In this document: piece by piece, positions 1 through 64,000 of the stretch
How the letters are laid out: each line of letters opens with the position of its first letter
Position numbering within the stretch: the stretch's first letter is position 1
Origin: Clostridia bacterium
GTDB lineage: Bacteria; Bacillota; TC1; UBA5767
Direction of reading: 5' to 3'
NCBI GenBank assembly: GCA_030625965.1
Contig: DAOUPV010000001.1
Coordinates: 46,569 to 110,568 of the forward strand
Length of the DNA stretch: 64,000 bases
Made by a program: the position numbers and the translations under genes
The notes under the pieces: model-generated
Told to the model about the DNA's origin: nothing
Database searches by the model: none
What the model saw: only the letters and a program-made list of their open reading frames with translations

Positions 1-1
1 A

Positions 2-1267
2 TTGAAAGAAGATTTCGTCCGCAACTTGGATACCAATGGCTGGCTGGACCTGGAGGTCACCCGCGTCGAGAGCCGTGCTGTCGCGCCTTTGGAGCGGGAC
101 GTGCTGAAGAACCAGATTTTGGAAAACGTCAAATACATCGCTCCGGTGCGCGGTGCCCAAGCACTTTGGGATCTGATACGCCATAAAGAGGACTCTGAAT
201 CTTTCTCCCGAGGTGGGGCTGCGGCTGAAGAACTGGAACAGGCCCAGGACAATATGGAGAAGACCCGGAAGAACAACCGGGAGATCAAGGATGACAAGAA
301 AGACATTAAGGATTTGAAAGAACGGATTTCGGAAGAAAGTAAAAAGGAAGAACCAGACCAGGGACGCATCGCATCGTTGGAAAGAAGTATACGGTCGGAA
401 GAGCGGGATATTGACGATATGTATGATGAAAACCGCGAACTCACCTATGAAACGCAGGCAATTCTAAACAAGCAGAGCTTGCGAGAAGTGCCCCCCGAAC
501 TGGATGAAGAGAAGATGGCCAAGAAGAGTTCGTTGCAGGAGGAATTGGAAAAGCTGAAACTGGCCAAGGAGCGGACGGAAAAAAGCTTAGACTGGGAGGA
601 TGACACAGAGGACCGGATTTTCTCTCGCGGGAGTACAGATAAGGAGGAGAGCGGTCGTAGCCTGGATCTTGTGAGAGCTGCGCAGGAAGTGCTGGAGGAA
701 GGACGGAACCGGTTGTATCTCGGGGAGTATGCACTCAAGTACTTTTCCAGTGTCACCAGTGACAGCCATGATGCCGAGGTTGAGTACCTGATTACCGGTT
801 CAAGACAACCGGGAGCCGCTTATGCTCTGCGGTTGCTGGCTGTCCGCAGCGGATTGGACGCACTCGGTTATTTCGTGCTGGATCCCAAAGCCCCGCCGGA
901 AATTCTCTCCCGAACGGCATACTCGTTGATCATGGGAGGTTTGCAGGGTCTGATCGATCTGTATAGCATGGTGGGGTTGGGGGAAGCCGTACCGCTCATC
1001 CACATAACACCGGGAGGGACCAATCCTTTTGAGCGTATCCAGCTGGATTACGAGGACCATCAACGTATTGATCTTCTTCTGACTGGTGAAGATAAGAAAT
1101 TAGACCGTATCCAGGAACTGTTGCCAGCACAGGGTTACACAGGCAGGCAAATCTTATTTGAGGTGCGTGTACGTCGGATCTTTCCCTTTAGAATCTACAG
1201 GGACGACGAAGCCATGGATGATATGAATTATATGTATCTAAGAAAGGAAGTCAGGATATGTTATTAA
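2..1267 (+). CDS. DUF5702-like Tad/Flp pilus-locus protein (5' end probably truncated by the window)
   Basis: Long ORF open at the window edge; next to TadE-like and prepilin peptidase genes; family assignment from recognition of the protein sequence. Confidence 0.6.
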   Translation: MKEDFVRNLDTNGWLDLEVTRVESRAVAPLERDVLKNQILENVKYIAPVRGAQALWDLIRHKEDSESFSRGGAAAEELEQAQDNMEKTRKNNREIKDDKKDIKDLKERISEESKKEEPDQGRIASLERSIRSEERDIDDMYDENRELTYETQAILNKQSLREVPPELDEEKMAKKSSLQEELEKLKLAKERTEKSLDWEDDTEDRIFSRGSTDKEESGRSLDLVRAAQEVLEEGRNRLYLGEYALKYFSSVTSDSHDAEVEYLITGSRQPGAAYALRLLAVRSGLDALGYFVLDPKAPPEILSRTAYSLIMGGLQGLIDLYSMVGLGEAVPLIHITPGGTNPFERIQLDYEDHQRIDLLLTGEDKKLDRIQELLPAQGYTGRQILFEVRVRRIFPFRIYRDDEAMDDMNYMYLRKEVRICY

Positions 1268-1698
1268 GACCGAAGTACAGGAAGGGCAGTCTTTGTTTGG
1301 AACTGTTGATATACTTACCGGTGCTTGCAGGACTATTTTTTTCGCTCATCTATTTGCAACTGTTCTTCTTGGAAAGCCTCAGTTTGGACCAGGCCACCTA
1401 CGAGACAGTGAAGTCTCTGGTCAGTCTGGAGATAGCCGAGTCTGCCTTCGAGTCCGTACTCAATGAGCAGACAGGGTTCGCACTGTCCGCGTTGGGTGCC
1501 ATCGGTCTTAGGGGGAACCTCGGAAGTAAATTGATTTTGGCCCATGATGCTACTGGGTATCTAGTAGAGGAGAATATGAAGGAGGCGAGGATCGTAAAGG
1601 AAGACGGAATGCTATGTGCATACTGCCGCTACCGTTCTTCCTTCCTCCCGGGCGTAATCATCGAAAGCAGAGCTGTGGAAAGGAGTTGGAAACCATGA
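1258..1698 (+). CDS. TadE-like / pseudopilin-like single-pass membrane protein
   Basis: N-terminal hydrophobic segment (LELLIYLPVLAGLFFSLIYLQLFFLESLSL); overlaps neighbouring genes in a Tad-like operon. Confidence 0.5.
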   Translation: MLLRPKYRKGSLCLELLIYLPVLAGLFFSLIYLQLFFLESLSLDQATYETVKSLVSLEIAESAFESVLNEQTGFALSALGAIGLRGNLGSKLILAHDATGYLVEENMKEARIVKEDGMLCAYCRYRSSFLPGVIIESRAVERSWKP

Positions 1699-2096
1699 TG
1701 CTTAGTGTTGTAGTCACAGTGTTCATACTGGCCTGCCTAGTGGGGGACTTAAGAGGTGGGCGGATTCCCAACTGGCTGATTCTCTTGTTCCTCCTACCGG
1801 TAACTATACGGGCCGCCTTCATGGGAGTGCCGGACGGTTTCCAGAATCTGGGGATGCCTGTTATGCTGCTGTTATTTGTTACCTGGTTTTTGGGACTTTT
1901 GGGTGGTGGGGATGTCAAGGTGTTCCTTACCCTGTCGCTCTTGCTGCCGGGCGTTATGCTGCTCAGGTTGCTGTGTCTAACCTTAGGATTTTCCCTAATG
2001 ATCTTCCTGGGAAGAAGCCTTTGGCGGAGGTCATGGGTGCGCTCGATGCCTATGATGCCATTTATGGCGGTGGCCTCGTTGGTGATCTGGTTATGA
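1695..2096 (+). CDS. Prepilin peptidase (TadV/CpaA-like, A24 family)
   Basis: Hydrophobic protein with GDLRGGRIPNWLI and GGGDVK motifs typical of A24 peptidases; start chosen inside ORF 1614..2096. Confidence 0.8.
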   Translation: MMLSVVVTVFILACLVGDLRGGRIPNWLILLFLLPVTIRAAFMGVPDGFQNLGMPVMLLLFVTWFLGLLGGGDVKVFLTLSLLLPGVMLLRLLCLTLGFSLMIFLGRSLWRRSWVRSMPMMPFMAVASLVIWL

Positions 2097-2707
2097 AGAG
2101 CATTGAGAGATTGCCGGCTTTTAGTCAGACCATGATCTGTCAGGGGAAGATTCCCTATCTTCTTCCAAATATCCGCATGGAACTGGAAAACGGTCAGGAA
2201 ATCCGCTACCAGACGAAGGGCAAGCGTCAGCTGGCTGAAGGGATTGGAACCGGTCTGGGTGAGAGCATCTTCAGAAACGCCCGACGTATCGTCTACTGCT
2301 ACTATGATCTGGAATCTGAATATTTTATTCCGGGACGATGCCTCTGTCTGGAACCGGAGGAGATCTTTGTGGACAGGGATGGGGAACTGTATTTTATGCT
2401 GGATGATGCTGGTCGCTCTCAGCTTTATCCTATCATCCGTCGTTTGCTCTCTAATTGGTGGGAGGAACAACCGCTGATTCCTGAAAGTAAGGATGAGTGG
2501 TTGTCACTCATCGAATGTTGTGAGGAGAAAGATAAACTGTGCAGAAGGTTGATCCTGGCTCCGGAGGAACAGGTGTCTCCTGAGGGTGAGGGGCTTTTAA
2601 ACCGGATTCGTGTGGCGAGGGAAGAACTGGTGCGGGATGACAGGAAGATACTCTGTTTGTGGGCTGGTTGTTTTATTCTAGGTATTATACTGTCTGTCTT
2701 CTCTTGA
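2093..2707 (+). CDS. DUF6382-like protein of the Tad-type locus
   Basis: ATGA overlap with the upstream stop; likely start at 2093 within ORF 1973..2707; C-terminal TM segment. Confidence 0.5.
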   Translation: MKSIERLPAFSQTMICQGKIPYLLPNIRMELENGQEIRYQTKGKRQLAEGIGTGLGESIFRNARRIVYCYYDLESEYFIPGRCLCLEPEEIFVDRDGELYFMLDDAGRSQLYPIIRRLLSNWWEEQPLIPESKDEWLSLIECCEEKDKLCRRLILAPEEQVSPEGEGLLNRIRVAREELVRDDRKILCLWAGCFILGIILSVFS

Positions 2708-2759
2708 GGGTGCTCGTCAAATGGGATATAGTATAGAGGATAATTCTTGGAGGTGACTT

Positions 2760-4235
2760 ATGGAGTCTAGCATCATTATTACTTTTTTACTGTATCTTTT
2801 ATTCATGCTGTTTGTCGGGATCTATTTTTACAGAAGGACTACTGATCTATCAGACTATATCCTGGGTGGCCGGGGGCTTAACTATTGGGTTACAGCACTA
2901 TCCGCTCAAGCCTCAGACATGAGTGGCTGGTTGTTGATGGGCTTACCAGGCGCAGCCTATCTGGTGGGTTTGGAATCCATCTGGATTGCCGTAGGACTGG
3001 CCCTGGGTACTTATCTGAACTGGAAATACACGGCCAAGCGACTCAGAATCTACACAGAAGTGGCCGGGAACGCGTTAACCCTATCAGACTATCTACAGAA
3101 CCGTTTTCATGACAAATCCAACGTACTGCGTATCGCCACTGCGGTCTTCATCCTGATCTTTTTTCTGATCTACACGGCATCGGGTTTGGTTGCAGGCGGT
3201 AAGCTGTTCAGCACCGTCTTCGGATTCAACTACCAGATGGCGGTGGCACTTGGGGCTTTGGCCATCATCGCCTATACATTTTTGGGTGGTTTCATGGCCG
3301 TGTCCTGGACTGACTTTTTCCAGGGAAGCCTGATGTTCCTGGCCATCCTGTTGGTTCCGGCTATGGGCATCGCTACCTTGGGAGGTCTTGGTGCCAGCAG
3401 GGTGGCTATCGCTGCCATCAACCCTGAGATGTTGAATCCCTTCAGCGATCTGAGCGGACAGAGTTTGTCCTGGATGGCTGTGGTCTCTTCTTTGGCCTGG
3501 GGCGTGGGTTACTTCGGACAACCGCACATCCTGTCAAGATTCATGGCCATCGAGAAGGCCGACGAGATCAAGAAATCCCGCAGGGTGGCCATGATCTGGG
3601 TGCTCCTCTCGCTCTTCTGCGCCGTGATTGTAGGCTTGTTGGGTCGTGCACTGATGCCTGGGTTGACTGGCGCCTCGGTAGAGAAGGTCTTCATGCTGCT
3701 GGTGCAGAGCATGTTCAATCCCTGGATCGCAGGTATTCTTTTGGCAGCCATTCTGGCAGCCATTATGAGTACGGCGGATTCTCAGTTGTTGGTGACGGCT
3801 TCGGCCATCTCTCAGGACTTGTACCGCCCCTTCATAAAACCGAACGCCAGCCAGAAGGAACTGGTCTGGGTGGGAAGGATCACGGTCATCGTGGTGGCGG
3901 TCATTGCTTTTGTGATTGCACTCAATCCGGACAACAAGGTACTCGATCTAGTTGCCTATGCCTGGGCTGGATTTGGTAGTGCCTTCGGACCGGCCATCAT
4001 CATGTCCTTATTCTGGAAGCGCATGACTAGGAACGGGGCCATCGCCGGCGTGTTGACCGGTGGTATCGTGGCACTGGTCTGGCAGCGCCTATCAGGCGGA
4101 CTTTTCGATCTATATGAGATCGTGCCGGGATTCCTACTGGCCGCGTTAGCCATTATACTGGTATCCAAGTTAGGCAAGGAACCGGATGCTGAGCTGACGG
4201 AAGAATTTGAAAAAGTGAAGAAAATGTCTATCTAA
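2760..4235 (+). CDS. putP: Sodium/proline symporter (SSS family)
   Basis: 491 aa multi-TM protein with SSS motifs (SDYILGGRGLNYWVTALSAQASDMSGWLLMGLPGAAY). Confidence 0.9.
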   Translation: MESSIIITFLLYLLFMLFVGIYFYRRTTDLSDYILGGRGLNYWVTALSAQASDMSGWLLMGLPGAAYLVGLESIWIAVGLALGTYLNWKYTAKRLRIYTEVAGNALTLSDYLQNRFHDKSNVLRIATAVFILIFFLIYTASGLVAGGKLFSTVFGFNYQMAVALGALAIIAYTFLGGFMAVSWTDFFQGSLMFLAILLVPAMGIATLGGLGASRVAIAAINPEMLNPFSDLSGQSLSWMAVVSSLAWGVGYFGQPHILSRFMAIEKADEIKKSRRVAMIWVLLSLFCAVIVGLLGRALMPGLTGASVEKVFMLLVQSMFNPWIAGILLAAILAAIMSTADSQLLVTASAISQDLYRPFIKPNASQKELVWVGRITVIVVAVIAFVIALNPDNKVLDLVAYAWAGFGSAFGPAIIMSLFWKRMTRNGAIAGVLTGGIVALVWQRLSGGLFDLYEIVPGFLLAALAIILVSKLGKEPDAELTEEFEKVKKMSI

Positions 4236-4238
4236 GGG

Positions 4239-4270
4239 ATACGCCAGCAAGAGCTGGCGTATTCTTTCTT
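4239..4270 (+). terminator. Rho-independent terminator after putP
   Basis: ATACGCCAGC-AAGA-GCTGGCGTAT followed by a T-rich stretch. Confidence 0.8.
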
Positions 4271-4275
4271 TCGTC

Positions 4276-4304
4276 TTTACATGTAACATGTTAATGGATA
4301 TAAT
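4276..4304 (+). promoter_or_regulatory. SigA-type promoter of the HcnABC-like operon
   Basis: TTTACA-N17-TATAAT upstream of the 4319 ORF; spacer contains ACATGTAACATGT. Confidence 0.65.
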
Positions 4305-4318
4305 AGGAACAAGGAGGA

Positions 4319-5464
4319 GTGCGGATGCAGAACGAGTATGATTATATAGTAGTAGGAGCCGGGGTCGTGGGATTGGCCATTACCCGCAGCCTGGCCATGA
4401 AAAATAAAAGGGTGCTGTTGTTGGAGCGCCAGGATTTCGGTGCGGCCGCATCTGGTACCAATTTGGGACAGCTATCCGTGGCTGATCGGGCTGCGGGACT
4501 TGAGATCGAGATGGTTAAGGAGACTTTTAAGGCGTATGCGGAGGTAGCGGCTGAATATGGTCTGGAATACGAACGCAAGGGCGGGCTTTGCACCTTGGAA
4601 ACCGAAGAAGACATAGCCATCGCTGAACGTCTGGTAGCAGAAAAACGGGCCAAAGGATATAATCTGGAACTGCTTTACGGGGATCAGGTCAGGAAAGTGG
4701 AACCCTGGATCGAGAACCTGAAAGGCGGCGTCTATTCCCCTGATGAAGGGCGGATCAATCCGTTTAAAGTAAACCATTGGCTATTGCAGGAGGCGCTGGA
4801 TGCGGGAGCCATCTACCTTTCCCATACGGAAGTGTTGGGATTTGAAGAGATAGAAGGTGGTATGGCCTGCTTGAGTACGGAAGGGACCTACACCGCCGGG
4901 ACTGTGATATTGGCCACAGGCTCTTGGAGCAAGGAACTGCTGAAACCCTATGGTATAGAGCTTCCTATGGGATACATCCGGGGGACGGCCATGGTCACCC
5001 AGGCTTTCCCCAAGGTCATGAATGGGCCTGTAGAGGACGGAGCATTCTTTACCGGTAACGTGCCGGACGGGGATACCATCTATTTCGGGGGCGTACAGGA
5101 AGAAAATGGCACTATTGTCATCGCCCAGGCCAACCGGGCTGGCGAGGATTACAATACAGCGATCGATAATGAGGATCTGACCAAGATGGCCAAGCTGTTC
5201 CTGAGCCACTATCCGGCGTTGAAGGATATTCAGATTGTCAGAGCTTGGTCAGGAAATACGACCACGACGGAGGATGACGAACCGTTTTGGGGCTTTAGTG
5301 AAGAACTGCCCCGGATGTTTCTGGCCATCGCCTTCAAGGGGGCCTTTTCCCTGGCGCCGGCAGTCGGCAGACGGACAGCGGACTGGTTGGTTGATGGAAG
5401 CTATGATGAGCGGTATGAGAAATGGAGTCCCCTGCGAGTGGGGCGATGCGAGGAGGAAGCATGA
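4319..5464 (+). CDS. NAD(P)/FAD-dependent amino-acid dehydrogenase (HcnC / D-hydroxyproline dehydrogenase beta / sarcosine oxidase beta-like)
   Basis: Rossmann GAGVVGLAITRSLA motif; DAO fold; adjacent to HcnA- and HcnB-like genes. Confidence 0.8.
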   Translation: MRMQNEYDYIVVGAGVVGLAITRSLAMKNKRVLLLERQDFGAAASGTNLGQLSVADRAAGLEIEMVKETFKAYAEVAAEYGLEYERKGGLCTLETEEDIAIAERLVAEKRAKGYNLELLYGDQVRKVEPWIENLKGGVYSPDEGRINPFKVNHWLLQEALDAGAIYLSHTEVLGFEEIEGGMACLSTEGTYTAGTVILATGSWSKELLKPYGIELPMGYIRGTAMVTQAFPKVMNGPVEDGAFFTGNVPDGDTIYFGGVQEENGTIVIAQANRAGEDYNTAIDNEDLTKMAKLFLSHYPALKDIQIVRAWSGNTTTTEDDEPFWGFSEELPRMFLAIAFKGAFSLAPAVGRRTADWLVDGSYDERYEKWSPLRVGRCEEEA

Positions 5465-5781
5465 GAGTTGAGAAACATCCCATTTTGGGAGATGCAGGGC
5501 AAAGAGAGACGGTGAACATCACGGTTGACGGGCGCGTAATCCAAGCCAGAAAGGGTGAGAGCATCTCCGCGGCCATGTTGGCGGAAAAACTACGTATTTG
5601 TCGCCATACCACGAAGAGCAAGGAAGCGAGAGGTCTATTCTGCGGTATCGGGCAGTGTACTGACTGTGTGATGCAGGTGAACGGCGTACCCAACGTACGT
5701 ACCTGTATCACCGAAGTCCAGGAAGGGATGACGATATGCACCCAAGAGGGTGTCGGAACATGGGAGGCCAAAGATGAATAA
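5461..5781 (+). CDS. (2Fe-2S)-binding protein, HcnA-like small subunit
   Basis: Cys-rich ferredoxin-like motif CRHTTKSKEARGLFCGIGQCTDCVMQVNG; overlaps the upstream stop. Confidence 0.8.
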   Translation: MRVEKHPILGDAGQRETVNITVDGRVIQARKGESISAAMLAEKLRICRHTTKSKEARGLFCGIGQCTDCVMQVNGVPNVRTCITEVQEGMTICTQEGVGTWEAKDE

Positions 5782-6880
5782 CTCTAAAATCGACCTGCTG
5801 GTCGTAGGAGCAGGTCCGGCGGGATTGGGTGCGGCCATCGAGGCAGCCAAGCGGGGCGCCAAGGTTCTGGTCGTTGACGAGAACGCCAGACCTGGCGGCC
5901 AGTTATTCAAGCAGATCCATAAGTTCTTCGGCTCCAAAGAGCATATGGCCGGAACCAGAGGTTTCACCATCGGGGAGAAACTGCTGCAGGAGGCCAAGGA
6001 ACACGGCGTGATGGTCATGCTGAATACGCTGGCGTGGGGCATCTTTAAGGACAATGTTGTGGTTGTCAAGAAAGACGACCAGTCCTATTCCATCCAGGCC
6101 CGCAAGGTGGTCATCGCCACGGGGGCCACTGAGAATGGACTCAGCTTTAAGGGATGCACCAAGCCGGGAGTCATCACCGGCGGTGCTGCTCAGACCATGG
6201 TGAACATCCAGCGGGTAACGCCGGGTGAAAGGATCCTGATGGTGGGGACGGGCAATGTGGGACTGATCGTCTCCTATCAGCTTATGCAGGCGGGTGCAGA
6301 TGTGGTGGGCATCGTGGAAGCGGCGCCGACGGTCGGAGGTTACGATGTACATGCCAACAAGGTGAGAAAGGCCGGCGTGCCAATCTATCTGGGTCATACT
6401 GTAGTTGAAGCCTTGGGCGCCAACGAAGTGTCAGGGGCCGTTATCGCACCGGTAGATTGCAACTTCCAACCCAAGAAAGAGGAAGCCTTCCAGGTGGAAT
6501 GCGACACCATATGTCTTGCGGTCGGTCTTTCACCCAGGATCGACCTGGCTCTGAACGCCGGTTGCGAACCCATATTCAGCCCGGTACTCGGAGGACATAT
6601 GCCATGGCACGATCAGAGGATGCGTTCTTTGACTGATGTATACGTGGCCGGAGACGTGGCGGGTATAGAGGAAGCCAGTACAGCTTTGGAAGAGGGTAAG
6701 CTGGCCGGCGTTGCCGCGGCCGATGATCTGGGTCTCTTGGGATCAGAAGAAAGAGACACCATCTATCAGGAGATAGAATCGAGACTGAACAAACTGCGTA
6801 GTGGTTTGTACGGGGATAAAAGAAGAGTAGCCAAACTGGAACTGATGGAAAAGGGGTGTGAGAATCATGAGCAAAGATAA
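5774..6880 (+). CDS. NAD(P)/FAD-dependent oxidoreductase, HcnB-like
   Basis: VVGAGPAGLGAAIEAAKRGAKVLVVDENARPGGQLFKQ and GDVAGIEEAS motifs. Confidence 0.85.
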   Translation: MNNSKIDLLVVGAGPAGLGAAIEAAKRGAKVLVVDENARPGGQLFKQIHKFFGSKEHMAGTRGFTIGEKLLQEAKEHGVMVMLNTLAWGIFKDNVVVVKKDDQSYSIQARKVVIATGATENGLSFKGCTKPGVITGGAAQTMVNIQRVTPGERILMVGTGNVGLIVSYQLMQAGADVVGIVEAAPTVGGYDVHANKVRKAGVPIYLGHTVVEALGANEVSGAVIAPVDCNFQPKKEEAFQVECDTICLAVGLSPRIDLALNAGCEPIFSPVLGGHMPWHDQRMRSLTDVYVAGDVAGIEEASTALEEGKLAGVAAADDLGLLGSEERDTIYQEIESRLNKLRSGLYGDKRRVAKLELMEKGCENHEQR

Positions 6881-7613
6881 ATTGGTGGCCGATATTTACT
6901 GTATCGAGCCGATTCCCTGCAACCCCTGTGAAACATCCTGTCCCTTCGGAGCAATCCAGGTCGGGGATGATATCACCAACCTACCTGTTGTTGATGAGGA
7001 TTTGTGCCGCGGTTGTGGCATCTGCCTGGCGATCTGTCCCGGGCTGGCCATTCGCCTTATACAGGATGGGTACAAAGATGGGACCTCGTTGGTGGCCTTC
7101 CCTTATGAATATGAGCCGATTCCTGAAAAGGGACAGACGGTCCGCGTGGTGGACATGCAGGGCAATGAATTGTCAGATGCCACAGTCATCAAGATCCAAA
7201 AACCCCTGAAGGATGATCCGACCCGTGTCGTATATGTAGAAGTGGACAGTGCGGTTGCCGCCGAGGTCCGCAGCATGAAGCGAATCAAAGAGGCAGCGGA
7301 GGAGGACATCGTCATCTGCCGCTGCGAAGAAATAGGCATGAAAGAAATCCTTACAGCCATCGAGAAGGGGGACCGGAGCCTTAATGCCATAAAACGCAGG
7401 ACCCGGGCCGGCATGGGACTATGCCAGGGGAAAACCTGCAGCAAAATGATATCCAGGATGATCTGCGAGCAGACGGGAATTGCGGCGCAAGACTTGGAAC
7501 CGGCAAGCAAACGCCAACCGGTCAATCCCATCACACTTGGTACCATGGCCAGCACCGCTGATCGTCCGCTGATACTCGATCTGGACGATCTGAAGCGGGA
7601 GCTGGAATCGTAG
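6867..7613 (+). CDS. 4Fe-4S ferredoxin with C-terminal BFD-like [2Fe-2S] domain
   Basis: N-terminal CNPCETSCPFGA and CRGCGICLAICPG clusters; C-terminal CRCEE...GMGLCQGKTC BFD-like motif. Confidence 0.8.
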   Translation: MSKDKLVADIYCIEPIPCNPCETSCPFGAIQVGDDITNLPVVDEDLCRGCGICLAICPGLAIRLIQDGYKDGTSLVAFPYEYEPIPEKGQTVRVVDMQGNELSDATVIKIQKPLKDDPTRVVYVEVDSAVAAEVRSMKRIKEAAEEDIVICRCEEIGMKEILTAIEKGDRSLNAIKRRTRAGMGLCQGKTCSKMISRMICEQTGIAAQDLEPASKRQPVNPITLGTMASTADRPLILDLDDLKRELES

Positions 7614-7626
7614 GCGAGAGGTCATT

Positions 7627-8295
7627 ATGGAAAAGAATCGATACAAAAGCAAGAGCGAGCTGGTGTTCGAGGAAATCTGGGAACGCATCACCCAGGGGAC
7701 TTTGAAACCAGGAGACCGGTTCAGTGCCCAGGAGATTGCCGAGGAACTTGGGGTCAGCCGGACACCGGTCAACGAAGCCATGAAGAAGATGTCCGAATAC
7801 GGTCTGATCCGGATCCTGCCCAATGTGGGTTACCAGGTCAATGTACTTAGCTGGTGCGATATTGAGGATATCATGCGCATCGAGTGCCTGCTGGAGACGG
7901 AAGGACTCAGATTGAACCGGACGGGATTCGATCCGGAGCTAATCGGGGAACTGCGTGAATTGAACAGAAAGACCATAGAGGCGCTGACCCGTCAAGACCG
8001 GCAGGACTATTACCGACTTACGGATGAATTCCACGAGCGTTTCATCGCGCTTGCTGGCTCGAACATTCTGCAGCAGGTATTTCTGAAGAGTAGACATTAT
8101 GCGGGTTGGGATGACGGAAAGATCATGGAGATGACAGAGACACTGAAAAATCTGTTGCTAGAGCATGAAACGGCTCTGGATTTGCTTACAGAAGAACGGG
8201 TGCAGGAAGCCATTGATCTTCTGAAGGCCCACTCGGAACGTTCCATCCAGCTGGTACATCAAAGTCTGAAGAATAGCAATTACCCAGGCATATGA
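7627..8295 (+). CDS. GntR-family transcriptional regulator (FCD-type C-terminus)
   Basis: Winged HTH (LKPGDRFSAQEIAEELGVSRTPVNEAMKKMSEYGLIRILPNVGYQV). Confidence 0.85.
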   Translation: MEKNRYKSKSELVFEEIWERITQGTLKPGDRFSAQEIAEELGVSRTPVNEAMKKMSEYGLIRILPNVGYQVNVLSWCDIEDIMRIECLLETEGLRLNRTGFDPELIGELRELNRKTIEALTRQDRQDYYRLTDEFHERFIALAGSNILQQVFLKSRHYAGWDDGKIMEMTETLKNLLLEHETALDLLTEERVQEAIDLLKAHSERSIQLVHQSLKNSNYPGI

Positions 8296-8299
8296 CCGG

Positions 8300-8332
8300 A
8301 AAAACAAACCGCGCTGAGCGGTTTGTTTTTTG
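8300..8332 (+). terminator. Rho-independent terminator after the GntR gene
   Basis: AAACAAACCGC-GCTGA-GCGGTTTGTTTTTTG. Confidence 0.8.
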
Positions 8333-8338
8333 TCTAAA

Positions 8339-8366
8339 TTGATTTGCCCAAAGAATAAGCTATAAT
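8339..8366 (+). promoter_or_regulatory. Promoter of htpG
   Basis: TTGATT-N16-TATAAT upstream of htpG. Confidence 0.5.
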
Positions 8367-8409
8367 AGAAGAAACATACAAAATACATACCAAAAAACTG
8401 GAGGTAAAG

Positions 8410-10236
8410 ATGAGCAAGAACATAGAACATATGGAGTTCCAGACAGAAGTCAAAAAGATGTTGGATATCGTTATCCATTCTTTGTATACCGATGCGGAAA
8501 TTTTCCTGCGTGAGCTGATTTCCAACGGCACCGATGCCATGGAGAAGGCCAGATATATGCAGGTGTCCGGCGATGCGGACCTTTCCGGGTTGCCGCTGGA
8601 GATCCACATCACCACCGACAAGGAAAAGAACACCCTGACCATTCAGGACGCAGGTATCGGCATGAGCCGGGACGAGCTGATCCAGAATTTGGGAACCATC
8701 GCCCACTCGGGAGCCAAGTCCTTCATAGAGAAGCTGAAGGAGCATGATTCCAAGGATGTGAACCTGATCGGCCAGTTCGGCGTGGGTTTCTATTCGGCCT
8801 TCATGGTGGCCGATAAAGTTGAGCTGTTCACCAAGTCCATCACAGATGCGCCTGGTGTCTACTGGGAGAGCGAGGGAGCCGGGACCTACGAGATAGCGGA
8901 AGATGATAGTCTTGAGCGCGGAACCAAAATCATCCTGCACCTGAAATCCAGCGATGCTGAATTCGCTGAACCGGACCGCTTGAAGGAGATTATCAAGCAG
9001 TATTCCTCTTTTGTCAGTTTCCCGGTTCTGGTGGAAGGTGACAAGGTCAATACCGTAGAGGCCCTTTGGCTCAAGAACAAGAAGGAAATCACTGATGAAG
9101 AGTACCAGGAATTCTACAAGTTCGTGGGGGACGACTATCAGGAACCGCTGATTACCTATCATTTCAGCGTGGATGCGCCGATGGCCATCCATTCTATCCT
9201 TTATGTGCCCAAGGAGAATATGGAGCTCAGAGGGTTCGGCCAGATTGAGGCCGGAGTCAGGCTCTACAGCAAGCGGGTCATGATCCAGGAAGTGAACGAT
9301 TCCCTCTTGCCCAAATGGCTGCGCTTTCTGAAGGGTGTGGTGGATAGCCCGGAGATTCCCTTGAACATTTCCAGGGAGACCATGCAGGACAGCGTGCTGA
9401 TGAAGAAGATCGGCAAGGTACTGACAGGAAGGTTCCTCAAGTATCTGGCGGACCTGAGCAAGAAGGATCCCGATGCCTATCTGGAGTTCTACCGCAAGTT
9501 CGGCGTATATCTGAAGGAAGGACTGGCTTCGGACGGCGACAACAAGGACAAGCTGATCAAGCTGCTGCGCTTTGAATCTTCGAAGGAGGAAGCGGGCAAG
9601 CTGATATCCGTAGATGAATATCTTGTCAGACAAGAAGGTGCTGAGGACGCTGGAACGGAAATTTATTATATGAGCGGCGCCTCGAGGGAGGCTATCGAGA
9701 AGAGTCCCTATCTGGAGATTTTCCGCAAGAAGGACCAGGAGGTTCTCTATACGTTCGATGGATTGGACGATTACGTGCTGTCCATGTCCGGCGAATACAA
9801 GGGCAAGAGCTTCGTCTCCGCGGAGACCGCCGACCTCTCCTATGAGGATGAGTCGGAAGGACTGAGTGAAGAACAGTCGACGGAACTGGCCGATTGGCTC
9901 AAGGAAACGCTGGGCGATAAGGTCAGCGATGTTAAGGCTTCCAAACGGCTTCTGGACAGTCCGGTTCTTGTGAAAAGCTCCATGGGTATGAGCAGCAACC
10001 TGGAGAAGTGGCTGACCATGATGGATGCCAGCCCGGGTACCATGCCGCGCATGCTGGAATTCAATCCACACCATCCTCTGCTGGTGTCATTGTATCAGCA
10101 CAAGGATGAGGAGGAAAAAAGCGTTCTGCTTGCCAAACAACTGTTTGACAACGCCATGCTCGCCGCGGGGCTTCCCGTGGACTTCCCAGAGCTGGTGGAT
10201 CGGATCAACCGTTTGATGGAAGAAACCTTCCGGTAA
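8410..10236 (+). CDS. htpG: Molecular chaperone HtpG (Hsp90)
   Basis: ELISNGTDAMEKARY, DAGIGMSRDELI, GQFGVGFYSAFMVADKV, NISRETMQ motifs. Confidence 0.97.
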   Translation: MSKNIEHMEFQTEVKKMLDIVIHSLYTDAEIFLRELISNGTDAMEKARYMQVSGDADLSGLPLEIHITTDKEKNTLTIQDAGIGMSRDELIQNLGTIAHSGAKSFIEKLKEHDSKDVNLIGQFGVGFYSAFMVADKVELFTKSITDAPGVYWESEGAGTYEIAEDDSLERGTKIILHLKSSDAEFAEPDRLKEIIKQYSSFVSFPVLVEGDKVNTVEALWLKNKKEITDEEYQEFYKFVGDDYQEPLITYHFSVDAPMAIHSILYVPKENMELRGFGQIEAGVRLYSKRVMIQEVNDSLLPKWLRFLKGVVDSPEIPLNISRETMQDSVLMKKIGKVLTGRFLKYLADLSKKDPDAYLEFYRKFGVYLKEGLASDGDNKDKLIKLLRFESSKEEAGKLISVDEYLVRQEGAEDAGTEIYYMSGASREAIEKSPYLEIFRKKDQEVLYTFDGLDDYVLSMSGEYKGKSFVSAETADLSYEDESEGLSEEQSTELADWLKETLGDKVSDVKASKRLLDSPVLVKSSMGMSSNLEKWLTMMDASPGTMPRMLEFNPHHPLLVSLYQHKDEEEKSVLLAKQLFDNAMLAAGLPVDFPELVDRINRLMEETFR

Positions 10237-10246
10237 GGAGCGAACA

Positions 10247-10957
10247 ATGAGCCATGATGCCATCTTTGATATTAAAGGCGTAACCAAGGTCTACGACATG
10301 GGAGAAGTACAGGTCCACGCCTTGCAGGGCATTGACCTGAGCATAGAACGTGGTGATCTGGTGGTGGTGCTGGGGGCCAGCGGCTCCGGCAAGAGCACGC
10401 TGCTAAACATCATGGGTGGCATGGATCTGGCCACTCAGGGTGAAATCTTTTACCAAGGCGAGGACATATCCACCTATAGCGAAGCGGAGCTCACGGAGTT
10501 CCGCAGGCAGGAAGTGGGTTTCGTATTCCAGTTCTACAATCTGATGCCGGCGCTGACTGTCAGAGAGAATGTGGAGCTGGCATCGGAGATCAAGCCGGAT
10601 GCCCTTGATGTCATGGATGTGCTCAGACAGGTGGGCTTGGACGAGCGGACCAACCACTTCCCGTCCCAACTTTCGGGAGGGGAACAGCAGCGGGTGGCTA
10701 TCGCTCGGGCTATCGCCAAGAATCCGGAAGTGCTCCTGTGCGATGAGCCGACCGGGGCGCTGGACTTCGCGACAGGCCTTAAGATCCTGGAAGTCATCAA
10801 ACGCATCCACGAAACAAGTGACCGGACCATACTGCTTATCACCCACAACAAGGACATCGCCCATATGGCCGACCGGGTGATCCGCATGCGAAGCGGAAAG
10901 ATCCTTGAGTCCTACCGCAACGAGCATCCCAAGGATCCTTCTGAGATAAGTTGGTGA
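10247..10957 (+). CDS. ABC transporter ATP-binding protein (MacB/LolD-like)
   Basis: Walker [10 protein letters not shown], signature [14 protein letters not shown], Walker [12 protein letters not shown]. Confidence 0.92.
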
Positions 10958-10961
10958 ACCT

Positions 10962-13322
10962 ATGAAAACATTGAACCGAATGTTACTGAGGGATGTCAGG
11001 GAGCACAAGGCCCAGCTAATCGCGGTCAGCGTGGTGCTGATGTTCGGGGTTTTTTCCTTCCTGGCGACGTACATCTCATACGTCAACATCAACAAATCAG
11101 CCGAATTCTATTATGATGAGTACCGCTTTCTGGACTATTATGCATTGGCCAATCATATCGACGATTCCACTGCACGGACGCTGGCCAAGGAGGATGGTGT
11201 CATCGCAGCCGAACCCCGCATCAGCGAGGAGGCACGTATCGATATCGGTGAGACGCGGGTGTCCGTCAAGGTCAACAGCCTACCGGCTGGCCGGGAACCC
11301 TATGTCAACCAGCTGTACTACTTTGAAGGAAAGGCGCCCCAGGTCGGCAAGAATCAGTGCCTTGTTTCCTCGACCCTGCAAGAATTTTATCAGATGGAGA
11401 TCGGGGATGAGATTGAGCTGATTGCTGAAGGCAAGGTGACCACCTTGCAGATAGCAGGTACTGCAGCCAGCCCTGAATACATCTATGAGGTTTCTGGTGC
11501 AAGCTCGCTATATTCTGTGCCGGGCGATTACGGCGTGATTTATCTCAATGAGGATTTCATGCAGAACCTGTTCGGTTACCCCGGCGCATACAACGAGGTC
11601 CATTTTCTGCTGGAACCGGCGGTCGCCGAAGGGACCATCGAACGGATCGAGGAATTGCTGGATACCTCCGGATTCGTGGCTGGTATCGAACGCAAGGACC
11701 AGATATCCAATTCGCTGCTTAGGTCGGAGATCGACCAGCTGGAGAGTATGGCGGTATTGTTTCCTCTGCTGTTTATGAGCATCTCGGCATTCATGCTTTA
11801 TATCATGATGAAACGGACCATCCAGAACCAGCGTATAACCTTGGGTACTATGAAGGCTCTGGGGTTATATCGCAAGGATATTCTCCTCTATTATATGAAA
11901 TTGGGAGGGATTTCCGGGCTGATTGGTTCCATCTTTGGGGCGGTGCTGGGCACCTACGGTGGCATGGCCCTGAATGAATACTATACGTTGTATTTCCATA
12001 TACCAGTCATGATTATCGATACCAAGCCGTTATTGATAATAATGGCCATCGGCGGAGGGATGGGTGTAACCTTGCTGGGTTCCTACCTGGCCGGACGGAC
12101 GGCTTTCGCCCTAAGACCGGCTGAGGCTATGCGTCCGGCGTCTCCGGAAGCGGTGACTGGCTACGACTACGAGGAGAAATTGGGACGGCTCTGGCACAAA
12201 GTCCCCTTCGGCTGGAAGATGGTTATCCGCAACATCGGGAGGAAGAAATTCCGGACCGCAGCAACCGCGCTTGGCGTATGCTTCACGGTCATCATGCTTC
12301 TGGTCAGTATGTTCATGGGGGATACCACGGATCATCTGGTCCAGAAGAACTTCCATGAATACCAGCAGTTCGACATCAAAGCCAATTTCATCGCTCCGGT
12401 TTCGTTCCAGGACATAAGACCGCTGGCTGACATAGAAGGCGTGCGGACCATCGAACCGGTTCTGGACATGGGTGTGAAACTATCCTTCATGGGGGAGGAA
12501 AAGGATATCCTGCTCTCCGGCGTGAGACCGGACACCGAGATGGTCACGCTGAGGGACGAGAAGGGACGGATCCTGACGATTCCTCCCTCCGGTGTCGTTA
12601 TGCCGGCCAGCTATGCAGAGAGCATGGGAATCGGACTCGGGGACATCATCAACCTTGAACCGTACGACAAGCGGCTGGAGGAAGAACAGGTCGTAGTTGT
12701 CGCTCTGGCGGAACAGTATATGGACTTTTCCACCTATGCGGATATAGAGTATCTGGGTCGTCTGTTTGATGATTCACAGCATGCCACGGGCATTCTGATC
12801 ACCGCGGATAAAGAGCATTACATGAGCATCGAGGATGAGCTCCAGGATTACCCATACGTCCAATCCGTGAATAACCGGGCTGAAATGGTGGCTTGGTTGG
12901 AGAGCATGATGGGATTTGTCGATGTCTATATGGGGGTTATGCTATTGATCTCGGGTATTATCGGCTTCGCCATCATTTTTAACAGCACTCTGATCAACAT
13001 CGCTGAGAGAAAACGCGAGTTGGCCAGTCTGAGGGTGTTGGGCTACCGCATCAAGGAAATCAAGCAGATGTTAGGTCGGGAGAACATGCTGGTGGCTGTA
13101 CTGGCATTGGTACCGGGTATTTATTTTGGATACCGAATAAGTATCCTGTTTGGAGAGACTTTTACCAATGACATGTACAATCTGGTGATTATCATATCAC
13201 TTCAGAGCTACCTAATTACCATCGTTTCGACGTTGTTTTTCGTCTGGTTTGCCGGAGTCGCCGTGCGTTCACGCATACATAATCTTGACATGGTGGAAGT
13301 GCTGAAAGATCGTGAGGGATAA
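10962..13322 (+). CDS. FtsX-family ABC transporter permease
   Basis: 786 aa, two FtsX-like TM domains; follows the ATPase gene. Confidence 0.88.
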   Translation: MKTLNRMLLRDVREHKAQLIAVSVVLMFGVFSFLATYISYVNINKSAEFYYDEYRFLDYYALANHIDDSTARTLAKEDGVIAAEPRISEEARIDIGETRVSVKVNSLPAGREPYVNQLYYFEGKAPQVGKNQCLVSSTLQEFYQMEIGDEIELIAEGKVTTLQIAGTAASPEYIYEVSGASSLYSVPGDYGVIYLNEDFMQNLFGYPGAYNEVHFLLEPAVAEGTIERIEELLDTSGFVAGIERKDQISNSLLRSEIDQLESMAVLFPLLFMSISAFMLYIMMKRTIQNQRITLGTMKALGLYRKDILLYYMKLGGISGLIGSIFGAVLGTYGGMALNEYYTLYFHIPVMIIDTKPLLIIMAIGGGMGVTLLGSYLAGRTAFALRPAEAMRPASPEAVTGYDYEEKLGRLWHKVPFGWKMVIRNIGRKKFRTAATALGVCFTVIMLLVSMFMGDTTDHLVQKNFHEYQQFDIKANFIAPVSFQDIRPLADIEGVRTIEPVLDMGVKLSFMGEEKDILLSGVRPDTEMVTLRDEKGRILTIPPSGVVMPASYAESMGIGLGDIINLEPYDKRLEEEQVVVVALAEQYMDFSTYADIEYLGRLFDDSQHATGILITADKEHYMSIEDELQDYPYVQSVNNRAEMVAWLESMMGFVDVYMGVMLLISGIIGFAIIFNSTLINIAERKRELASLRVLGYRIKEIKQMLGRENMLVAVLALVPGIYFGYRISILFGETFTNDMYNLVIIISLQSYLITIVSTLFFVWFAGVAVRSRIHNLDMVEVLKDREG

Positions 13323-13324
13323 AA

Positions 13325-14479
13325 ATGATGAAGAATAAGAGCAAGGACAAAAAAAGGGGTAAGAGTAAGAAATTGCGTTGGTTGCTATTGCTAGTAGTGG
13401 TGCTGGGTGTTGCTGCCTCAGTGGTCTATTCCCTGCAACCGTCCGAAGTGCTGGGGATTCAGGTCATGCAGGCTGATATCGAGGAGAGCATCGAGATTGA
13501 CGGTTACGTAGCCTTGGAAGAAGAGATTACCATCTACAGTCCCAATGCTGGTTACATACGCAATCTGGAAGCCAAGGAAGGCGCGGACGTGCTGATGGCG
13601 GATTTCTTGCTTAGCGTTGAGGACTCAGGTATCAACCTGGGGGCCAGGACGCTGGATGCTTCGCTGGCGGAAGCCAAGTCCATGCTGTCCCTGGCGGCCA
13701 ACGACAATAGCTACGCACGTGACGCCTATCAGAAGCAGAAAGCGCTCTATGAAGCTGGCGCTGCGTCTGAAGCCGCCTACCAGGCAGCACTAAATGCTTA
13801 TCGGGCATCTGGCAGTGCTTACAATGCTGCTGTTGCCAGAGTCAATCAGATCCAGTTGCAGCGAGATGAGGCGGTCAGTACCGAGGAGAAGCAGGATGTG
13901 ACCTCGCCACTGGCCGGAAGGATTCTGGGTGTGCACGTGCAGGAAGAAGCCTATGTAGGTCCTGGCAGTCCCTTGGTCTGGATCGGCAATCTGGAGACCC
14001 GGATCATAGAGGCCAGCGTGCTGGTGGATGATATGGATGATTTGGACCAGAACGACCCGGTGACACTGTCGGCCAATTACCTGACAGAGGACATTAGCGG
14101 TAGCATCAAGTGGATTTCCCCACTGGCGGAGACAGCGTTCTCCACCCTGGGAGTGGAACAGAAAAGGGTGCCTTTGAAGATCGCTTTCGATCTGTCACAG
14201 GAGATCCTGCAACCTGGATATAGCCTAGATTGCACCATACGGACCACCAGTAGCGAGAACACCATGGTGTTGGACCGCAAGGCGGTCTTTAGTCACAATG
14301 GAGACGACTACGTCTTCTTGATTCAAGACGGAATGCTTGAGAAGCGTGAGGTCCGCTTAGGTCTGGAGGACTTGGATCAGGTAGAAATTCTAGAAGGACT
14401 GAGTACCGGAGATTGGGTGGTTGCCGCACCTGGTGTCGACATGGAAGATGGCATGAAAGTGAAGAGGATTGAAGAATAA
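13325..14479 (+). CDS. HlyD/MacA-like periplasmic adaptor subunit
   Basis: N-terminal TM, coiled-coil, lipoyl-like/beta-barrel arrangement; in operon with ABC genes. Confidence 0.82.
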   Translation: MMKNKSKDKKRGKSKKLRWLLLLVVVLGVAASVVYSLQPSEVLGIQVMQADIEESIEIDGYVALEEEITIYSPNAGYIRNLEAKEGADVLMADFLLSVEDSGINLGARTLDASLAEAKSMLSLAANDNSYARDAYQKQKALYEAGAASEAAYQAALNAYRASGSAYNAAVARVNQIQLQRDEAVSTEEKQDVTSPLAGRILGVHVQEEAYVGPGSPLVWIGNLETRIIEASVLVDDMDDLDQNDPVTLSANYLTEDISGSIKWISPLAETAFSTLGVEQKRVPLKIAFDLSQEILQPGYSLDCTIRTTSSENTMVLDRKAVFSHNGDDYVFLIQDGMLEKREVRLGLEDLDQVEILEGLSTGDWVVAAPGVDMEDGMKVKRIEE

Positions 14480-14481
14480 TA

Positions 14482-15582
14482 ATGGACAACATGGGATTCA
14501 TATTGGATAACATCCGGAACGTATTTACAGTGACATTTCTGGTCGAGACGGTCATCGCGACTGTTGTACTACTAGCCTTTCTGGTGGTCAACCGATTCCT
14601 GAAAGGGAGAATCATCTCCATTTCCAGAAGACTAATCACCAAAACAAAAATCACCTGGGATGATAAGTTGCTTGATGCCATGGAGGAGCCATTGGGGTTC
14701 CTTCTCAAGGCGCTGGGTACCTATTTCTTCCTGGTGCTCTTTCCGCCGACCAGCGGATTTGAGAGCTTCTGGATGAACATGCTAAGAAGCATACTGATCA
14801 TAAGTCTGGCCCGGGTAGCTAGCCGTATGGCGGGTGATTTTGCAGATATGCTGCTGAACAGCCTGAAGGACAAGCAGGCCAACCAAACTATTCGTCCGCT
14901 GACCATCCGGACCTTCCAGGCGCTGGCTTATGCTTTGGCCGTCTTGATGATTGCCCAGGAATGGGGCTACGATGTCAAGGGCTTCCTAGCCGGACTCGGG
15001 TTGATCGGTTTCGCGGTAGCCATGGGTGCACAGGATACCATCACCAACATGCTTTCGGGATTGTTCCTGATTGCCGACAAGACCATTAGTGTCGGAGACT
15101 GGGTGTCTAACGACCAGATCGAAGGAACTGTTGAGGAGATGAGCTTTAGGACGACCAAAATCCGCACCTTCGAGCAGTCCCTGATCACGGTACCGAACTC
15201 ACTGTTGGCCAACAATCCTGTCACCAATTACACACAGCGCGGGATGCGCCGCATCAGGTTCACCCTGGGTGTAATGTACAAGACCAGTGCCGATCAGTTG
15301 GATGTGGTAATCAGGAATATCGATACCATGCTGAGAGAACATCCCCAGGTAGTCAGCGATACCGTCTATGTCCATTTCTCAACCTTCAACGACTCTAGCC
15401 TGGACATTGTGGTCTACTGTTTTACCGATGCCATGGGTTATGGGCTGTATATGAAGGTCAAGGAGGAAATCAACTTCAAGATTATGAACATCCTGGAGAA
15501 GGAATCCGTTTCCGCGGCTTTCCCGTCCACTTCGATCTATATCGAGGATGCAGGAGAACTGACAAAGGAAAAACTGGCGTAA
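14482..15582 (+). CDS. Mechanosensitive ion channel family protein (MscS)
   Basis: Conserved GLGLIGFAVAMGAQDTITNMLSGLFLIADKTISVGDWV. Confidence 0.92.
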   Translation: MDNMGFILDNIRNVFTVTFLVETVIATVVLLAFLVVNRFLKGRIISISRRLITKTKITWDDKLLDAMEEPLGFLLKALGTYFFLVLFPPTSGFESFWMNMLRSILIISLARVASRMAGDFADMLLNSLKDKQANQTIRPLTIRTFQALAYALAVLMIAQEWGYDVKGFLAGLGLIGFAVAMGAQDTITNMLSGLFLIADKTISVGDWVSNDQIEGTVEEMSFRTTKIRTFEQSLITVPNSLLANNPVTNYTQRGMRRIRFTLGVMYKTSADQLDVVIRNIDTMLREHPQVVSDTVYVHFSTFNDSSLDIVVYCFTDAMGYGLYMKVKEEINFKIMNILEKESVSAAFPSTSIYIEDAGELTKEKLA

Positions 15583-15624
15583 CCGGAAATTGAGAACCCT
15601 GGTTCTGTAAAAATGATGAAGAAG

Positions 15625-15656
15625 GATGTTCAGCTAAACGGCTGAACATCTTTTTT
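15625..15656 (+). terminator. Rho-independent terminator after the mscS-like gene
   Basis: GATGTTCAGC-TAAACG-GCTGAACATC-TTTTTT. Confidence 0.9.
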
Positions 15657-15668
15657 GATGAGTTAAAT

Positions 15669-15698
15669 TTGACATAATTGGACAATATTAGATATAAT
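15669..15698 (+). promoter_or_regulatory. Near-consensus SigA promoter for the riboswitch leader
   Basis: TTGACA-N18-TATAAT just upstream of the c-di-GMP-I aptamer. Confidence 0.75.
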
Positions 15699-15720
15699 TT
15701 GAATATATAAGTAAAGGATT

Positions 15721-15821
15721 GCTTTTCAGCGATAAAGGCAAACCCGTCGAAAGGCGGGGGCGCAAAGCCATTGGGCCTACGTACCGTAAGGTATAGGGCA
15801 GCCGGTTGCCGAAGGGGAAGC
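15721..15821 (+). ncRNA. Cyclic di-GMP-I (GEMM-I) riboswitch aptamer
   Basis: AAAGGCAAACCCGUCGAAAGGCGGGGGCGCAAAGCCAUUGGGCCUA...AGGGCAGCCGGUUGCCGA matches the GEMM-I core; P1 GCUUUUC/GGGAAGC closes it and is followed by U6. Confidence 0.93.
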
Positions 15822-15978
15822 TTTTTTGATGCAAAAATATCACATGTTACTTTTTTGCGATTGGCATTCAAGGTGGACCAGATCTGTCAGTCGAGTAAAG
15901 ATACAGAAATACCGGTTATCTACATTATTAATTCAGAGAGGGGTGAGAGTAAGAGACAACTATAGTCAATTGTGAAGT

Positions 15979-16058
15979 TGATTGAGGGAATGATGAAGCA
16001 TGTCTTGTATATGGGCACTTGAGGTATGTGGAGTTAGTAGTGCAACCGACCTTTCTTT
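15979..16058 (+). ncRNA. Cyclic di-GMP-II riboswitch aptamer, copy 1
   Basis: AUGAUGAA...GGGCACUUGAGGUAUGUGGAGUUAGUAGUGCAACCGACC matches the c-di-GMP-II core; stem GCAUGUCUU/GAGGUAUGU and pseudoknot GCACU/AGUGC. Confidence 0.92.
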
Positions 16059-16061
16059 TAT

Positions 16062-16140
16062 GAGAAGGGGAGCGATGAAATGTATCTTTTAATTGGGCAC
16101 TTTAGATACATGGAGCTAGTAGTGCAACCGACCTTTCTTT
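16062..16140 (+). ncRNA. Cyclic di-GMP-II riboswitch aptamer, copy 2
   Basis: GAUGAAAUGUAUCUUUUAAUUGGGCACUUUAGAUACAUGGAGCUAGUAGUGCAACCGACC; same architecture with a covarying stem AUGUAUCU/AGAUACAU. Confidence 0.93.
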
Positions 16141-16170
16141 GAACATGAGTTTGAAGAAAGGAGAATAAAA

Positions 16171-17103
16171 ATGAATATGAAAAATATGACAACAAGATTG
16201 CGACAATTTTTGTCAATCGTCGTATCGCATATTTTTGTTCTCGGTACATATTGGCCCGCAATGGCCTCAGATAGTTTGAATGCGATTACTCCGATCTCTG
16301 ATTCAGTTAAAGAAACAAATACGAATCAGTACGGTCATTCAGTATGAAAATAGAGAGAATCTCTATATCCGGTTTATTTCTGCATTGCCGGAAGGTCTTT
16401 TGAATAGAATCGTTTCAGAACCGGGAAAGAATAGCGAAGTGTTGGGTGCAGGGAATCAAGCTATATCTGTGTACGGATGTTTCAACGGTGGTTGATTACT
16501 GAGAAGGCAGATCCCTGAACTCAAGATCCGGACGGAGGTGGCAATCGAAAACCTGATGGTGGCGACCGTACATGTAATCCAGGAGGTGGTGACGGTACGC
16601 GGAATCCTGATGGTGGAGATACGCAGAATCCAGACGGCGTTGATGGATCACAGAATCCCGACAGTGGTGACGGATTGCAGAATCCTGATAGTAGTGGCAG
16701 AATGCAACATCCCGATGGTGATGGGCCGCAGAATCCGGACGATGGCAGCTATGGTACGCTGAAATCGACGGTGGCGATGGCACCCAGAACCTTGACGGAT
16801 GTGCGGGCACTCTGGACCACGATATGGATTGTAGCATTCGGAACCCTGATTGTGGCACATGGATGAAGAATCCCAATTGTGGCAATGGAACGCAGAATCC
16901 TGATGGCGGTGATGGAACGCGGAATCCTGATGGTGGTAATGGGACGCAGAATAGAGCTGGAATGCAGAAATCCGGCGGCTGCGGTGGCATCCAGAACCCT
17001 GAAGACTAACTACACGGCGTTACTCAGAATCTTGATGGCGGCGAGGGTTTTCAGAGCCCTGACGGTGGCGGTGGCATCCTGAGCCAAGATGAGGAAAACG
17101 AAT
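16171..17103 (+). pseudogene. Degraded gene for a secreted repeat protein (QNPDGGDGT-like 9-aa repeats) downstream of the c-di-GMP riboswitches
   Basis: Good SD (AAAGGAG) and signal-peptide-like start MNMKNMTTRLRQFLSIVVSHIFVLGTYWPAMASDS; coding then moves between frames (16280..16495, 16522-16766, 16767-17009) with interrupting stops including an in-frame TAA at 17007. Confidence 0.7.
16522..17075 (+). repeat. Degenerate about-27-bp tandem repeats encoding (N/D)PDGGDGTQ-type units
   Basis: Recurrent cagaatcctgatggtggtgacgg-like units at about 24-27 bp period. Confidence 0.85.
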
Positions 17104-17377
17104 AGAAATAATAACACCTGGAAGAGACAGAAGAGCTGAAAAGGAAAATAATTTTATAGTTGTAATTATGGAGGAAGAGCCAGCACTGGCTGTTCCTGAA
17201 TCTGAAATGGATGACGAGCTCCCCCCTGTACAAGAACCAAGGCTTTACCATATACAGGGGTGGCTCACGAAGGACTGACAGGTTTTTAATGTCAGTCGGT
17301 ACGCATTGTGTAAGAAAAAATATATGCTGATGTTGGATAACCTGTATAAATAAAAGCAAGCAAGCAAGTGAAAAGGT

Positions 17378-17428
17378 GGAAGACAGAGAACGTTGTGAAA
17401 ATCCATGACGTTCTATGTCTTCCTTTTT
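17378..17428 (+). terminator. Rho-independent terminator after the degraded repeat-protein locus
   Basis: GGAAGACAgagAACG...CGTTctaTGTCTTCC-TTTTT. Confidence 0.75.
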
Positions 17429-17611
17429 CTATGTTTAAGGGAAAATCTACACGGCGGTCAGGTCTGTCCAGTCTTAGGGACATTGTTTCAGCCAATACTG
17501 TAGAAGAAGGATGTGCGGCCTAGTGGCCGACATCCTTCATAGATGGAAAAGTTATAGTTGCTTTTGGTCTTGTGCTGAGATCTGGAGTCAGTTCACAGGA
17601 CATACTGGCGC

Positions 17612-18583
17612 TTATTTGTTATGCTTCTCGTGTAGGTCTTTCAATTGCCTGAGGAGGTCCATCTCCTCACGGCTCAGGTGTTCAGGCATCTGGACCCTAA
17701 GTTCCAGAATGAGGTCTCCCTCGCCGGTACGGTTCTTCAGGCCTTTTCCCTGGAGGAGGATCTGTTCGCCGCCCCGGCTCTTTTTGGGTATGTTCACTTC
17801 CAGTGGCTCGCCGAAGAAATCAAGGGTCAGATTACTGCCGAGTAACGCGTCCCAAGGTGTGAGCGTGATGTGGCTCAGAAGATCCTTGCCCTCAGCCCTA
17901 TAGCTCTGGTCGGAATTGATTTTAATCTTCAGGAATAGGTTACCGTTCTTCCCGCCATTCTTACCGGAAACACCCTTGCCAGGCACCTTGATTTTCATGC
18001 CCTCGGTGGCCCGGGGTGGTATCTTGATTTCCAAGCTGTGGGTGTGGGGCATCTTTCGACCATCCACCGTTTTGGTGGTGCGGATCTTGATGCTCTTCTT
18101 CACGCCTTGGTAAGCTTCTTTGACGGTGATGCCCAGGTCGATCTCCCTGTCTGTTCCGTCTATCGGCATCTGCCTGGGTTGACGGGCCTGCTGGCCGTAC
18201 ATTTGTTCAAAAGGATTCCCCCGGCTGGCTCCACCGAAGGGATTGCCCCCAGCGCCCCCGAACATGACATCGAAAAAGTCTGAGTAGTTGGACGAAGACT
18301 GTCCACCACCCCGGAAATCGAAACCTCCAAAATTGATATCTGAAAAATCCTGGCCTTGCTGCCAATTATGTCCCAACTGGTCATAGCGGGCCCGTTTCTC
18401 CGGATCTTTCAGCACTTCATAGGCTTCGGTGATCTCTTTGAATTTATTGTCTGATTCTGATTCTTTGTTGACGTCTGGGTGGTACTTCCGTGCCATCTTG
18501 CGATAGGCGGACTTGATTTCCTTGTCACTCGATTCTTTGGTGACACCCAGCGTCTCATAATAGTCGTGATATTTTACTCCCAT
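17612..18583 (-). CDS. DnaJ-family co-chaperone (J domain + DnaJ C-terminal domain, CbpA-like)
   Basis: N-terminal J domain YYETLGVTKESSDKEIKSAYRKMARKYHPDVNKE; C-terminal DnaJ_C. Confidence 0.93.
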   Translation of the reverse strand: MGVKYHDYYETLGVTKESSDKEIKSAYRKMARKYHPDVNKESESDNKFKEITEAYEVLKDPEKRARYDQLGHNWQQGQDFSDINFGGFDFRGGGQSSSNYSDFFDVMFGGAGGNPFGGASRGNPFEQMYGQQARQPRQMPIDGTDREIDLGITVKEAYQGVKKSIKIRTTKTVDGRKMPHTHSLEIKIPPRATEGMKIKVPGKGVSGKNGGKNGNLFLKIKINSDQSYRAEGKDLLSHITLTPWDALLGSNLTLDFFGEPLEVNIPKKSRGGEQILLQGKGLKNRTGEGDLILELRVQMPEHLSREEMDLLRQLKDLHEKHNK

Positions 18584-18623
18584 GGTTCTCTCCTAACGTC
18601 AGAAAAGGTCAAATACTAACCTT

Positions 18624-18652
18624 ATTATATGGCAGTAAATCGACGAAATCAA
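18624..18652 (-). promoter_or_regulatory. Promoter of the dnaJ-like gene
   Basis: Minus strand TTGATT-N17-TATAAT. Confidence 0.55.
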
Positions 18653-18662
18653 GTCTTTGGGC

Positions 18663-18709
18663 TTGCCAAAAGAAAGAAAAGGCGTATAATGTTTGTTGAG
18701 ACTAACAAA
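18663..18709 (+). promoter_or_regulatory. Promoter of the DtxR-family gene with overlapping inverted-repeat operator
   Basis: TTGCCA-N16-TATAAT followed by TTTGTT-gagact-AACAAA. Confidence 0.55.
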
Positions 18710-18722
18710 TAGGAGATAACAG

Positions 18723-19373
18723 ATGCATAGATTATCCAGTGCCAACCAGGATTACTTGGAAACGATATTTCTTCTTGCGCAGGAAGAGGAGTCAGTTCGG
18801 GCCACAGACATAGCCAATCGGCTGGGCGTATCCAAAGCCAGCGTGAACCAGGCCATTAAAACGCTGAAAGATGCCGGATTCGTCATCAATGAGCGATATG
18901 GTCCGGTTAAGCTGACCGAGAGTGGACGCTTTGAAGCCAGGCGGATACACTTTCTGCATCATCTGATCAAGGACTTCATGATCAGCACATTGAATATTCG
19001 CGACGAAATCGCCGAGAAGGAAGCTTGCCAGATAGAACATGTACTAGGCAACCAGACGGTCAAGGCTATTGTAAACTATATGCGCAACAATGAGATGAAG
19101 GTCAAGCATTTCGACTTGGACCAGGTGCATGAGTTCCTGTTTTACGCCAAGCGCTTGAGCGAACTGAAGGTGGGGGACCAAGGCGTGGTCAAGAAAATCG
19201 AAGCCCAGGGAGACCTGAAGCGACGCATCATGGAGATGGGTGTCATCAAGGGCGATGTGGTTGAGGTTCTCGGCGTAGCCCCTATGGGCGATCCCATATC
19301 TTTACGCATCGGAGACTACAATTTGAGCTTGAGGCTCAAAGAAGCTGACAATATTTGGGTGGAAGTTCTCTAG
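18723..19373 (+). CDS. Metal-dependent DtxR/MntR-family regulator with C-terminal FeoA domain
   Basis: N-terminal wHTH (SVRATDIANRLGVSKASVNQAIKTLKDAGFV); C-terminal FeoA-like LKVGDQGVVKKIEAQGDLKRRIMEMGVIKGDVVEVLGVAPMGDPISLRI. Confidence 0.9.
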   Translation: MHRLSSANQDYLETIFLLAQEEESVRATDIANRLGVSKASVNQAIKTLKDAGFVINERYGPVKLTESGRFEARRIHFLHHLIKDFMISTLNIRDEIAEKEACQIEHVLGNQTVKAIVNYMRNNEMKVKHFDLDQVHEFLFYAKRLSELKVGDQGVVKKIEAQGDLKRRIMEMGVIKGDVVEVLGVAPMGDPISLRIGDYNLSLRLKEADNIWVEVL

Positions 19374-19385
19374 AAAGGAATTACT

Positions 19386-21530
19386 ATGGATAGCAAACGA
19401 GTCGCGTTGATCGGTAATCCCAATTCGGGGAAGACGACACTTTTCAACGCCCTGACCGGGTCGACCCAGCAGACAGGAAACTGGCCTGGGGTGACAGTCG
19501 AAAAGAAATCCGGGCGCTTACTGCAATATAAAGAAATTGAACTGATCGATCTTCCGGGCACCTACAGCCTGGGCGCGTATTCCGAGGATGAGTTGGTGGC
19601 CAAACGCTACCTGTTGGACGAGAGACCGGATGCGGTCATCGATGTCATCGATGCCTCCAACCTTAAGCGGAACCTCTACCTGACCATGCTACTTCTGGAG
19701 ATGGGCGAGAACGTGGTGCTGGCCGTCAATATGTTGGATGCCGCCAAGAACCGCAACGCGGAAGTGGATGTTAAGATGCTTTCCACATTGCTGAACGTAC
19801 CGGCGGTACCCACCATCGGGGTACGGGGAAAAGGCATGCAGCAGCTGGCTGACCAGACCCGGGAAAACCTGGACAGGAAATCTCAGTCGTTCAGGATTGA
19901 TTACGGTCATGAGATCGAGCACCATCTGTGCAAGTTGGAGAGGATGCTTCATAGGGATAATTTCTGTCTGCACTCCCAAGGGCACCGGTTCTTAAGGGAT
20001 CAGGAGGAGCCTCATGGCTTTGGCCGTCATAACAAGGTGTCAGATGAGACTGTAGTCGAATGTGATGACAACAAACGGGCTCTTCCGGCTATGCCTGCGC
20101 GCTATCTGGCCGTCAAGATCCTAGAAAACAACCAAAGCGTTATGCACCGTCTGAAGGAGAATGGTCTGACTGAGAAGCAACTCGAGGATATCGAGAAGGA
20201 CCGGGAACACTTGGAGAACATCTTCAAGGAGGATGTCGAGAGTGTGATGATCGAGAAGCGCTATGGCTTCATCGAAGGGATCGTCAAGCAGGTGGTCACG
20301 AAGAAACGCATCAAGGAAGGCGGCATCAACCACAAGATTAACGTCTCCGATACCATCGACATGGTGGTGCTGAACCGTTATCTGGCGATTCCCATCTTTC
20401 TGTTCATCATGTTCTTGATGTTCCAGATTACCTTTACGCTGGGGGGATTATTCGCCGACCTGTTCGAAACAGCGTTGGGTTCTCTGTCGGGACTGATCGG
20501 CTCGGGAATTACTCATCCGCTGCTCAAATCCTTCGTGTTGGAAGGTGTACTGGGGGGGCTGGGTAGTATACTGGTCTTCGTGCCCAACATATTCCTGCTC
20601 TTTTTGGTGCTGTCCATTCTGGAGGACTCGGGCTACATGGCCCGGGGTGCATACCTTATGGACGGCCTGATGCGCAAGATCGGCTTGCAGGGCAAGAGCT
20701 TCATCCCCATGGTGACCGGGTTCGGTTGCAGCGTGCCGGCGGTCATGGCCACCAGGACGCTGGAGAGCAAGAACGACCGTATGATCACCATGATGGTGCT
20801 GAATTTTATGTCATGCGGCGCCAAGTTGCCGGTCTATGTGTTATTCGCCGGGGCCTTCTTTCCGCAGAATGAAACGCTAGTGGTAATCAGCCTCTACCTG
20901 CTGGGTATTTTCGCCGCGGTACTAATGGCCAAGATATTCAGCAAGACCTTGTTCCCCGGGGAGAATACCCCATTCGTGCTGGAACTGCCACCCTACCGTA
21001 TTCCCACATTGCGGGGTGTGATGATCCATATGTGGGACCGGGGCAGCGAGTTCCTGCGCAAAGCCGGAACCCTGATTTTTGCGGTCATCATATTGATCTG
21101 GGTGTTGTCCAACCTGCCATCTGGCGTGGCTTATGCTTCGCAAGAATCCTATATTGGGCAGCTGGGCAGTCTCGTAGCCGGCATTTTCAAACCGTTGGGA
21201 TTCGGAACCTGGGAGGCGGCGACGGCATTGATTTTCGGTATAGTGGCCAAGGAAGTCGTAGTGGCTACCCTGGGAACGGTATATTCGACCCAGGGAAATC
21301 TGGCGATGACCGTGCAACAGCTATGGACGCCGTTGGCAGCCTACTCCTTCATGATTATGACACTATTATACACGCCGTGCATTGCCACACTCTCCGCCAT
21401 CAGGCGGGAGACACGCAGCACCCTTTGGATGATCTTTTCCATGGGATACAGTTTTGCGGTCGCTTGGGTGGCATCATTCCTGTTTTACCAGTTGGGAGGA
21501 TTGATCCTCTCGCTGGTGGGAAAGCTTTAA
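19386..21530 (+). CDS. feoB: Ferrous iron transporter B
   Basis: GNPNSGKTTLFNALTGSTQQTGNWPGVTVEKKSG, DLPGTYSL, and gate-type TM domains. Confidence 0.97.
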   Translation: MDSKRVALIGNPNSGKTTLFNALTGSTQQTGNWPGVTVEKKSGRLLQYKEIELIDLPGTYSLGAYSEDELVAKRYLLDERPDAVIDVIDASNLKRNLYLTMLLLEMGENVVLAVNMLDAAKNRNAEVDVKMLSTLLNVPAVPTIGVRGKGMQQLADQTRENLDRKSQSFRIDYGHEIEHHLCKLERMLHRDNFCLHSQGHRFLRDQEEPHGFGRHNKVSDETVVECDDNKRALPAMPARYLAVKILENNQSVMHRLKENGLTEKQLEDIEKDREHLENIFKEDVESVMIEKRYGFIEGIVKQVVTKKRIKEGGINHKINVSDTIDMVVLNRYLAIPIFLFIMFLMFQITFTLGGLFADLFETALGSLSGLIGSGITHPLLKSFVLEGVLGGLGSILVFVPNIFLLFLVLSILEDSGYMARGAYLMDGLMRKIGLQGKSFIPMVTGFGCSVPAVMATRTLESKNDRMITMMVLNFMSCGAKLPVYVLFAGAFFPQNETLVVISLYLLGIFAAVLMAKIFSKTLFPGENTPFVLELPPYRIPTLRGVMIHMWDRGSEFLRKAGTLIFAVIILIWVLSNLPSGVAYASQESYIGQLGSLVAGIFKPLGFGTWEAATALIFGIVAKEVVVATLGTVYSTQGNLAMTVQQLWTPLAAYSFMIMTLLYTPCIATLSAIRRETRSTLWMIFSMGYSFAVAWVASFLFYQLGGLILSLVGKL

Positions 21531-21542
21531 CGAGGTGATAAG

Positions 21543-21749
21543 ATGGAAACGATATTTCTGATTTTAATCGGGCTGGTAGCTCTGGCCGTGATTGTTTATA
21601 TGATGCTGGGCAAGTCCAAACCCGCTTGCCACAGCAGCAATGAACAGTGCTCTTCCTGCAGCCTGCATCGGGGATGCGACAAATATCCCGGAGGAGCGGA
21701 TGAGGGATCACAATGCCAAGCCGGTAACGGGAACAATAACGTGAACTGA
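21543..21749 (+). CDS. FeoB-associated Cys-rich membrane protein
   Basis: One TM plus KPACHSSNEQCSSCSLHRGCDK, directly after feoB. Confidence 0.75.
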   Translation: METIFLILIGLVALAVIVYMMLGKSKPACHSSNEQCSSCSLHRGCDKYPGGADEGSQCQAGNGNNNVN

Positions 21750-21753
21750 GTGT

Positions 21754-21780
21754 AAGGGAGACTTGTCTCCCTTCATTTTT
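21754..21780 (+). terminator. Rho-independent terminator after the feo cluster
   Basis: AAGGGAGAC-TT-GTCTCCCTT then T-rich tract. Confidence 0.7.
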
Positions 21781-21801
21781 TGGAAGGATAAGTTGGTTGT
21801 C

Positions 21802-23667
21802 ATGGAAGAATTTTTGGTAGTTTCAAAAAAGGATATGCGCCGCAGAGGTTGGGATACACTGGACTTCGTGCTGGTTACAGGTGATGCCTATGTAGACCAT
21901 CATTCATTCGGTGCGGCCGTGATCGGCCGGGTACTGGAGAAGGCCGGCTACAAGGTGGGCATCCTGGCACAGCCCTATTTCCAGGATGAACGGGACATAG
22001 ACAAGCTGGGGGAGCCAAGGTTGGGATTTTTGGTGACGTCTGGCAACATGGATTCCATGGTGGCTCATTACAGTGTGAACAAGAAACGCCGCCACGAGGA
22101 TGCCTATTCCCCCGGCGGGAACTTGGGACACCGGCCGGACCGGGCGGTTACGGTCTATAGCCAACTGATCCGCAAACGCTATCCCAAAGCCAACATCGTG
22201 CTGGGCGGTGTAGAGGCCAGTCTGCGCCGCTTCGCTCACTACGACTACTGGAGCAATAAGGTTATGCCTAGCATTCTGGAGGAGTCCAGTGCCGATCTGC
22301 TGACCTTCGGCATGGGGGAGAACGTCATAGTCCAGATTGCAGAATTCCTGAATCAGGGATTTGCAGCTGGGGACATCCAGTGGTTGCCCGGAACCTGCTA
22401 TCGGGTGTCTGGTTTATCCGAATCGCTAAAGGAAGAAATTGAATCCGGCAAGGCCGTCCTGGCTGAAGGATACAGTGAAGTGCGACGTGATCCGCAAGGA
22501 TATAACCGGGCTTTTCTGACGGAGTACAAGGAACAGGATCCGGTATGGGGTAGAACCGTTGTGCAGAAGCAGAAAAATGACTATCTGGTGCAAAACCCGC
22601 CGGGAAGACCCCTAGATAGAGCTGAACTGGATGCAGTATACGAGTTGCCCTTTGCTCGCAAGGTTCACCCATCCTATCTGGGGCAGGGGGGGATTCCTGC
22701 CATCGAGGAAGTGCGTTTCAGCATCACCGCGTCAAGAGGTTGTTTCGGCAGCTGTAGTTTCTGTGCCATAACCTTTCATCAGGGCCGGATCGTGACCTCG
22801 CGCAGTAAGGAATCCTTGCTGTCGGAAGCGGTTCGAATGATCGGAGATGAAGAGTTCAAGGGTTATATTCATGATGTGGGCGGACCGACAGCGAATTTCT
22901 TCGGCCCGGCCTGCGACAAGCAGCTCGCCAAGGGCAGTTGTTCCCACAGGCAGTGCCTGGTGCCGGAACCTTGCGAGAACCTCAATGTAACCCATGAGGA
23001 GTACTTGGATGTTCTTAAGTCCATACGGTCTTTGCCTGGTGTCAAGAAAGTCTTCGTGCGTTCTGGCATCCGTTATGACTACCTGATGGCCGATAAGGAC
23101 AAGACGTTCCTTAAGGAACTGTGTGCCCATCATGTGAGTGGGCGGTTGAAGGTGGCGCCGGAGCACGTGTCCCCATCAGTACTGAAGATCATGGGTAAGC
23201 CGACAAGAGAAGTCTACGATGCGTTTTGCACCCGTTACAAGGATGTGAACCGCCGGTTGGGCAAGGACCAGTACCTGGTACCCTACCTGATTTCCAGCCA
23301 TCCGGGAAGCCGACTCAGCGATGCGGTGCTTTTAGCCGAGTACCTGAGGGATCATCAGGTGCGTCCGGAACAGGTACAGGATTTCTATCCGGTCCCCGGA
23401 ACCTTGTCCACGGCCATGTACCATACCGGCTACAACCCCCTGGATGGCAAAGCACTCTATGTGGCCAAGAACCCACAGGACAAGAAGATGCAGCGGGCCT
23501 TGCTGCAATATTTCGATAAGGAAAACCACGCTCTAGTGAGAAAGGCGCTGCGCCTTGAGGACAGAGAGGACCTGATCGGCAATGATAAGAAGTGTTTGGT
23601 GCCCGCTGAAATGAAAGGTGCTCACACTCGGAGAATGGTAAGAAAAAAACCCCAGCGCAAGCGCTAG
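21802..23667 (+). CDS. YgiQ-family radical SAM protein
   Basis: SAM motif CFGSCSFCAITFHQGR and YgiQ N-terminal domain; likely start at 21802 in ORF 21763..23667. Confidence 0.92.
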   Translation: MEEFLVVSKKDMRRRGWDTLDFVLVTGDAYVDHHSFGAAVIGRVLEKAGYKVGILAQPYFQDERDIDKLGEPRLGFLVTSGNMDSMVAHYSVNKKRRHEDAYSPGGNLGHRPDRAVTVYSQLIRKRYPKANIVLGGVEASLRRFAHYDYWSNKVMPSILEESSADLLTFGMGENVIVQIAEFLNQGFAAGDIQWLPGTCYRVSGLSESLKEEIESGKAVLAEGYSEVRRDPQGYNRAFLTEYKEQDPVWGRTVVQKQKNDYLVQNPPGRPLDRAELDAVYELPFARKVHPSYLGQGGIPAIEEVRFSITASRGCFGSCSFCAITFHQGRIVTSRSKESLLSEAVRMIGDEEFKGYIHDVGGPTANFFGPACDKQLAKGSCSHRQCLVPEPCENLNVTHEEYLDVLKSIRSLPGVKKVFVRSGIRYDYLMADKDKTFLKELCAHHVSGRLKVAPEHVSPSVLKIMGKPTREVYDAFCTRYKDVNRRLGKDQYLVPYLISSHPGSRLSDAVLLAEYLRDHQVRPEQVQDFYPVPGTLSTAMYHTGYNPLDGKALYVAKNPQDKKMQRALLQYFDKENHALVRKALRLEDREDLIGNDKKCLVPAEMKGAHTRRMVRKKPQRKR

Positions 23668-24209
23668 GGTAGGTAATCTATTAGAGCTTCATGGACTTCG
23701 TAACCAGAAGCGTTGGCAAACGCCAAGGTGTAATCGTTTGCTACCTCATGGGACAGCGCGTCCCAATCGAATTCCAGCGTATCTTCACGCAAAAGGTTCA
23801 GATGGATGAAATGCTTGTTCTTAGGTGATGCCTCGAAGTTGACGCTGACGATCTGTTCATCGGAAAAGCACAATGTGAAGGCCTTGTAGGAGGCTTCAGC
23901 TACTTTGTTCAGGAGCGCTTTCTCGTTCCATACTTTACCGGGATCGAAGGCGATGGTGACTAGGAGTCCTTGATCCGATTCTTCGATGAGCACATCTGTC
24001 ACCTCGTCGTTGCCCAGTTCAGCTTCGAGCAGTGAGGTGAGATTGGATGAATCGACGAGTACCGTTGAACCTTCTTCTGCTTGCTCTGCCTGAATATCCT
24101 GCAGGTTCTTGTTCCAGGCATAGCGGCTGACGGTGAGAATTAGCAGAAATATTAAGACCAGTTGAAACCATTTGTTGTTCAGTAGGGCTTTCTTGTTAAT
24201 TTTCTTCAT
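23664..24209 (-). CDS. Hypothetical protein with N-terminal TM segment
   Basis: ORF in tandem with the next minus-strand gene. Confidence 0.6.
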   Translation of the reverse strand: MKKINKKALLNNKWFQLVLIFLLILTVSRYAWNKNLQDIQAEQAEEGSTVLVDSSNLTSLLEAELGNDEVTDVLIEESDQGLLVTIAFDPGKVWNEKALLNKVAEASYKAFTLCFSDEQIVSVNFEASPKNKHFIHLNLLREDTLEFDWDALSHEVANDYTLAFANASGYEVHEALIDYLP

Positions 24210-24220
24210 TAGGTTCCTTT

Positions 24221-24982
24221 CTATTGAGGGAGCATGACGCTTCTTTCAATTACCCGGTCATTCGCTTTGCAGGTGTCCAGGTATAAGATACGTGTTTCCG
24301 TGCCGGTGACCCGTTTGTCTTTGCGGATCAGGCGGTTGTATGCGAAATCGTCTTTTTTCTCATAGAAATAATGTCTGTCACCGATTTTTGCCAGCTCGAC
24401 CTCGCGGTCGAGTTTTTTTCTGGTCTCGCTAGAAGTTTCTAAGTATGATTCCAGACTGGCATGGAATTCATAAGCCATCTGACGCATCAGCGCATAAGGG
24501 ATACCTCCGGTGTACTGATTTTTTTTGACCGGCTCCGGATTATCCGGCAACAGATCCAGGCATGCAGCATAAAGTGCATCAAGTTCCCTGTCGAAGGACT
24601 GGTTCTCACAAGTGCCGGACAGGTTTACCAGCACGTCATGACGGCTTACCAGCAGATTGTTGTCGTCGAAAACGATTTCACCCAGATAGTCGGTCATCGT
24701 GATCCATTTCGCCATGCTTTCCTGACCGGATTGGGACACCGCCAGGAAACGGACTTGGTCTTCTTCCTGTTCAACACTGACGAGTCCCAGGTAGGGGAGT
24801 GTCTTGTTGGGCAGGTAGCGGCCTGCGGTAGATAGGAAGAGCAAGGTGTCATCAGGTTCTTTGGCGAGGAACCGGTCGATGACGCCTGCCATGCGTACTG
24901 CTTCATCCTCGTGGCCGGCATCGTAGGCGGCCATACCCTTATCCAGAAAGTTCATCAATGTACTAAGTGAAGTTCTGTTCAT
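24221..24982 (-). CDS. Hypothetical protein
   Basis: 253 aa ORF; two-gene minus-strand unit with 23664..24209; family not recognised. Confidence 0.65.
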   Translation of the reverse strand: MNRTSLSTLMNFLDKGMAAYDAGHEDEAVRMAGVIDRFLAKEPDDTLLFLSTAGRYLPNKTLPYLGLVSVEQEEDQVRFLAVSQSGQESMAKWITMTDYLGEIVFDDNNLLVSRHDVLVNLSGTCENQSFDRELDALYAACLDLLPDNPEPVKKNQYTGGIPYALMRQMAYEFHASLESYLETSSETRKKLDREVELAKIGDRHYFYEKKDDFAYNRLIRKDKRVTGTETRILYLDTCKANDRVIERSVMLPQ

Positions 24983-25080
24983 CTAGACCTCCAATTTTCG
25001 TTATGTACCTATCATAACGTTTTTTTCTCTCAAGGCCCATGACAATTCTTGCAAGAACATGGACCATCTTTCCTGATGAT

Positions 25081-25107
25081 AAAAAAAAGGGAGGCAGAGC
25101 CTCCCTT
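25081..25107 (-). terminator. Rho-independent terminator of the PFK gene
   Basis: Minus strand AAGGGAGGC-TCT-GCCTCCCTTTTTTTT. Confidence 0.85.
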
Positions 25108-25110
25108 CTC

Positions 25111-26325
25111 CTAGTCGTTCTTCAGTTGTTTGGCGTAAGGCGCACGCAGCATTTGGGCCTTTGGCATATTGGAGCCGACTAGTGGTCTGGCGTAGTCCAG
25201 GAATGCGTGGGTCACGTTGTTTCCGGCCGGGTTGATATACTCATCCGGCATCAGTCTGGTCTTGGCGGCAATCTCTTTCAGATCAACCAGCTTGTAGTCT
25301 ACGGCGTAGTCTCCGGTACGGTTGATGGTGATCGAGCCGTCTACGTTGTGCCAGATGGCGAAGTGGGCTGCCTTTTCACCGACCTCTCTCGCTTCATGCA
25401 TGTCCACGTCGCTGACACATCCTGCGAAACTGCGTTGCAGATAACCGAAGGTGTCGGCACGTACCCGGCTGATGTTCATTGTGCTCTTCAAATGGCTCAC
25501 CAGCATGTCGCCTAGCTGTCCGCCAGCCAGTTCTACGTTGCCGTGGGCATCACGGGCAACACCCTTGCGCAGGGTGCTGGCGATGGGTTGGCCTGCTGCG
25601 TTTACAATTCCTTCGGAAACGGCAATGACACAACGGCCGTACTTCTTGTAGACGTCGCGAACATCCTGTGTGAAGTTCTCCAAGTCGAAGGCGCGTTCCG
25701 GTATGTAGATCAGATGGGGACCGTCATCCGAGAATTTCTTGCCCAGGGCCGCCGAGGCGGTCAGGAAGCCAGCGTGACGTCCCATGACGACACCGATGTA
25801 GATGCCACCCAGCGCTCTGGTTTCCAGATTGGCACCGATGAAGCTTTGAGCTACGAAGCGGGCTGCGGATCCGTATCCCGGGGTATGGTCGTTGAGTACC
25901 AGATCGTTGTCCACAGTCTTTGGAATGTGGATAGCCCGGAATTCATAGTTCTCACTATGGGCGTAATCGTTGACCAAACGGACGGTATCCGATGAGTCGT
26001 TGCCGCCGATGTAGAAAAAGTAGCGGACGTTGTGAAGCTTGAGCATCTTAAAGACCTCAGCACAATAAGCATGATCTGGCTTGACCCGGGTGGACAGCAG
26101 GGCTGCCGACGGGGTCTTGGCAACCAGTTCCAGGTTGTGGGTAGTCTCCTGGGTCAGGTCGATGAAATTCTCGTTGATGATGCCTTCGACACCCTTAACG
26201 GCACCGTAGACCCTGCCGACCTGTTCGAATTTTCTCGATTCTAGGACAGCTCCGACGAGTGACTGGTTTATGACCGCGGTAGGGCCACCTCCCTGTGCAA
26301 TGACAACGTTACCTTTTAGTTCCAT
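25111..26325 (-). CDS. pfp: Diphosphate--fructose-6-phosphate 1-phosphotransferase (PPi-PFK)
   Basis: PFK fold motifs: QGGGPTAVIN, YIGGNDSSDT, PKTVDNDL, VMGRHAGFLTA; start chosen inside the ORF ending at 26337. Confidence 0.9.
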   Translation of the reverse strand: MELKGNVVIAQGGGPTAVINQSLVGAVLESRKFEQVGRVYGAVKGVEGIINENFIDLTQETTHNLELVAKTPSAALLSTRVKPDHAYCAEVFKMLKLHNVRYFFYIGGNDSSDTVRLVNDYAHSENYEFRAIHIPKTVDNDLVLNDHTPGYGSAARFVAQSFIGANLETRALGGIYIGVVMGRHAGFLTASAALGKKFSDDGPHLIYIPERAFDLENFTQDVRDVYKKYGRCVIAVSEGIVNAAGQPIASTLRKGVARDAHGNVELAGGQLGDMLVSHLKSTMNISRVRADTFGYLQRSFAGCVSDVDMHEAREVGEKAAHFAIWHNVDGSITINRTGDYAVDYKLVDLKEIAAKTRLMPDEYINPAGNNVTHAFLDYARPLVGSNMPKAQMLRAPYAKQLKND

Positions 26326-26466
26326 TTTCTCCTCCATAAAGTTTGATATATGTTCGGCTGATTTGGAATCTCCCTTTTTTTGTTTACCCTATTTTCTAAT
26401 CAGACAATTCATTATACACTAGATGATGTAACAGTTGAACAGTGAAAGAAACTGAGGGGGAAGAAC

Positions 26467-28263
26467 ATGAGCAAAATGACGAAGCGTATAATAGGAATCC
26501 TGTTGCTGCTGGCCATGCTAATTGGATTTGCCGGTTGCACGCTATTTTCGGACGAGACAGAAGAGATGCCGGAAGAACCGGCCATTGTGGAAGAACCGCA
26601 GGAGCCGGAAGAACCGGAACTGACTGAAGAAGAATTATTGGCCATCGCATTGCAGGGAAGAGCGGAACTGGAAGAGACCAGAAAAGTGGAAATGAATGAA
26701 TTCTACGTACCCCTACCGGCCATTGGGGAGGAACGGAAAGTGGTTGATGCTGAGGCCAAAGCCGTCTACGTGACCAGCAACGTCGCTGGTTTCAAATTTG
26801 ATATCGAGGACATCGAATACTATGCGGACTATGTCCGCAGTATCAGCGGCCAGTCGGGTGTGACTGCTGACAGCTCCCGTTTGGGGGATGTCAATAAGCT
26901 GGAGCGCATCCTGGGGCTCTGTGAAGCCTCGGAATTGAATGCTCTGGTCATCGACGTCAAGAACGATGACGGCTTGGTTTCCTGGACCAGCGAAATCCCC
27001 ATCGTGGACGAGGTGGGATCGCACTGGTCAAACGTGATGCCTGAGTATCCAGTGCTGATGCAGTACCTGGAGGACCATGACATCTATGCCATCGCTAGAA
27101 TCGTAGCTTTCAAGGATCCGTATTTCGCCAAGACCAATCCGGAGCACGCTATCCAGCTGAAAGCGGGTGGGGCCTATACGGACAAGAAGGGCGTGATGTG
27201 GGTCAATCCTTTTGACTCCTACGTCTGGGACTACAATGTGGCCCTATCTAAGGAAGCTGCCCTGAGGGGATTCGATGAAATCCAGTATGACTATGTGCGC
27301 TTCCCGGACAACGCCAGGACCTACAATCCCATCACGGAGTTCCCGCACAGGGAGGGTCGTGACAAGGATCAGGCCATTGAGGCTTTCCTGGCTTACGCCA
27401 ATGAGGAACTGCTGCCTTACAACGTACATATCTCGGCCGACGTGTTCGGTGTGGCCACCCGCTCCTGGGATGACAAACCGGAAGACATAGGCCAGACCTG
27501 GCGTATGGTCGCCAACCAGGTGGACTACATATGCCCCATGATCTATCCTAGCCACTACGGACCCAACTGGTACGGCTACGCCGTCCCTGACCAGCATCCG
27601 TACGGTGTGTTGAGAGCTTCCTTGAAAGAAGCCTTGGAACGTAATGCGGCCCAACCGGAACCAGCCGGTATCCGCCCCTGGATTCAGGGATTCAACGCGC
27701 CTTGGATCGCAGGATACATCAATTACGATGCTAAGGCCATTTCGGACCAAATCGTGGCCGGTGTGGAACTGGGTGTGAACGAGTATATCATCTGGGATGC
27801 CAGCAACACCTATGAACCCATGATCTTCTTCTACCACGACCGGGTGCAGGATACCTGGCCAGATGGTGAGGATGTGACGGGCCGTACACCCGAGGAAGGG
27901 CTGCGCAAATTCCTGAAGGCTCATAAGAACGACTGGTTGAGCCAGATCTATCTCCTGACCCCTATGACAGAGCGCACAGCGGATTACGATGAGTTAGCAG
28001 CCAAGCGCGAAGAAGCTGGTGAGACTTTGAACAGCTATGATATCCTATCCGTTTATGAAGTAACCGATGGAAGCTGGGCTGCTGTAATAAATGCGACGTT
28101 CACTTCTAATGAAGGAACAGCGGAGCTGACGGAAGCGGTGGTGGACATCACTATGGAGAATGACGTCTACAAGGTTTCCTTGCCCGAATTGATCTTCGTC
28201 AGTGAGGAAGAGATTGAAGCGGAAGCAGATGCTGTCGCTGAAGAAACAGAAGCAACAGAATAA
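26467..28263 (+). CDS. Lipoprotein with putative glycoside hydrolase domain (DUF4015)
   Basis: Lipobox IGFAGC, acidic Pro-rich linker, TIM-barrel-like IDEIQYDYVRFP and YICPMIYPSHYG motifs. Confidence 0.82.
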   Translation: MSKMTKRIIGILLLLAMLIGFAGCTLFSDETEEMPEEPAIVEEPQEPEEPELTEEELLAIALQGRAELEETRKVEMNEFYVPLPAIGEERKVVDAEAKAVYVTSNVAGFKFDIEDIEYYADYVRSISGQSGVTADSSRLGDVNKLERILGLCEASELNALVIDVKNDDGLVSWTSEIPIVDEVGSHWSNVMPEYPVLMQYLEDHDIYAIARIVAFKDPYFAKTNPEHAIQLKAGGAYTDKKGVMWVNPFDSYVWDYNVALSKEAALRGFDEIQYDYVRFPDNARTYNPITEFPHREGRDKDQAIEAFLAYANEELLPYNVHISADVFGVATRSWDDKPEDIGQTWRMVANQVDYICPMIYPSHYGPNWYGYAVPDQHPYGVLRASLKEALERNAAQPEPAGIRPWIQGFNAPWIAGYINYDAKAISDQIVAGVELGVNEYIIWDASNTYEPMIFFYHDRVQDTWPDGEDVTGRTPEEGLRKFLKAHKNDWLSQIYLLTPMTERTADYDELAAKREEAGETLNSYDILSVYEVTDGSWAAVINATFTSNEGTAELTEAVVDITMENDVYKVSLPELIFVSEEEIEAEADAVAEETEATE

Positions 28264-28295
28264 GTAGCTGAATAGTTGGTGGAGGATAAAAGAAG

Positions 28296-28937
28296 ATGAA
28301 ACTGAACATGAAACTGAACATTGTTTTTCATAGCATACATGCGCACGGCTACCAGATGGCCCAGGCCATCGCTGAAGGGGCGAGAGAGGTATCTGGTGTC
28401 GATGTGGCAATTTACCGGGTCAAAGAGACCTTATCTGATGAGATTCTGGATCAGTTGAAGGCCAAGGAGGACCTTACGTCCTTCGCGCATCTGCCGGAAG
28501 CAACCTTGGAAACGCTAAGGGAAGCTGACGGCATCATCTTGGGAGCACCCACCTATTTCGGGGCGCCCAGCGCCCAAATGTACACCTATCTGAATTCGGC
28601 AGGCGAAGAGTGGGTTGAGGGCAAGCTGGTGGGCAAGATCGGCGGGGCCTTTACGACGGCCGCTGAGCAGAATGGTGGAGCGGAAACCTGTCTGGCGCAT
28701 CTCCATACGTTCTTCATGCATCATGGGATGATCGTGGTCAGCGTGCCTACGCCACTCACCATGCCCGAGATGCATACCACGAACAAGCCGGTCGGTGGTT
28801 ATCCCTATGGGGCCTCCATGATTACCGGTGGCCTGGATGACCAGGACCTTACACCGGAAGAGAAGAAGGTAGCTTTGCTGCAGGGCAGAACGGTAGCCCA
28901 AGCGCTTAAGGACATCAGCCTGGGAAGGAGCATGTAG
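28296..28937 (+). CDS. WrbA-like flavodoxin-fold NAD(P)H:quinone oxidoreductase
   Basis: NIVFHSIHAHGYQMAQAIAEGA and ADGIILGAPTYFGAPSAQMYTYL motifs. Confidence 0.82.
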   Translation: MKLNMKLNIVFHSIHAHGYQMAQAIAEGAREVSGVDVAIYRVKETLSDEILDQLKAKEDLTSFAHLPEATLETLREADGIILGAPTYFGAPSAQMYTYLNSAGEEWVEGKLVGKIGGAFTTAAEQNGGAETCLAHLHTFFMHHGMIVVSVPTPLTMPEMHTTNKPVGGYPYGASMITGGLDDQDLTPEEKKVALLQGRTVAQALKDISLGRSM

Positions 28938-29447
28938 ATGCAACGAGAAGAGGTAAGATACGAAGAATTCGCCAAGGAATTTCTACAGCAGTTGCCAAGG
29001 GGAGCTTTCCTGTCCCTGAAAGGTACACCGGACAATACCATGACTATCGGGTGGGGTAGTATAGGATATATATGGAAGAAACCGGTGCTGATGGTGATGG
29101 TGCGCTATTCCAGACACTCCTATAAGCTGATCGAAGAGGCGGGCGAGTTCTCAGTCAGCGTACCTTTGGACCAGGATCTGCAGGATGAATTGTTGCAGTG
29201 CGGTAGGAACTCGGGTCGGGACATGGATAAATTCGAGAGTTTCGGCTTAAAGAAAGATCCGGCCATGGCCTTGCTGGATACCCCTGTAGTAGGGAACTGC
29301 GCGCTGCAATTCGAATGCCGCACGTTGCTCAGACAGGAGATGGATCCCACTTCATTGGACGAGGTGATCCGGGAAACGGCCTATGCAGATAATGACTTTC
29401 ATGTGCTCTATTTCGGTGAGATTTTAGCCAGCTATATACAGAAATAG
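28938..29447 (+). CDS. Flavin reductase-like (FMN-binding split-barrel) protein
   Basis: MTIGWGSIGYIWKKPVLMVMVRYSRHSYKLIEEAGEFSVSVP. Confidence 0.8.
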   Translation: MQREEVRYEEFAKEFLQQLPRGAFLSLKGTPDNTMTIGWGSIGYIWKKPVLMVMVRYSRHSYKLIEEAGEFSVSVPLDQDLQDELLQCGRNSGRDMDKFESFGLKKDPAMALLDTPVVGNCALQFECRTLLRQEMDPTSLDEVIRETAYADNDFHVLYFGEILASYIQK

Positions 29448-29571
29448 GCAGTTAGAGCAAAGAAATATGGTGGAAATGGTAGTAAAAATTTTGGGCTGTG
29501 ATATACTAAACATGTAAATCACACTTAATATTTACTTAAAAAATTTAGTGATATATATGGAGGAAAAGAAA

Positions 29572-30030
29572 ATGTCTTTTGAAGCAAAAGTCAAGGAACT
29601 CGGCATCGAGATCCCTGTACCAGGCAAACCAACTGCTGCTTATGAGCCAGGTGTACTGATCGACAACATGATCTACATATCTGGACAGCTTCCGATGCTC
29701 AACAAAGAGCTGCAATACAAAGGCGTGGTGGGTCAGGATGTAACCAAGGAAGAAGCCTATCAGGGCGCAAGAATCTGTGCCATTAACGCACTCGGCGTAG
29801 TCAAGAGTCTGGTGGGTTCTTTGGACAGAATTGAGAAAATCGTCAAGGTGGAAGGATTCGTCAACAGCTTGCAGGATGTGACGTATCAGCCTGCATGCAT
29901 CAATGGCGCTTCAGACCTTTTGGGTGAGATCTTCGGAGATGTGGGAAAACACGCACGTTTTGCCATCGGAACCAGTGGTTTACCCCTTGGATCGTCTGTT
30001 GAAGTAGGTATGATTGTAAAAGTTAAGTAA
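29572..30030 (+). CDS. RidA/YjgF-family protein
   Basis: NMIYISGQLPM and YQGARICAINALGVVKSLVGSLDRIEKIVKVEGFVNS; GGAGG SD before 29572. Confidence 0.85.
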   Translation: MSFEAKVKELGIEIPVPGKPTAAYEPGVLIDNMIYISGQLPMLNKELQYKGVVGQDVTKEEAYQGARICAINALGVVKSLVGSLDRIEKIVKVEGFVNSLQDVTYQPACINGASDLLGEIFGDVGKHARFAIGTSGLPLGSSVEVGMIVKVK

Positions 30031-30156
30031 GCATAAAAATATCACTTGTAACCTTTGGTTAGAAGTGATATTCTTACGTGGTAAAAAGTGAGATTTGAAG
30101 ATAAAGGAATCCGATTTAACGGAAATTTAAAAAAAGAATTTTTGAGGAGGGTTATT

Positions 30157-31227
30157 ATGAAGAAGAGATTATTTATCCCCGGTCCTGTTGATGTAGCACC
30201 CGATGTGCTGGCCAGAATGGCAACCCCGATGATAGGACATAGAACCAATGATGCTTCCGTACTGCAGAAGAGCATCCACGACAAGATGCAAAAGTTGCTT
30301 TATACCGAGAACCGTATCATGTTGTCCACATCTTCAGGTAGTGGTTTCATGGAAGGAGCCATCCGCTCCTGCACCAGAAAAAGAGCCGCAGTATTTTCAG
30401 TAGGTGCGTTCGGTAACAGATGGTTCAAAATGGCTGAAGCCAATGGCGTACCAGCCGACAAGTTCGAAGTGGAATGGGGCACACCCACCACACCGGCACA
30501 GGTTGAAGAAGTACTGGCTACTGGCAAATACGACCTGATTACAGTAACCCACAACGAGACTTCCACAGGCGTTATGAACCCCGTCGAGGAAATCGCAGAA
30601 GTTATGAAGAAATACCCAGATGTAATCTGGTGTCTGGATGCAGTTAGCTCTGCAGCCGGATCCAAGATTGAAGTAGACAAGCTGGGCGTGGATGTTTGCA
30701 TTACCTCCACCCAGAAAGCACTGGGACTTCCCCCGGGCTTGGCAATCTGCTCCTTCTCCAAGAAAGCTTACGAAGCAACTAAAGAAGTGAAGAACAGAGG
30801 ACTGTACTTCGACATGCAGGAGATTTACGACACCATCGACAAGAAGAATCACCAGTATCCTTCTACTCCGTCTCTGTCTCATATGTACGCATTGGACTAC
30901 CAGTTGGACAAAATCATGCTGGAAGGCCTGGACAACCGCTTCAACAGACACAGCGAGATGGCTAAGTATGTAAGAGCTTGGGCTGACAAATACTTCGAGC
31001 TGCAGCCGGAAGAGAAATATGCTTCCAACACCCTGACCAACGTGAAGAACACCAGAGAAATCTCTGTAGCTGCTCTGAACAAAGCACTGGGTATGCGCGG
31101 CATGGTGGTTTCCAACGGTTACGGAAAGATGAAAGACGTTACTTTCAGAATCGCCCACATGGCAGAAACAACATTGCCGGAAATCAAGAACCTGCTTGAG
31201 AACATCGAAGACATTCTAGGACTATAA
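30157..31227 (+). CDS. Class V aminotransferase (alanine-glyoxylate / serine-pyruvate aminotransferase-like)
   Basis: KKRLFIPGPVDVAPDVLARMATPMIGHRT and PLP-lysine context TSTQKALGLPPGLA. Confidence 0.9.
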   Translation: MKKRLFIPGPVDVAPDVLARMATPMIGHRTNDASVLQKSIHDKMQKLLYTENRIMLSTSSGSGFMEGAIRSCTRKRAAVFSVGAFGNRWFKMAEANGVPADKFEVEWGTPTTPAQVEEVLATGKYDLITVTHNETSTGVMNPVEEIAEVMKKYPDVIWCLDAVSSAAGSKIEVDKLGVDVCITSTQKALGLPPGLAICSFSKKAYEATKEVKNRGLYFDMQEIYDTIDKKNHQYPSTPSLSHMYALDYQLDKIMLEGLDNRFNRHSEMAKYVRAWADKYFELQPEEKYASNTLTNVKNTREISVAALNKALGMRGMVVSNGYGKMKDVTFRIAHMAETTLPEIKNLLENIEDILGL

Positions 31228-31312
31228 TTGCTAACGAACCATAAATGAAAATTACGGAACTTAGGGCCTTTCGGGTCCTAAGTTTCCTGCATTTCCAAGA
31301 GGAGGGAATAAA

Positions 31313-32221
31313 ATGGCTAAGATTTTAGTAACTGATGGTATGGACGCAAAAGCGGCTGCTGCCTTAAAAGAATTGGGACACGAGGTTGTTGAAGAGTTTT
31401 ACGCACCTGAAGTATTGGCTGAAAAAGTGAAGAACGCGGATGCCATGGTTGTGCGTAGTGCCACCAAGGTTCCTGCTGCCATCCTGGATTCCGCTGCGGA
31501 AGCCGGACAGCTCAAGGTTGTGATCCGTGCCGGCGTAGGCGTGGACAACATCGACTGTGTACATGCCAAAGAAGTTGGCATCGCAGTACGCAACACCCCG
31601 GCTGCCAGCTCATCTGCTGTAGCTGAATTGGCTCTGGCCCACATGTTCGCTGTAGCCAGACACCTGCCCGCCGCCAACGTGACCATGCGTGGTGACGAGT
31701 GGAACAAAAAAGCCTACAAGGGCATCGAGCTGGGCGGCAAGACCCTGGGTCTGATCGGCTTTGGTAGAATCGCCAGAAGCTTGGCTGAAAAAGCTAGTGC
31801 GCTGGGCATGAAAGTTATTTACACTGATATCGTAGGTAAGTTCGATGGCTTTGACCAGTTCGAATACATGGAAAAAGAAGATATTCTGAAGAATTCAGAC
31901 TTCGTATCCCTGCATATTCCTTTCATCAAGGAACTGGGCGCTACTATTGCAGCTGATGAAATTGCCATCATGAAAGACGGCGCTTACCTGATCAATTGTG
32001 CCCGCGGCGGTGTAGTCGACGAGGCTGCTCTGGTCGAGGCGCTGAAATCCGGCAAACTGTCAGCAGCTGCTGTTGACGTATTCGAATGCGAGCCGACCAG
32101 TAACAAGGAACTGATCAACCTGCCCAACGTTTCCTGCACTCCGCACGTCGGAGCATCCACCAAGGAAGCCCAGGCTAGAATCGGCGAGGAAATCGTGTCC
32201 ATTATCAAGGAATACTTTTAA
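31313..32221 (+). CDS. serA: D-3-phosphoglycerate dehydrogenase
   Basis: VIRAGVGVDNID, GKTLGLIGFGRIARSLAEKA, NCARGGVVDEAAL motifs. Confidence 0.92.
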   Translation: MAKILVTDGMDAKAAAALKELGHEVVEEFYAPEVLAEKVKNADAMVVRSATKVPAAILDSAAEAGQLKVVIRAGVGVDNIDCVHAKEVGIAVRNTPAASSSAVAELALAHMFAVARHLPAANVTMRGDEWNKKAYKGIELGGKTLGLIGFGRIARSLAEKASALGMKVIYTDIVGKFDGFDQFEYMEKEDILKNSDFVSLHIPFIKELGATIAADEIAIMKDGAYLINCARGGVVDEAALVEALKSGKLSAAAVDVFECEPTSNKELINLPNVSCTPHVGASTKEAQARIGEEIVSIIKEYF

Positions 32222-32238
32222 AGTACGGAGGAAATCAA

Positions 32239-33483
32239 ATGTCTTTAGTAAAACCATTTATGGCTGTACGGCCTAAAATCGGCAAGGAGAGCACGGTTGC
32301 TTCCCTGCCTTACGACGTTATGAATAGAAAAGAAGCAAAAGTTATGGCGGGAGACAATGCGGATTCATTCCTGCATATCGTCCGCGCTGAAATCGATGTG
32401 GATGATAGCGTCAGCCAGTATGATGACGCGGTCTACACCAAAGGTAGCGAGAACCTGGGCAAGATGATTGCGGACGGTACCTTGGTGCAGGAAGAAAAGC
32501 CTTGCTTCTATATCTACAGCCAGGTAATGGATGGCAGAACCCAGACCGGTCTGGTAGCATGCTGCTCCATCGACGAGTACCTGAACAACAGCATCAAGAA
32601 GCACGAGTTCACCAGAGAAGCCAAAGAAATCGACCGCATCAAGCATTTCGATGCCTGTGACGCCAATACGGCTCCGATTTTCCTGACTTACCGTAACAAC
32701 GAGAAAATCAACGCGATTATCGCTGAGTGGCTTAATAAAGACGCTCTTTACGATTTCGTATCTGAAGACGGCATCGGCCACACAGTCTGGAAAATCGATG
32801 ATTTAGCTGTCATTGCTGAGTTGGATCAACTGTTTGCCGGTGTAGACAATCTGTACATTGCCGACGGGCACCACCGCAGCGCTTCTGCTGCCAAGGTTGG
32901 CCTGAAGCGCAGAAAAGCCAATCCTAGCTTTACCGGTGAGGAAGAGTTCAACCGCTTCCTGGCGGTTATCTTCCCGGATGAAGATCTATACGTAATGGAT
33001 TACAACCGTGTGGTCAAGGATCTGAACGGCAACAGCAAAGAGGATTTCATTGCCAAGGTGGAAGAGAAATTCAGTGTATCTGCTATTGATGGCGCAGGTG
33101 CTTACAGCCCTGACGCTAAGCACAGGTACGGTATGTTCTTGGACGGTAGCTGGTATGCTTTGGAAGCCAAAGAGGGTTCCTACGACGCTGCCCACCCGGT
33201 CAAGAGCCTGGATTCAGCCATCCTGCAAGACAACCTGCTGAACCCGGTATTGGGTATCGGCGATCCCAGAACTGACGAACGCATCGATTTTATCGGTGGT
33301 ATCCGAGGCCTGGGTGAGTTGGAAAAACGTGTATCGGAAGATATGGAAGTAGCATTCTCCATGTTCCCGACCTCCATCAAGGACTTGATGGCAGTTGCCG
33401 ATGCGGGCGAGGTTATGCCTCCCAAATCTACTTGGTTCGAGCCCAAGCTGCGTAGCGGCTTGTTCGTACACAAACTGAGCTAA
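32239..33483 (+). CDS. DUF1015 family protein
   Basis: N-terminal VKPFMAVRP...VASLPYDVMN and YIADGHHRSASAAKVG motifs. Confidence 0.9.
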   Translation: MSLVKPFMAVRPKIGKESTVASLPYDVMNRKEAKVMAGDNADSFLHIVRAEIDVDDSVSQYDDAVYTKGSENLGKMIADGTLVQEEKPCFYIYSQVMDGRTQTGLVACCSIDEYLNNSIKKHEFTREAKEIDRIKHFDACDANTAPIFLTYRNNEKINAIIAEWLNKDALYDFVSEDGIGHTVWKIDDLAVIAELDQLFAGVDNLYIADGHHRSASAAKVGLKRRKANPSFTGEEEFNRFLAVIFPDEDLYVMDYNRVVKDLNGNSKEDFIAKVEEKFSVSAIDGAGAYSPDAKHRYGMFLDGSWYALEAKEGSYDAAHPVKSLDSAILQDNLLNPVLGIGDPRTDERIDFIGGIRGLGELEKRVSEDMEVAFSMFPTSIKDLMAVADAGEVMPPKSTWFEPKLRSGLFVHKLS

Positions 33484-33496
33484 ATAAAGTTAATCT

Positions 33497-33526
33497 GGAG
33501 CCCATGGACTTGTCCATGGGCTTTTT
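33497..33526 (+). terminator. Rho-independent terminator after the serine cluster
   Basis: AGCCCATGGAC-TT-GTCCATGGGCTTTTT. Confidence 0.85.
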
Positions 33527-33627
33527 CTGTAACAGGGCTGTCACCTCTCTGCCACAAACGGAGCGTATCATGACTCTAGAAGGCTCTTTGTGGTATAGTG
33601 GAAGCAGAAAATCGTAAGGAGCAGGAT

Positions 33628-33897
33628 ATGAAAGTGGAAATGTATAGTCTGGTACGCCAGATTACCGGAGAGAAAGAGATTGAGCTTGAGGCTTCAACCG
33701 TTGGTCAGGCGCTAAATAAGCTGGCAGACCGCTACGGAGCCGAGTTCGAGCGTCAGGTCTATTCCCGGGAAGACGGGCTTTCCGGAGGTATAAACATATT
33801 GCTGAAGGGTAAGAACATTCATGTGCTGCAGGGGCTGGAGACACCGCTGGCGGCTGGGGATGAGATTGCCATGTTTTACAGCATCGAAGGAGGATAA
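33628..33897 (+). CDS. MoaD/ThiS-family small sulfur carrier-like protein
   Basis: Ubiquitin-like fold sequence ending in the diglycine context IEGG. Confidence 0.75.
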   Translation: MKVEMYSLVRQITGEKEIELEASTVGQALNKLADRYGAEFERQVYSREDGLSGGINILLKGKNIHVLQGLETPLAAGDEIAMFYSIEGG

Positions 33898-33898
33898 T

Positions 33899-34570
33899 AT
33901 GCCCAGAACGGTTCTTTACGCCGACGACGAACCGCGGTTCCGCAAATTGGTGAAAGACTATTTAACAAAAGAAGGTTTCTCGGTGACAGAAGTAAAGGAT
34001 GGGAAAGAAGCTCTAGATGTGCTCTCCTACCAGACCTTTGATTTGGTGATCCTGGATGTGATGATGCCAGGTTACGACGGTTGGGCCGTCCTCAGGGAGA
34101 TTCGCAAGACACTGGCTACGCCGGTCATCATGTTGACGGCCAGGGACGAGGAGAACGACGAACTGTTCGGTTTCGAACTGGGGGCTGATGAATATATCGC
34201 CAAGCCCTTTAGCCCTAAGATCCTGGTAGCCAGGATCCACAGCCTGCTGAAGCGGAACAAGGAACGAATTTCGGAACATTTGGAGTTTTCGGGTATTCGG
34301 TTGGACCGGGATTCCCACAGGATTTATCTGGATGATATAGAGCTGGAGATGAGCCCCAAGGAATATGACCTGCTGACTTTCTTCATGGAGAATGTGGACT
34401 TGGCCATAAGCCGGGAACGGCTCCTGGACGTGGTCTGGGGTTACGATTATTTCGGGGATCTGCGCACCGTGGATACCCATATCAAACGTCTAAGGAGTAA
34501 GCTGGGTGACAAAAGCGGACTCATTCAGACTGTGCGCGGGGTGGGATATCGATTTGGAGAGAGAAACTAG
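33899..34570 (+). CDS. OmpR/PhoB-family response regulator
   Basis: Receiver (LYADDE, VILDVMMPGYDGW) and winged-helix DNA-binding domain. Confidence 0.93.
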   Translation: MPRTVLYADDEPRFRKLVKDYLTKEGFSVTEVKDGKEALDVLSYQTFDLVILDVMMPGYDGWAVLREIRKTLATPVIMLTARDEENDELFGFELGADEYIAKPFSPKILVARIHSLLKRNKERISEHLEFSGIRLDRDSHRIYLDDIELEMSPKEYDLLTFFMENVDLAISRERLLDVVWGYDYFGDLRTVDTHIKRLRSKLGDKSGLIQTVRGVGYRFGERN

Positions 34571-36068
34571 GAAAACAAAAGGAAAAAAAACTTCATTGGC
34601 CCACAAGTTGCTGATTGCCATGCTTTTGGTGGTGTTGATCAGCACGGTGGCTTCCATAGCCATGAACCGGGTCCTGCTGGGACCCTATTACTATTACCAG
34701 CAGGCGCGCATCCTACACAGGGTGGCGGATGATATTGATCGGATTTACGACGGAGAGCTAAGCGACGAGGTTGTCAAAGAATTGAACGTGCTGGGTTACA
34801 GCATCAACGGGCTGATCCTGATTTATGATGAGCAGGGCCAGGTCCTGTACAGCTCCCGGGCTTTCCAGGGTCAGCTGTACAGCGTGACCGACGAGGAGTT
34901 GGGCGCTGGGAAGAAGCATTCTTTTCTGGACGGCACTCGCATCGGATTCCGCCCTCCCGGTCAGAACGACACCGCGATACCCCCCTGGAGAAATCCGCTG
35001 ATAACGGTGGAGAAGGAGTTGGCAAATGGAGACCATCTAGTTCTCCAGACCTCCGAGACGGCATTGGAGGAGTCGGTGGGAATCATCAACCGCTTTACGC
35101 TGTATCCGGCTTCGGTTGCCTTCCTAGCAGCCATCATATTGGCGTTTTTCGTGACCAGGAGAATCAGTAAACCCGTAGTGGAACTGACGGAGATTACCAA
35201 ACGCATGAAGAATCTGGATTTCAGCTCTCGCTATGAAGGGGAAGCTGACGACGAAATCGGCGTACTAGGTCGCAACTTTAACGATATGTCCGAAACATTA
35301 GATAAGACCATTGGAGAACTGAACCAGGCCAACGAGCAGTTGAGGGTGGATATTGAGAGGGAGAAGGCCATCGAGGAGGCCCGGAAAAATTTCATATCCA
35401 ATGTATCCCATGAACTGAAGACACCCATATCCCTGATTCGCGGTTATGCTGAAGGTATCCGGGATGAAGTGATTGAACCGCAGGACTTCGAGGAGTACTT
35501 GTCTGTCATCATCGAAGAGAGTGAGCACATGTCTTCCATGGTGCGGGAGTTGCTGACGCTGAGCAAGCTGGAATCCCACCACATCCCTACTTATTATGAG
35601 GCGGTAGATGTGCGGGAGGTTATCAGTAGAGTCATAGAGATGTTCACATTCGAAATGCAGAAGGAAGACATTACGCTGACCTATGAGCCGGCGGAAGAAC
35701 CCCAGGTGCTTAATTGCGACCAGAACATGTTGGAGACCATGCTGACCAACTTCGTGAGTAATGCGTTGGACCATGTCGAGTGTGAAATGTGTATTGAGAT
35801 TTCTGTCATGGATACTTCAGATAGCATGGAGATACACGTCTTCAACACTGGGAAAACCATTCCGGAAGAGGACCTGGACAAGATCTGGGACAGCTTCTAC
35901 AAGATCGACAAGGCCCGTACCAGAGCCTATGGTGGAACGGGATTAGGATTGGCCATCGTGAAGAACATGGTGGAAATCCATAAAGGTTCTTACGGAGTTG
36001 AGAACAGGGAGGATGGTGTGGATTTCTTCATACGCCTGCCAAAGATAAGCCAAACAGAGAAGATATAG
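34506..36068 (+). CDS. Sensor histidine kinase (HAMP + HisKA + HATPase); exact start uncertain
   Basis: FISNVSHELKTPISLIRGYAEGI H-box and GGTGLGLAIVKNMVEIH ATPase motif. Confidence 0.92.
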   Translation: MTKADSFRLCAGWDIDLERETRKTKGKKTSLAHKLLIAMLLVVLISTVASIAMNRVLLGPYYYYQQARILHRVADDIDRIYDGELSDEVVKELNVLGYSINGLILIYDEQGQVLYSSRAFQGQLYSVTDEELGAGKKHSFLDGTRIGFRPPGQNDTAIPPWRNPLITVEKELANGDHLVLQTSETALEESVGIINRFTLYPASVAFLAAIILAFFVTRRISKPVVELTEITKRMKNLDFSSRYEGEADDEIGVLGRNFNDMSETLDKTIGELNQANEQLRVDIEREKAIEEARKNFISNVSHELKTPISLIRGYAEGIRDEVIEPQDFEEYLSVIIEESEHMSSMVRELLTLSKLESHHIPTYYEAVDVREVISRVIEMFTFEMQKEDITLTYEPAEEPQVLNCDQNMLETMLTNFVSNALDHVECEMCIEISVMDTSDSMEIHVFNTGKTIPEEDLDKIWDSFYKIDKARTRAYGGTGLGLAIVKNMVEIHKGSYGVENREDGVDFFIRLPKISQTEKI

Positions 36069-36078
36069 AATCAACGGA

Positions 36079-36107
36079 GCGGAAATCCACAGGGATTTCC
36101 GCTTTTT
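36079..36107 (+). terminator. Rho-independent terminator after the histidine kinase gene
   Basis: GCGGAAATCC-acag-GGATTTCCGCTTTTT. Confidence 0.85.
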
Positions 36108-36175
36108 GTCCCTTTGCTGTCACCTGAATGTCATAGTTGGGGCGTAACATGTACCTATAGAAAGGAGATGTTACT

Positions 36176-36790
36176 ATGAAGAAAATAATCGTAGCTGTAT
36201 TGCTGGTTTCCCTGCTGCTGGTTGCTTTGCCTGCGGTAGCGGCGGAAACGGAGGACGTCCAGACGGAAGGGTATGCCCGCATGATGGGAACCCGTGAAGG
36301 AAAAGGCCTGTTCGGTCATAGAGGTGGTATGAAGGATGCGGATTTTGAACCGGATCCAGAGGTGGCCGCTGAACGTATCAATCAGGCCGTGGAAGACGGC
36401 AAACTGACCCAGGAGAGAGCAGATGAGATGCTTGAGAGACTGGAAGCCGGAGAATGGCCGCTTAGAGACCGGGAGATGGAACGTGATCCTGAACTGATTG
36501 CGGAGCACATCACCCAAGCTGTGGAAGACGGAAAATTGAGCCAAGAGAGAGCGGATGAGATGCTTGAGAGACTGGAAGCCGGAGAATGGCCACTTAGAGA
36601 CCGGGCAATGGAACGTGATCCTGAACTGATCGCAGAACACATCGCCCAAGCCGTGGAAGACGGCAAACTGACCCAGGAGAGAGCAGATGAGATGCTTGAG
36701 CGCTTGGAAGAAGGACTTCCTCTTGGAAGACCAGGTTTCAAAGGCCATGGCGGCCGAGGCCTGAACCTTGATGAGGGCCCAGATGCTTAA
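36176..36790 (+). CDS. Secreted protein with three tandem 44-aa DUF2680-like repeats
   Basis: Signal peptide MKKIIVAVLLVSLLLVALPAVAAE; repeats DPELIAEHITQAVEDGKLSQERADEMLERLEAGEWPLRDRAMER. Confidence 0.8.
   Translation: MKKIIVAVLLVSLLLVALPAVAAETEDVQTEGYARMMGTREGKGLFGHRGGMKDADFEPDPEVAAERINQAVEDGKLTQERADEMLERLEAGEWPLRDREMERDPELIAEHITQAVEDGKLSQERADEMLERLEAGEWPLRDRAMERDPELIAEHIAQAVEDGKLTQERADEMLERLEEGLPLGRPGFKGHGGRGLNLDEGPDA
36353..36748 (+). repeat. 132-bp tandem repeats (about 3 copies, starts at 36353, 36485, 36617)
   Basis: In-frame, near-identical at the nucleotide level. Confidence 0.9.
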
Positions 36791-36826
36791 GCCAGAAGAC
36801 TGGTATAAGTTGAGGGGAGGAGCAGC

Positions 36827-37126
36827 ATGAGGTATGTTCGGAGGGTTATAGCCATATGTATCTGCTGTACGCTGCTGTTGCCTGCGACCGGTTGCAACCA
36901 GACCGCGGAACCAACTGAAGAAACAGTTGAGCAAAGGGAACCACCGTCCGGTATAATGGACCGGGACCGTGACCTGGATTCCATACGGGAGGACATCGAG
37001 CAGAGGGTCGAGGATGGTGAGCTGACGCAGGAAGAAGCGGATCAGCTATTTAAAAAGCTGGAAGAAGGAGGCGGCCCGGGACGTCAGAACAAAATGCCGA
37101 CAGAAGAACAGAACGAGAAGCAATAG
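36827..37126 (+). CDS. Small lipoprotein with one DUF2680-like motif
   Basis: Lipobox-like LLPATGC; motif DSIREDIEQRVEDGELTQEEADQLFKKLEEG related to the preceding gene. Confidence 0.75.
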   Translation: MRYVRRVIAICICCTLLLPATGCNQTAEPTEETVEQREPPSGIMDRDRDLDSIREDIEQRVEDGELTQEEADQLFKKLEEGGGPGRQNKMPTEEQNEKQ

Positions 37127-37149
37127 GATAGCAACATAAGTGTACTTCT

Positions 37150-37188
37150 AAAAAGAGGGAATCGGGCTTACCGACCCCTCTTTTTGTT
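37150..37188 (+). terminator. Rho-independent terminator
   Basis: AAAAAGAGGG...CCCTCTTTTTG hairpin. Confidence 0.65.
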
Positions 37189-37317
37189 TAGGGCATTTAC
37201 ATTTTTTTAGAATTCATCTTGCATATTAGCAGGACTTTGCCTGCGTTACGAGAATATTATATTGTAGCTGTATATATTACGTGAGGGAACTCACAGTAAA
37301 AGGAAGGAGAGACAAAC

Positions 37318-38397
37318 ATGAAACAGAAGTATTTAGTTATTGCCTTGATTTTGGTTTGTGCTATCACCTTTACGTTCGCGGGTTGCACCCCGGTGGAAGA
37401 ACCGGCTGAGGAACCGGTTGAAGAGCCTACGGAGGAACCGGCTGAAGAGCCAGCAGATGAGCCGTTGGAAGAACTCATGGTGGCGATGGTTACTGATACC
37501 GGTGGTGTCAACGACCAGTCCTTCAACCAATCTGCTTGGGAAGGCCTGTCAAGAGCAGGTTCTGAACTGGGCATAGCGGTCAGTTATTTGGAGTCCTCTC
37601 AGGAAGCGGACTATGTTCCTAACTTGGATACGCTATACGACAATGGCAATGCTCTAGTCTGGGGTATCGGATTTATGATGGCGGATGCTGTTGAAGAAGC
37701 AGCCGTGACCAATCCGGATGCCAACTATGCCATCATCGACTTTTTCTATGCTGAAGGACCGGACAATCTGATGGGTGTGGTCTTCCGTGAAGAGGAATGC
37801 TCCTATTTAGTCGGATACATCGCTGGTAAGATGACTGAGACCAATATCGTAGGTTTCGTCGGTGGTATGGAATCCGAAGTAATCAATCATTTCCACTATG
37901 GCTATCTGGCAGGTGTCAATGATGCTAATCCAGACTGTGAAATTCTGATCCAGTACGCTGGTGACTGGGGTGACGTGCCTAAAGGTAAAGCCATCGCCAA
38001 CCAGATGTACCAGGATGGTGCAGATATCGTATTCCACGCAGCTGGATTCACCGGCAATGGTGTAATTGAAGCAGCTAAGGAAAGTGGTAAGTGGGTTATC
38101 GGGGTAGACAAAGACCAGTACCCCTTAGCACCTGACAATACACTCACCTCCGCAGTGAAGCGGGTTGATAACGCGGTCTTCAATGTTACCAAGGATTTGG
38201 TGGATGGTAACTTCATGGGTGGCACTAATGTAGTTTACGGCTTAGCGGAAGAAGGTGTTGGTATTGCGCCGACCTCGGACGTTCATGTTCCAGCTGATGT
38301 GTTGGCTGAAGTAGATGACCTGAGACAGCAAATTATTGACGGTACCATTTCTGTACCAAACGGTCCAGAAGCATATGAGGCTCAGTACGGAATGTAA
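37318..38397 (+). CDS. BMP-family ABC transporter substrate-binding lipoprotein
   Basis: Lipobox TFTFAGC, acidic PEEP-rich linker, BMP motifs (DTGGVNDQSFNQSAWEGL). Confidence 0.92.
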   Translation: MKQKYLVIALILVCAITFTFAGCTPVEEPAEEPVEEPTEEPAEEPADEPLEELMVAMVTDTGGVNDQSFNQSAWEGLSRAGSELGIAVSYLESSQEADYVPNLDTLYDNGNALVWGIGFMMADAVEEAAVTNPDANYAIIDFFYAEGPDNLMGVVFREEECSYLVGYIAGKMTETNIVGFVGGMESEVINHFHYGYLAGVNDANPDCEILIQYAGDWGDVPKGKAIANQMYQDGADIVFHAAGFTGNGVIEAAKESGKWVIGVDKDQYPLAPDNTLTSAVKRVDNAVFNVTKDLVDGNFMGGTNVVYGLAEEGVGIAPTSDVHVPADVLAEVDDLRQQIIDGTISVPNGPEAYEAQYGM

Positions 38398-38408
38398 AGC
38401 CTGATGAT

Positions 38409-38440
38409 GAGTCCGGGGCCGTGCCCCGGACTTCATTTTT
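38409..38440 (+). terminator. Hairpin (terminator/attenuator) between the BMP lipoprotein and ABC genes
   Basis: AGTCCGGGGC-CGT-GCCCCGGACT-TCATTTTT. Confidence 0.75.
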
Positions 38441-38454
38441 AAGGAGTGAGATGC

Positions 38455-39999
38455 ATGGGCAAAGAGTACATTGATTACGACAATATTGTGGTAGAAATGA
38501 AAGGGATCGTCAAGAAGTTCGGGGACTTTACTGCCAACGATCACATCGACCTGACTGTGCATAAGGGTGAGGTTCATGCGCTTTTGGGTGAAAACGGAGC
38601 CGGCAAGAGCACCCTTATGAATGTCCTTTACGGTTTCTATGAGTCTACCGAGGGTGAAATCTTTGTAAACGGGGAAAAACTGACTGACCATAGTCCGACC
38701 AATTCCATCGCCAAGGGCATCGGCATGGTGCATCAGCATTTCATGCTGGTCCAGAATTTCACGGTGGCGGAGAATATCGTGCTTGGTAATGAACCGGTGA
38801 AGGGCAAGGGCTTGATGGACCGGGAGCAGGCAATCAAGGAAGTGCGGGAATTATCAGAAAGGTACGGACTCTATGTGGAGCCGGAAGCTAAGATCCAGGA
38901 CATATCTGTGGGTATGCAACAGCGGGTGGAAATTTTAAAGACTCTTTACCGGGGAGCGGAAATCCTTATCTTGGATGAGCCTACGGCGGTGCTCACGCCG
39001 CAGGAGATCGAAGAGTTGATTGATATAATCCATAACCTGGTTAAAGAAGGAAAAACCATTATTATTATCACTCATAAATTGAATGAAGTGAAAAGTGCCT
39101 GTGACTATTGCACCATCATCCGTAGAGGGGTGAGGATTGACACCGTCGATGTGGACGATGTCAGCCAGAAGGATTTGGCAGAGAAGATGGTCGGCCGTTC
39201 CGTTGAATTCAAGGTGGAAAAAGAAGAGCTGGAAGCCGGCGATTTAATCCTAAAAGTTGAAGATCTGCATGTACGAGACAACCGCAACATTCAGAAGGTG
39301 AAGGGGTTGAACTTGGAGGTCTACCAAGGTGAAATTCTGGGCGTGGCCGGTGTGGATGGAAACGGGCAGAGTGAATTCCTGGAAGCCATCAATGGATTGA
39401 GAGATGTAGAATCAGGTAAGATAACGGCCGGAGGGGTGGATATCACGTATGCCAAGCCCAAGGACGTCAACGAATCCGGAGTAGTCATTATACCAGAAGA
39501 CCGTCAAAAAAGAGGGTTGGTATTGGACTTCAATTTGGCGGAGAATTTCATTCTGCAGAAATTCAAAAAGAACCCTTTTGCCAGTGAACGCGGCATCTTG
39601 GCGGATGATGAAATCTATAAATACGGGGAACGACTGATTAAAGAATTCGATATAAGACCTCCCAAGGTCAAACAATTGGCGGGAGAACTATCTGGTGGCA
39701 ATCAGCAGAAGGTAGTTATCGCTCGGGAAATCTCCAACGTGCATGACCTGCTGATCGCGGTTCAACCAACAAGAGGTCTTGATGTTGGAGCTATCGAGTA
39801 TGTTCACAAATCTCTGGTCGAGGAACGGAATAAAGGTCGTGGCGTGCTACTCATTTCATTCGAACTAGATGAAATCATGGGCATGTCCGATCGGATTGCG
39901 GTTATCTACGAAGGCGAAATCGTTAAAGTGTTTAAAGCTGGAGAAGCAACAGAAAAAGAAATAGGACTTCTGATGGCTGGAGGTGAAGCGAATGAGTAA
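38455..39999 (+). CDS. Nucleoside-type ABC transporter ATP-binding protein (two ATPase domains)
   Basis: GENGAGKSTLMNVLYG and LSGGNQQKVVIAREI motifs. Confidence 0.93.
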   Translation: MGKEYIDYDNIVVEMKGIVKKFGDFTANDHIDLTVHKGEVHALLGENGAGKSTLMNVLYGFYESTEGEIFVNGEKLTDHSPTNSIAKGIGMVHQHFMLVQNFTVAENIVLGNEPVKGKGLMDREQAIKEVRELSERYGLYVEPEAKIQDISVGMQQRVEILKTLYRGAEILILDEPTAVLTPQEIEELIDIIHNLVKEGKTIIIITHKLNEVKSACDYCTIIRRGVRIDTVDVDDVSQKDLAEKMVGRSVEFKVEKEELEAGDLILKVEDLHVRDNRNIQKVKGLNLEVYQGEILGVAGVDGNGQSEFLEAINGLRDVESGKITAGGVDITYAKPKDVNESGVVIIPEDRQKRGLVLDFNLAENFILQKFKKNPFASERGILADDEIYKYGERLIKEFDIRPPKVKQLAGELSGGNQQKVVIAREISNVHDLLIAVQPTRGLDVGAIEYVHKSLVEERNKGRGVLLISFELDEIMGMSDRIAVIYEGEIVKVFKAGEATEKEIGLLMAGGEANE

Positions 40000-41095
40000 G
40001 AAGAAATCTACCTTAACTATCATTCTCTTCTCGGTACTGATCGGTTTCCTAGCCGGTGGTATCATCTTGAAGCTGGCCGGATACAGACCTCTTGAGACAT
40101 ATCTGGTAATGTTAAAGGGCATATTTGGCAGTCCTAAGTTTATGTCTTATTCCATCTTGAAGGCTACGCCTCTGATCCTGACCGGTCTTAGTGTGATGTT
40201 TGCCTTTCGCACTGGACTATTCAATATCGGAGCTGAAGGACAGTTTATCGTTGGTGCAATCACGGCTGCCATGCTGGGGTACTATCTGCATTTACCATAT
40301 GTGATACATCCGCTTGTCATCCTGCTGATAGCTACCTTTGTCGGCGGTTTGTGGGGTGGATTGGCCGGATTCTTCAAAGCTCGGTTCGGGGTGAACGAGG
40401 TTATCTCCACCATCATGCTCAACTGGGTTGCCTTTTATTTGAGCAATTTCGTGGTGACCATCGAGAGTTTTGTCAAACGGATTAATGTCTCCTACAGCAT
40501 CCAGCCTACAGCCAGCATCCGGATCTTGGGTGAATGGAAGACTTCTGATGCGGGTAGGGCCTGGCTTATGGAACATCCGGTGCTTTTCGATATGTTCAAA
40601 TCCCAGGTCAACGTGGGAGTCATAATCGCCATCCTGGCGGTTGTTATCTCCGGATTCATCCTGAACAAGACTACCTTAGGATATTCCTTGAAAGCAGTAG
40701 GTTACAACAAATATGCAGCTGAATTCGGCGGCATTGATGTGAAACGCAATATGTTCACCTCCATGTTCATCGCTGGATCCATCTCAGGTCTGGCTGGGGG
40801 CATACAGGTGTTGGGAATCTCCCATAATCTGAGTACCTTGGCTGCCATGGAAGGATTCGGATTTGACGGAATTGCCGTAGCCTTGATGGGTGCCAATACG
40901 CCAATCGGTTGCCTTCTGTCGGGGCTATTCTTCGGGGCTCTCAAATATGGGGGGTCCAAAATCCAGACGCCGCCCATCAATGCGCCTTCTGAGACGGTCA
41001 ACATAATGGTGGGTATCATCGTACTGTTCATCTCCATGCCCAAACTGATCGATGTGCTGAAAAAAAGCATCGCAGCTAGAAAGAAGGTGAAATAG
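39992..41095 (+). CDS. ABC transporter permease (nucleoside type, YufP-like)
   Basis: GLFNIGAEGQFIVGAI motif; operon position. Confidence 0.9.
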   Translation: MSKKKSTLTIILFSVLIGFLAGGIILKLAGYRPLETYLVMLKGIFGSPKFMSYSILKATPLILTGLSVMFAFRTGLFNIGAEGQFIVGAITAAMLGYYLHLPYVIHPLVILLIATFVGGLWGGLAGFFKARFGVNEVISTIMLNWVAFYLSNFVVTIESFVKRINVSYSIQPTASIRILGEWKTSDAGRAWLMEHPVLFDMFKSQVNVGVIIAILAVVISGFILNKTTLGYSLKAVGYNKYAAEFGGIDVKRNMFTSMFIAGSISGLAGGIQVLGISHNLSTLAAMEGFGFDGIAVALMGANTPIGCLLSGLFFGALKYGGSKIQTPPINAPSETVNIMVGIIVLFISMPKLIDVLKKSIAARKKVK

Positions 41096-41096
41096 C

Positions 41097-42017
41097 ATGA
41101 TTGGATCCTTAGGTTTTGTTTTGGGGACGACTCTGATGTATGCTACTCCGCTTATTTACGCATCGCTGGGAGGTGTCATTTCGGAACGGTCCGGCGTTAT
41201 CAATATCGGGCTTGAGGGCTTGTTGGCCTTTGGCGCTTTCGCTGGTGCGACGGTTGGTTATTATACCGGCAATCCCTGGTTGGGATTCATCGCGGGCGGT
41301 GTAGGCTCCGGGTTGATCGGCCTCATCCATGCTATCTCCTCAGTCACCTTCCACGGAGACCAGGTGGTCTCTGGTATCGCTATCAATTTCATCGGTCCGG
41401 GTCTAGCTATCTTTTTGTCCCGTAAATTCTTCTCCGGGGCGGCCATGACCATACCGGTCGAATACAAGATTCCCAAATTCTTGCCAGGTGTCTTTCCTAA
41501 ATATTCGTTTCTGGACAACCTGCTGAATCAGGACTGGACAACGGTAATCGCCATCCTGTGCGCTGTGGTCATGTGGTTTATTCTTTACAAAACGGTGCTG
41601 GGTCTTCGGATTCTGTCGGTAGGTGAGAATCCGGAAGCGGCAGATACGCTGGGAATCAGCGTCAGGAAGATCCGCTACAGCTGTGTGATCATGTCTGGCG
41701 TACTGGCTGGATTGGGTGGCGCATCCATGAGTCTGGCTGTGGCGTCGAACTTCTTCCCAACACTCATTTCGGGCCATGGGTTCATCGCTTTGGCGGCCAT
41801 GATTTTTGGCCAATGGAAACCCCATGGTGCATTGGGCGCTTGCCTGATCTTCGGACTTGCCCAAGCGCTAGTGATTTTCCTTGGTAGCACCAGTATCAGC
41901 ATCTCTTCCGAGCTGCTGAGCATGATGCCCTATATTCTTACTTTGGTCATTCTTCTGGGATTCGTTAGCAGCGCCAACGCACCTGCGGCGGACGGCCAAC
42001 CATATGAAAAAGAATAA
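41097..42017 (+). CDS. ABC transporter permease (nucleoside type, YufQ-like)
   Basis: GVINIGLEGLLAFGAFAGA motif; operon position. Confidence 0.9.
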   Translation: MIGSLGFVLGTTLMYATPLIYASLGGVISERSGVINIGLEGLLAFGAFAGATVGYYTGNPWLGFIAGGVGSGLIGLIHAISSVTFHGDQVVSGIAINFIGPGLAIFLSRKFFSGAAMTIPVEYKIPKFLPGVFPKYSFLDNLLNQDWTTVIAILCAVVMWFILYKTVLGLRILSVGENPEAADTLGISVRKIRYSCVIMSGVLAGLGGASMSLAVASNFFPTLISGHGFIALAAMIFGQWKPHGALGACLIFGLAQALVIFLGSTSISISSELLSMMPYILTLVILLGFVSSANAPAADGQPYEKE

Positions 42018-42054
42018 GTACAGATAGACTTAAAGGTAAAACAGGTATAGAAAA

Positions 42055-42096
42055 GAGACGACATTTGAAGTGAAATTCAAATGTCGTCTCTTTTTG
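42055..42096. terminator. Bidirectional terminator between convergent genes
   Basis: AAAAGAGACGACATTTGAA-gtgaaa-TTCAAATGTCGTCTCTTTTT. Confidence 0.85.
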
Positions 42097-42125
42097 ATGG
42101 AACTTTTCAGTTGCCAATTCGTCTA

Positions 42126-43310
42126 TTACTTGGGCAGTTTGGCGACTGCTGCTTCCAGGCGGTTCAAGGCTTCGGCCAAGTTATCCTTACTGGTGGCGTA
42201 GGCGAATCGCAGGTAACCTTCACCGTACTCGCCGAAGGCTGAGCCGGGGATGCTGGCAATCTTGGCTTCTTCTAGCAGATAGTCGGCTGCTTCCTGACTG
42301 CTCATACCCAGATCCTTGATGTTCGGGAAGGCGTAGAAAGCACCTTTGGGTAGCACACAGGATATTTGCGGGATATCGTTTAGACCACCGACAAAGAAAT
42401 CTCGACGGGCTTTATATGCTTCAATCATTTTGGCAGGTGCGCTCTGATCGCCTGTCAAGGCTTCGATGCCAGCCATCTGGCTGAAAGTAGCCGTGCAGGA
42501 ATTGGAGGCGACCACCAGAGGTGATAACAGCTCTACCATGCGCTTGGGCATCACGCCGTAGCCCAGCCGCCATCCGGTCATGGCATAGGTCTTGGAGAAA
42601 CCGTCCAGGACGATGGTCTTTTCAGCCATGCCGTCGATGGATGCCAGAGAGACAGGCTTTTCGTCTACATAGACCATGCGATCATAGATCTCGTCGGATA
42701 ATACCATCAGGTCCTTGCCGTCGATGATCTCAGCCACCGCTTCCACATCCTCCTTGGTCAGAAGACCGCCGGTCGGATTGTGGGGGGAGTTGAAGATGAT
42801 CAGTTTGGTCTTGTCATTGACTAGCTTCTTCAGGTCATCAGGATTGAAACGGAAATCGAATTCCTCCCTGAGAGGAAGCGCCACAGGGGTGCCTCCGCAG
42901 TATTTCACCAAGGGTTCGTAGACTATGAATCCCGGTGAAGGCAGGATGACCTCGTCGCCCGGCTGTACCAGACTCATGATGGTATAGTACAGGATGGGTT
43001 TGGCTCCTGGAGTCACGACGATATTATCCGGCGTGCTCTTCAGGTTCTTGTAGCTGTTGACGTAATCCGAGATGGCCTGACGGAAGGCAGGTAGCCCTGT
43101 TGCCGGCGAGTAGTGGGTGTAACCGGAGCGCATGGCTTCGACGCCCGCCTCGATGATGTTCGTCGGCGTGTCGAAATCAGGCTCTCCCAACTCCAGGTGG
43201 ATCACGTTGTGACCAGCCTGTTCATAAGCTTTGGCTTTGGCTTTTACCTCAAAGCCGGACACAATTTTCATATTCTTAAGATTGTCATTAACCAGGTTTT
43301 CTATCATCAC
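42126..43310 (-). CDS. Class I/II PLP-dependent aminotransferase (aspartate aminotransferase-like)
   Basis: HLELGEPDFDTP, NSPHNPTGG, LDGFSKTYAMTGWRLGY motifs. Confidence 0.92.
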   Translation of the reverse strand: MMIENLVNDNLKNMKIVSGFEVKAKAKAYEQAGHNVIHLELGEPDFDTPTNIIEAGVEAMRSGYTHYSPATGLPAFRQAISDYVNSYKNLKSTPDNIVVTPGAKPILYYTIMSLVQPGDEVILPSPGFIVYEPLVKYCGGTPVALPLREEFDFRFNPDDLKKLVNDKTKLIIFNSPHNPTGGLLTKEDVEAVAEIIDGKDLMVLSDEIYDRMVYVDEKPVSLASIDGMAEKTIVLDGFSKTYAMTGWRLGYGVMPKRMVELLSPLVVASNSCTATFSQMAGIEALTGDQSAPAKMIEAYKARRDFFVGGLNDIPQISCVLPKGAFYAFPNIKDLGMSSQEAADYLLEEAKIASIPGSAFGEYGEGYLRFAYATSKDNLAEALNRLEAAVAKLPK

Positions 43311-43457
43311 CTTGCTCCTTTGTTTACTTATGTGAAATTATACCAAATTATTACAAGAATTGCATATGGTTTTTTCAAGTATGATAGGATAGAATAGTTC
43401 GAGTGTTGGAATATATAGTTTGAAAGACAAACAAATTTGAATATTTGGGAGAATACT

Positions 43458-44171
43458 ATGGAAGAAAAAATAGTGGGAGGGAAGATTGAGGTGCAGGATC
43501 TCAAGCATACATTCCGCTTGGGGAAACTGGATGTACCTGTGTTGCACGGTGTGGATTTCACAATCCGGCCCGGGGATTTCACCGCGCTCTGCGGTGCCTC
43601 TGGATCAGGGAAATCCACGTTGCTCAACCTCATCGGGGGTCTTACCAAGCCAACGGAAGGACTGATCCGCATCGATGGTCAGGAGATATCCGCCATGAAT
43701 GAAAATGAGCTCTGTCTGTTCCGCCGCGAGAATATTGGGTTTGTTTTTCAATCGTACAACCTGATGCCCTATCTCACAGCCTTAGAGAATGTAGAGCTTT
43801 CTTTGATATTCGGAGAAGTGAAAGAAGAAGGCCGTCGCGAGATGGCCATGGAAATGCTTGAAAAAGTCGGGCTGGCTGACCGGATGGATCACAAACCCAA
43901 CGAACTTTCGGGAGGGCAGCAGCAGCGGGTATCCGTGGCGCGCGCCTTGGTGACCAAACCAAAAGTGGTCTTGGCAGACGAACCTACAGGGAACCTGGAT
44001 TCACAGACAGGGGAGGAAATCCTCGCATTGTTGAGTGAACTGAACCGGGAACAGAAAAGTTCTTTCCTGATTGTAACCCACGATCCAAGAATTGCGGAAG
44101 TATGTGACCATACCATCTTCTTGGAGGACGGTTTGGTAGTGAATCAATGGAGGGAACATCATGCGCATTAA
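43458..44171 (+). CDS. ABC transporter ATP-binding protein (MacB/LolD-like)
   Basis: [12 protein letters not shown] and ELSGGQQQRVSVARAL motifs. Confidence 0.92.
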   Translation: MEEKIVGGKIEVQDLKHTFRLGKLDVPVLHGVDFTIRPGDFTALCGASGSGKSTLLNLIGGLTKPTEGLIRIDGQEISAMNENELCLFRRENIGFVFQSYNLMPYLTALENVELSLIFGEVKEEGRREMAMEMLEKVGLADRMDHKPNELSGGQQQRVSVARALVTKPKVVLADEPTGNLDSQTGEEILALLSELNREQKSSFLIVTHDPRIAEVCDHTIFLEDGLVVNQWREHHAH

Positions 44172-45501
44172 AGACGGGGTGATGATTTCCGTCAGAAATC
44201 TGAAAAAAAGAAGGGGTCGGACCATACTGACCGCATTGGGTGTGGCCATAGGTACGGCTGCCATCGTCAGTATGCTGGCGCTGGGTCTGGGTTTGCAGAA
44301 AAATGCCACGGAGTCATTGGGGGATTTTGGGGACCTGAGCGTACTACAGGTCTATCCCAACTGGGAGACCGTGGAGCCTGGGGAATCAGCCCAGGTAACT
44401 GACGAGCAAATCCTAAACCTGGAAAGCATACCCGGGGTACAGGCAGTTATGCCGACGATAGACTATTACGGATCGACGGAGATCAAGATGGGTCGGCAGT
44501 ACAGCGATGCCAGGATCGTGGGTATCGATTTCAGTAAAGCTGAAGCCTTTGGTTATGTTGTGGCGGAAGGAACCCTGGCCGACGGATCGTTCCGGGAAGT
44601 GGCGGTATCCTACAAGTTTCCAGATGATTTCTATGAGAAGACCAAGACCAGGCCCAACCGTCAAGAGAGGGATGATACGGGGGCTCAACCGGAATACAGA
44701 GAAGAATCGGTTGAATTCAACTACAATCTGGGACGTTTGCCGGTCGTAGGAAAGAACCTGGTTCTTTCCCAGATGCAATACTTGGGTGAAGGTGAAGTTA
44801 AGAAGAAAGAGTACAAGGTACGTGTCACCGGTGTATTCCAGGAGGGTGTAGGTGAATGGGGTTCCACCATCTATCTGCCGCTGGAACTGGTCAAGGCTAT
44901 GAATGACTGGAATACCGGAGAGGGCCCCAAGGGTCGCGGTGTAGAGGAAGCTCAAGGATACGACAATGTTCGTGTGAAAGTTGCGAACAACGACGCTGTA
45001 CAGCAGGTAGTGGAAGGAATCCGGGCCCAGGGCTTGGAGACCTGGTCTCCGACGGATATGCTGGAAGAACTCAATCAGGTGTTCCTGATCATCCAGCTTA
45101 TTCTGGGCGGTATCGGATCGGTCGCCTTGCTGGTAGCCACCATCGGCATCGTCAACACTATGACCATGTCCATACTGGAGCGGAACAAGGAAATCGGGGT
45201 CATGAAGGCACTGGGGGCAACCATTCCCAACATAAAGCTGATGTTCCTGATCGAATCCGGTGTCATCGGTATTTTGGGAGGTCTGGCTGGACTGGCCAGC
45301 AGTTACGGTGTGGTGGCCTTGGTCAACTTGGTCGCCAGGAACATGATGGGGGATGACCTGAATTCGGCTTTAGCCATGATACCGGTGTGGTTGGCTTTGG
45401 CCGCCATGGCCTTTTCCCTAGTCATTGGCATCATTGCCGGTCTTTATCCGGCGGGAAAAGCAGCTAAGATAAGCCCACTTGAAGCGATACGAAATGAGTA
45501 G
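44161..45501 (+). CDS. MacB-like ABC transporter permease
   Basis: MacB periplasmic core plus FtsX domain (MTMSILERNKEIGVMKALGA). Confidence 0.9.
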   Translation: MRIKDGVMISVRNLKKRRGRTILTALGVAIGTAAIVSMLALGLGLQKNATESLGDFGDLSVLQVYPNWETVEPGESAQVTDEQILNLESIPGVQAVMPTIDYYGSTEIKMGRQYSDARIVGIDFSKAEAFGYVVAEGTLADGSFREVAVSYKFPDDFYEKTKTRPNRQERDDTGAQPEYREESVEFNYNLGRLPVVGKNLVLSQMQYLGEGEVKKKEYKVRVTGVFQEGVGEWGSTIYLPLELVKAMNDWNTGEGPKGRGVEEAQGYDNVRVKVANNDAVQQVVEGIRAQGLETWSPTDMLEELNQVFLIIQLILGGIGSVALLVATIGIVNTMTMSILERNKEIGVMKALGATIPNIKLMFLIESGVIGILGGLAGLASSYGVVALVNLVARNMMGDDLNSALAMIPVWLALAAMAFSLVIGIIAGLYPAGKAAKISPLEAIRNE

Positions 45502-47116
45502 GAGAATGAAAATGAGCGGACAAGAAAAAAAATGGGAAACCAGACTGAAGAGGCCCTTCGTCTGGTTTAAAGGATTGAAGAAATCGAAGAAAGTGCTGAT
45601 ACTGTTCGTGTTGGCGGTGGTGCTTTTCTTGGTGACCAGGGTGCTGGGGCCGGGAGGGCAGGATATGCCACCCACAGACGAATTCCAAATAAGCTATCAG
45701 GAAGTGCCTCTGGAACGTGGGGAAGTGAAACGGACCATCTACGTGACCGGACATGCTTTGGCGGACAGGGAACAGATTGTCTCCGGTGTGTTCGATGAAG
45801 AAGTGCGGAAGGTGTACTTTGCGGAAGGCGATTCCGTAAAGAAGGGAGACACCATCTATGAGCTGGACGATACCGAGGCCAGATTGAATTACCAGTTGCA
45901 GCTTCTGCAGTATGAGAAGATGGTATCTGAAAGCAGTAGCCAGTCCTCAGGCAGCAACCGGATTATTGCCGGGGCGACCGGCGAGCTGAAGGAGTTGAAT
46001 ATCGGCTCCGGTTCGGAGGTCACGCCGGATATGGTAGTGGCCACCATCGAGAGCAAGGATTACCTGGAGGTGCGCAACGCCTTGGGCATAAATGACTATG
46101 GGCTGTTTACCGAAGGGGAGACCGTACAGGTCCTTTTCCCGCAGTTTATGACATTCCTGGATGCTACCATCCTGAAGATAGATGGCGTTGATACGCCTCG
46201 GGCCGGCGGAGCCAGAGTGCGATATATGACCTTGAGGGTTAAGAACCCCGGCGGCCTCGACGAGGGTCAGAAGGCCAAACTCCAGACGGAGAAGGGCGGC
46301 AGGACGGTTGTGGCCATGGAAAGCGGAGCTGTCTATTTCGCGGAGGACACTGAAGTGAAGGCTGGCGTGCGGGGAACCATTTCCTCGGTGCAGACAGCCG
46401 TCGGGGACATGGTCAGCGCGGAAACACTCATCGCCAATGTAGATGCTTCATCGGCTAAAATCGGCCAACTGGAGCAGAAGATGGAGTTGCAGAAAGCCAA
46501 GCTGTCGTTGGAAGAAGCCAAGAGTCTGTTGGCTCAGTATGTGGTCAAAGCGGAATTCGACGGAACTCTTATTGAATTGAATGCAGCTGAGGGCGAACGA
46601 TTGTCGTCCGGTGATGATGCAGCAGTCATCGCCAGCGTAGATCAGCTGAGGATGAAAGTGGTCATCGATGAATATGACATCGGCAAGGTCTATGTTGGCC
46701 AGACAGCGGAAGTCTATTTTACCGCATTCGGCAATGAAGCATTCACCGGCGTACTGGGCAAGGTAGGTCAGCGCGGTGAGCTGGAGAACGGGAGTGTGAA
46801 CTTCAGGGCTGAGATACTGATTGAAGGCAACGAACGTATCAAACCTGGGATGAGCGGGGATGCGGATATCTTCGTCGAGAAGAAAGAAGACGTTCTCCGG
46901 GTGCCCCGGGAGGCCATCACCATTCTGGATGACGGTGTGGGCATCGTGCAACAGCTTAACGCAGACGGGGAACCGGAAGCCCTGGAGGTCCAGACTGGAG
47001 CCGAGGGTGACATGTATGTGGAAATCCTATCCGGACTTTCCGAAGGTGATCTGATCGTCCTGTTGGGCGGTAGTTCTTTCGGACAAAACTTTGCCATGGA
47101 CAAAATGATGTATTAG
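45494..47116 (+). CDS. HlyD/MacA-like efflux adaptor protein
   Basis: TM then biotin-lipoyl and beta-barrel-like domains; operon position; exact start uncertain. Confidence 0.82.
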   Translation: MSRRMKMSGQEKKWETRLKRPFVWFKGLKKSKKVLILFVLAVVLFLVTRVLGPGGQDMPPTDEFQISYQEVPLERGEVKRTIYVTGHALADREQIVSGVFDEEVRKVYFAEGDSVKKGDTIYELDDTEARLNYQLQLLQYEKMVSESSSQSSGSNRIIAGATGELKELNIGSGSEVTPDMVVATIESKDYLEVRNALGINDYGLFTEGETVQVLFPQFMTFLDATILKIDGVDTPRAGGARVRYMTLRVKNPGGLDEGQKAKLQTEKGGRTVVAMESGAVYFAEDTEVKAGVRGTISSVQTAVGDMVSAETLIANVDASSAKIGQLEQKMELQKAKLSLEEAKSLLAQYVVKAEFDGTLIELNAAEGERLSSGDDAAVIASVDQLRMKVVIDEYDIGKVYVGQTAEVYFTAFGNEAFTGVLGKVGQRGELENGSVNFRAEILIEGNERIKPGMSGDADIFVEKKEDVLRVPREAITILDDGVGIVQQLNADGEPEALEVQTGAEGDMYVEILSGLSEGDLIVLLGGSSFGQNFAMDKMMY

Positions 47117-47121
47117 AATAA

Positions 47122-47146
47122 GAGGTGTTGCGAAAGCAACACCTTT
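47122..47146 (+). terminator. Rho-independent terminator
   Basis: AGGTGTTGC-GAAA-GCAACACCTTTTTC. Confidence 0.85.
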
Positions 47147-47184
47147 TTCAATGAGCAAAAGAGTTGACATACAAGGAGAAAAGA

Positions 47185-49308
47185 ATGGATATCGCTACTC
47201 AGATCGCCCAGGAACTGAACATTCGTCACCACCAGGTGGAAACCAGCATCGCTTTGCTGGACGAAGGAAACACGGTTCCCTTTATTGCCCGTTACCGTAA
47301 GGAAATGACGGGGACGCTGGATGATGAAATATTGAGACGCCTGGAAGAGAGGCTTACTTACTTAAGAAACCTGGAAAAGAGAAAAACTGAGGTGCTGCGC
47401 CTGCTGGCTGAGATGGATGTCCAGGAGGAAGGTTTGGTCCAGAAGATCGAGAAAGCGGGAACCTTGGTAGAAGTGGAAGACTTCTATCGTCCACACCGAC
47501 CCAAGAGGAAGACCAAGGCATCCGAGGCCAAACGTAAGGGGCTGGAGGGCTTGGCGGATATTTTACTGAAACAAATCGAAGGGGACAAAAAGGCGCTAGT
47601 CGCACCCTTCGTGGACCCTAAGAAAGAGGTGGAAACGCAGGAGTCGGCTATCCAGGGCGCTAAGGATATTTTGGCTGAGCGTTTTACCGATGATCCTGAA
47701 ATCCGCAAGAAAGCCAGAAAGCTGGTGATGAACCAGGGAACCATATTTTCCCAGAACAAGGTGCCAGATGAGGAACGCACTCCATATGAGATGTATTATG
47801 CCTATGCTGAGAAGATTGGAAAAGTAGCACCCCACCGTTTGCTGGCTTTGAATCGAGGTGAAAAGGAAGGAGTCCTACAGGTGGGATTCGAGCTTCCTGA
47901 TCTTCCGATCATGGAAAGCATATTGAAGAAGAACCTCAAACACAAGGTGCTTTTTCTGCGCGAGGTCAAAGAAAGTATACTGGATGGCTATAAGAGGCTG
48001 CTCGCGCCCTCATTGCAACGGGAGATCCGCGGTATGATGACGGAAGCGGCTGAAGAACAGGCCATAGGGGTGTTCGCCTCTAATGTTCGGCAGTTGCTGT
48101 TGCAGTCCCCCATCAAGGATAGTAGCGTATTGGGCTTCGATCCGGCGTTCCGCACCGGTTGCAAACTGGCTTGTGTCGATGCGACCGGTAAGGTGCTGGA
48201 TACGGGTGTCATCTATCCGACCGAACCGAACAACAAAATCGAGGCGAGCCGAAAAAAATTGGCTGCCATGCTGAAAAAATGCCAGGTCAAGACCATATCG
48301 TTGGGTAATGGGACGGCTTGTCGGGAAAGTGAAACTTTCTTGATGGAGATGATCCGGGACCTGGATCTAGATGTGCTCTACACGATCACCAATGAGGCGG
48401 GAGCGTCAGTCTATTCGGCCAGCAAGCTGGGAAAGCAGGAGTTTCCAGATCTGGACGTGACCTTAAGGAGCGCAGTTTCCATCGCTAGAAGGATTATCGA
48501 TCCTTTAGCGGAGCTGGTGAAAATTGAACCCAAGGCCATCGGTGTGGGGCAGTACCAGCATGACGTGGACCAAAAGCGGTTGGCCGTATCCCTGGATGGG
48601 GTGGTCGAGGATTGCGTGAATCTAGTCGGTGTCAATCTGAACACGGCCAGTGTACCCCTCTTGCTGCGGGTCAGTGGACTCTCCAAGAAGACCGCGGAGA
48701 ACATTGTGGCCCACAGAGAGGAAACAGGGCTCTTTCATGACCGGAAGGAGCTGCTGAAGGTAAAGGGAGTGGGGCCTAAAGCCTATGAACAGGCGGCCGG
48801 TTTCCTGCGTATCCCGGACGGGGACAATCCGTTGGACAATACCGCGGTGCATCCGGAGTCCTATAAGGCGACCAAATCCCTTCTTAGCCAGAATGAACTC
48901 GAATTGGGGGATGAACAAGCCCTCAAGTCCCTGGACATAGAGGCTCAGGCTGAATCGCTAGGAATCGGGGTGCCGACGCTGCAGGACATCGTGCAGGAGC
49001 TCCTGAAACCTGGACGGGATCCCAGAGAAGAGTTGCCCAAACCGGTATTCAAGTCCGGGGTGATCGATCTGAAGGATCTGAAGCCCGGTATGGAGCTGGA
49101 GGGTGTAGTGCGCAATGTGGTGGATTTCGGAGCGTTTGTGGATATCGGGGTGCACCATGACGGTTTGGTGCATATCTCCGAGCTGTCAGACAATTATGTC
49201 AGCAATGCGCTCGATCAGGTCAGCGTAGGTGATCAGGTCGCGGTTCGAGTCCTAGGTGTTGATCTGGACAGAGAACGGGTGTCCCTGTCTATGAAAGGAC
49301 TGAAATAG
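47185..49308 (+). CDS. tex: Tex-family S1 RNA-binding protein
   Basis: TVPFIARYRKEMTGTLDDE, GFDPAFRTGCK, C-terminal S1 domain. Confidence 0.93.
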   Translation: MDIATQIAQELNIRHHQVETSIALLDEGNTVPFIARYRKEMTGTLDDEILRRLEERLTYLRNLEKRKTEVLRLLAEMDVQEEGLVQKIEKAGTLVEVEDFYRPHRPKRKTKASEAKRKGLEGLADILLKQIEGDKKALVAPFVDPKKEVETQESAIQGAKDILAERFTDDPEIRKKARKLVMNQGTIFSQNKVPDEERTPYEMYYAYAEKIGKVAPHRLLALNRGEKEGVLQVGFELPDLPIMESILKKNLKHKVLFLREVKESILDGYKRLLAPSLQREIRGMMTEAAEEQAIGVFASNVRQLLLQSPIKDSSVLGFDPAFRTGCKLACVDATGKVLDTGVIYPTEPNNKIEASRKKLAAMLKKCQVKTISLGNGTACRESETFLMEMIRDLDLDVLYTITNEAGASVYSASKLGKQEFPDLDVTLRSAVSIARRIIDPLAELVKIEPKAIGVGQYQHDVDQKRLAVSLDGVVEDCVNLVGVNLNTASVPLLLRVSGLSKKTAENIVAHREETGLFHDRKELLKVKGVGPKAYEQAAGFLRIPDGDNPLDNTAVHPESYKATKSLLSQNELELGDEQALKSLDIEAQAESLGIGVPTLQDIVQELLKPGRDPREELPKPVFKSGVIDLKDLKPGMELEGVVRNVVDFGAFVDIGVHHDGLVHISELSDNYVSNALDQVSVGDQVAVRVLGVDLDRERVSLSMKGLK

Positions 49309-50184
49309 ATGAAACTGACGGATCTCAGTACCATACGGATGTTACAGAAAAAATATGGATTCCATAGCAAGAAGAAGTTCGGTCAGAACTTCCTCATGGA
49401 CGAGCAAGTGGTCGCGCAGACCATCCAGGGCGCTGGAATCGACCAGGACGACGTTGTGGTGGAAATCGGACCGGGCATGGGTACCATGACCAGGGCACTG
49501 GCTGAATCGGCCAAAGCTGTTTTGGCGGTGGAAATCGATGAGAAGCTAAGACGCCTGCTGGCCGAGACCGTTCCTTTTGAAAATGTGCAGATCCTCTTTC
49601 AGGATGTGATGAAGACGGATCTGGACCAGGTGGTGAAAGAGAAGTTTGGGGTGGAGAGCTATAAGGTGGTAGCCAACCTGCCTTATTACATCACCACGCC
49701 CATCATCATGAAACTGCTAGAGGAGCAGAAGAACATACAGTCCATCACGGTCATGACCCAGAAGGAAGTGGCCAATCGCATGCAGGCCCACCCGGGCACC
49801 AAGGATTACGGTGCCTTGTCCGTGGCAGTGCGTTTCTATGCAGAAGCCAAGGTGCTGGTCAATGTGGGACGGAACTCCTTCTATCCAGCGCCAAAAGTGG
49901 AGTCGGCGGTCATCGGTCTTACGATTCGTAATCGGCCCCCGGTCGAGGTGCTGGACGACGCCATGTTCTTTCAGGTGCTCAAGGGAGCCTTTCAGCAACG
50001 ACGAAAAACATTGCTGAATTCCCTGTCTCATAATCTGGGTTTTATCGGCAAGGAAGAGTTGCGTGATTTGCTCCAGGAACTGGATATCGAGCCCAACCGT
50101 AGAGGTGAGACGCTGGGTATCGAGGAGTTTTCTGCCCTTAGCAACCGCTTATACCATATAAAAATTGGTATTGACAAGCAGTAA
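49309..50184 (+). CDS. rsmA: 16S rRNA (adenine(1518)-N6/adenine(1519)-N6)-dimethyltransferase
   Basis: KKFGQNFLMD, EIGPGMGTMTRAL, VANLPYYITTPI motifs. Confidence 0.96.
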   Translation: MKLTDLSTIRMLQKKYGFHSKKKFGQNFLMDEQVVAQTIQGAGIDQDDVVVEIGPGMGTMTRALAESAKAVLAVEIDEKLRRLLAETVPFENVQILFQDVMKTDLDQVVKEKFGVESYKVVANLPYYITTPIIMKLLEEQKNIQSITVMTQKEVANRMQAHPGTKDYGALSVAVRFYAEAKVLVNVGRNSFYPAPKVESAVIGLTIRNRPPVEVLDDAMFFQVLKGAFQQRRKTLLNSLSHNLGFIGKEELRDLLQELDIEPNRRGETLGIEEFSALSNRLYHIKIGIDKQ

Positions 50185-50204
50185 CCGATACAGTAAAATA
50201 TATC

Positions 50205-50233
50205 TTTACATTCGACCACCCCTGTGGTATACT
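50205..50233 (+). promoter_or_regulatory. SigA promoter of veg
   Basis: TTTACA-N17-TATACT. Confidence 0.7.
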
Positions 50234-50264
50234 CACTATATTGCGGAAGAAAAGAGGTGGTCCT

Positions 50265-50513
50265 GTGGCCAGCAAACGTGAGATTTCGGATATCAGAGAC
50301 AATCTTAAGGAAAATATTGGCAGCGAGGTCGTAATTCGAGCCAATACTGGAAGAAAGAGAATTGTTGAGAAGAGTGGAATCATTGAGCAGACATACCCCA
50401 ACGTATTTGTAGTACTGTTGGATGCCAGCCAGGATGAAGCCAGCCGGCGTATGTCATTTAGCTATATCGATGTTTTGACAAAGACGGTTGAACTGGAAAT
50501 ATGCACGAGTTAA
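50265..50513 (+). CDS. veg: Veg family protein (GTG start)
   Basis: REISDIRDNLKENIGSEVVIRANTGRKRIVEKSGIIEQTYPNVFVV. Confidence 0.88.
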   Translation: MASKREISDIRDNLKENIGSEVVIRANTGRKRIVEKSGIIEQTYPNVFVVLLDASQDEASRRMSFSYIDVLTKTVELEICTS

Positions 50514-50515
50514 AG

Positions 50516-50544
50516 ACAAGAGAGCTTTGTGCTCTCTTTTTTTT
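50516..50544 (+). terminator. Rho-independent terminator between veg and lgt
   Basis: AGAGAGC-TTTGT-GCTCTCTTTTTTTT, abutting the lgt SD. Confidence 0.8.
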
Positions 50545-50555
50545 GGAGGAATAGT

Positions 50556-51332
50556 ATGAATCCAATCGCATTTCAGTTGGGACTGATTGCTGTTCACTGG
50601 TATGGACTTCTGATCGGTCTGGGTATAGCCCTGGCCCTATTGGTGGTCTATCGTTTGAGCAATCGGGGTGGAATGGACACGGAATCGGTAATCGATGCCT
50701 GTATTTATATGTTGCCATTCGGATTTGTGGGAGCTAGGCTATATTATGTGTTGTTCAATCTGGACTTCTATCTAAAAAGACCTGACGAGATTGTCAAGGT
50801 TTGGCACGGAGGCCTTGCCATCCACGGCGGTGTACTTGCAGCCGTGATTTTTTTATTTTTTTACACCCGCAGGAAGAAGATGGAGTTCTTGCGCTTGCTG
50901 GATATACTGGCACCGGCGGTCATCCTGGCTCAAGCCATCGGCAGATGGGGCAACTTCGTTAACCAGGAAGCATTCGGTGGAATCGTCAGCGAGGCTTTCA
51001 TCAGCCGATTCCCTGCATTCATCCAACAGGGGATGCTGATCGACGGGAGCTACCATCATCCAACCTTTCTCTATGAGTCAGTTTGGAATCTGGGCGTGTT
51101 CGCCTTCCTGCTGTACTTGAGTCTTAGGAAACCGGAACCGAGAGGCAAGATTCTGGCCGGTTATCTGACGCTGTACTCGCTGGGACGTTTCTTCATAGAA
51201 GATTTGCGTACCGACTCCCTAATGCTTGGACCGATCCAAGTGGCCAGACTGATCAGCCTATTGGGTATTCTGGCGGGGTTGGTGATTCTTTTCCTAGCGC
51301 ATCGCAGAGGCAAGAACTTGAAAACTGAGTAA
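50556..51332 (+). CDS. lgt: Prolipoprotein diacylglyceryl transferase
   Basis: GGLAIHGGVLAAV and QAIGRWGNFVNQEAFGG motifs. Confidence 0.95.
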   Translation: MNPIAFQLGLIAVHWYGLLIGLGIALALLVVYRLSNRGGMDTESVIDACIYMLPFGFVGARLYYVLFNLDFYLKRPDEIVKVWHGGLAIHGGVLAAVIFLFFYTRRKKMEFLRLLDILAPAVILAQAIGRWGNFVNQEAFGGIVSEAFISRFPAFIQQGMLIDGSYHHPTFLYESVWNLGVFAFLLYLSLRKPEPRGKILAGYLTLYSLGRFFIEDLRTDSLMLGPIQVARLISLLGILAGLVILFLAHRRGKNLKTE

Positions 51333-51341
51333 TAAAACACG

Positions 51342-51380
51342 AATGCCACCGCCGAAAAAAACGGCGATGGCATTTTTTTA
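51342..51380. terminator. Terminator between convergent lgt and SdpI-like genes
   Basis: AATGCCACCGCCG-AAAAAAA-CGGCGATGGCATTTTTTTA. Confidence 0.8.
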
Positions 51381-51404
51381 TTTCTATATAGTGTTGCCTG
51401 CTAC

Positions 51405-52082
51405 CTAGTGGCCATTTTCATCAGGATGCCGCTTTTTGAAGAGCAGGTAGCTGTAGACGGTCGGTACAAGGACTGCGACCAAAATCATGGCGAAGGATAG
51501 CATGAAGACCGCAGTGTGACGTACAAAGGCGCCGATGATGAAGATGCCGCCGGCTCCGACCATGAAGGGTGCGGCCAGGCGGTGGGTCTTTTTCCATACT
51601 TCCTCGTCAGCCAACGTCCAAGGAGTCTTGATGCCTACGAAATAGTTATGCTTCACCTTACCCAGATAATTACCGATGATGATGAACAGGATGCCTACCA
51701 GAAAGTTGACCACGAAGGTGATATTCACGGGATAACCCAGCGAGAACAGGATGGTGGCGCAGTAGAGCGTAAACATGAAGATGATGAATACGAACTTGAT
51801 GGCCCGGTAGCTCTTCGCGAACTGGGGGTAGTTGCGTTTCCTGGGGTCGATGTTGGGCAGGAAGCGGAACAGGAAGAAGGCACCCAGAGTAATCAGGGGG
51901 ATGCCCAAGGCTCCGAAGGTTCTGCTGCCATAACCGTCCACCTCGCCTCTCATGTTCCAATGGGTAGGAATCTGGTCCGGAAGGTGGCTATAGGCCAAAA
52001 ATCCGACTAGGAACATCAGGGCGATGAGAATTAACAGGATGATCTCATCTTTGGACAGATGAAATGAGTTTTTTCTATTCAT
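51405..52082 (-). CDS. SdpI-family protein (DUF1648 + SdpI domain)
   Basis: YSHLPDQIPTHWNMRGEVDGYGSR and GIKTPWTLADEEVWKKTHRLAAPF motifs. Confidence 0.9.
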   Translation of the reverse strand: MNRKNSFHLSKDEIILLILIALMFLVGFLAYSHLPDQIPTHWNMRGEVDGYGSRTFGALGIPLITLGAFFLFRFLPNIDPRKRNYPQFAKSYRAIKFVFIIFMFTLYCATILFSLGYPVNITFVVNFLVGILFIIIGNYLGKVKHNYFVGIKTPWTLADEEVWKKTHRLAAPFMVGAGGIFIIGAFVRHTAVFMLSFAMILVAVLVPTVYSYLLFKKRHPDENGH

Positions 52083-52086
52083 GGCG

Positions 52087-52356
52087 TTACTCTCCTTTTT
52101 CCTTGAAGGATATGAACCAGCCCATCAAAGATTCGAACACACTGGTGTTCAGGGAATAGATGATTCGCTGTCCTTTGCGTTCGTCGGATACCAGGTCGGC
52201 GTTCTTAAGAATGCTCAGATGTCTGGATATGCTGGGTTGGGATATATCAAATTCAGCTGCGATCTCGTTGACGCTAAGATCGCTCTTTTTCAGCATTTCT
52301 AGAATGCGCCTTCTGGTGGGATCCGATAGAGCTTTGAAGCTGTCGTTGAATGGCAT
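52087..52356 (-). CDS. ArsR-family regulator, SdpR-like
   Basis: FKALSDPTRRRILEMLKKSDLSVNEIAAEFDISQPSISRHLSILKNADLV. Confidence 0.92.
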   Translation of the reverse strand: MPFNDSFKALSDPTRRRILEMLKKSDLSVNEIAAEFDISQPSISRHLSILKNADLVSDERKGQRIIYSLNTSVFESLMGWFISFKEKGE

Positions 52357-52539
52357 GTGTCCTCCTAATATAGAAATATCTATATATCTATATAATATAC
52401 TGCGGGTGGCGAAAAGTAAAAAAATTCTCTGTTTTACGGCCTACGTTGTGAAAAAGATAACTTTCTTTAACCTTGCCTTTTGTTGCATAGGGAAGGTTAT
52501 GAATATATATTAAATGTACAAATGAATATAACGTGGATG

Positions 52540-52715
52540 AGAAGTTGTGGGAGAGACATGAAAATGCGCCGAAGAAGCAACCGCTAGAGCGTGCACTCAG
52601 CGGGAAACTTTCAGGCAAAAGGACTGCGACTAGACACGACCTCTGGAGAGGATTGCGAAAGCAAGACACCAAAGGGGAAAGCCATATGGTAATCTCTCAG
52701 GTAAAAGGACAGGGG
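52540..52715 (+). ncRNA. Glycine riboswitch, tandem aptamers
   Basis: GGGAGAGAC...GCGCCGAAGAAGCAA...UUUCAGGCAAAAGGAC then a second aptamer with CUCUGGAGAGG...CACCAAAGGGG...UCUCAGGUAAAAGGACAG; upstream of gcvT. Confidence 0.92.
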
Positions 52716-52758
52716 AAAAGAGCACTAGTAATATTGCTGTTTTCCCATGTCCTTTTTT
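52703..52758 (+). terminator. Riboswitch-controlled terminator overlapping the 3' edge of glycine aptamer 2
   Basis: AAAGGACAGGGGAAAA...TTTTCCCATGTCCTTTTTTT. Confidence 0.8.
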
Positions 52759-52794
52759 TCACTTTGGACGTTGGGAGAAAAAGGGGGAAATGAA

Positions 52795-53889
52795 ATGTCT
52801 GAAATCAAAAAGACGCCGCTAAATGCCGCGCATCGTGAACTCGGTGCCAAGATGGTTGATTTCGGGGGCTGGGACATGCCAGTTCAGTATTCCGGAATCA
52901 AAGATGAACACCATGCAGTACGTAACAAAGCAGGACTATTCGACGTAAGCCATATGGGTGAGATTCGGGTCAAAGGCAAAGATGCCTTGAGCTTTATCCA
53001 GCGCCTGGTTACCAGTGACGTGTCCGACGCAACCATCGGACAGGCTCGCTACGGTGTACTGTGCTATCCGCACGGTGGAATCGTGGATGACTTGTTGGTG
53101 TATCACGTGGGAGATGAAGAGTACCTGCTGATCGTCAACGCCGGCAATATCGAGAAGGACTGGGCTTGGATCAACGAACAGAAGGCCGATGAGGATCTGA
53201 CCATTGTCAACGAATCTGACGATTTCGGCCAGATTGCCATCCAGGGACCACTGGCACTGTCCATCCTGCAGAAATTGACTGAAACTGAATTGGAACCCAT
53301 TCCGTACTATTCCTTTGAAAACGGAAAGGTCAGCGGGGTTTCCTGCATCCTCTCAAGAACCGGCTATACCGGTGAGGACGGATTTGAAGTATATTGTGCC
53401 GCCAAGGACGCAGAATTCTTGTGGAAAGAAATGCTGGCAGCTGGCGGAGATGATATCAGCCCTTGCGGCCTGGGTGCCAGAGACACACTTCGTTTCGAAG
53501 CTAAGATGCCTCTTTACGGCCATGAGATGACCGACGAGATCAATCCGCTGGAAACTGGATTGGCCCGATTCATCGCTTTGGAAAAAGGAGATTTCATCGG
53601 AAGAGAGCCGATTGCGAAGATGAAGGAAGAGGGAAGACCCAGAAAGATCGTGGGCTTCGAGATGATCGACCGTGGTGTGCCCAGAGCGCACTATGTCATC
53701 GAAAAGGACGGAGAAGAGGTTGGTAGCGTTACCACTGGAACCTATTCTCCTACATTCGATATGAGCTTAGGATTGGCCATCGTGGCAACTAAGAAGGTCA
53801 GCGTTGATGATGAAATCGACGTAATCATCCGTAATAAGAAGGTAAAAGCCAAAGTGGTGAAAACACCATTCTACAGACGTAGCAAATAA
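52795..53889 (+). CDS. gcvT: Glycine cleavage system aminomethyltransferase (T protein)
   Basis: KTPLNAAHRELGAKMVDFGGWDMPVQYSGIKDEHHAVRNKAGLFDVSHMGE. Confidence 0.97.
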   Translation: MSEIKKTPLNAAHRELGAKMVDFGGWDMPVQYSGIKDEHHAVRNKAGLFDVSHMGEIRVKGKDALSFIQRLVTSDVSDATIGQARYGVLCYPHGGIVDDLLVYHVGDEEYLLIVNAGNIEKDWAWINEQKADEDLTIVNESDDFGQIAIQGPLALSILQKLTETELEPIPYYSFENGKVSGVSCILSRTGYTGEDGFEVYCAAKDAEFLWKEMLAAGGDDISPCGLGARDTLRFEAKMPLYGHEMTDEINPLETGLARFIALEKGDFIGREPIAKMKEEGRPRKIVGFEMIDRGVPRAHYVIEKDGEEVGSVTTGTYSPTFDMSLGLAIVATKKVSVDDEIDVIIRNKKVKAKVVKTPFYRRSK

Positions 53890-53904
53890 TTTGGAGGTGA
53901 AATA

Positions 53905-55260
53905 ATGAACTATTTAGCAGCAACTGAAGCAGACAAACAGAAAATGCTTGAGAGAATAGGCCTTGATAGCATGGAAGACCTGTTCACTGATATCCCAGAC
54001 AATGTGAAATTGAACCGTGCATTGAACCTGCCGGAAGGCATGTCCGAGTACGAGCTGAAGAAGAAGATCAAGAGCATGAGCAGCCAGAACCAGAACATGG
54101 ATCAGGTTATTAGTTTCTTGGGTGGTGGCGCATATGACCACTACATGCCAGCATTGGTGGACCATCTTCTTTCCCGTTCCGAGTGGTATACGGCTTATAC
54201 GCCATACCAGCCGGAAATCAGCCAAGGCACCCTGCAGAACATCTTTGAATTCCAGACTATGGTCTGCGAACTGTTCGGCATGGAAGTGTCCAATGCTTCC
54301 GTCTATGACGGTGCCAACGCACTGTGTGAAGCCATGATCATGACGACTGACCGCAAGAAGGAGATTATCCTTTCCGGTGCGATCCATCCAGAATATATTG
54401 AGACTGTAGAAACCTATGCCAATGGACTGGGTGTCGAGGTCAAAACAGCGGGCCTGAAAGGTACCATTACCTCGATTGATGAGCTGAAAGCCAGCATCAC
54501 CGACAAGACCGGTGCTGTGGCCGTGCAGTACCCCAACTTCTTCGGTAACATCGAAGACCTGCAGGCGATTGCCGATCTGGCCCATGAGCACAAGGCTATG
54601 TTCATCGTCGTGGTCGGAGATATCATCTCCATGGGCATGCTGGAGGCTCCAGGCAACCTGGGCGCCGACATCGTTGTGGGTGAAGGCATGAGCTTAGCCG
54701 GCCCCATCAACTTCAGCGGACCGTCCATCGGACTGATGGCCACCACTAAGAAAAACGTAAGGAAATTGCCGGGCCGTATGGTCGGCATGACCGATGACAA
54801 GGATGGCAGGCGGGCATTTGTACTGACCCTGCAGGCCAGAGAGCAACATATCAGAAGAGAAAAAGCTTTATCCAACATCTGTTCCAACCAGGCGCTGCAC
54901 GCTTTGGCCACCAACATCACTCTGTGCACCTTGGGTACCAAGGGCCTGAAGGAGATGGCGCTCAAGAGCATGCGCAATGCTAACTACGCCATGCGGAGAT
55001 TCACGGCCATCGAAGGAGTGGAACTGATCAACGGCGGACACTACTTCAACGAGTTCGCGCTGAAACTGCCTGTATCGGCCAAACTTCTTAACAAGAGATT
55101 GCTGAAAAAAGACATCTTCGGTTGTGTAGACCTGAGCCGCTTCTACCCGGAACGGGTCAATGAGGGATTGTTCTTCCTGTCTGAATTCAGAACCAAAGAA
55201 GAAATTGATTTAGTAGCTCAATACATGGAGGTGATCTTCAATGAACAGCTGTTTAAGTAA
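53905..55260 (+). CDS. gcvPA: Glycine dehydrogenase (decarboxylating) subunit 1
   Basis: [41 protein letters not shown]. Confidence 0.97.
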
Positions 55261-56722
55261 ACGTGAAAAACTGATTTTTGAAAAAAGCATGCCCGGACAT
55301 AAGGCGTATTTTCTACCCAAAGGCAGCACGCCCAAGGTTGACATCGAAGAGATGATCCCGGCTGGCATGATCCGTAAAGTAGAAGCTAGACTTCCCCAGG
55401 TAAGTGAGATCGACGTAGCCAGACATTTCACCAGACTGTCCAACCTGAACTTTGGTGTGGATACTGGTTTCTACCCCTTGGGTTCCTGTACTATGAAATA
55501 CAATCCCAAGATTAATGAAGCGATGGCCAGAATGCCGGGCTTCATCTGGTTGCACCCCTACCAGGATCCCTCCACCGTACAAGGTGCCATGCAGTTGATG
55601 TACGAACTGGATGTATCCCTGGCGGAAATCCTGGGCATGGACAAAATGACCCTTCAGCCTGCAGCTGGCGCGCACGGTGAGCTGACTGGAATCAAGGTGA
55701 TCAAGGCTTACCATGACAAGCGTGGCGACTTCAAGCGGACCAAGGTAATTGTCCCTGACTCAGCCCATGGTACCAATCCTGCAACGGCCAGAATGGCCGG
55801 TCTGGGCGTTGTTGAAATCAAGTCCAACGCCAACGGCGAAGTAGATGTTGAGGCCTTAAGAGCTGCAGTCGGCGACGACACGGCCGCTCTGATGCTCACT
55901 AATCCCAATACTTTGGGCTTGTTCGAGAGTCAGATCAAGGAAATCGCGGAAGTAGTACACGAAGCCGGTGGTCTGCTCTATTATGATGGTGCTAACGCCA
56001 ATGCTATCATAGGCGTATCCCGTCCTGGAGACATGGGATTTGACGTGGTGCACGTGAATGTGCACAAAACCTTCAGCACCCCGCACGGTGGTGGTGGACC
56101 CGGTGCCGGTCCGGTAGGTGTTAAAGGATTTCTGGCGCCGTTCCTACCCAAACCTACAGTCGAATATAACGATGTGGAAGATGAGTATTACTTCGACTAT
56201 GACCGGCCCGATACCATCGGACGCATGAAGGCCTTCTACGGCAACTTTGGCGTATTGGTAAAAACCTACTGCTATATCCGAGCTCTGGGAGCGGAAGGTA
56301 TCAAAGAGGCTGCCGAAATGGCAGTGCTCAATGCCAACTATCTGAAGGCGCTGATTTCAGAGGACTATGAAATTGCCCAGGACCGTCTGTGCAAGCACGA
56401 GTTCGTGGCTACACCCAAGCGCCAGAGCGAGTATGGCATCCACACCACGGATATCGCCAAGCGTATGCTGGACTACGGCTACCACCCACCGACGATCTAC
56501 TTCCCATTGATTGTGGATGAAGCCATGATGTTCGAGCCGACCGAGACTGAGTCCAAAGATACATTGGACGAATTTGCGGCCGTGATGGCGGAAATCGCCA
56601 AAGAGTGCCGTGAGAATCCTGAAATCGTCAAGAGTGCGCCCAACTGCACCGTGGTCGGAAGACCGGACGAAGTGAAAGCTGCCAAGCAGCAGATCTTGCG
56701 TTGGGAAGACTTCAAACTGTAA
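55241..56722 (+). CDS. gcvPB: Glycine dehydrogenase (decarboxylating) subunit 2
   Basis: [38 protein letters not shown] motifs. Confidence 0.97.
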
Positions 56723-56739
56723 GAGCAAAAAGTTGTGTA

Positions 56740-56773
56740 AGTGAAGTAGAGGTATCTCTACTTCACTTTTTTT
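56740..56773 (+). terminator. Rho-independent terminator after gcvPB
   Basis: AGTGAAGTAGAG-GTAT-CTCTACTTCACTTTTTTT. Confidence 0.9.
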
Positions 56774-56809
56774 GTGATAGAATAGGGCCAAACACAGTGA
56801 AAGGAAGCT

Positions 56810-57502
56810 ATGATGAAAACGATTCTGGTGGTAGATGATGAACCGAATATCGTCGAACTCATAACCTATAATCTTGAGAAGGAAGGATACCAGGTGTCAA
56901 AGGCTATGGATGGAAACGCGGCCTGGGAGATGCTGGAGGGGAACCGCTACGATATGGTCCTTCTAGATATCATGATGCCTGGCATCGACGGGTTGTCCCT
57001 TTGTCGTAAGATCCGTGAGAAAAGCAACGTGCCCATCATGATGATCAGCGCCAAAATCGAGGAATTCGACAAGGTACTGGCGCTGGAACTGGGAGCAGAC
57101 GATTACATGACCAAGCCGTTCTCTGTGAGGGAATTGGTTGCCCGGGTCAAGGCGGTGCTGCGCCGCAGCCAGGAGACTGACGATGTCGGGGAGACGGCCA
57201 CCTTGCGTTTCAAGGAACTGGCACTGCTGCCTTCGGAGCATAAGTTTCTAAAGAATGACCGGGAAATCGCCCTGACGTTAACCGAGTATCAGATTATTGA
57301 ATTGCTAATCAGGAATCCAGGCAAGGTGATGAGTCGGGACATCCTGACCGAATACATCTGGGGCACCGATTTTTTCGGCGCTACCCGGACCATAGATGTG
57401 CACATCCGTCATCTACGGGAAAAAATCGAAGATAATCCCAGTAATCCCGGATATATCATGACCATCCGTGGTGTTGGTTACAAATTGCAGGAGAAAAAAT
57501 GA
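56810..57502 (+). CDS. OmpR/PhoB-family response regulator
   Basis: ILVVDDEPN, MVLLDIMMPGIDGL receiver motifs; C-terminal wHTH. Confidence 0.94.
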   Translation: MMKTILVVDDEPNIVELITYNLEKEGYQVSKAMDGNAAWEMLEGNRYDMVLLDIMMPGIDGLSLCRKIREKSNVPIMMISAKIEEFDKVLALELGADDYMTKPFSVRELVARVKAVLRRSQETDDVGETATLRFKELALLPSEHKFLKNDREIALTLTEYQIIELLIRNPGKVMSRDILTEYIWGTDFFGATRTIDVHIRHLREKIEDNPSNPGYIMTIRGVGYKLQEKK

Positions 57503-59301
57503 AGAAGATAAGCCACAAGCTGCTAGCCAGCTACATGGGGATCATCATGGTCACATTTTTGGTGTTCGCCGTACTGTTTACCAGCTACTATAGGTCATAT
57601 AATGTCGAAATCATCCACAAGGAGCTAGAGGACCAGAGTTTGTCCATGATGCAAACCTTGGAGGTGTTGCTCGCTGAGGAAGATGTCTCGCTGGAGGATG
57701 AGCGGATAGAATCCTATATGGATGTTGTCAGCGAAACAGTGGGTTACCGGGTTACCATCGTCGATTCTGATGGCCAGGTATTCTTGGAAACCGACCGCAA
57801 CAAGTCAACCATGGAAAATCACATCGACCGTCAGGAATTCCTTGAGGCAGCAGAAAGCGGATTGGGCATGGAGGTCCGACCGTCGGTGTCTATGGGACAA
57901 GAATACATCTATGTAGCTAGACCGGTGTACCGGGAAGGGGAATTGGTTGCATTTTTGCGATTGAGCGTCACCTTGGAAGGGGCGAAGACCATGCCGGATC
58001 AGCTGGTCGCTTCGTTGCGCTTGTCCATGCTGGTGGCCAGCCTGATAGCCCTGTTGACTGCGGCGTACCTGTCCAGGAGCATTTCAAGGCCCATACTGCA
58101 GATTGCTGAGGTCGCTAAGAAAGTTCAACAAGGAGATTTCGAGACTAAGGTCTATCCTCAGAGCAAGGATGAGATCGGCGTGTTGGCCCAGGGAATCAAC
58201 CAGATGACGTCCAGTTTGCATGGGACTATGAACCGTTTGCACGATGCACGGATTGAACTGGAGAACATTCTGAATAACCTGAGTAACGGTGTACTGATGT
58301 TGGATAGTACCGGAGTGATCCGGACCATCAATCAGCCAGCCAGTCTGATCTTTCATTTGAATCCTGATGAAGCTGTGGGTCTGAACCATCTGCAAGCATT
58401 GAAGAACCATACCATCGACAGTGGGTTCCGGGAATTGCAGCAGACCCACGAAGTACAGCATCTAAGTTTAGAATGGCTGGGTGAGGGTCGTAGGTACTAC
58501 GAGCTGGTGATGATACCTATCCTGAACCAGGATGAGCTGGAATCTGTGGTCGTCTCCATATATGACATCACGGAAATCAAGCTGGCTGAAATCATCCGGA
58601 CAGATTTCGTATCCAACGCCTCCCATGAGCTGAAGACGCCGCTGACAGCCATCAAGGGCTTCACAGAAACCTTGCTCGACGGCGCCATGGAGGATAAAGA
58701 GACGCTGAAGCGTTTCCTGACCATCATAGACAAGGAAACCACGAGACTGGTGCGACTAGCGGAGGATCTGCTGAGTCTGGCCCGTCTGGAGAAGAAAACG
58801 CTCAGAATCGAACGCCTGCCTTTCGATCTGGCGGAAACAGTGGAGAAATTGGCAGAGCAGTTCCAGCCAATGCTCCGGGGTAGAAACCTGAAGCTTACTG
58901 TGGAAATTCAGGAAGATATGCCACGGATGGAAGCCGATGAGGTATGGATCAACCAAGTCATGATCAATCTGCTGGAAAATGCCATCAAGTATAGTGATGA
59001 TGGCACCAGCATCAATATAGACGGAACATTCAACCGAGAAGACGATATCGTCTGCATCCAGGTTAGCGACCAGGGAGTAGGCATCCCGGATGAGGACAAA
59101 GATCGGGTGTTCGAACGCTTTTACCGGGTCAACAAGAACCGCTCCCGGGAATCCGGCGGGACGGGCTTGGGTTTGTCCATCGTAAAGCATGTGGTGGAAG
59201 CTCACGGCGGTACACTCGGTATCAGCGATCAAGAACCCAGAGGAACCAGAGTCTGGTTCTGCATACCCACAAAGGAGGAACAACATGAGAATCGAATTTG
59301 A
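57499..59301 (+). CDS. Sensor histidine kinase (HAMP-PAS-HisKA-HATPase, WalK/PhoR-like)
   Basis: HAMP, PAS-like, FVSNASHELKTPLTAIKGFTETLL, GGTGLGLSIVKHVVEAHGG. Confidence 0.93.
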   Translation: MKKISHKLLASYMGIIMVTFLVFAVLFTSYYRSYNVEIIHKELEDQSLSMMQTLEVLLAEEDVSLEDERIESYMDVVSETVGYRVTIVDSDGQVFLETDRNKSTMENHIDRQEFLEAAESGLGMEVRPSVSMGQEYIYVARPVYREGELVAFLRLSVTLEGAKTMPDQLVASLRLSMLVASLIALLTAAYLSRSISRPILQIAEVAKKVQQGDFETKVYPQSKDEIGVLAQGINQMTSSLHGTMNRLHDARIELENILNNLSNGVLMLDSTGVIRTINQPASLIFHLNPDEAVGLNHLQALKNHTIDSGFRELQQTHEVQHLSLEWLGEGRRYYELVMIPILNQDELESVVVSIYDITEIKLAEIIRTDFVSNASHELKTPLTAIKGFTETLLDGAMEDKETLKRFLTIIDKETTRLVRLAEDLLSLARLEKKTLRIERLPFDLAETVEKLAEQFQPMLRGRNLKLTVEIQEDMPRMEADEVWINQVMINLLENAIKYSDDGTSINIDGTFNREDDIVCIQVSDQGVGIPDEDKDRVFERFYRVNKNRSRESGGTGLGLSIVKHVVEAHGGTLGISDQEPRGTRVWFCIPTKEEQHENRI

Positions 59302-60835
59302 TGAACAAAAAGTACTAGTCTGCGATGGTGCGATGGGCACCATGATCTTCAAGTCCGGGGTGAAAATTATGGGCTGCCCGGAATTGTTGAATGAAACACA
59401 TCCACAAGTGATCAGCGATATCCATACGGCCTACGTGAAGAGTGGAGCTAACCTGGTGGAGACCAATACTTTTGGAGGATCCACATTGAAGCTTCGTGAA
59501 TACGGCTTGGCGGATAGAGCCTATGACCTGTGCAAGATCGGGGCAGAGATCGCTAGAGATGCCGTAGGAAATCAGGCGCTGGTTGCCGGATCCGTGGGGT
59601 CGACCGGTACGTTGATCGAGCCTATGGGCAAGATCACTTTTGAGGAGGTCTATGAGTCCTTCAAGATCCAGATGCAAGGTTTGGCTGACGGCGGCGTAGA
59701 TCTTTATCTGCTTGAGACCATGATGGAAATCACTGAACTCAAGGCGGCCTATCTGGCTGCTAGAGACGTGGCACCCCATATCCCGGTAATCTGTCAGATG
59801 ACCTATACGGAGAGCGGCACCACCGTGATGGGCACTACGCCGGAAATCGCAGCCACCGTGATGGAAGGTATGGGCGCTGACTTTATCGGCGTCAACTGTT
59901 CCACCGGCCCAGAAGGGCTGTTGGATGTGGTGCGCCGCATGGGAGTAGTCACCAACGTACCCCTGACGGTACAGCCCAATGCGGGTCTGCCGGAAATGGA
60001 AGACGGGCATGTGGTCTACCGGGAAACTCCGGAAACCATGGCTTTCTTCGTTAAGGAGTTTGTGGCAGCCGGGGCCAAGATTGTGGGAGGATGCTGCGGA
60101 TCCACGCCGGTGCATATCAAAGCCATCGCCGATGCGGCGGCCGAATGTAATTATACGGTGCCAAAGGATGAAAAACCTGTATCCCTCTGTTCCAGAAGAG
60201 TGAGGACAGTGTTAGGGGAAACTCAGCTTAAGGCGGCGGTGCTGATGGCTAATGAGGAGAGCGAAGCTGTTTGCCTCACAGGAGATGGCCGTGGGCTGAC
60301 CGGCATCCTGAGGAAACAGGTAAAGAAAGGGGCCAACTGTCTATATCTGGGCTTGACCGAGGAACTTTTGAGTGATGAGCTGGTTAAGCAGCTGATGTTG
60401 GGTCTGAACGGTCCTCTCAGTCTGCCGCTGGTGATTTCAGCTGCAGCAGGCAAGCACCTGGAAGGGATCCTGCGTCTTGCAAGCGGCAATGCCTTGATAG
60501 CAGATGTTGCGTTGGATCAGTTCGATGCGGTTCTGCCTTTGGCAAAACGTTATGGAGCGGGACTGGTGCTACGCCCCAGGAACGAAGAGGAACTGATATC
60601 TTGCGAAGCCTTGAAGGAGAAAGCTGTGGAGCAGAACATCGCGAGGGGATTGTTCCTGATCGATGCAAGTCTGCTAGTGGCTGAAACCAAGGATTCTTCT
60701 TGGTTGGCACGTGCGTTAGCCATCAGCCAGCATGCGATGATAAGACTGGATAGTCTCGGAGAGGACTTGTCCTCTGCAGGACAGGCAGCACTGGTCTTGG
60801 CGGATTTCCGGGATGAGCGCTACCAGGGACTGTAA
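59285..60835 (+). CDS. Homocysteine S-methyltransferase domain protein with additional C-terminal pterin-binding-like region
   Basis: CDGAMGTMIFKSG, ETNTFGGSTLKL, and zinc-ligand GGCCGSTPVHI motifs; overlaps the histidine kinase gene by 17 bp. Confidence 0.87.
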   Translation: MRIEFDEQKVLVCDGAMGTMIFKSGVKIMGCPELLNETHPQVISDIHTAYVKSGANLVETNTFGGSTLKLREYGLADRAYDLCKIGAEIARDAVGNQALVAGSVGSTGTLIEPMGKITFEEVYESFKIQMQGLADGGVDLYLLETMMEITELKAAYLAARDVAPHIPVICQMTYTESGTTVMGTTPEIAATVMEGMGADFIGVNCSTGPEGLLDVVRRMGVVTNVPLTVQPNAGLPEMEDGHVVYRETPETMAFFVKEFVAAGAKIVGGCCGSTPVHIKAIADAAAECNYTVPKDEKPVSLCSRRVRTVLGETQLKAAVLMANEESEAVCLTGDGRGLTGILRKQVKKGANCLYLGLTEELLSDELVKQLMLGLNGPLSLPLVISAAAGKHLEGILRLASGNALIADVALDQFDAVLPLAKRYGAGLVLRPRNEEELISCEALKEKAVEQNIARGLFLIDASLLVAETKDSSWLARALAISQHAMIRLDSLGEDLSSAGQAALVLADFRDERYQGL

Positions 60836-60837
60836 TC

Positions 60838-61707
60838 ATGACACTACTCAAAGAGCTGGCTTGCGCTAAGATCAATCTGAGCATTGATGTACTGGGTATA
60901 CGACCGGATGGATACCACGAGGTGGAGATGGTGATGCAGTCCGTCGACCTCTGTGATGAACTGCATCTTTCTGCTCGGGAGGATGGAGAAATTCGTCTGA
61001 TCTGCGAACCGTCTGTAACCGGGAATCCAGAGGACAACCTGGTCATGCGGGCGGCTAGACTGCTTCAGAACAGATACGCTGTGAACGTAGGTGCCGATCT
61101 CAGGCTTTCGAAGAAGATACCGGTTCAGGCCGGTTTGGGTGGCGGGAGCTCGGATGCCGCCGCTGCGTTGCGGGGCCTTAACCTTCTCTGGGATCTCGGG
61201 CTGACACTTGATGTGCTTGAGGAACTGGCTGCTGAGCTGGGATCCGACGTACCCTATTGCATCAGGGGTGGTACGGCATTCGCATCCGGAAGAGGTGAGA
61301 AGGTGAGACCGCTGCCTTCCTTCGGATGCTGGGAACTGCTACTGATCAAGCCGGCGTTCGGTCTTTCTACACCGGAAGTGTATGGGGAATTCGACAGGAG
61401 GGAACAAAGGGCACACTTTGCTTCCCGGACCATGGAGGACCATCTTACGCTTAATGGTGTTGGGGGAACTGCTTTTTCGATACTGCCCACGTTGTTACAC
61501 AATGACCTGCAAGCAGTAAGTTGTGCGCTGCGGCCCGAGGTGGGACAATTGATATTGGATTTGGAGAACAGAGGGGCGGTAGCTCTGATGAGTGGTAGCG
61601 GACCGACGGTGATGGGATTCTTTTCTTCTTCTGAAGAGAGGGAAAGCGCATGTGCGGACTATCTTGGTGCGGGATATCAATGTCATTTGGTGCAAACAAT
61701 ACTATAG
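60838..61707 (+). CDS. ispE: 4-diphosphocytidyl-2-C-methyl-D-erythritol kinase
   Basis: AKINLSIDVLGIRPDGYHEVEMVMQSVDL and PVQAGLGGGSSDAAAALRGLN GHMP motif. Confidence 0.95.
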   Translation: MTLLKELACAKINLSIDVLGIRPDGYHEVEMVMQSVDLCDELHLSAREDGEIRLICEPSVTGNPEDNLVMRAARLLQNRYAVNVGADLRLSKKIPVQAGLGGGSSDAAAALRGLNLLWDLGLTLDVLEELAAELGSDVPYCIRGGTAFASGRGEKVRPLPSFGCWELLLIKPAFGLSTPEVYGEFDRREQRAHFASRTMEDHLTLNGVGGTAFSILPTLLHNDLQAVSCALRPEVGQLILDLENRGAVALMSGSGPTVMGFFSSSEERESACADYLGAGYQCHLVQTIL

Positions 61708-61724
61708 GAAATTTCACATTCTTG

Positions 61725-61751
61725 CAGGAATTGGCATGCTTCTGTCGAAAG
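61725..61751 (+). promoter_or_regulatory. SigH-like promoter upstream of spoVG
   Basis: AGGAATT-N14-GAAA matches the SigH pattern RnAGGAWWW-N11/12-RNNGAAT. Confidence 0.6.
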
Positions 61752-61799
61752 AGAGAAAGGAGCAACCATCATAACAACGTTGAGAAAGGGTGAAACAGT

Positions 61800-62165
61800 A
61801 TGGTAAACGTAACAGACGTACGAGTTCGCAGAATCAACCAGGAAGGAAGAATGAAGGCAATCGTTTCAGTAACTGTAGACGATGCTTTTGTGATTCATGA
61901 TGTAAAAGTAGTGGAAGGGCAGAATGGACTTTTTGTAGCTATGCCCAGCCGCAAGATGCCCGATGGTGACTATCGAGACATAGCACACCCCATCAACTCG
62001 GAAGCTCGATCAATCATGCAGCAGCATGTGCTGGAAGCTTATGACCGTGCATTGGCGGAATTGGAAGCCGAGCAGGAGGAAGACCTGATTGGCGACGATG
62101 AGGAGTATGCAGAGGAACCAGTAACAGAGGAACCAGTATCAGAGGAAGAAGTACCTGTGGAATAA
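61800..62165 (+). CDS. spoVG: Septation regulator SpoVG with acidic C-terminal tail
   Basis: [49 protein letters not shown]. Confidence 0.95.
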
Positions 62166-62175
62166 TTGAAATTCA

Positions 62176-62200
62176 GAGTCCCGAAAGGGACTCTTTTTTT
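62176..62200 (+). terminator. Rho-independent terminator after spoVG
   Basis: GAGTCCC-GAAA-GGGACTCTTTTTTT. Confidence 0.9.
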
Positions 62201-62246
62201 ATGAACCGGTGTTTGATTGACAGAAGTTGTCGGTGAAAGGAGGGGC

Positions 62247-63497
62247 ATGATGGGTAAGGAGGGCATATGGAACAGAAACCTGGTTCTTTTTCTGACCGGT
62301 CGGATGGTATCCGATCTGGGCAGCAGTGTTCAGATGATGATCATGCCTTTGGTCCTTATCGACATGGGCGGCTCGGCTACGGTAATCGGGTTGTTTTCCT
62401 TCTTCTACCTAGTCCCTATGCTTTTTATTTATCCTTTTGCCGGTGTCATAGGGGACCGTTTGAATCGCAAGCGAATCATGGTCACCTCGGACCTCATTAG
62501 CGCAGCGATCGCTCTGTCTCTGGCGGGGCTTGCCTATGGGAATCGTATGAGCATTCCGGCATTGCTCGGTTTGCAGGTAGTCTTAGGCATGATGTACGGA
62601 TTCTTCGATCCGGCGACCAAGGATATGATTCCCGAGCTGGTGGATAGGGAGAACCTGGGACAGGCCAACTCACTGGTGGCGACATTGAGGATTCTGGCGG
62701 GCTTGCTGGCGCCTCTCATAGCGGTTGCGATTTATATCCGTTATGGTGTGGGGATTCTGTTTCTGGCCAACGGCATCTCCTTTCTTCTCTCCGCGATTAG
62801 CGAGGGCTTCATCGTCTATCATTTCAAGGCGCGGGAGACGGCTTTTGACCGGAGTTCTGTTTTTCAGGACCTGAAGAGCGGTGCGACCTACATTGCCGGT
62901 AACCGTCATATCCGGACCATGAGCCTCTATTTCCTGGTTGTTTTCATGATGATTCAACCCATATTTGCTGTGGTTCTGCCTTTGTTCTTCCGCACCAGAT
63001 TGGCTTATCCCGATGGATACTACGGCTTGATGCAGACGGTGCTCCTGTCGGGAGCCTTGATCGGAAGCCTGGGTGTGGGACTGGCCGCTAAAAAGTTTAG
63101 GTTGCAGGGCATACTGGTAGCAGGCAGCGCTGCCATGAGTATAAGCATGCTGGGGATGGGTGTCATCGCCCTACCGGTTGTGTTGGCCGTTCTGGGCAGT
63201 AGCGGGCTTGGATACTACTTGTTACTCTGCGCTATCTTGTTTGCGCTCTATACTTCTATCATGCTAATCACCATTCCGGTGCAGACCATCATTCAGCATC
63301 AGACCAGAGAGGAGTACATGTCGCGTGTATTTTCGCTGGTGGGGCTCATCAGTAAAGGGGGCATGCCGCTGGGGGCCCTTGCCTACGGGATGATGCTGGA
63401 CCGCTATGAAATCCATCTGGTCATGTTGGTAGGAGGGGTGCTAGTAATCTTGACGTCCAGTATCTTTATTGGGGCCATACGCGAACGTTCAACGTAA
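62247..63497 (+). CDS. MFS transporter
   Basis: About 12 TM; RMVSDLGSSVQMMIMPLVLIDMGGSATVIGLFSF. Confidence 0.9.
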   Translation: MMGKEGIWNRNLVLFLTGRMVSDLGSSVQMMIMPLVLIDMGGSATVIGLFSFFYLVPMLFIYPFAGVIGDRLNRKRIMVTSDLISAAIALSLAGLAYGNRMSIPALLGLQVVLGMMYGFFDPATKDMIPELVDRENLGQANSLVATLRILAGLLAPLIAVAIYIRYGVGILFLANGISFLLSAISEGFIVYHFKARETAFDRSSVFQDLKSGATYIAGNRHIRTMSLYFLVVFMMIQPIFAVVLPLFFRTRLAYPDGYYGLMQTVLLSGALIGSLGVGLAAKKFRLQGILVAGSAAMSISMLGMGVIALPVVLAVLGSSGLGYYLLLCAILFALYTSIMLITIPVQTIIQHQTREEYMSRVFSLVGLISKGGMPLGALAYGMMLDRYEIHLVMLVGGVLVILTSSIFIGAIRERST

Positions 63498-63529
63498 GGG
63501 TATGCGGGGCAAGAGATATGGGAAAGACT

Positions 63530-63554
63530 AAACACCGGTTGCCGGTGTTTTTTT
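63530..63554 (+). terminator. Rho-independent terminator after the MFS gene
   Basis: AAACACCGG-TT-GCCGGTGTTTTTTTG. Confidence 0.8.
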
Positions 63555-63628
63555 GTTCATCGTCTGTAGAATGTTCAAGAATATGGTAGAATATGTCAGG
63601 GAGAATTTCGAGTCAGAAGGAGATATAG

Positions 63629-64000
63629 ATGAAGACGAAAGCAGTGATATTGGCGGCAGGCAAAGGCACGCGCATGAAATCGGATGTGCCCAAGGTGCTG
63701 CATAAGATTCTGGATCGTGAAATAATCCGCTACGTACTGGCAGCAGTGGCGACCCAGGTGGACGAAAAGCCGGTTGTGGTCATCGGTCACGGCGGAGATC
63801 AGGTCAAAGAAGCATTGGAAGAAAAGGCTGATACGGTCTGGCAGAAGGAACAGCTGGGAACGGGACACGGCGTGATGATGGCCAAGGAAGCCATCAAAGG
63901 CAGCGACCGGGTCATTGTGATGTGCGGAGATACACCCCTGATACGCGAAGAGACCATAGCGGCCTTAGTGGCCGATCATGAAAAGGAAGAAAACCAGGCG
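63629..64000 (+). CDS. glmU: Bifunctional UDP-GlcNAc pyrophosphorylase / GlcN-1-P acetyltransferase, truncated at the window end
   Basis: Not in the ORF track because it is open at the edge; atgaagacgaaagcagtgatattggcggcaggcaaaggcacgcgcatgaaatcggat = MKTKAVILAAGKGTRMKSD; AAGKGTRMKS nucleotidyltransferase motif. Confidence 0.93.
   Translation, partial: MKTKAVILAAGKGTRMKSDVPKVLHKILDREIIRYVLAAVATQVDEKPVVVIGHGGDQVKEALEEKADTVWQKEQLGTGHGVMMAKEAIKGSDRVIVMCGDTPLIREETIAALVADHEKEENQA

Follow-up and report, generated by a model that had tools for sequence, protein, structure and literature searches.

The window analysed here, a stretch of 64,000 nucleotides, contains a leader in which one c-di-GMP-I aptamer is followed by two c-di-GMP-II aptamers, and we regard this mixed-class architecture as nearly certain. 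We propose that the two unrelated riboswitch classes work in series on one transcript, class I as a transcriptional OFF switch and the coupled class II pair as a translational ON switch, such that expression would follow a band-pass or pulse response to c-di-GMP. The sign of class I, the coupling of the class II aptamers and the dose response are the parts of this reading that we infer, and taken as a whole we judge it about evenly poised between right and wrong.

The leader is set apart from the preceding MscS-like gene by that gene's intrinsic terminator on the forward strand (15625-15658), composed of the hairpin gatgttcagctaaacggctgaacatc and a T-run; the palindrome was reported on the reverse strand, at 15650-15625. 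All features of the leader lie on the forward strand as well. The sigma-70 type promoter TTGACA-N18-TATAAT that a sequence-only reading had placed ahead of class I is found at 15669-15698 with 12/12 matches, and promoter-like sites with 11/12 matches occupy the equivalent position in two related leaders, one on contig C141 of the same genome and one in the sister species UBA5767. The c-di-GMP-I aptamer (15727-15813) is matched by cmscan over the full length of RF01051 (model positions 1-87) with 85.8 bits (gathering score 35; E 1.5e-15), and it carries the G opening GGCAAA, which we take to be the ligand-contacting residue. Both class II aptamers, in which the conserved GUGCAACCG is present, exceed the RF01786 gathering score of 53.5: the first, II-a (15979-16060), with 69.4 bits (E 1.6e-15 in the genome search, at C40:62547-62628), and the second, II-b (16059-16142), with 83.8 bits in cmscan. 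The two abut and overlap by 2 nt, and as same-clan overlaps are removed, II-a is absent from the cmscan table. About 30 nt separate II-b from the start ATG at 16171, which is preceded by AAAGGAG. The class I aptamer, the two consecutive class II aptamers and the SD/ATG described in the sequence-only reading are thus all borne out.

The question arises as to whether the two classes belong to a single RNA. The spacer between them (15828-15978 in the window) measures 152 to 301 nt among the five mixed leaders that we found, which is long for one leader. Class I might then give a short terminated RNA, or act as a largely constitutive terminator, with the gene mainly transcribed from an unrecognised promoter in the spacer; in the prophage antitoxin genes of C. 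difficile, a second, stronger promoter does lie downstream of a class I riboswitch (PMC11477304). However, neither the window nor the four related leaders gave a promoter-like match in the stretch from class I to II-a, near-perfect promoters precede class I in the window, C141 and UBA5767, and the long flgB leader of C. difficile is co-transcribed with its riboswitch, as judged by RT-PCR (PMC3649979). We therefore hold separate RNAs to be improbable and retain the single transcript. The absence of a convincing ORF between the classes, also claimed earlier, is confirmed by comparison: the sole ORF there in the window is a 50-codon TTG frame that has no counterpart in the relatives. With two riboswitches for one ligand on one leader and no conserved ORF between them, the window has the layout of a bi-mechanism tandem.

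Alignment of the spacers reveals an SD-like element, AGAGGGGTGAG at 15936-15947 in the window, conserved as AGGGGTGAG / AGGAGGTG in the window and at matching places in C141 and UBA5767. It lies tens of nucleotides 5' of II-a, without a conserved ORF behind it, and a similar RGGAGGTG is found in the leaders of Geosporobacter ferrireducens (L061) and Anaerovirgula multivorans (L062). It may be a standby site for the ribosome or act as a partner strand. Elsewhere in the window, at 52538-52722 of the forward strand, there is an ordinary tandem riboswitch for glycine (60.2 and 38.5 bits), which stands immediately before a gene for a GcvT-like aminomethyltransferase (52747) and a GcvPA-like gene.

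The gene under the leader is decayed. A tblastn search with the intact paralogue from C141 delineates the remains of an LPxTG-type surface protein gene at 16171-17340 (genome search match, E 3.1e-5), which retain a recognisable signal peptide and NPDGGD-like repeats, contain in-frame stops, and have an LPYTG in a different frame. At 16171, the 58-codon frame is therefore the beginning of a decayed gene and not an intact gene. The C141 protein, by contrast with these remnants, is intact: its 301 aa comprise a signal peptide, acidic repeats and an LPNTG, and it scores above the cut-off of the NCBIfam LPXTG_anchor model. Among four genomes of the family, its only homologues are the C141, UBA5767 and window copies, so that every copy stands under a mixed I/II leader. 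The leaders differ in the number of class I aptamers, one in the window and two in its relatives within the genus, and the copy missing from the window was presumably lost through recombination between near-identical tandem copies. Both the decay and the existence of intact versions under four aptamers, in the same genome and in a sister species, had escaped the sequence-only reading.

In the source genome (148 contigs) we counted 5 class II and 11 class I matches, among them the C141 paralogue, where a I-I-II-II leader precedes a surface-type protein gene. The same I-I-II-II order is found in the sister species UBA5767 before a surface-type gene encoding a 289-aa homologue; a contig of the sister genome G002 is 100% identical to Peptococcaceae bacterium UBA5767 across 5,500 nt. 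Two members of other genera, G. ferrireducens and A. multivorans, have I-II-II before open surface-type protein genes. The check in related genomes for both classes on one strand, suggested along with the original observation, thus yielded further stacks in UBA5767 and these two species, in addition to that of C141 in the same genome.

Close class II pairs were sought in one genome per species (GTDB r220), which gave 17 stretches, nine of them supported by Rfam; for the 38-18 and FUSI1 loci, one class II copy is in the Rfam table and the other was read from the sequence. The pattern matches L051, L053, L054, L055, L056, L060, L063 and L064 have no c-di-GMP-II match in Rfam and were dropped. 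With the window and C141, the nine GTDB loci make up the eleven close class II pairs considered below. Class I lies upstream in the same leader in three of the nine (UBA5767, G. ferrireducens and A. multivorans). In a sample of the phylum, class II was found in 107 of 398 genomes, and the class I matches listed for these genomes contain no further true single mixed leader. Several candidates were rejected as stacks: in G340 (L068), where class I lies 118 nt before class II, a gene seems to have been lost from an operon; in G181, a 54-codon ORF and a terminator lie between classes 409 nt apart; and in G180, G380 and G341 there are genes between the riboswitches.

A mixed leader could arise by chance adjacency, the window locus being a dying duplicate with riboswitches of no further consequence and leader modules being repeatedly shuffled without functional interplay. 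The decay of the window gene would fit this, as would G340, where class I and class II came to lie so close apparently via gene loss. The order and strand of the aptamers, however, recur in four other leaders (C141, UBA5767, Geosporobacter and Anaerovirgula), each of which precedes an open gene for a surface-type protein. Moreover, class I shares the leader in 5 of the 11 close class II pairs, compared with about 1 in 141 of the remaining class II sites (Fisher p 4e-6, or 3e-4 when counted by lineage, to be taken as a rough guide since the collections are mixed). We consider chance adjacency very improbable.

Some observations on the two classes in other genomes are worth recording. The class I aptamers of Geosporobacter (L061, 4741-4823) and Anaerovirgula (L062, 6860-6941) are of the c-di-GMP-I-GGC subtype (RF03167), unlike those in the genus of the window, and the I/II stack may therefore have separate origins. 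In three loci (L070 of G180, L071 of G380 and L068 of G340) two class I aptamers precede a gene for a secreted protein, and class II precedes a SipW-like signal-peptidase gene, itself followed by camelysin/TasA-like genes; in G340 the first, secreted-protein gene is gone and class I is left before class II. L072 (G341) has three successive genes for secreted proteins of about 150-170 aa, spaced by about 640 nt, of which the first two follow class II and the third class I. In nine genomes (G024, G028, G109, G142, G171, G243, G266, G287 and G393), class II is followed 2.2-2.8 kb downstream on the same strand by class I, a pattern that suggests conserved neighbouring genes under both classes. Finally, two species of the same genus have triple tandem c-di-GMP-I leaders before a secreted protein of 271-287 aa (L043 in G003, and L044 on contig C41 of G002).

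How would the class II pair act? In all eleven close pairs, the 3' strand of the II-a P1 helix is complementary to the 5' strand of the II-b P1 helix, as is the 3' strand of the latter helix to the SD region. In the window, the first pairing forms a linker hairpin, L (16050-16069; 16050-16057 with 16062-16069, z -2.83 over 16045-16082), and the second an SD-sequestering hairpin, S (16132-16161; 16132-16144 with 16149-16161, z -6.32 over 16124-16176), whose last strand overlaps the SD at 16157-16163. The energy of L ranges from -7.8 to -11.2 kcal/mol across the eleven loci. In ligand-free folding, which leaves out pseudoknots and ligand, the probability of L is 0.69-1.00, that of S 0.85-1.00 and that of the II-b P1 0, and the SD is mostly paired.

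The helices L, II-b P1 and S are mutually exclusive, and all three keep their pairing across loci: 74/74 cells are paired in L (positions 1-7), 76/77 in the II-b P1, and 87/88 in S (positions 1-8). At position 7 of L, U-A is changed to C-G on both sides in 6 of 11 rows while the third partner, in the 3' strand of the II-b P1, stays U, and S has a double change from C-G to U-A in Proteocatella; these counts, with few independent events and registers set by hand, are support and not proof. An apparent double change at position 3 of L in UBA5767 was rejected, being a register shift of one nucleotide. The II-a P1 keeps 4-7 pairs across loci and is short in UBA5767 (4/8), where the coupling of II-a may be weak.

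A U-tract was found 3' of neither L nor S in any of the eleven loci, which points to a translational platform. There is one SD hairpin, after II-b, and none after II-a, hence two like aptamers on one platform; as the aptamers abut and L lacks a following U-tract, a separate expression platform for each class II aptamer was not found in the eleven loci. Since ligand binding builds P1, release of the SD, that is an ON response, is predicted, and because neither P1 can form unless L opens, coupling of the two sites is expected. From this folding and pairing evidence, a relay in which II-a and II-b share one translational ON switch is probable.

For class I, the predicted platform (15721-15827) consists of a P1 made by 15721-15727 (GCTTTTC) and 15815-15821 (GGGAAGC), and of a T-run at 15822-15827, as deduced from the U-tract geometry and from folds. 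The 3' strand of P1 adjoins the U-tract in each of the seven class I copies that occur in stacks, and none of them showed a separate terminator hairpin. A family member (G001) has the same geometry in the class I aptamer before flgB. Before this gene, repression by c-di-GMP is the expected direction. Elsewhere in the phylum sample, flgB-linked class I was seen at three loci, two with a separate terminator hairpin and one with neither form, so geometry is no strict guide to function, and across 80 loci it was weakly informative when compared with the type of downstream gene. In ligand-free folds, P1 already forms in part (0.22-0.93), and a GGUA/UACC hairpin sought as a conserved antiterminator is inconsistent across copies; termination might therefore be weak or unregulated. 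In C. difficile, every functional class I riboswitch is an OFF switch that works by termination, and class II is ON (PMC6366702, PMC3649979, PMC11477304). From geometry and this analogy, we think that the stacked class I aptamers probably act as OFF switches by termination.

Alternatively, all the aptamers might be ON switches, bound class I allowing read-through and bound class II releasing the SD, and the leader would then be a multi-step AND gate with a steep, digital response, in keeping with the multi-step or steep behaviour that the sequence-only reading pictured. Adhesin-type targets are usually induced by c-di-GMP, the class I riboswitch Bc2 of B. thuringiensis, which precedes an adhesin gene, is ON (PMC6366702), and the 2022 review of tandem riboswitches considers that doublets of either class sharpen responses (PMC9481103). 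Such a gate is at odds with the U-tract that adjoins the 3' strand of the ligand-stabilised P1 in 7/7 copies, and with the lack there of a separate terminator hairpin for P1 to disrupt, and we consider it rather unlikely.

In the reading that we prefer, with opposite signs, ligand would stabilise the class I P1 and, a U-tract following directly, transcription would terminate. The class II pair would act as a relay of five strands: the 5' and 3' strands of the II-a P1, the 5' and 3' strands of the II-b P1, and the SD. Without ligand, the two inner P1 strands would pair as L, and the last P1 strand would hide the SD in S; with ligand, both P1 helices would form and the SD would be freed. Opening of L would release a strand for both aptamers, so that binding at either aptamer should favour binding at its partner. 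When c-di-GMP is very low, mRNA would be made with its SD hidden and little protein produced; at intermediate levels, or in a pulse after a rise, the SD would be freed while mRNA exists, giving expression; and at high levels, termination would shut expression off. The target would be a signal-peptide, LPxTG-type surface protein, decayed in the window and kept in C141 and the sister species.

Such a response depends on the order of the thresholds. Transcriptional switches are usually kinetically limited, which together with the dissociation constants favours class II responding first. The quoted value is 1 nM for the class I aptamer Vc2 and 200 pM for class II (PMC12564702), which would place the ON threshold below the OFF threshold. 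In a toy model, the peak reaches 0.56-0.92 of the maximum when K_I is 10-100 times K_II, but only 0.12-0.28 when the thresholds are equal. The steep response expected in the sequence-only reading from stacking seems apt for II-a and II-b, with their single platform and strands interlocked in 11/11 loci, but not for the leader as a whole if class I is OFF, as its geometry and the C. difficile precedent suggest; in that case a rise would be followed by a fall. Tentatively, and as a somewhat less than even prospect, the leader may be a natural all-RNA incoherent feed-forward element, in which opposite signs, at transcription for class I and at translation for a cooperative class II pair, give the surface protein a band-pass or pulsed output.

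The two classes of c-di-GMP riboswitch are usually viewed as opposite arms, for swimming and sticking, on separate genes. The main tables of the 2022 review list I/I, II/II and several mixed-ligand pairs, and no c-di-GMP-I/II mixture (PMC9481103), in agreement with the earlier remark that the three-aptamer arrangement is not a standard one; with respect to these tables, the mixed I/II leader extends the known kinds of tandem riboswitch. The review gives 59 doublets and 9 triplets for II/II, mostly in Paraclostridium; as it judged overlapping matches to be false positives and doubted gaps above 300 nt, mixed leaders could be hidden by these filters, and pairs with a 2-nt overlap may have been dropped (PMC9481103). 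A survey of 2025 pools class I and class II as one family (PMC12452182). The close class II pairs resemble a design of two aptamers on a single platform, which previous surveys may have classified otherwise or left out, and they offer a test of whether sharing P1 strands suffices to couple two aptamers. Both classes on one leader, in at least three genera, likewise provide a compact natural test of non-monotonic (band-pass or pulse) responses by RNA only.

Several known systems share part of this design. Tandem c-di-GMP-II doublets also place repeated class II aptamers before surface-anchor genes; in the review they are filed as independent riboswitches with several platforms (PMC9481103), whereas here one SD platform is served by interlocked P1 strands. 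The tandem glycine riboswitch, a cooperative dual aptamer, similarly has two like aptamers on one platform, but couples them by tertiary contacts, while the coupling proposed for the class II pair is via shared P1 strands. Tandem c-di-GMP-I riboswitches, for example Bc3-5 of B. thuringiensis (PMC4759541), repeat class I as do C141 and UBA5767, but contain one class only. In the C. difficile type that joins c-di-GMP-II to a group I ribozyme, a group I intron separates aptamer and ORF; no Rfam match of this kind occurs in the window, where II-b lies about 30 nt from the ATG. Another case is that of C. difficile CD2830 and CD2831, under Cdi1_12 and Cdi2_3 (PMC3649979), where a class I OFF and a class II ON switch control surface proteins side by side; there, two genes have one riboswitch each, and here both classes are on one leader. 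The nearest concept is the SAM-II/SAM-V tandem. In the c-di-GMP leader, the levels of transcription and then translation would correspond, as predicted in silico, to P1 with its U-tract for class I and to the SD hairpin for class II. Both SAM classes are understood to repress, whereas opposite signs are predicted here. As described in the 2022 review, SAM-II/SAM-V is a bi-mechanism tandem, two classes for one ligand on one leader acting first on transcription and then on the ribosome binding site, but its classes share some structural features (PMC9481103), whereas those of the c-di-GMP leader are unrelated and its second stage is a pair of aptamers.
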